Source: a virus
Virus record (IMG/VR): IMGVR_UViG_3300020473_000150
Location: 1 to 21,238 of that record
DNA length: 21,238 nt
Reading direction: 5' to 3' (one strand)
Shown in pieces: positions 1 through 21,238 of this stretch (position 1 is its first letter; each line of letters opens with the position of its first letter). The translations under genes and the position numbers were made by a program. The notes beneath the pieces are model-generated. The model made no database searches. It had not been told where the DNA came from and saw nothing but the letters and a program-made list of their open reading frames with translations.

Positions 1-435
1 ATACGGTACATACTTAGGAGTAATCTTAGTTCTTCTGAGGTCGGATCCCACAACTGAACAACCCCTGGGTACGACAACGCCACCACGAGTTGAATTGAAT
101 TTATAAAGCTCGTTAGAGGGGGAAGTGAGGTCAAAGTTAGTATTCTCATTAAATGGTTGAATCTGGTTATAGTCTGCTATACCAGGTCTATTATCTACAA
201 CATACTCAGATGGGTAGAGATAGATACTGAATGCATCAAATTCATCATTACTTAAACCAACTCTATATGAAAATCTTGCTACTTCAAGGAAAGCACGTTG
301 TAACGTCTTAAATGGACGCAAAGCGGAGTTACCTCGGTTATCAAATGCATCCGATGCATCAAAGTCGTCGGGGTTAACGTATATAATACGTCCTGTCCTC
401 GACGTGATGATATTCTTAAGACGAGTAAGTGCCAT
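1..435 (-). CDS. Virion structural protein, N-terminal part (cut by window edge)
   Basis: This is an open frame of 145 codons from an ATG at 433-435 to the window edge without a stop; the C-terminus lies outside. The N-terminus begins MALTRLKNIITSRTGRIIYV and continues with a segment rich in Asp, Arg and Phe (NRGNSALRPFKTLQRA at about residues 48-63), which I associate with large cyanophage virion structural proteins. It may be a fibre or baseplate periphery protein with an N-terminal attachment domain. It is the third gene of a minus-strand structural cluster, 36 bases after the preceding gene. A Shine-Dalgarno-like AGGTAAGG lies upstream of the ATG, and a CTAAATA motif lies 23 bases upstream. 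The exact role is not known to me. Confidence 0.7.
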   Translation of the reverse strand, partial: MALTRLKNIITSRTGRIIYVNPDDFDASDAFDNRGNSALRPFKTLQRAFLEVARFSYRVGLSNDEFDAFSIYLYPSEYVVDNRPGIADYNQIQPFNENTNFDLTSPSNELYKFNSTRGGVVVPRGCSVVGSDLRRTKITPKYVPY

Positions 436-457
436 TTATCTTTTAAACCTTACCTAG

Positions 458-464
458 TATTTAG
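458..464 (-). promoter_or_regulatory. Candidate late promoter, CTAAATA
   Basis: The minus strand reads CTAAATA in the 36-base gap between two structural genes, ending 23 bases before the ATG at 435. It resembles the T4 late promoter TATAAATA, with C in place of A at the second position. The same heptamer sits 23-25 bases before two other starts in the window, at 10337-10343 and 17569-17575. Promoter function is inferred from this repetition and from the spacing. Confidence 0.45.
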
Positions 465-471
465 TAGTGGT

Positions 472-2658
472 TTAACCACCTGATTGTATCTTGGTCATGT
501 TGACTACTTCGTAGTCATCGGATGATGTCTCAAATCCATTTGCTTGGTAACTAAGGTCACCTGCTGAGGAATACACAAGTAGGTTCTGACCTGGACCTAC
601 AATGATTGAGCTATTCTTATCAGTTGTATTAGCAGAAATTGATTTACCATAGAAGATATAATCTTCATCATTATAAATTTCAGTCTGATCGGTATGGATA
701 CCTGTGCTAATTGTACTAACATCAATCGTTAAGTTAGCAGCACCTCCACCACCTAATTGAGCATCATTAATTGTTAAGGTATCTGATGCTGAATGACCAT
801 ATCCACCATTCAATAGTGTGACAGTCGCTGCACCTGATCCATCAACCACCACAGTAACTTTAGTAGTTGCTAGGTCTCCAGATCCACCTGATGAGTTAGG
901 TGATATGTTTTCATATGTACCTGCTGTCCTTGATCCGTCAGCACCACTAGGAGATCCTAATGACAATGCTTTACCTGTCCTAATAGTCGCTAATTGACGA
1001 TTACCATTATTCAATGTAGGTGAATCATAGAATGCATCATTATTAGCAAATGCCCCTGATCCTTCTCCTATAGTAACAAATAAATGACATGTTGCTGCAT
1101 CAAAGTCTTGGACATATCCAAAAGGTCCAACAGTAACACCATTTGCCTCAACAGTTTGGGTAGTATCAGATATAGTGAAAGTATCAGCAGCAGCTAATGT
1201 TTCCCCTTTAACATCATAGACGTATATGTCTGTGTAGGATGGGTTGTCATTGATACTGACTGAGAAACCAACACCAGTAGTAGTACCAGCAGGTGATCCA
1301 TCTGCATATACAAATAAACTTGCCTGTGTATCATCATTAACAATGATAGAACTATATGCTCCTGCCTGACCAGCAGTACCTACCTTACTAACTCCAGCAG
1401 TATATTCAGTACCTGTTCCATTAGTACCTTCAGCATCATCTGCTGAGAATTTCAAAGGATAGTTAGTATTACTAGAATCTGTCAAGTCATACTTATATGT
1501 CCTATTAACATCAAACGTGTTGATAGTTTTTACTATATGATCGGTTGCAGCAGCACCAGTTTCAGATATGATATACCGTGTTGTGATAACTGCTTGAGTA
1601 GAAGTATCGTAAGTAAGTGCTGAAGTAGCATTAGATGAAGATCCAGTTACAGTCTCACCTTCACTCCAATAGTTTAAGAGATATGTGCCGTTGTTAGTCA
1701 ATAGTGTTACGTTAACACCATCATTATGATCAACGTCAGCAGTACCATAACGTCCTCTTACAACAGTAAGATCGTTACCATTAACTTCACTAATCTGAGC
1801 TAATTCATTATCAATGATAATAATACCACCAGAGGTAAATCCTGTTGAGTTAGCAACCGTTAGAGTTGTGTCACCTGCAACATAAGTTGCACCCTCGGCA
1901 ATGGTTGTAACAGTAGCAGAAGCAGACCAAGCATTTGTTGCACTACCAGCAGGAATAGCTATTGCGGTTGTGCCTAGTGCACCTCTAGTGACTGTTAATT
2001 CATTCGTAGTGGTGTTTATACCAGACGCATTGATAGTAACTACCTCACCACCCAATAGTGTGGCAGCGTTAGTACCATGAGTGATATACATGCCATCAGC
2101 AAGACCAGTTGTCCTTGATATGCTGACTGAAGTTCCACCTGAAGCAACGTCAGTATATTCACCAAAAAGACCAGTGGTAGCATTAGTACCTCTGAATGTG
2201 GCAGTGTATCCCGAAACAGATCCAGTTAAGGTCTCTCCATTAGTGAAGGTACCTGCTTTACTATCAGGATCAATTGCTACGTTACTAATTGGTTTTACTT
2301 GTGTATAGTAAACAACTTCTGTGGTTGGTTTAAATACGTCTAAAATAGTAGCAGTAGCACCATTAGTAGTAGTAAATGTTGTACCTGGGATTGCATCTGA
2401 ATCTTGGAATCCAGGACTTAATGTAACCTTATACGCTGAAATAGGATTGCCTTTAGCAAACTTATATGCGGATGTATTTAATCCATCTAAATGCAACACT
2501 TGTTCATAATCACGAAGTGCTGCCCTATAAGAAGCACCACTACCAGATTGATTGCAAACTTGTAAAACTGTGCTTGCACTCTTGGTGATTGGTGTCCTAT
2601 AGAGAACTGTATTTGTAGTTGCCCCAGGCTTACTGGCGGCTAATCTTCCTGCTGTCAT
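472..2658 (-). CDS. Virion structural protein with repeated beta-rich modules
   Basis: The 728-residue product is very rich in Thr, Ser, Gly, Ala, Asn and Asp, with few Lys or Arg, a composition typical of secreted or virion beta-sheet proteins. Short modules recur. GETLTGS (about 141) and GETVTGS (about 334) are copies of one motif. VTRGALGTTA (about 223) and VVRGRYGTAD (about 299) are copies of another, each following an LTV strand. No enzymatic motif is visible. The ATG lies 1 base after the stop of the upstream fibre-like gene, so the two are probably co-transcribed from the late promoter at 4030-4037. It is probably a fibre or baseplate-associated structural protein, inferred from composition and context. 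No specific T4 counterpart is claimed. Confidence 0.7.
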   Translation of the reverse strand: MTAGRLAASKPGATTNTVLYRTPITKSASTVLQVCNQSGSGASYRAALRDYEQVLHLDGLNTSAYKFAKGNPISAYKVTLSPGFQDSDAIPGTTFTTTNGATATILDVFKPTTEVVYYTQVKPISNVAIDPDSKAGTFTNGETLTGSVSGYTATFRGTNATTGLFGEYTDVASGGTSVSISRTTGLADGMYITHGTNAATLLGGEVVTINASGINTTTNELTVTRGALGTTAIAIPAGSATNAWSASATVTTIAEGATYVAGDTTLTVANSTGFTSGGIIIIDNELAQISEVNGNDLTVVRGRYGTADVDHNDGVNVTLLTNNGTYLLNYWSEGETVTGSSSNATSALTYDTSTQAVITTRYIISETGAAATDHIVKTINTFDVNRTYKYDLTDSSNTNYPLKFSADDAEGTNGTGTEYTAGVSKVGTAGQAGAYSSIIVNDDTQASLFVYADGSPAGTTTGVGFSVSINDNPSYTDIYVYDVKGETLAAADTFTISDTTQTVEANGVTVGPFGYVQDFDAATCHLFVTIGEGSGAFANNDAFYDSPTLNNGNRQLATIRTGKALSLGSPSGADGSRTAGTYENISPNSSGGSGDLATTKVTVVVDGSGAATVTLLNGGYGHSASDTLTINDAQLGGGGAANLTIDVSTISTGIHTDQTEIYNDEDYIFYGKSISANTTDKNSSIIVGPGQNLLVYSSAGDLSYQANGFETSSDDYEVVNMTKIQSGG

Positions 2659-2659
2659 T

Positions 2660-4003
2660 TTACCATCCAGACATAAAGTGTTGTTGTATTCTTAATTGTC
2701 CTCCTAGGACAGGTGCTGCTAGTGCTCCACCGAAACTAATAGCAACATCACTAATGTTGTTAGTAGATAGCAGAGTTGCATCTGCATCGGGGAATTGTAT
2801 AGTAACTGCGGATTTGATGTTCTGAGCATCAATGGTTATATTACCATTGAGGTCATTAGGGTTATTTATCTTCATCAATTCCATAGTCTTGTTAACCAGA
2901 GTTTGAGTCTTCTTCTCTGTAACAAGTATATTGGAATCACTACCATTATTTAATGGTGCTGTAACCTCATTATCGGGGAAACTAAACACATAGTTTTGGT
3001 TATCCTCAATATTAGAAAGATCAAAAGTTACCTTACGACCTTCTCCATCATTAGGGTCAGTATCGCAGAATACTGCTCCTTTATATACCTTATTAGCTAT
3101 GGTCTGTGCTGATGCTTCACCAACTACCTTAATATTAAGGTCTGGCCATATAACAGTACGATCCTGAGTTAATTGTGATGAATCAAAGATTACATACTTG
3201 GTAGGGTTATTCTCATCATTAGATGGAGTATTAGAGAATGTAGGGTTAACTAAATTCTTGTTAAATATATTCTGCTCAGTAATATCATCAAGTAATGTAG
3301 ATTGTGTCTGTGATGCACCGAAATCAGGTAACCTGTAGGTATGTGAACCTGGTGCTTCCCAAGCATCACACTCAAACTTTGCTATCTTATCTGTGGCAGT
3401 AGATCCAGTAATTTGTAATTCTGAGTCTTTAATAAGAATAGTCTTATTAGTTAAAGTCTGGAAAGTATCATTAGCAACTATAGTAGTACTTGTAGAAGTA
3501 CCAATATTAGGTAAGTCAAAACGACGTGTACCTGACTGTGTAGAAATAGTATCTACGTTGAAATGTGCTCTCTTAGCAGGGTTTTGATCACCTGAAATAT
3601 AAAACTGTGTGTCAGTCTGTACGAAATCACCATTAAAAGTAACATATCCACTACCCTGTGGAGTAATTTCAATGTTAGATGTTGCAGATGCACTATCAAT
3701 CGCTCTAATGATTAGAGTTGATGATCCATCTGTATTTGCTCTTCTACTATTATAGAGAGATGCAGATCCGAAACTAAGTCCAATCTCATCAACTGATGAT
3801 TGGTAGATTCCAGTATCTCTGTCCAAGTCAAAAGCCAATCCTGGAGCTGTCGCTGATCCTGCACTAAGACCACGGAAAAGTTGATTAACTTTTGCCTTTC
3901 TATTAGGTATTAGTGGGTCAGAGATAACTATAGGCATTATGGCTTCGCCAGTTACCAAAGCATCTGAAATCGTTTCTAACTGGGATATCCGTTTAGTTGC
4001 CAC
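2660..4003 (-). CDS. Tail-fibre-like structural protein with about 60-residue repeats
   Basis: The product has 447 residues. Residues 53-78 contain the fibre-type motif AFDLDRDTGIY, a DTGIY element frequent in phage tail fibres. From about residue 160 onward a unit of about 60 residues repeats. Each carries a Pro-Asp/Asn strand (LPN 164, LPD 225, WPD 286, FPD 342, FPD 404); most then show a QTLTNKT-like element (182, degenerate at 244, AQTIANK at 299, QTLVNKT at 367). The repeated PD...QTLTNKT organisation is known from phage fibre shafts. This is the first gene of the three-gene structural unit, with a perfect TATAAATA late promoter 27 bases before its ATG. It is likely a trimeric fibre or whisker component; the receptor role is an inference. 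Confidence 0.7.
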   Translation of the reverse strand: MATKRISQLETISDALVTGEAIMPIVISDPLIPNRKAKVNQLFRGLSAGSATAPGLAFDLDRDTGIYQSSVDEIGLSFGSASLYNSRRANTDGSSTLIIRAIDSASATSNIEITPQGSGYVTFNGDFVQTDTQFYISGDQNPAKRAHFNVDTISTQSGTRRFDLPNIGTSTSTTIVANDTFQTLTNKTILIKDSELQITGSTATDKIAKFECDAWEAPGSHTYRLPDFGASQTQSTLLDDITEQNIFNKNLVNPTFSNTPSNDENNPTKYVIFDSSQLTQDRTVIWPDLNIKVVGEASAQTIANKVYKGAVFCDTDPNDGEGRKVTFDLSNIEDNQNYVFSFPDNEVTAPLNNGSDSNILVTEKKTQTLVNKTMELMKINNPNDLNGNITIDAQNIKSAVTIQFPDADATLLSTNNISDVAISFGGALAAPVLGGQLRIQQHFMSGW

Positions 4004-4029
4004 AGATTTTCAATGATTTCTTACAGTTT

Positions 4030-4037
4030 TATTTATA
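4030..4037 (-). promoter_or_regulatory. T4-type late promoter (TATAAATA)
   Basis: The minus strand reads TATAAATA exactly, the T4 late-promoter consensus recognised by the phage sigma gp55. Transcription would start about 6 bases downstream, giving a leader of about 20 bases before the ATG at 4003. It would drive the structural unit 4003 to 1. A second, divergent copy lies at 4126-4133. Confidence 0.8.
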
Positions 4038-4042
4038 ACACA

Positions 4043-4079
4043 TACGAGGTAAGCCTTTGACTATAGGTACTTACTCGTA
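4043..4079. repeat. Imperfect inverted repeat between divergent late promoters
   Basis: The left arm TACGAGGTAAG (4043-4053) and right arm CTTACTCGTA (4070-4079) pair over 10 bases with one bulged G, around a 16-base loop. It lies upstream of both late promoters, so it is not in either predicted transcript. No T-run follows it. It may be a protein-binding site or chance. Confidence 0.35.
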
Positions 4080-4125
4080 GGCAATAATTTTTGTTAACTT
4101 CAAGATATGTGTTAGCACACCAGGA

Positions 4126-4133
4126 TATAAATA
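4126..4133 (+). promoter_or_regulatory. T4-type late promoter (TATAAATA)
   Basis: A perfect TATAAATA on the plus strand. Start of transcription is expected near 4139, about 20 bases before the ATG at 4159 and its strong ribosome-binding site. It would serve the small plus-strand gene that ends at 4366. Confidence 0.75.
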
Positions 4134-4145
4134 GTGGTAGAATTA

Positions 4146-4167
4146 GAGGAGAGGCAAAATGAAGTGA
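4146..4167 (+). promoter_or_regulatory. Strong ribosome-binding site followed by a two-codon ORF (ATG AAG TGA)
   Basis: A purine-rich Shine-Dalgarno run, GAGGAGAGG (4146-4154), stands 4 bases before ATG at 4159, which is followed by AAG and then TGA (4165-4167). This is the best ribosome-binding site near the promoter at 4126, yet it initiates an ORF of only two codons. Skipping one base after AAG would enter the open frame of the small protein that ends at 4366. Confidence 0.5.
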
Positions 4168-4177
4168 AAACTTAACT

Positions 4178-4366
4178 TTGTTATTATCCCTTTTTTCAGA
4201 AACTATGCATAACCTTAGATCGTCAAATCAATTAGCTGAGTGGAAGCACTCTTCAGACCGTTGCTTAAACACACCACAAGATGAACTAATAGATGATTAT
4301 TTCTCTTGTCTTATTGAGAGTGACAGCTATGAGCAAGAAAGACTCTGTAGACAATTGCTCTGCTGA
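4178..4366 (+). CDS. Small acidic Cys-containing protein, unknown function; start unresolved
   Basis: The open frame begins at a TTG (4178), with the first in-frame ATG at 4205, and ends at TGA 4364-4366 (62 or 53 residues). The C-terminal half is acidic and has a Cys pattern (DDYFSCLIES, then ERLCRQLLC) that recalls small cyanophage proteins I cannot name. Neither TTG 4178 nor ATG 4205 has a good ribosome-binding site. The only strong one precedes ATG 4159 in another frame, which stops after two codons. A +1 shift at AAG-TGA would give a natural-looking N-terminus, MKENLTLLLSLFSETM. A one-base indel (pseudogene or sequencing error), a programmed +1 shift, or true initiation at 4205 all remain possible. 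It is the only plus-strand gene in the left half and is bounded by its own late promoter and terminator. Confidence 0.5.
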   Translation: MLLSLFSETMHNLRSSNQLAEWKHSSDRCLNTPQDELIDDYFSCLIESDSYEQERLCRQLLC

Positions 4367-4422
4367 CTCTGGAGTGTTTCAAACTTTTTCAATTCCCCCT
4401 AACGACTACCGTTGTACATAGC

Positions 4423-4448
4423 AATACCCCCGAAAGGGGGTATTTTAT
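4423..4448. terminator. Bidirectional rho-independent terminator with GAAA tetraloop
   Basis: Arms AATACCCCC (4423-4431) and GGGGGTATT (4436-4444) pair over 9 bp and close a GAAA loop, a stable GNRA tetraloop. A TTTTATT run follows on the plus strand. It lies between convergent units, the plus gene ending at 4366 and the minus operon ending at 4452, and probably stops both. Confidence 0.85.
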
Positions 4449-4451
4449 TGT

Positions 4452-4643
4452 TCAATAAAATCTTGGTTGTTGTACTTCTACATCAATAGTATCGAATAGT
4501 CTATTAAGTGATTTAGCAAACTGTCTGTATCCTGATCCAACATATAACTGTCCTAAAACTACTGATACAGTCGCAGCACCCCAGAAGAGATAATAGAATC
4601 TACTCTTCACCTGTGCTCTTCTCTTTTCTGTCTTTAGAGTCAT
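4452..4643 (-). CDS. Small single-span membrane protein, unknown function
   Basis: The 63-residue product has a basic N-terminus (TEKRRAQVKSR, about 5-15), then one hydrophobic segment (about residues 16-38, containing YLFWGAATVSVVLGQLYVG), then a mostly polar C-terminus. This predicts one transmembrane helix with the basic end inside the cell. It is the last gene of the talC operon, ends 4 bases from the terminator arm, and overlaps the preceding 45-codon gene by 44 bases in another frame. A weak Shine-Dalgarno (GAGA) precedes the ATG. Such small membrane proteins are common in cyanophages. Role unknown. Confidence 0.7.
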   Translation of the reverse strand: MTLKTEKRRAQVKSRFYYLFWGAATVSVVLGQLYVGSGYRQFAKSLNRLFDTIDVEVQQPRFY

Positions 4644-4737
4644 TTTCTCTCATATTTTTGATTATTCTATCATAATCTCTGGCACTGTCAAGTAGTGCCT
4701 TTTTCAAATCTTCGTAGTCCCATTCGATTTCATCCAT
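4600..4737 (-). CDS. Small charged protein (45 residues), hypothetical
   Basis: An ATG at 4735-4737 opens 45 codons ending at TAG (4600-4602). The protein begins MDEIEWDYEDLKKALLDSAR and continues with a charged helix and a Lys/Glu-rich tail. It fills the otherwise empty space between talC (stop at 4744) and the membrane protein gene, 6 bases after talC, and overlaps the next gene by 44 bases. The amphipathic helical pattern and tight operon packing support a real gene. No strong ribosome-binding site is visible, so coupling to talC translation is likely. Function unknown. Confidence 0.55.
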   Translation of the reverse strand: MDEIEWDYEDLKKALLDSARDYDRIIKNMRENDSKDRKEKSTGEE

Positions 4738-4743
4738 TAACAA

Positions 4744-5442
4744 TCACAGGGTATCAAGATCTTTACCATGTTTTGCTGTTGCGAATGGTGGTGGATTGAA
4801 TACGGACTTCTTACTATCTTGATAGTCTTTATCAAAGATCTCTAGTCCTTTATCTGTAAGGATATGTTTATACATTCCTTCAAATATCTTAGGTGGCATG
4901 GTTACTATGTTAGCACCATTCCAGAATGCTCTACTGACTTTATATACATCACGAATAGATGCAGCAAGAATCTGTGTCTTCTTAACTCCTTGCACCTTGT
5001 AGACTTCTGCTATTGATCGGATAACCTCCAACCCAGCAACGCTATTGTCGTCCAACCTCCCAATAAAAGGAGAGACGTACGTAGCACCTGCCTTTGCAGA
5101 TAGGATAGCCTGAGCAGCATTGAATATAAGCGTAACATTTACTCTAACTCCGTTATCTGATAATTGTTTACAAACTTTGAGTCCTTCAGGTGTGCATGGT
5201 ACCTTAATAGTGCATACCTCACCAAACTCAGCAGCAAGTCTCCTTGCTTCAAACTCCATGTCCTCTACAACTTCCATGCTAATGTCAGGGACACCAGCAA
5301 TCATCAACTCACGATAGACATCCAATGGATCTCTACCACTCTTCTTAATAAGAGATGGATTAGTTGTGATACCGTCAATCAATCCAGTCTCAAAGTGTTT
5401 GAGAATGGTTGGGACATCAGCAGTATCTAAAAAGATTTTCAT
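4744..5442 (-). CDS. talC: Transaldolase (TalC/FSA-type, short form)
   Basis: At 232 residues it matches the short TalC subfamily. It transfers a dihydroxyacetone unit between sugar phosphates in the non-oxidative pentose phosphate pathway through a Schiff base on Lys. Visible motifs are FLDTADV at the N-terminus (Asp6), GITTNPSL (24-31), the catalytic TIKVP with Lys80, NVTLIF (102-107), and SPFIGR (124-129). Phe127 in SPFIGR is the residue typical of true transaldolases, where fructose-6-phosphate aldolase has Tyr. Cyanophage TalC is an established auxiliary metabolic gene, thought to raise pentose phosphate flux and NADPH/ribose for phage DNA synthesis. The ATG overlaps the upstream stop (ATGA). 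It is fourth in the operon driven by the sigma-70-type promoter at 6186-6214, suggesting early expression. Confidence 0.95.
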   Translation of the reverse strand: MKIFLDTADVPTILKHFETGLIDGITTNPSLIKKSGRDPLDVYRELMIAGVPDISMEVVEDMEFEARRLAAEFGEVCTIKVPCTPEGLKVCKQLSDNGVRVNVTLIFNAAQAILSAKAGATYVSPFIGRLDDNSVAGLEVIRSIAEVYKVQGVKKTQILAASIRDVYKVSRAFWNGANIVTMPPKIFEGMYKHILTDKGLEIFDKDYQDSKKSVFNPPPFATAKHGKDLDTL

Positions 5443-5705
5443 TCAGGGACTTCCTCATAATTTTCAATAAATTCATCTACTGTAAACAGTAGTGGGTGAC
5501 ATTGCTCTGCTATCAGATAGTCAGACCATCTCATCATATCTTCCATAGAATATCCAGTGGCATCTGCTGCCTCTTGCTCAACATGCTCAACCTCTTGCAT
5601 TGCTTGAGGTAACTCCTCAAATGTAAAAGGTATGCCTTGGATGTACCACATATCAACTACTTTACCGTCAAGATAGCAATAACTGCGTGTGATACGTCCC
5701 TTCAT
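5439..5705 (-). CDS. Hypothetical acidic protein (88 residues)
   Basis: The 88-residue product is acidic, especially in the C-terminal two-thirds. It begins with a short beta-like part (MKGRITRSYCYLDGKVVD, which reads like a hairpin) and continues with helices containing EELPQAMQEVEHVEQEA and a C-terminal DEFIENYEEVPE. No transmembrane segment or catalytic motif was recognised. It is co-translated with its neighbours: it starts 1 base after the Phd-like gene and its stop overlaps the talC start (ATGA). Its place beside a Phd/YefM-like gene raises the idea of a partner protein, but it does not look like a Doc, YoeB or RelE toxin. Function unknown. Confidence 0.65.
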   Translation of the reverse strand: MKGRITRSYCYLDGKVVDMWYIQGIPFTFEELPQAMQEVEHVEQEAADATGYSMEDMMRWSDYLIAEQCHPLLFTVDEFIENYEEVPE

Positions 5706-5706
5706 G

Positions 5707-5964
5707 TCAGAATCCTTTGGTCATATCCCTCAAAGCACTGTCCACAAATGTTCGTGTTCCCACTGGATCTGGGACAAACTCATCGGGGTTTGGAATATTT
5801 AGCTCAGGTTCCTGTGGGTCTTGAGCAACCGATGCTACTGGTGAGATAATACAAACAATACCCTTATCAGTAGTAACCTTAAGAGTATGTCCTTTCTCTA
5901 CCAGATTCAATGAAAAAGGCAGGTTCTCTTGTAACTCTGCCTGTGTTAATTGAATAATATTCAT
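5707..5964 (-). CDS. Phd/YefM-type antitoxin-like protein
   Basis: The 85-residue product opens with a pattern close to the Phd/YefM fold: a strand (NIIQLTQAEL), a helix with Leu/Asn (QENLPFSLNLVEKG, 12-25), a beta strand (HTLKVTTDKG) and a final strand (IVCIISPV, 36-43). In Phd/YefM proteins this part is the DNA-binding dimer domain, and the C-terminus wraps the toxin. Here the C-terminal half is Pro- and Asp-rich (PELNIPNPDEFVPDPVGTR). No toxin gene of a known family is adjacent. It could be a decoy antitoxin against host toxins, an operon autorepressor, or only a distant look-alike. ATG overlaps the upstream stop (ATGA). Confidence 0.55.
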   Translation of the reverse strand: MNIIQLTQAELQENLPFSLNLVEKGHTLKVTTDKGIVCIISPVASVAQDPQEPELNIPNPDEFVPDPVGTRTFVDSALRDMTKGF

Positions 5965-6164
5965 AGGTATGTAATCATGTCCTCTGGGACAGTAGCTTTA
6001 AAATGCTGTAGTGTTTCAGTGAACCCATCCACTCCATCTTCACTGAACTCCCACGTCACTATCTCATCATATCCCTCATTATCCATGATCTTTACTTGTC
6101 TCTTCGATACATCAATCCAGATATGCTCTAGATATGTGTCTGCATCGCCTGTTATCTCTGCCAT
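5961..6164 (-). CDS. Hypothetical acidic protein (67 residues)
   Basis: The 67-residue acidic product alternates beta-like segments (IWIDVSKRQVKIMD, EIVTWEFSEDG) with a short helix (FTETLQHF). It is the first gene after the sigma-70-type promoter, about 15 bases from the predicted transcription start, so the leader is very short and shows no clear Shine-Dalgarno sequence. The stop overlaps the next start by ATGA. No family was recognised. Being promoter-proximal it should be among the most strongly transcribed genes of this operon. Confidence 0.65.
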   Translation of the reverse strand: MAEITGDADTYLEHIWIDVSKRQVKIMDNEGYDEIVTWEFSEDGVDGFTETLQHFKATVPEDMITYL

Positions 6165-6185
6165 GTTGGATGGGTCACTGGGTAT

Positions 6186-6214
6186 AGTATATATCAGGTG
6201 CTACCCCTTGTCAA
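6186..6214 (-). promoter_or_regulatory. Sigma-70-type (early-like) promoter of the talC operon
   Basis: The minus strand has a -35 box TTGACA (6214-6209), a 17-base spacer, and a -10 box TATACT (6191-6186): a perfect -35, optimal spacing and 5 of 6 in the -10. The predicted start is near 6179, about 15 bases before the first ATG at 6164. The -35 box begins 1 base after the gp5 stop codon. It should be read by host RNA polymerase with its housekeeping sigma, giving the operon early expression unlike the late genes around it. Confidence 0.85.
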
Positions 6215-6215
6215 G

Positions 6216-8990
6216 CTAGTTGAGAAGGACTGGTAACCCGAAGATCTGACAAGGACCAGAAGAGCATCCCACTGCCATGTAACCAGAGTTAACCACGTAT
6301 GCTCCCATACCACTGTTACACTGGTTAATAATAGCACCTTGTGGTACAAACTCAGCAATAACACCAGTAGGTGCTGATATAAAGGTAGCATGGAAACAGT
6401 TTTGAGATCCAGCCAATACATCTGCCATACTACCAGGCATTTGCTGACCAACTGTGATTCTAACCTGTGCAGGTGGTGCAACTCCTGGGAATGGTAAGTC
6501 AGTAGTAATATCAACAATACAACCCTTAACTAGATTAAACTGGCCTGTTAATGAGGTTGATGTCATATTAAATAATGCAATAAATTCAAATCTACCTGAG
6601 TTTAAGAAGGAAGTAATCCAGTTTGCCTGTTGTATAATCTCACCATCTGCAACCAACTCAATAGCATTACCTTCTATCTTAATATCCTGAGATACAATCT
6701 GTGTTGATTCAATACCAGATAGACTTCCCTTAGCAAACTGTATCTTATACTCACCACCTACAGCAACATCACGATCACCTTCAAATCTAGCAGAAGACTT
6801 CTGCTCAGTATCATCAGTTAATTTACCTGATAGTTGAGGACCAAATGTTGTCCTACCCATGTAGTCTGCATCAGGTGCAAATGGTATCTGCTCTACTGGA
6901 TAGAAACCACCTACATTCTCCTCAACTAACTTTGCCAATCTCTTATCTAACCTACTTAAGGAATATGTTTCTTCCTCTTCTGACTCAGAAGTCTCAGCAG
7001 CAGTAACTGCTGCCTGACTAGCATCAGTAATAGTAGCTGATTGAGACTGACTGATCACATCAGCAGATACTCTTCCCTGTGTAACATTGGTATCAACCTG
7101 TTTTGTTGATCCACCAGTAGTGGTACTATCAGGTGTACTACTATCACCCTCTGACTCTGCCTGTGGTCCTTGAGATACATGTGTATTCCAAGCCCCACCA
7201 ACCTCAAGGTGGAAATTACCGCCAACCTTAAGAGTGAAATCATTATCAATAGTCATGGCATAATTCTTTTGAATATTCTCACACTTATCTTTAGCGACTA
7301 TCTTAGTCTCACAGTTTGGCACATTGGTGTGCCTATTACCAAACTTATCTTCAAAAGTACTTACACCACCAGGACCAGTAACCATCCTCTTCTCTTTATC
7401 TGGTGTAGCATCATCTATAATTCTTGTACCATTCAATGCACTATATGTCTGCATTAAATAAGGATTAACACCTTCAAACATCTTGTCGATATAATTCTTC
7501 TGACTCTCTGTTGAAGTTGTAGGTGTAGCTGCCATATTCAACGTTGAAGATGTACCCTCACCATATAGGCTACCTACATCCTCATATGGTGTGCCTTTAA
7601 TAGCATCATCTAGGTTGTCACATTCCGTGGTACCTATCAGTGGGAACCACGACTTTGATTTCGGTCTCTTTATCTTCCTGTTACAACTCTTCTTAAATAA
7701 TGCTGCAAGAATAGCAAGAAGGATCTGAATTAGACTACCCCAATCTAATGATGTGAAGTCAAACTCAAATATCATTGAGACAGTATCACCTAATGACTTT
7801 GCTGCACCTGCCATACCTTTAGCAGCACTAACAGCAGAGATAACATCACCAGCAACACTCTTAACACGATTCATTGCTTCCTTGATACCAGTCAAGATGC
7901 GATTGCTTAAACCCTTAACAGCAGAGTCAATCTTACCAGCTATACTACTAGTGGCTATCTTATCTACAGCAAGGCTCGCCATTTGGTTGGCAAAGTTTGC
8001 CGTATCACTCAGTGCTCCCTTCACCAGTCCTAACCACATTGGTGTCTTAGCACAGAATAGAGCAAAGATCTGCTCTAGGAATGTCATCAATAGATTAACA
8101 ACTACTATAGGAATAAACTGAGATATAATCTTCACCAACATTCCTACAACCTCAGCGATTAACTTCGCTAACATCTCTTTTAGAGGTGCAAGAATACCTG
8201 ATATACCACCAGCAAGGAAGTTCATTGCAGTACCAAGTTGCTGCCTAACCTTATCTCCTGCTATCTTATTACCAGTGATAACAGATACAAATCCACCAGG
8301 TCCAGAGGACATAGACGCTGCTGTCTCACCTAACTGAGTGAGCATTCTCTTTAAGTCTTTCTCAAATCCAGCACCAGCAGGACCAGCAACACCATCAGCA
8401 ATAGACTGAGCTTGGACAGGTGGTTTAGCAGGGTTACTTACTGGGTTACCAGGTACCGTTACCTCACCAGCATTAAGACCAGCACCTCTTGATTCCTCAA
8501 CTCCACCAGTAGCAGTAGCTGGTGTGTTTGGATGTTTGGGGAATGAGTTACCATCTAACTGCTTCTCCCCCTGCATATTCTCTTTCTGGGGTGTCTTAGT
8601 CTCTAACTTCTTAGCAATCTCTGGATCTGCAATAGTTGTAGCAGCTTCTTTCTTCTCTTGACTAAATCCTCTAAATGCACCTAGTACACAAGGTAACTGT
8701 GCTTCTTCACCATCAAGGAAGAAACCTAATACCCATGCACCGCACTGTAATTCTGTTGTAGTACCTGTTGATTTGGTTTGTGGTTGATCACAAGGTAATA
8801 GCACTGTTGCCCAAGGTAGGACTTCAGTAGGTACTTCCTTTAAATATGCCTGTCCTTCTTGATTACCTGTATACCAACCAAGAATACGCACCTTGACACG
8901 ACCAGTCTGAGAGGGGTCTTCTACGTCCTCGACCTCTCCTACCCACCAAGTGTACCCATCTCTTCCAATGAAATCAGTGCGTGTTGCCAT
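6216..8990 (-). CDS. 5: gp5-like baseplate hub/spike protein without lysozyme domain
   Basis: The product has 924 residues. Residues 10-108 resemble the OB-fold of T4 gp5: WWVGEVEDVEDPSQTGRVKV, then LPWATVL, then GFFLDGEEAQLPCVLGAF, matching the DP..GRV.VR and PVVLG hallmarks. The T4 lysozyme domain that normally follows is absent. In its place are a Pro/Ala-rich linker (110-210), a strongly hydrophobic stretch (about 253-320), a second one (415-432) and basic KRPKSKSWFP (441-450). Residues 540-605 (TGPGGVSTFEDKFGNRH, then FTLKVGGNFHLEVGG) resemble the entry to the beta-helical spike of gp5/VgrG. The C-terminal 300 residues are Ser/Thr-rich, ending in a Gly/Cys-containing region. It presumably forms the central spike with the gp27-like protein. 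A GATAAATA late promoter precedes it. Confidence 0.8.
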   Translation of the reverse strand: MATRTDFIGRDGYTWWVGEVEDVEDPSQTGRVKVRILGWYTGNQEGQAYLKEVPTEVLPWATVLLPCDQPQTKSTGTTTELQCGAWVLGFFLDGEEAQLPCVLGAFRGFSQEKKEAATTIADPEIAKKLETKTPQKENMQGEKQLDGNSFPKHPNTPATATGGVEESRGAGLNAGEVTVPGNPVSNPAKPPVQAQSIADGVAGPAGAGFEKDLKRMLTQLGETAASMSSGPGGFVSVITGNKIAGDKVRQQLGTAMNFLAGGISGILAPLKEMLAKLIAEVVGMLVKIISQFIPIVVVNLLMTFLEQIFALFCAKTPMWLGLVKGALSDTANFANQMASLAVDKIATSSIAGKIDSAVKGLSNRILTGIKEAMNRVKSVAGDVISAVSAAKGMAGAAKSLGDTVSMIFEFDFTSLDWGSLIQILLAILAALFKKSCNRKIKRPKSKSWFPLIGTTECDNLDDAIKGTPYEDVGSLYGEGTSSTLNMAATPTTSTESQKNYIDKMFEGVNPYLMQTYSALNGTRIIDDATPDKEKRMVTGPGGVSTFEDKFGNRHTNVPNCETKIVAKDKCENIQKNYAMTIDNDFTLKVGGNFHLEVGGAWNTHVSQGPQAESEGDSSTPDSTTTGGSTKQVDTNVTQGRVSADVISQSQSATITDASQAAVTAAETSESEEEETYSLSRLDKRLAKLVEENVGGFYPVEQIPFAPDADYMGRTTFGPQLSGKLTDDTEQKSSARFEGDRDVAVGGEYKIQFAKGSLSGIESTQIVSQDIKIEGNAIELVADGEIIQQANWITSFLNSGRFEFIALFNMTSTSLTGQFNLVKGCIVDITTDLPFPGVAPPAQVRITVGQQMPGSMADVLAGSQNCFHATFISAPTGVIAEFVPQGAIINQCNSGMGAYVVNSGYMAVGCSSGPCQIFGLPVLLN

Positions 8991-9005
8991 CGTATTACTT
9001 TTCTT

Positions 9006-9464
9006 TTATTTATCAAGTCTCTTAAAACAAAATTCTCCTTCCGACTCTTCTTTACCCCATCGGAAAGCATTTGTCTCTAAATCATACCCAGTATCTATAG
9101 CACGATACTCTGTGCCATTGAATCTTATCTTGGAGACCATCCTCGTATTACCTTGGATGCATTCTCCGTCAGTATTCCCATTCCACCAAACTCCATCCCA
9201 GTGCCAAACGAAAGGACAGGAAGGAGTATTAGTGATAAGATTAGTAGTTTTAGTATAGACGATGTTTTCATCCATCCTTGCCCAATCATATTGGATATAG
9301 TTGTAAGGATCATCCTCACCCTTATACTTATACCATGACTTCGCTAATATTATACCATAACTAGGTTCAGTTAATCGTATATCAATCTGAGGCCATTGTG
9401 AGGGATTAGAATATGCCTGATCCCTATTCCTATAGTGACCTACTACTTCATTAAACAACATCAA
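9006..9464 (-). CDS. cpeT: CpeT/CpcT-family bilin lyase homologue
   Basis: The product has 152 residues, shorter than cellular CpeT (about 200). The N-terminus GHYRNRDQAYSNPSQWPQID (9-28) matches the family's opening (G.F.N..QA..NP..). The C-terminus has DTGYD (124-128), then RWGKEESEGEFCFKR (135-149), matching the family's closing WG...GPF.F. In between is WHWDGVWWNGNTDGECIQG, covering the conserved Gly-x-Cys area (Cys102). CpeT/CpcT proteins attach or carry phycobilins for phycobiliproteins. Cyanophages often carry cpeT, presumed to maintain light harvesting during infection. It overlaps the oxygenase gene by 14 bases. The reduced middle part makes lyase activity uncertain; a chaperone or bilin-binding role is possible. 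Confidence 0.8.
   Translation of the reverse strand: MMLFNEVVGHYRNRDQAYSNPSQWPQIDIRLTEPSYGIILAKSWYKYKGEDDPYNYIQYDWARMDENIVYTKTTNLITNTPSCPFVWHWDGVWWNGNTDGECIQGNTRMVSKIRFNGTEYRAIDTGYDLETNAFRWGKEESEGEFCFKRLDK
9007..9014 (-). promoter_or_regulatory. Late promoter for gp5 (GATAAATA)
   Basis: The minus strand reads GATAAATA, fitting the T4-type late motif NATAAATA. It overlaps the stop codon of cpeT and lies 17 bases before the gp5 ATG at 8990, with predicted start near 9001 and a leader of about 11 bases. It gives gp5 its own late transcript apart from the metabolic genes upstream. Confidence 0.65.
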
Positions 9465-10095
9465 TATCTTTCCATCTTTGGGGATCTATTATAGCAAATT
9501 CGTTATTACTCTTAACATGAGATGCAGTAACTATTATATCATATGATATAGAATATCGGGGAGTATTACCATAGTATGTTTCAACTTCATGCTCTATATG
9601 TGATGGGAATATGAATATTCTATCCTCTTCAGGTATGTAATGAGTATCACCATAACTGAGGTCATTCAACTCTTCCACATGTATAGGTAACCTATGACTA
9701 TTAGGTGAATAGAATTTAAGTCTACCACCAGTTAATGAGTTACCTGTCTTAGGATAATATACTACTGATAATACTGAGTTAGGATGAGTATGTCTATTGA
9801 TCTTACCACCCTTCTGTATAACCACAGGCCATGCCTTTGATGCATATATCTTAATCTTATCTAAGTCAACATTAAAATGCTTAAGATATTCCCTACAATG
9901 GGATGCTACCTTACCATTTAACCAGGTAAATCTATCATCATCAAACATCAAATAGTCACCATAGTTATCACCAGAGTAACTATTATTTTCAGAAACAATC
10001 CCTCCGAGATACTCAAGCATTTGTCGCTTAGTATCTTCAGAGGGCATTAAATCTTCATGATATATTGTGGTTGGAAACCATAAATCAATCGTCAT
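9451..10095 (-). CDS. 2-oxoglutarate/Fe(II)-dependent oxygenase
   Basis: The 214-residue product fits the small double-stranded beta-helix oxygenases that are abundant in cyanophages. It opens with LWFPTTIYHED, the usual start of this subfamily. The core shows HTHPNSVLSVVYY (102-114) with candidate iron ligands His102/His104, then FPSHIEHEVETYYG (163-176) with His166/His169, then RYSISYDI (180-187) with Arg180 as likely 2-oxoglutarate anchor. The substrate is unknown; proposals for relatives include hydroxylation of proteins or nucleobases. It overlaps cp12 upstream by 11 bases and cpeT downstream by 14, so the three genes are translationally linked. Family assignment is firm, substrate is not. 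Confidence 0.85.
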   Translation of the reverse strand: MTIDLWFPTTIYHEDLMPSEDTKRQMLEYLGGIVSENNSYSGDNYGDYLMFDDDRFTWLNGKVASHCREYLKHFNVDLDKIKIYASKAWPVVIQKGGKINRHTHPNSVLSVVYYPKTGNSLTGGRLKFYSPNSHRLPIHVEELNDLSYGDTHYIPEEDRIFIFPSHIEHEVETYYGNTPRYSISYDIIVTASHVKSNNEFAIIDPQRWKDIDVV

Positions 10096-10312
10096 ATACT
10101 AAACATTCTGGCTCATCTGGATTCTGATCGCAGAATAATTCTAGACAGTTTGGATCATGATGATCTCCTGCCTCAATCTCTGCCTTATGGTGGTCAGCAT
10201 ACTCTATAAGGTCGTGTAACTCTTCTTTAAAATGACGACGTGCAGCAGGGCTGACAGTCGGATCATCTACCAACTCCTTATCATGCTGAATGTGCTGTTC
10301 TATGGTTTGCAT
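10085..10312 (-). CDS. cp12: CP12, Calvin-cycle inhibitor protein
   Basis: I read a 75-residue protein starting MQTIEQHIQH. Its C-terminus, CLELFCDQNPDEPECLVYDD, is the CP12 signature: a Cys pair spaced by eight residues (Cys61, Cys70) around CD.NP..PEC and a final VYDD. CP12 bridges GAPDH and phosphoribulokinase into an inactive complex, shutting the Calvin cycle; the C-terminal module binds GAPDH. The N-terminal half has no Cys, and the AWD-VEEL motif of cellular CP12 is replaced by HFKEELHDLIEYADHH. An ATG at 10324 gives four extra residues, but GGAAAG lies 5 bases before ATG 10312, and the CTAAATA motif is 25 bases upstream of it, so 10312 is preferred. Known cyanophage metabolic gene, expected to act with TalC. 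Confidence 0.9.
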   Translation of the reverse strand: MQTIEQHIQHDKELVDDPTVSPAARRHFKEELHDLIEYADHHKAEIEAGDHHDPNCLELFCDQNPDEPECLVYDD

Positions 10313-10336
10313 TTTACTTTCCATAAGCTGTATAGT

Positions 10337-10343
10337 TATTTAG
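10337..10343 (-). promoter_or_regulatory. Candidate late promoter, CTAAATA, before cp12
   Basis: The minus strand reads CTAAATA between the hub gene and cp12, 25 bases before ATG 10312. A TATACA follows two bases later and could act as a -10 box, but the -35 region at 17 bases (GTGATT) is poor. Spacing agrees with the CTAAATA copies at 458 and 17569. Confidence 0.4.
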
Positions 10344-10353
10344 GCTAGTTAAA

Positions 10354-11862
10354 TCACTTTTTAGGTTTTGAATCCCTAATAAGGAATAGTTTTGTAGTTA
10401 TACCAGTCCTTCTGTATACGTGGGTTAGTGCAGCGATAAGATACTTACCACTGAAATCCCTATCCTGTTGTACATTCTCACCATCTTCTTGTGATGCTGG
10501 TATCACTACTTTCACAATACCACCTGCTGCAAGAGATGTATTTCCTGGTACTACTATGTTTAACTTGATTGCCTTAAGTAAATTATACCTCGCTGCTGCA
10601 TATTGTGCAACTGCCATAGCATCTACGTCAGGGTTTGTTCCGTTATTCGGATTTCCAGTACTAGTCTGATTCTTAATTCCAGGTAATGCTCTGATCTTCA
10701 TCCTAGTTGGTTGTGACTTCTCTAGGTCAAAGAATTGTGGCACTGCAAATGGTGGTGCTTTCTCTAGAGTGTCTGCCTTAGCAAATACATGTTTGAAATT
10801 CAATATTCTCATCTCGTTTATAGTACCACCTGGTGCTGTGCCCATTCCAGTACCACTATCTGCTGTTACATTGGTGGCTTCTTCCTCCTCTGCTTCCTCT
10901 TTACTACCTGAAGGTGGTGCAAAACTATCCTTCTGAGATGGTAATGATATACCTATCGCAGCAGTTTTATAGGTACCCAACCTCATGTTAGCTAAGTGAT
11001 TTGCTTTATCAGGATAAGTAAGTGACTCAATAGCATACATTGGATTTACACCTGTCTGTGCCTGTTGCACATACCTATATGTGTAAACACCATTCTGTTC
11101 ACCCTCACCCTTAGCAAGACTATCAATAGATCTGAAATTAAACCCATTCCTATTCTCCCAGAATAAGAATCCAGACTGCTTCTTATCTGCTTTACTCTCT
11201 GATAATCTAGTTACCTTGTCGGATACGAATGCTATGGCATCACTAGGTTTCCAACTACAAGACACAAAGGTAATAGGAGAATGATTCTCAAAATTATCCG
11301 ATCTTATTTTCTTACCACCCTTACACTTAAGCCACTTCTCACATATAAGTTTAGGTATACAATCAGCTTGAAGAGTGCCTTCACCTGGTCCAAATGCTTT
11401 AAATACCTTATTACCTTCATCGTGATACATCTCTGGAGATATACAATGTAGGATATACATTTGTCCTCTCTCAGTCTTTGATATACTACCAATCTTATAA
11501 ACCACCATAGTAGTATCCAATGCTTCCTTATTGATAGCAGTAGCAGTGGTCATCTTTATTCTGACCTTCTCACCACCCTTGAGCTTACGATTAAAGTCAA
11601 CACTGTCTAAAATACTAATATCACACCTAAGAAAAGAAGACTCTATAGACTCGTGATAAGAAAATTGTAATATTAACTCTGTTATATCAAAGGTATCACC
11701 ATCACTACCTTCCGCATCACCTTTTACTTCAGTAAGCTGTAACTTATCAATCTTAAATTCTCTGGGAGAATCTCCTGCTTGTATAGATCCCGATGGTGTG
11801 ACACCATATGAAATCTTTGACCATGCATCTGTTACATCATTAATTAACTCTAAAAATGGCAT
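10354..11862 (-). CDS. Baseplate hub protein, gp27/gpD-like
   Basis: The 502-residue product opens with a segment typical of tail hub proteins of the gp27/late-control-D fold: DITELILQFSYHESIESSFL (about 58-77), then CDISILDSVDF, then KGGEKVRIKM, the pattern of a beta-barrel forming the hub ring. An Ala/Glu-rich linker with EEAEEEEA lies around residue 325. The C-terminal part contains NIVVPGNTSLAAGGIVKVVIP, which resembles the second barrel of that fold. It would trimerise, bind the gp5-like spike and support the tube platform. The ATG lies 1 base after the tape-measure-like gene's stop. Synteny with gp5 and gp26/gp51, as in the T4 hub cluster, supports the call. Sequence resemblance to T4 gp27 itself is distant. 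Confidence 0.65.
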   Translation of the reverse strand: MPFLELINDVTDAWSKISYGVTPSGSIQAGDSPREFKIDKLQLTEVKGDAEGSDGDTFDITELILQFSYHESIESSFLRCDISILDSVDFNRKLKGGEKVRIKMTTATAINKEALDTTMVVYKIGSISKTERGQMYILHCISPEMYHDEGNKVFKAFGPGEGTLQADCIPKLICEKWLKCKGGKKIRSDNFENHSPITFVSCSWKPSDAIAFVSDKVTRLSESKADKKQSGFLFWENRNGFNFRSIDSLAKGEGEQNGVYTYRYVQQAQTGVNPMYAIESLTYPDKANHLANMRLGTYKTAAIGISLPSQKDSFAPPSGSKEEAEEEEATNVTADSGTGMGTAPGGTINEMRILNFKHVFAKADTLEKAPPFAVPQFFDLEKSQPTRMKIRALPGIKNQTSTGNPNNGTNPDVDAMAVAQYAAARYNLLKAIKLNIVVPGNTSLAAGGIVKVVIPASQEDGENVQQDRDFSGKYLIAALTHVYRRTGITTKLFLIRDSKPKK

Positions 11863-11863
11863 C

Positions 11864-14305
11864 TTACATAAACTCCACAGGATCTGTCAAAAACTCAGCA
11901 ATCAAACCATACTTAGGTTTTAGATACTTATCAGCATCCATATGGTCAGATCCTGGAATAAGGATAGGAACATCATCAACTGCACTGGATCCTATTGGTA
12001 GACCTCCTCCAGATGCAGCATTGATATTTACAAGACCTTGCGATTCCTCAATTGACTTTTGTAATTTCTTACGTCTTTCTTCTTGTGCTTTCTGTTTAGC
12101 ATTATCTATGATCTCACCTGTCTTCTTCATTATACCAGAAGCCTGATACATTGAATGACCTTGCTTATCAAAGTCAAAGAATCCACCAGTTGCTTGGTCA
12201 GCAGCACCTGCCAACCACCTCATAATACCCTTTGGTTTACCCTCCTCATCCTTTGCAGTAACTATATTCTTTGCTTTATTACCAAGCCACTTCGCTAACC
12301 TTACTTGAGGTGTCTTATTAAGAGTATCCTTCAACCAAGAACCCATTCCCTTCTTTCTCTTAGGTTTAATTATTTCACCACCAGCTTTATAAGGTCTAAG
12401 TCTTTGATCAAATGCTGTTGGTAGAGAGTAACCTTGTCTCTTAGCTTGACCCATTCTCCTTGCAGTGAGACCCTTATCAGTTTTAGTTGCAGGAGTATCA
12501 AAAGGTACCACAAATGCTTTACCACCTGCCTTTCTACCAACCCACTCTTTACCGTGACCAATGAATGATGTTCTCTTACCATCTAATGATACAGGATATC
12601 CTGACTGAGGTCCATTAATCCAACCACCTTTTGCAAAACCAAATGGATCTGGTTCACTTCCATCAGATATCGGATAACCACCTGTCTCTCTATTATCCTC
12701 CAGCACTTTTATCTGATTATTAATACTCTCAAGCTCCCATTTCTCCATTCCTGGATGCTTTCTTGCTTCCAGCATCTGAATCTTACGGTCAACAACATCA
12801 TCATTGGACATGTTACCTGAAGTAACCTCACCCTTCTGAACTGTAGCATTCTCTTTTGTTACTGTAGTCTTAACACCATCATCACCACCACCAGGTTTTA
12901 CTTCTGCACCTGTATCCTTACCTTTATCACCAAGGAATAGTTTCATCACAGCAGTTAATGCTTTGATACCTAAGAATAGAGGTGCAAACATCACCTGCAA
13001 TCCCACACTTATTATCTTACCTATCAATGGCATATGTGGTTCTACAACCTCAAGTATACCACTCATGAATGCTCCCAATGTCTTAAAGAAGTCTTCAAGT
13101 GGATCTTTAATAGCTGACAATACAGTATTAAATATCTTACTGATCTCTCCAAAGAAGTCCTTAACAGGTCCGATGATTGGATCTAGCATAGGACCTATTG
13201 CTTTACCAACAGCACCACCTGCCATGGTACCAATCATACCACCAACAGCACCCATACCTGGAATACCAGACATCTCACCTAGTTTAGCACCAAGCATCTG
13301 ACCGCCAGCAGCACCAGCTCCAGCACCAATTATTTCTCCCTCAGTACCTCCAGCAGCAGCGACTGTTCCAGCAGCAACTGCACCAGCACCTAATCCAGTA
13401 GCAATCTTACCAAACTTACTAGAAAAGAAATTACCTTTCTTACCTCCTATCTTCTTAAGTTGGAACTGCCTGAGCTTTGCATCCTTACCCTGTGCCCCAA
13501 ACAGATTCTTAAGACCATTAGTTAAACCTCCTATTACCTTACCAGCAGTGTCTAGTAATAGTTTAGGATTCTTAAGGAATACCAGACCTGCGAATAACGG
13601 TACAGCACCCAGTAGAAACTGGACTACACCAAATAAACCTTTAAGACTTAAGGGATTCTCTAGAAAATTAATAATACCATCAAGTGCCATCCCTCCTAGG
13701 AATGAAACAACATTGAATACAAACTTACCAATAGATGATAATATCTGAATAAGTTTCTGCACCTTCTTTGGATTATTACCTATCCACATAAGGACTGGTA
13801 TTGCTATTAACTTACCTAACCAGCTGAATAACCCCAACAAACTACTGAATAGTGCTGATCCTGTACTCTTTGCACCTTCTACTACCTTCTGACCAAATGG
13901 TTTTGGTTTAGTCTTCTCTGCTTCCTCCTCATCCTTATTTCTCTTATCTAACTTCCTCTGCTTCTCTGTTGCTTTATCCTTCTTGGTCTTAGATATTTTC
14001 TCTACTTTCTTAGTCTTCTCTTCTTGTTTAAGTAGAGCAGATTTATCCTTTATACCCTGTCTAATACTACCTTTCCATGCTTCCAACATAAACTGTGTGT
14101 TGATAGCAATGCTGTTAAGAGTACGTCCTAAAGCATTAAGACCCATCATGACAGAAGTCATTCCCCTTTGAATGCTCTTCTCAGTCTTAGGTAATCTTGC
14201 AGCAGCAGTTAACGGTGTATAAGAATTCTGTTTACCTTCGATCCCTTTATAAGAGATCATCTTATACAACGCTGCTTTCTGTACTTTAGCTTTTACTTCT
14301 GCCAT
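11864..14305 (-). CDS. Tape-measure-like tail protein (second of tandem pair)
   Basis: The product has 813 residues. A highly charged Lys/Glu coiled-coil-like segment (80-135) precedes hydrophobic helices (150-245). Then come Gly/Ala-rich hydrophobic stretches (300-372, with GAGAVAAGTVAAAGG) and an amphipathic region (380-460). The C-terminal third is basic and carries FAKGGWINGPQSGYPVSLDG, RKAGGKAFVVPF and YKAGGEI, the GG-type motifs often found at the C-terminus of tape measure proteins. It shares this layout with the gene immediately upstream. Tape measures fill the tail tube, set its length and help DNA entry; T4 gp29 has this job. The gene starts 3 bases after its neighbour. The assignment rests on composition, motifs and position, not on alignment to gp29. 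Confidence 0.6.
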   Translation of the reverse strand: MAEVKAKVQKAALYKMISYKGIEGKQNSYTPLTAAARLPKTEKSIQRGMTSVMMGLNALGRTLNSIAINTQFMLEAWKGSIRQGIKDKSALLKQEEKTKKVEKISKTKKDKATEKQRKLDKRNKDEEEAEKTKPKPFGQKVVEGAKSTGSALFSSLLGLFSWLGKLIAIPVLMWIGNNPKKVQKLIQILSSIGKFVFNVVSFLGGMALDGIINFLENPLSLKGLFGVVQFLLGAVPLFAGLVFLKNPKLLLDTAGKVIGGLTNGLKNLFGAQGKDAKLRQFQLKKIGGKKGNFFSSKFGKIATGLGAGAVAAGTVAAAGGTEGEIIGAGAGAAGGQMLGAKLGEMSGIPGMGAVGGMIGTMAGGAVGKAIGPMLDPIIGPVKDFFGEISKIFNTVLSAIKDPLEDFFKTLGAFMSGILEVVEPHMPLIGKIISVGLQVMFAPLFLGIKALTAVMKLFLGDKGKDTGAEVKPGGGDDGVKTTVTKENATVQKGEVTSGNMSNDDVVDRKIQMLEARKHPGMEKWELESINNQIKVLEDNRETGGYPISDGSEPDPFGFAKGGWINGPQSGYPVSLDGKRTSFIGHGKEWVGRKAGGKAFVVPFDTPATKTDKGLTARRMGQAKRQGYSLPTAFDQRLRPYKAGGEIIKPKRKKGMGSWLKDTLNKTPQVRLAKWLGNKAKNIVTAKDEEGKPKGIMRWLAGAADQATGGFFDFDKQGHSMYQASGIMKKTGEIIDNAKQKAQEERRKKLQKSIEESQGLVNINAASGGGLPIGSSAVDDVPILIPGSDHMDADKYLKPKYGLIAEFLTDPVEFM

Positions 14306-14308
14306 TTA

Positions 14309-16651
14309 TCAACAAGTGAATAGTGGTGATGGTGCAGTATATACTGGCTTGGCTCTATTACCAGCAGCAACATTATTTATGACTGGCACTGTAGTTTGTA
14401 TAGTAACTATCCTAGGAGGTAATATTATATTTTCCATATCAGTATCCCTCTCATTCTTATATTGGAATTCTTTAAGTGCCATATCCCTCTTCTCAGTCAT
14501 TGCCTCGATATCACCTAGGTCTGGTACATTACCGCCCATAGCAAGTTGTGGTACCTTATAGACACTCTTAATAGGTTTAGTCTTTACCTCACCTCCTTTT
14601 GCAAAGTTATCAGCTACCCATGATTGACCCATCTCAAGGTTGTGTCTCTTATAGAATGCCTTTGTCCTTGCTAATGATTCCTCATCACTTAACTTCTGTG
14701 CTTTACTCTGCTTAAAGATAGGATATAGTATCTCTGGTTTGATATGATTAGCTGCATTACCCTCAATAACATCTCTAATAGTATGATGTGGTTTAAGTAA
14801 CCTCATACTAATCAACTTACCAAGAATATCATCATTGTGCTTAAGTAGGATGTGATAATAAATGGATCCCATTACCTCATAATACTCCTTCTCCTTCTTC
14901 AACTCTATTAACTCACCATTTTTAACATGCTCTGTGATCTTACTAGTAAACTTCTGATGACTGTATACAAATTGAGGTGGCTCGATATCCTCATTAGTAA
15001 GTGAGATTCTTGTTGGTCCACCACCAGCAAATGACTGTAACTTCCTAGCAGGTTTACCTTTAGCGATAACCATCTCACCACCATCACCAAACTCTTCTAG
15101 TTTGACATCCTTACCAGGATCTTGACGCATCAATACCCTTCTAGCAAACTTGAAGGGTGCTGTCATAAATGCAAATATATTCTTAGCAGCACCAATAATA
15201 AAGTTTATAACACCTCCAAGTACCTTGATTGCACCACCCAATAACCACTGGATAGGTTTCATTATCCATCCAAGTATATTGAATAGTACTTTACCTATCT
15301 CTCCTACAAATTTAAAGAAGGTACCTAAGAATTCTGTAATACCTGTCTCATCAGCTATCTGTTTAATTAAACCAAACCACATACTAAACATCTTCTGAAT
15401 AGGTTCAAACAATGGTTTAATCAATGGTAGAAATGTCTTACCTACCCACTCACCCAAGAAACTACCAATAGCATTACCCACTATAGGTGCAAATGGACCT
15501 AGGAATGGACCTAATAATGCAGTACCAGCAGCAGCACCTATCATACCTCCTGCTGCCTGTCCAACACCTGCACCAATTGCTTGAGTCTTATCCTCACCAC
15601 TAGCAATACCTGTTGCAATACGAGAGATACCACCGACAACAGCGAGACCCTTCTGTGCACCAGGTTTCATTAACTTCCCACCAATATTCTTACCCTTCTG
15701 TAGTCTGGTAGGATTCTTTACTCTATTATTAAACTTACTACCAACCTTCCTTGCTTGGTCATTCTTACCCTGTGCTCTTAACTTCTTCTGTTGTCTTTCA
15801 ACTGACTTCTTCTGTGCTTTATACTCTTCTTCTGTGTATATCTTACCAGTCTCTTTATCCTTATATCCAAACTTACGCCATTGCTCTTGCTTCTTCCACT
15901 CTACTTCCTTCTCAGTAGTATTCTTGAATAGACCAGCAACCTTCTTAACATCAGATACTGCCTTAAAAGGATTTAAAAGATACTGGAGTGTCTTAAATCC
16001 AGCAAATATCTGAAGGAATCCAAATAATGCACCTAATGTCCCTTTAATTGGTCCTTCTTTAAACCCACCAAATACATTAATAATACCACTAGCTAGAGTA
16101 TCAATACCCCAAGTAGCTATCTTCAAAGCAAACTTACCTAATGCCATCACTAGGTTGAATACCTTACCTGCTTTCTTAGCTTTCTCTGGATCACTCAACC
16201 ATCTGAGTAATACCTGCATCATTACAAATTTGAATATAGGAGTTAAGAAATTAGCAAACTTCTGAAGAAACCCACCACCTGCTTTTTTTAACTCATTTGG
16301 TGGTTTCTCTTCTGGTTCCTTACCTGGTACTGCTGGTTGTGCTTCATCTTTCTTCTCTTGTTCCCGTCTATTCTTAAGACGGAACATACTTCGGAAACCC
16401 TTAAACCATTTCTTAAATCCCTTCTCTTCATCCTTTTGCTCTTCTTTCGCTACCTTAGTTTCCTTCTCAGTGGTAGTTGATAACCATTCCTTCTCAAACT
16501 GGATCAGTTTATGAGTCTCTACATTATTGTTAGCAATATTTTCTACTACTACACCAGTACGATTGATGCCCTTCCGAATTTCATCGAAACTTCCAGCGAA
16601 AGGACCATCATCCTTGATGGGTTTTATCTTAATGTAGCTCTTAATTGCCAT
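14309..16651 (-). CDS. Tape-measure-like tail protein (first of tandem pair)
   Basis: The 780-residue product has an acidic/basic coiled-coil-like stretch (62-122), hydrophobic helices (128-225), and a basic linker (245-335). A Gly/Ala hydrophobic block follows (335-402, GAGVGQAAGGMIGAAAGTA), then amphipathic helices rich in Phe, Ile and Trp (405-505). The C-terminal part has FGDGGEMVIAKGKPA, FAGGGPTRIS, FAKGGEV and LAMGGNVPDLG, GG motifs like those of tape measures. It sits right after the gp26/gp51 chaperone-like pair, where tape measure genes lie in many tailed phages; the TAATG overlap couples it to gp51. It has the same domain order as the following gene, suggesting ancient duplication. 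Which of the two sets tail length cannot be told from sequence. Confidence 0.65.
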   Translation of the reverse strand: MAIKSYIKIKPIKDDGPFAGSFDEIRKGINRTGVVVENIANNNVETHKLIQFEKEWLSTTTEKETKVAKEEQKDEEKGFKKWFKGFRSMFRLKNRREQEKKDEAQPAVPGKEPEEKPPNELKKAGGGFLQKFANFLTPIFKFVMMQVLLRWLSDPEKAKKAGKVFNLVMALGKFALKIATWGIDTLASGIINVFGGFKEGPIKGTLGALFGFLQIFAGFKTLQYLLNPFKAVSDVKKVAGLFKNTTEKEVEWKKQEQWRKFGYKDKETGKIYTEEEYKAQKKSVERQQKKLRAQGKNDQARKVGSKFNNRVKNPTRLQKGKNIGGKLMKPGAQKGLAVVGGISRIATGIASGEDKTQAIGAGVGQAAGGMIGAAAGTALLGPFLGPFAPIVGNAIGSFLGEWVGKTFLPLIKPLFEPIQKMFSMWFGLIKQIADETGITEFLGTFFKFVGEIGKVLFNILGWIMKPIQWLLGGAIKVLGGVINFIIGAAKNIFAFMTAPFKFARRVLMRQDPGKDVKLEEFGDGGEMVIAKGKPARKLQSFAGGGPTRISLTNEDIEPPQFVYSHQKFTSKITEHVKNGELIELKKEKEYYEVMGSIYYHILLKHNDDILGKLISMRLLKPHHTIRDVIEGNAANHIKPEILYPIFKQSKAQKLSDEESLARTKAFYKRHNLEMGQSWVADNFAKGGEVKTKPIKSVYKVPQLAMGGNVPDLGDIEAMTEKRDMALKEFQYKNERDTDMENIILPPRIVTIQTTVPVINNVAAGNRAKPVYTAPSPLFTC
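14374..14381 (-). promoter_or_regulatory. Possible internal late promoter (CATAAATA)
   Basis: The minus strand reads CATAAATA within the last codons of the first tape-measure-like gene, 69 bases before the ATG of the second. It fits NATAAATA and could give the second gene extra transcription, but as it lies in coding sequence it may be chance. Confidence 0.3.
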
Positions 16652-16836
16652 TAGAGTGACGCTTTGTTCTCTTCTGCTTTTTGCCTTCTTTCTTCCTCTT
16701 GAATATGAGCAATAAGAAGGTTCACATATACATCACGTTCCCAAGGGATCATATTCTCCAATTCAGTTAAAGAGTATTTGTGGTGCTGCATTAATGCGAA
16801 GTTAGTCTTGTAGTAATTCTCAAGACTGTCATGCAT
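16651..16836 (-). CDS. 51: gp51-like hub assembly factor / tail chaperone extension
   Basis: The 61-residue, mostly helical product contains YYKTNFALMQHHKYSLTELE followed by NMIPWERDVYVNLLIAHIQEE. A Tyr/His-rich start followed by MxxWER and a helical Glu tail recalls small proteins next to gp26 in T4-like phages. In T4 the order is 26-51-27, and here the gene directly follows gp26, so gp51 is assigned mainly by position. The ATG lies inside a predicted RNA stem, and no good ribosome-binding site precedes it (only GAG). The upstream gp26 frame can enter this frame by a -1 shift at a T TTT TTC site, giving a fusion of about 298 residues. It may therefore be made mainly as a gp26-gp51 fusion, as in lambda G/GT. 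The stop overlaps the tape-measure ATG. Confidence 0.65.
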   Translation of the reverse strand: MHDSLENYYKTNFALMQHHKYSLTELENMIPWERDVYVNLLIAHIQEEERRQKAEENKASL

Positions 16837-16854
16837 TAACGCTACTCGAAAAAA
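16788..16854 (-). promoter_or_regulatory. Putative programmed -1 ribosomal frameshift element (slippery site plus stem-loop)
   Basis: On the minus strand the heptamer T TTT TTC (16854-16848) is in the gp26 frame at Phe232-Phe233. A 5-base spacer GAGTA follows. Next is an outer stem, GCGUUAAUGC (16842-16833) with GCAUUAAUGC (16797-16788), 10 pairs including one G-U. An inner stem follows, AGUCUUG (16827-16821) with CAAGACU (16810-16804), 7 pairs, around a 10-base loop. After a -1 shift the frame reads CGA GTA GCG TTA ATG and continues in the gp51 frame with no stop. All three parts of a classical -1 site (X XXY YYZ, short spacer, stable stem) are present. Confidence 0.75.
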
Positions 16855-17546
16855 CTTGCTAGTCCCTCCAGTACCAGGTCACTCTTCTTCTTAGTATTTG
16901 GATTATATACCTCAATAGTGTAAGACAACTTAGGCATAGTCTCAAAGAATGTCTGAACCTTCTGGAATTGATCCGCATTCAAATTCTCAAGGAATTCTAA
17001 TGCCTCTTTATGAGAGAAAGAATCATAGACTTCTTCTGAATCATATACCTGACCAATACAACTAGCAGCAAGTGCGAATATATCCTGTATATCAGGATTA
17101 TCAGTAAGGTTTTGCTGAATGAATACATCCAATGAAGGATATTTCATCACAATACCAACATTACCATCTAGGTCAATCTTATTATTATGTCCATCAGGAA
17201 TAACAACACCAACTTCTGCAAGAGGTATCTGAACGTTGACTTGCGTCTTCTCATCATCTGGACATGTGACTTTAAACTCACTTGTCTCACCAACCGCAAC
17301 AGATCTAATCTTAAGGAAGATATATTCAATCTCGAAAGTAGCGAGATCTTCAACCTTAGACTTTAAATTGGTACAGTTTTTAATAATAGTCTTCACTGCT
17401 TTGACCATCTGCTTGTTGTCTTGCGACTCCATAGCGAGATAGAGTAGTTTCTCTTCCTTAACTAGGAATGGTCTATATGATATTTTTGTGCCTGTTACAG
17501 GCAGGGTCGCTTCATACTCAGGTATGGCTAACTTAGGTAATGGCAT
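16842..17546 (-). CDS. 26: gp26-like baseplate hub assembly protein (likely tail assembly chaperone)
   Basis: The 234-residue product opens with LPVTGTKISYRPFLVKEEKL (15-34), then FEIEYIFLKIRSVAVGE (71-87), which is the T4 gp26-family signature in cyanophages. T4 gp26 is about 208 residues and is needed for hub assembly. A FKVTCPDD segment (91-98) recalls a lost zinc-ribbon-like strand. The C-terminal half is helical (ASCIGQVYDS, HKEALEFLENLNADQF). The gene begins 23 bases after a CTAAATA motif. Two codons before the stop is a slippery T TTT TTC with downstream stem-loops and an open -1 frame into gp51, pointing to a tail chaperone role with a short and a long form. Its position just upstream of the tape-measure genes fits. 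Confidence 0.8.
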   Translation of the reverse strand: MPLPKLAIPEYEATLPVTGTKISYRPFLVKEEKLLYLAMESQDNKQMVKAVKTIIKNCTNLKSKVEDLATFEIEYIFLKIRSVAVGETSEFKVTCPDDEKTQVNVQIPLAEVGVVIPDGHNNKIDLDGNVGIVMKYPSLDVFIQQNLTDNPDIQDIFALAASCIGQVYDSEEVYDSFSHKEALEFLENLNADQFQKVQTFFETMPKLSYTIEVYNPNTKKKSDLVLEGLASFFE

Positions 17547-17568
17547 AACGATTGCATTATTATAGTTC

Positions 17569-17575
17569 TATTTAG
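17569..17575 (-). promoter_or_regulatory. Candidate late promoter, CTAAATA, before gp26
   Basis: The minus strand reads CTAAATA, overlapping the gp54 stop codon (TAA) and ending 23 bases before the gp26 ATG at 17546. A TATAAT lies four bases downstream, but no matching -35 box was found at 16-18 bases. It is the third copy with this spacing. Confidence 0.45.
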
Positions 17576-18309
17576 ACACCAAACTGGGCTGCTTCTTTCT
17601 GATTTCCGCTTAATCCTACAGTTTCTACACCTTCAGTTGCTGAAGTTATAAACTTATCTGGAGTATTGTAATTCAATTCCTCAGCACCAACAGTATCAAA
17701 TCTATATCTCTCGTAATTAAATTTAGTACTAAACTTAACTAGGTTGGCAGGACCATTATTAAATGATAATCCTCCCATATCAGAAGGCCATGCTCCAAAG
17801 AATTGCCATACTCCTGTTACCATATTAAGTCTTTGAGTATATTCAGCACCACTCTCAGTTACAGCACTCCAATTTACAGGTGACGCTAACTCCCACTTTT
17901 GTATAACAATATTGGTCGTATACTCATCATATAGGGATGCTCTATTCTCTTGGTCAGGGACAGCATAATTCATCCACTGCTCAAGAAACTTACGATGGAA
18001 TAACTTCTTATCTACCATGAAACTAATATCCATCTGACCATTCTGCTGCTCTCTTGCAACATTATATGCTGCACCTTGCCATGCAGCTTTAACTTGCTCA
18101 CCTTGAATTCTTCTAGCAGGTACTGAAACTGACTCTGCAAAAAAGTTAATTGCTATTGCAGCATCCCTTTGATCTCTCTTAATTCCTGCTTCATTAGCAA
18201 GTATGCATGCAGGTAGATATATCTTCACACCATAAAGATTGGACCTAGAAGGTTCCCGTTGACCTGATACTACCAGGTCTCTGAATATTGAAAAACTATT
18301 CTGACTCAT
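17572..18309 (-). CDS. 54: gp54-like baseplate tail-tube initiator (tube-fold protein)
   Basis: The 245-residue product has the strand pattern of tube-type proteins (gp19/gp48/gp54). NLYGVKIYLP (24-33) is followed by INFFAESVSVPARRI (54-68) and YNVAREQQNGQMDISFMVDK, then HRKFLEQWMNYA and a C-terminal beta part with VKFSTKFNYERYRFDT. The SV.VP and F.ES parts match the first sheet of tube proteins. In T4 gp54 (320 residues) starts tube growth on the gp48 platform. A complete gp48 is nearby at 19215, so this gene is assigned as gp54 by fold and order rather than strong sequence identity. Its ATG overlaps the upstream stop (ATGA). An alternative is a tail-tube paralogue with another role. Confidence 0.6.
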   Translation of the reverse strand: MSQNSFSIFRDLVVSGQREPSRSNLYGVKIYLPACILANEAGIKRDQRDAAIAINFFAESVSVPARRIQGEQVKAAWQGAAYNVAREQQNGQMDISFMVDKKLFHRKFLEQWMNYAVPDQENRASLYDEYTTNIVIQKWELASPVNWSAVTESGAEYTQRLNMVTGVWQFFGAWPSDMGGLSFNNGPANLVKFSTKFNYERYRFDTVGAEELNYNTPDKFITSATEGVETVGLSGNQKEAAQFGV

Positions 18310-18785
18310 TTAAGTCTACCCCAAATTATGCTGCTTGGTACTTCCATCACTCTACCCAAACCTGGTGGTCTAATAACAAATTGCTCAACTGGAAGCGGTG
18401 TCATATCTTTCAATTCCTCTTGAGGGACATTATATGCTCTAGTCACACTAGACATAAAGTATTTATGGTGGCAACGCTTAGGATATGCAATACTACCCGC
18501 AGACCATGTAGATGCCATACTTTTACGGGAGTTTGGACGTAAATAGTGCATATTACCACCAGAGAATTGCATCTTCTGATAATCTACATCTGTGATTAGT
18601 ACCATAGGAAAGGTATCCCACCACTTTAAGTCTGGTGTTTGTGCTGAATAGTTAAAGAAGACTATATCACCTACGGTAAAACCACCAACATAATCCTCTA
18701 GTCCATACTGGAGTTGCTCTCTATACCATTGTTTACTTTGTTTTACTCCTCCTGCGAGGTCTTTTACGTCTGTGAAGATACTCAT
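18306..18785 (-). CDS. Conserved phage morphogenesis protein, function unknown
   Basis: The 159-residue product has a beta-rich core: VGDIVFFNYSAQTPDLKWWD, then FPMVLITDVDYQKMQFSGGN, then MHYLRPNSRK. The WWDTFPMVLI...GN.HYL pattern (about 55-82) recalls a small beta-barrel protein seen in many myoviruses beside head and tail completion genes. The C-terminal part is Pro-rich (TPLPVEQF, RPPGLGRV) and ends SSIIWGRLK. It overlaps gp4 and gp54 by ATGA on each side, so it is expressed with head completion and tube genes. T4 has gp2 and gp3 near gp4, but I cannot match this protein to either. A structural or assembly role is inferred. Confidence 0.65.
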   Translation of the reverse strand: MSIFTDVKDLAGGVKQSKQWYREQLQYGLEDYVGGFTVGDIVFFNYSAQTPDLKWWDTFPMVLITDVDYQKMQFSGGNMHYLRPNSRKSMASTWSAGSIAYPKRCHHKYFMSSVTRAYNVPQEELKDMTPLPVEQFVIRPPGLGRVMEVPSSIIWGRLK

Positions 18786-19216
18786 ACATTTAAGTGTTTT
18801 TCTGTGAGTATAATAAATTGCATGCCTCTATGAGCACAAAACTGTCTTGCAGCTCTCCATTTAGCACTATTTACATTCCAAGTCTTAACCTCTGTTATAA
18901 AGGTCCGAGCCTTCTGCGATTTACGTTTAGGGGGTTTAGTTTGTGAAGCTGGTTTAATTTCGATGATCGATTTGGCGATTCTTCCATCCTTGGTTCTCGC
19001 TCTAACATAGAAATCAGGATAATAACGGTGAGTCCTGTTGTCCAAAGGACTCCTATAAGGAATAATAATCTCTTCACTACCCCACTCCAAAACGTTGATA
19101 TTCATGTCACACCAATGCATAAACTTTTTTTCCCACAAACTCCTATAAATAACATTAGTGTGATCACCTTTGTACTTATGTTTGTTTGATGGTCTAAAGT
19201 ATCCTTTATAACTCAT
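18782..19216 (-). CDS. 4: gp4 head completion protein (PD-(D/E)XK nuclease fold)
   Basis: The 144-residue product is close in size to T4 gp4 (about 150). It has YRSLWEKKFMHWCD (24-37), then LEWGSEEIIIPY (43-54), HRYYPDFYVR (63-72) and SIIEIKPASQ (83-92). Glu29, Asp68 and the pair Glu86-x-Lys88 form a PD-(D/E)XK nuclease pattern like that of TnsA-type endonucleases. The C-terminus (WRAARQFCAHRGMQFIILTE) is the usual last helix and strand. gp4 acts on the portal vertex of filled heads before tail joining; its nuclease activity may trim DNA. The ATG overlaps the start of gp48 on the other strand (shared CATG). No clear promoter was found for this minus-strand unit. Confidence 0.85.
   Translation of the reverse strand: MSYKGYFRPSNKHKYKGDHTNVIYRSLWEKKFMHWCDMNINVLEWGSEEIIIPYRSPLDNRTHRYYPDFYVRARTKDGRIAKSIIEIKPASQTKPPKRKSQKARTFITEVKTWNVNSAKWRAARQFCAHRGMQFIILTEKHLNV
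19144..19151 (+). promoter_or_regulatory. T4-type late promoter for gp48-gp53 (TATAAATA)
   Basis: A perfect TATAAATA on the plus strand within the gp4 coding region, 64 bases before the gp48 ATG. Predicted start is near 19157, leaving a leader of about 58 bases that is antisense to the 5' end of gp4. Confidence 0.75.
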
Positions 19217-20270
19217 GACGTTAGTATTTCCAAAGGCTAAACCGATAGGCGTTAATTCTGCAAGTAGTAGAGAAGCTATCAGAGATAGTGCAGCCTTCCC
19301 AACTAAAGTAATAGACTATCTAAAATTTGATATATTCGATCAAAAGACAAACACCTTAGCAAAAGATGGAGGTCCAATATATCTATATCTCCCAACAAGT
19401 TTAGCTGAGACTCAAGCACAGAACTGGGATGCTATAAACTTAGGACCAGCAGGTAATGCTGCTCTTAATGCTGCTAGAGATGCAGGTTTGGGTGGTGATG
19501 GACCAGTAGATATGGGTACTGATGAAGTAGCAGAATCTATATCAAAAGCAGCAAAAGCTGCTGCACCTCAAGTAGCATATACTGCTGCATCTGGTGTAAT
19601 TGCTACTGCACTATCAGCAACAGGTCAACAAAATAATCTTGATACAGCAGCATTAACCTCTCTAGTTGGTAAAAAGATCTTTAACCCATATGCAGAAGCA
19701 GTATATAAAGGTCAAGCAGGTTTCAGAACACATAAGTGGGATTGGCAATTAATACCAAAGAGTGCTGATGATGCAAAAGAGATATATCAAATAGTAAACA
19801 AATTTAGGAAATTCTCACTACCAGGTAAAGGTCAAGAAAACTGGTTAACAATACCAGAATACTTCCGTGCACAAATTGTTAGATATGTTGACAAAGGTGG
19901 TGGTAATGAATCTATCGATAACCCCCAAACTGGTGGAAAGGGTGGGATATTAAGTGCAATAATGCAATTCCCCACCAAACTGATATTAAAGAATATGACT
20001 GTAAGTATGCCAAACTATACTTCACTCCGATCAACTATGAAAGGTGCTGAGTTTCTAGATTTTGGTGCTTTACAGTATAATCTATCTCTTGAATTTAGTG
20101 AAACATCCTTCCTTACCAAGGAATCATACGGATCACCAGCAATGGAAAGTGCAGGTCAAGACTCTGACAATGATAATGACACTACTGATCCAGAAATGCA
20201 GTCTTGGTTAGACGCAATGAGGGATATGATAGGTGATTTCGGACCATTTACTTCAGCAAACATAGGATAA
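19215..20270 (+). CDS. 48: gp48-like baseplate tail-tube cap protein
   Basis: The 351-residue product is similar in length to T4 gp48 (364). It begins TLVFPKAKPIG. The middle is an Ala-rich helical part (about 80-150, with EVAESISKAAKAAAP), followed by NPYAEAVYKGQAGFRTHKWD (157-176). Then come EIYQIVNKFRKFSLPG and the late strands LILKNMTVSMPNY and QYNLSLEFSETSFLTKESYG. The FRTHKWDWQL and NLSLEFSET strands fit the tube-like fold that caps the baseplate and starts tube growth. No other in-frame ATG exists near the start, so 19215 is kept although no Shine-Dalgarno sequence is visible. gp53 follows by a TAATG overlap. Confidence 0.75.
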   Translation: MTLVFPKAKPIGVNSASSREAIRDSAAFPTKVIDYLKFDIFDQKTNTLAKDGGPIYLYLPTSLAETQAQNWDAINLGPAGNAALNAARDAGLGGDGPVDMGTDEVAESISKAAKAAAPQVAYTAASGVIATALSATGQQNNLDTAALTSLVGKKIFNPYAEAVYKGQAGFRTHKWDWQLIPKSADDAKEIYQIVNKFRKFSLPGKGQENWLTIPEYFRAQIVRYVDKGGGNESIDNPQTGGKGGILSAIMQFPTKLILKNMTVSMPNYTSLRSTMKGAEFLDFGALQYNLSLEFSETSFLTKESYGSPAMESAGQDSDNDNDTTDPEMQSWLDAMRDMIGDFGPFTSANIG

Positions 20271-21172
20271 TGGCATATTTCGAGTATCTCCCAGATGTAC
20301 AAGTAAGGACATCAAGTTATAGAACAAATAACGTTGATCCTTACAAATTAGCTAAAAACATCTTCAGAAGAATCAAAATCCGTGAAAACCTAGATGACAT
20401 TATTTTAGGTTTTAACCAATATACGATTAAAAACAACCAAAGACCAGATCAAGTTGCTTTGGACGTATATGGCACTATGACATATGATTGGGTTGTTTTA
20501 CTAACTAACAATATAATCAATCTTTACGATGAATGGCCCATGTCGGAAGATGAGTTAGAACGGTATATTGAGAGTGAATATGAAGAAGATGCAGGTTCAG
20601 TGCATCACTGGGTTACTCAAAAAATCACAGATACTAGAGGTAGGACTCTACTTAAAGATGGTCGCATTGTATCTGAAGATTTCACTTATACTAGACCTGA
20701 CGGAACTGTAATTCCTAAAGATGATCTAGTTAGACCAATATCTGTCTATGATTACGAATCTGAGAAAAATGACTATAAACGCAATATTTACCTTTTAAGG
20801 AAAGAGTACATAAATGGGTTTATTGAAGAATTTAGCACTTTGGTCGATTATCTTCCAAATGACGAAGTTGACCCTGACACTCAAGTTAAGAAAACTAAGA
20901 ATTCTATCCAAGAGCAGTTTATTAGCGTTAAACCGTCTTATAGCACAAATATCGGTCAGACGAGTTCTATCGATTTTGCGTCTGAAGCGGATTACTCATC
21001 TAGGATATTTGACACCTCTGGACCTACTATTGAGCAAGGTGACGTATTATCAGATGGCAGCACAGTAGTGACTACTGGTATAGCAGGTGTTTCCTCTGAT
21101 ATTGGTACCACAACTAATCAATACGGATCTGCTGATACCTCTCAGAGTGGATCATCAGGTGGTGGGTATTAA
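20270..21172 (+). CDS. 53: gp53-like baseplate wedge protein
   Basis: The 300-residue product opens with MAYFEYLPDVQVR. RPDQVALDVYGTMTYDWVVL (58-77), then LTNNIINLYDEWPMSEDELE, matches the LysM-like part of T4 gp53, which locks neighbouring wedges together. The region around 110-150 has VTQKITDTRGRTLLKDG and PDGTVIPKDD. Residues 155-190 (SVYDYESEKNDYKRNIYLLR) are the usual C-terminal part of this family. After about residue 225 a low-complexity Ser/Thr/Gly tail follows, ending SSGGGY; T4 gp53 (about 196 residues) lacks this. The start overlaps the gp48 stop by one base (TAATG). A hairpin terminator follows. Confidence 0.85.
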   Translation: MAYFEYLPDVQVRTSSYRTNNVDPYKLAKNIFRRIKIRENLDDIILGFNQYTIKNNQRPDQVALDVYGTMTYDWVVLLTNNIINLYDEWPMSEDELERYIESEYEEDAGSVHHWVTQKITDTRGRTLLKDGRIVSEDFTYTRPDGTVIPKDDLVRPISVYDYESEKNDYKRNIYLLRKEYINGFIEEFSTLVDYLPNDEVDPDTQVKKTKNSIQEQFISVKPSYSTNIGQTSSIDFASEADYSSRIFDTSGPTIEQGDVLSDGSTVVTTGIAGVSSDIGTTTNQYGSADTSQSGSSGGGY

Positions 21173-21193
21173 TACTTAGCGACCCTACAGGAC

Positions 21194-21225
21194 AAAAAAA
21201 TACCCCCGATTTTTTCGGGGGTTTT
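21194..21225. terminator. Bidirectional rho-independent terminator
   Basis: Arms CCCCCGA (21203-21209) and TCGGGGG (21215-21221) pair over 7 bp with a TTTTT loop. A TTTT run follows on the plus strand and an A-run (21194-21200) precedes it, so it can end transcription both ways. It ends the gp48-gp53 unit 30 bases after the gp53 stop. Confidence 0.85.
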
Positions 21226-21238
21226 GCTTGTTCAAAAA

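What the first reader, a model, noticed from the sequence alone, without database searches (positions are those of the whole stretch)
5707..5964. Phd/YefM-like antitoxin homologue without a known toxin beside it
The first 43 residues follow the Phd/YefM pattern, ending in IVCIISPV. The following 88-residue gene resembles no known toxin. In an early operon, an orphan antitoxin could neutralise host toxins that abort infection, or repress its own operon.
Basis: partly seen in the sequence, partly recalled or inferred. Interest (0 to 1): 0.55.

Follow-up and report, generated by a model that had tools for sequence, protein, structure and literature searches.

The report
Cyanophage Phd-like protein without a toxin
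This small gene of a virus of ocean cyanobacteria makes a protein shaped like a bacterial antitoxin but has no toxin beside it; it belongs to a gene found across this virus family, is probably made early in infection, and looks adapted to a job other than the usual antitoxin one.

Summary
Residues 1-43 of the 85-residue protein at 5964-5707 (-) have the Phd/YefM N-terminal fold, and no toxin lies beside the gene. It is not a curiosity of this contig. It is a divergent member of the single-copy 'Phd-like antitoxin' of T4-like cyanophages (phrog_375, T4-GC 342), sitting in its usual place behind gp5. A syntenic relative (S-CREM1 ORF54, 'YefM-like') is in print, with the proposal that it counters host toxin-antitoxin systems.

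The 88-residue neighbour is not an obligate partner. The steady partner is the upstream gene DUF7294, which overlaps the Phd-like start by 4 nt in 50 of 61 loci. DUF7294 is missing only from the two phages whose Phd-like gene lies elsewhere.

The basic residue that YefM needs to bind DNA (R10) is R or K in 30 of 30 cellular homologues but in only 1 of 48 phage proteins, where it is mostly acidic. Self-repression by the usual surface is therefore unlikely. I favour an early protein-binding role with DUF7294. Neutralising host toxins remains open.

The parts
6186..6214 (-). sigma-70-type promoter TTGACA-17-TATACT just behind the gp5 stop codon
   Evidence: 11 of 12 consensus positions; equivalents with <=2 mismatches in 20 of 29 distinct upstream regions against 0.33 expected from shuffles; 7 of 9 named phages at <=2 mismatches; prediction only
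5961..6164 (-). DUF7294 gene (67 aa, PF23966, phrog_662, T4-GC 341), first gene of the operon and steady partner
   Evidence: Pfam E=5.5e-25; 286 phage records; 19 of 21 records tested
5961..5964 (-). 4-nt overlap (ATGA) of the DUF7294 stop and the Phd-like start
   Evidence: same 4-nt overlap in 50 of 61 loci, near copies counted
5707..5964 (-). Phd-like protein, 85 aa: the finding
5836..5964 (-). residues 1-43: Phd/YefM-type N-terminal domain, without the basic residue at the YefM R10 position (Q12 here)
   Evidence: model pLDDT 89-95 in residues 1-40
5710..5835 (-). residues 44-85: acidic C-terminal part (net charge -5), helix 67-82 predicted
   Evidence: omega below about 0.35 against near relatives
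5743..5787 (-). residues 60-74, subfamily motif P(D/E)EF.PDPVGTR.(F/Y)V
   Evidence: D66, P67 and V74 invariant in 32 of 32; absent from the syn9-type proteins
5439..5705 (-). 88-aa gene (phrog_4134, T4-GC 730), unknown function, 1 nt behind the Phd-like stop
   Evidence: 80 phage records; model pLDDT 91 with no PDB fold match; next gene in 33 of 54 loci
4744..5442 (-). talC, transaldolase
   Evidence: TAL_FSA E=2.6e-50, phrog_440
4600..4743 (-). small gene (about 45-47 aa), unknown
   Evidence: ORF kept in several relatives
4452..4643 (-). small gene (63 aa, phrog_2000), unknown
   Evidence: phrog_2000 E=1.4e-29; kept in relatives
4423..4444 (.). hairpin behind the last gene; terminator-like only as read on the + strand
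   Evidence: on the - strand no T run follows it
6216..8990 (-). gp5, baseplate hub and tail lysozyme (late gene upstream)
   Evidence: phrog_694 E=1.5e-157

Best explanation
The protein is a family-wide, early-expressed cyanophage accessory protein built on a Phd/YefM-type dimer domain that has been turned from DNA binding to protein binding. It is made in translational coupling with DUF7294 from its own sigma-70 promoter, together with talC. Most likely the N-terminal domain dimerises, and the acidic C-terminal segment folds onto a protein target, either the DUF7294 product itself or a host protein that the two engage together, to adjust the host early in infection. Shown by computation: fold, single copy in the records searched, synteny, overlap with DUF7294, promoter sequence, loss of the DNA-contact residue. 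Inferred: early expression, dimerisation, protein target, joint action with DUF7294.
For: Phd-type fold and homology to phrog_375. One copy in each of 13 of 14 records and 7 of 7 more; the miss, G005, holds a copy (L015) that the profile did not reach. DUF7294 in 19 of 21 records, missing only in S-PM2 and S-CAM1, where the Phd-like gene lies elsewhere beside glutaredoxin. 4-nt overlap in 50 of 61 loci. Promoter in 20 of 29 distinct regions against 0.33 expected. YefM R10 position: R/K in 30 of 30 cellular homologues, 1 of 48 phage proteins, with 30 of 48 acidic. N-domain net charge -3 to 0, C-part -4 to -9 in the 17 phage rows of A5. Purifying selection on both halves.
Against: No complex was predicted or measured; DUF7294 has no known fold or function here. 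S-PM2 and S-CAM1 keep a Phd-like gene without DUF7294, so the pairing is not obligate; in P-RSM4 another small gene lies between the two. S-PM2's copy reaches the Pfam score cut-off. The promoter is missing in the S-WAM1, P-RSM6 and S-SZBM1 clade. The Phd fold is a common scaffold, and the C-terminal part of the model is of middling confidence (pLDDT 61-81). E. coli YefM's own N-domain has net charge 0, so charge alone says little.
Confidence: 0.45

Rival explanations
1. Orphan antitoxin as counter-defence: the C-terminal segment binds and neutralises host type II toxins (YoeB, RelE or Doc class) that would stop phage growth.
For: Phd/YefM fold without a toxin; C-part acidic and conserved; proposed in print for S-CREM1 ORF54 (PMC9964418, passages), which is the syntenic relative; some marine Synechococcus carry toxin-antitoxin pairs, and CB0101 has yefM-yoeB and phd-doc (PMC5498466, passages). 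Phage-borne orphan antitoxins exist elsewhere (T4 Dmd, DarTG1-neutralising enzymes), seen only as titles in a reference list.
Against: PMC5498466 found no toxin-antitoxin pairs in Prochlorococcus (passages), yet the gene is in phages isolated on it (P-TIM40, P-RSM6, P-SSM3, P-SSM7, P-RSM4). PMC9964418 states that S-CREM1 and CB0101 YefM have no homology. C-terminal parts differ between cyanophage clades.
Confidence: 0.28
2. Transcription regulator: it represses its own early operon, or shuts off host genes, by binding DNA as Phd and YefM do.
For: Phd-type domain; the promoter lies directly in front; syn9 has a perfect 8+8 inverted repeat in its promoter spacer.
Against: R10 position not basic in 47 of 48 phage proteins against 0 of 30 cellular ones. 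R10 and R31 of YefM are reported essential for DNA binding (PMC4803016, passage). No conserved palindrome and no TGTACA at the window promoter; the syn9 repeat is not kept in its near relatives L075 and L076.
Confidence: 0.14
3. DUF7294 and the Phd-like gene are a true two-gene toxin-antitoxin-like module with DUF7294 as the active partner.
For: Two small overlapping genes in the same order, lost or separated together in the two exceptions; 286 phage records with DUF7294.
Against: No toxin family match for DUF7294; a strictly lytic phage gains little from an addiction module; order reversed against the usual antitoxin-first order (recalled).
Confidence: 0.08
4. Tail or baseplate assembly helper acting with gp5.
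For: Directly behind gp5 (and DUF7294) in most phages seen.
Against: Own sigma-70 promoter; operon shared with talC; in S-PM2 and S-CAM1 the gene has moved beside glutaredoxin while gp5 stays.
Confidence: 0.05

Closest known systems
Cyanophage 'Phd-like antitoxin' (phrog_375, T4-GC 342; syn9 gp22, P-RSM4 PRSM4_033)
   Same: N-terminal domain, single copy, position behind gp5-DUF7294, no toxin beside it
   Different: longer C-terminal part with a PDPVG motif (phrog_31964); 19-25% identity to the syn9-type proteins
S-CREM1 ORF54 'YefM-like antitoxin' (PMC9964418)
   Same: same place: gp5, DUF7294, then this gene; same printed idea of countering host toxins
   Different: 29% identity to the window protein; different C-terminal part and downstream genes
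E. coli YefM and phage P1 Phd antitoxins
   Same: beta-alpha-alpha-beta-beta N-terminal domain
   Different: no cognate toxin gene; no basic residue at R10; no TGTACA operator; 13-16% identity to YefM
S-PM2p167 and S-CAM1 SXBG_00122 'Phd-like antitoxin'
   Same: the single Phd-like gene of their genomes
   Different: elsewhere in the genome, beside glutaredoxin (in S-CAM1 also talC), no DUF7294

Membership tests
Phd/YefM type II antitoxin (PF02604) | beta-alpha-alpha-beta-beta N-terminal domain | tested here: met
   best 18 VIA rows all Phd/YefM-type, Z up to 7.4
Phd/YefM type II antitoxin (PF02604) | sequence match over the Pfam cut-off | tested here: not met
   window protein: no hit at E<=1; 6 of 32 relatives hit at E<=0.1, best 2e-5
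Phd/YefM type II antitoxin (PF02604) | basic residue at YefM R10 for operator contact | tested here: not met
   Q in the window protein; 1 of 48 phage proteins basic against 30 of 30 cellular homologues
Phd/YefM type II antitoxin (PF02604) | cognate toxin gene beside it | tested here: not met
   no toxin match for the 88-aa gene, DUF7294 or the other neighbours scanned
Phd/YefM type II antitoxin (PF02604) | palindromic operator at its own promoter | tested here: not met
   no 6+6 inverted repeat and no TGTACA in the stretch 150-300 nt upstream that holds the promoter; TGTACA in the window only at 4413, 10469 and 20296
Phd/YefM type II antitoxin (PF02604) | C-terminal segment neutralises a toxin | not testable with these tools
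   needs binding or rescue experiments
Phd/YefM type II antitoxin (PF02604) | dimerisation through the N-terminal domain | not tested
   no complex prediction available
Cyanophage Phd-like family (phrog_375, T4-GC 342) | profile homology | tested here: met
   E=1.3e-5; profile-profile probability 97.4
Cyanophage Phd-like family (phrog_375, T4-GC 342) | place behind gp5 and DUF7294, 4-nt overlap | tested here: met
Cyanophage Phd-like family (phrog_375, T4-GC 342) | single copy in the genome | tested here: inconclusive
   one copy in the 21-kb window, which is only a fragment; one copy found in 20 of 21 other records

The most novel reading that the evidence does not exclude
DUF7294 and the Phd-like protein form a conserved, translationally coupled two-gene module for early host takeover across T4-like cyanophages, in which an antitoxin fold has lost DNA binding and become the binding partner of a protein so far seen only in cyanophages, acting on a host target that is not a toxin.
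Probability: 0.3. Interest if true: 0.6.

Novelty: new member of a known kind. Interest (0 to 1): 0.38.

Why it matters
The label 'antitoxin' on this gene in many cyanophage records implies a function that the sequence only half supports. If the fold has been turned to another use, a very widespread early gene of the T4-like phages of marine cyanobacteria is misnamed, and its true target is a concrete, testable point of host control. If it does neutralise toxins, it would show that toxin-based defence matters in picocyanobacteria. The pairing with DUF7294 gives a specific partner to test.

Tried and rejected
88-aa neighbour as toxin or obligate partner: rejected. It is next to the gene in 33 of 54 loci; 5 more have it after a gap of 158-165 nt; 15 have another gene next (2OG-Fe(II) oxygenase, talC directly, EndoV and others); L022 ends before one is seen. 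Its confident model has no Foldseek match with probability over 0.14 and no VIA row at Z>=2; per the tool's note a missing match does not show a new fold.

Cellular origin: the scan of genome contigs gave 2 relatives, both phage DNA. L071 is 98.9% identical to P-TIM40 over most of its length; L070 aligns along nearly its whole length with the window. No cellular close relative was found with those patterns.

PDB sequence search with A2 and A3: best hits are not significant. Toxins in host genomes could not be searched (no cyanobacterial genome handle); that point rests on PMC5498466.

Late-promoter motif ATAAATA: 7 matches in the window against 7.6 expected. The two in front of gp5 (9007-9013) and of the gene starting at 4003 (4030-4036) are in fitting places but not significant as a set.

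First alignment A1 used a window range shifted by one codon and was not used further. Promoter, overlap and neighbour counts left out L042, L045, L049, L051, L054-L057 (truncated or near copies) and L059, L062 (no Phd-like gene at that place). The 54 and 61 loci include the window and near copies; the 29 regions were thinned at 85% identity. P-RSM4 (L064) was among the 29 although a gene lies between, which lowers the count.

Full report
What is there. The window is a 21,238-base IMG/VR virus record, a piece of a T4-like cyanophage: gp5 hub-lysozyme, CP12, a 2OG-Fe(II) oxygenase and talC were identified by profile. Close relatives (76-99% identity over the full length) are in 22 IMG/VR loci, and 54 loci in all encode a relative. 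Against near relatives pN is far below pS in both halves (for L004, omega 0.044 for residues 1-43 and 0.162 for 44-85), so it is a protein under selection.

Is it Phd/YefM-like? Yes for the first half. PHROG 375 'Phd-like antitoxin' matches residues 2-47 at 1.3e-5, and all 16 members of A2 match it. The profile of 32 relatives matches the syn9-type cyanophage Phd-like proteins with probability 97.4, E=1e-11. The same profile against the single YefM sequence gives only 8.4; as controls, DUF7294 and the 88-aa family against YefM give below 1. The window protein has no PF02604 hit; 6 of 32 relatives hit it weakly. The model (pLDDT 80.7, pTM 0.47; 89-95 in the first 40 residues) has strand-helix-helix-strand-strand and then a helix at 67-82. 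PDB neighbours are Phd, YefM and VapB46-N in the first 14 Foldseek ranks (E 0.018-0.083; none at 0.001) and in the first 18 VIA rows (Z 7.4 to 5.0, first unrelated row 4.8). Among predicted viral proteins several of the best eight are cyanophage proteins named PhdYefM, prevent-host-death, antitoxin or Phd-AT.

It is a family-wide cyanophage gene. Behind gp5 and DUF7294, syn9, ACG-2014d, P-RSM4, P-SSM3, S-SSM5 and S-RIM2 carry a gene annotated 'Phd-like antitoxin'. Relatives of syn9 gp22 are in 281 phage records, all with cyanophage names; the window's own branch was seen in P-TIM40 and S-WAM1 and, with an S-WAM1-type query, also in S-SZBM1 and P-RSM6. Whole-record searches found one copy each in 13 of 14 records and 7 of 7 further ones; the miss (G005) holds a copy, L015, that the profile did not reach. 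In S-PM2 and S-CAM1 the single copy lies elsewhere, beside glutaredoxin, in S-CAM1 also near talC.

The promoter. In relatives the hexamers recur at the same place, in several with unrelated spacers; syn9 has the perfect consensus. Of 29 distinct upstream regions, 20 have a site with at most 2 mismatches and 11 with at most 1, against 0.33 and 0.005 expected from shuffles. Two cautions. In many relatives the first hexamer reads TTGCCA and lies inside the end of gp5, so coding constraint may help to keep it; and the S-WAM1, P-RSM6 and S-SZBM1 clade has no such site. Across the 4000-12000 region promoter-like sites are not enriched (18 against 26.2), so the case rests on conservation. Early cyanophage genes are reported to have sigma-70 motifs and late ones NATAAATA (PMC2984593, passages). 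talC and cp12 were in the middle cluster in one Prochlorococcus phage (PMC5082946, passages). Early or middle expression of this operon is therefore inferred, not shown.

The partner. The 88-aa gene (phrog_4134, T4-GC 730) is next in 33 of 54 loci, but 15 of 54 have something else next: 2OG oxygenase, talC directly, EndoV and others (with 30-36 and 69). It has no toxin-like fold or family. Upstream, DUF7294 overlaps the Phd-like start by 4 nt in 50 of 61 loci. DUF7294 is in 19 of 21 records, and the two without it, S-PM2 and S-CAM1, are the two whose Phd-like gene has moved. P-RSM4 has a small gene between the two. DUF7294 rang in none of 14 control genomes, and its profile found nothing significant in the PDB. 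Its function is unknown.

DNA binding. R10 and R31 of YefM are reported essential for DNA binding (PMC4803016, passage). On a joint alignment, position 10 is R in 27 and K in 3 of 30 cellular PF02604 proteins, but in 48 phage proteins it is E 29, Q 11, A 3, T, D, G, I and K once each. Position 31 varies in both groups (R in 12 of 30 and 9 of 48). The 30 come from the best matches in 118 genomes of one phylum, so they are a convenience sample; the 48 include close relatives. The window promoter region has no 6+6 inverted repeat and no TGTACA. The syn9 spacer has an 8+8 repeat, not kept in its near relatives. Self-repression by the usual surface is thus unlikely.

What it may do. The C-terminal half is acidic and conserved within the branch, with P(D/E)EF.PDPVGTR, and differs from the syn9-type C-terminal part. 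That fits a protein-binding tail whose target or contact varies between clades. Counter-defence against host toxins was proposed for S-CREM1's YefM (ORF54), TacA and MazE genes (PMC9964418, passages). I found that ORF54 sits in this same place, behind gp5 and a DUF7294 gene. Against it as the general role: PMC5498466 found toxin-antitoxin pairs in some marine Synechococcus but none in Prochlorococcus (passages), while P-TIM40, P-RSM6, P-SSM3, P-SSM7 and P-RSM4, isolated on Prochlorococcus, carry the gene; such phages may also infect Synechococcus. I therefore prefer an early protein-binding role together with DUF7294 (0.45) over toxin neutralisation (0.28).

Novelty. Fold, family and the counter-defence idea are known. 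What I did not find in print, by the searches and 88 of the held library only (listings, and passages of PMC9964418 and PMC9146016), is the pairing with DUF7294, the loss of the R10 residue across the family, or the link of the longer PDPVG branch to the Phd-like family.

Noticed in passing
L071 (NZ_RMVE01000006.1, 188235 bases): A contig filed under the bacterium Nonlabens xiamenensis is 97-99% identical to cyanophage P-TIM40 over the stretch compared; its length is close to the P-TIM40 genome, so it looks like foreign phage DNA in the assembly.
   Followed up: partly
L070 (PAZU01000056.1): A contig of a 'Euryarchaeota' MAG aligns at 76-80% with the window along nearly all of the 8.3 kb fetched; phage DNA binned with an archaeal MAG.
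   Followed up: partly
L002 6112-6270 (S-WAM1, P090810_020): The annotated gene starts well inside the Phd-like reading frame; the conserved frame begins near 5986-5992, so the N-terminal domain is cut off in the record.
   Followed up: no
L058 2950-2967 (syn9 promoter spacer): Perfect inverted repeat ACACCCTGGACAGGGTGT across the -35/-10 spacer of the gp21-gp22 promoter; not kept in ACG-2014b or S-RIM8.
   Followed up: partly
L073 1546-2659 (S-CAM1): talC, glutaredoxin and the Phd-like gene lie side by side; in the window talC is also in the same operon as the Phd-like gene, hinting at a lasting link between talC and this gene.
   Followed up: no
window 5439-5705: The 88-aa family (phrog_4134) gives a confident model (pLDDT 91) without any PDB match and is found in 80 cyanophage records, in some beside CpeT or tRNA genes.
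   Followed up: partly
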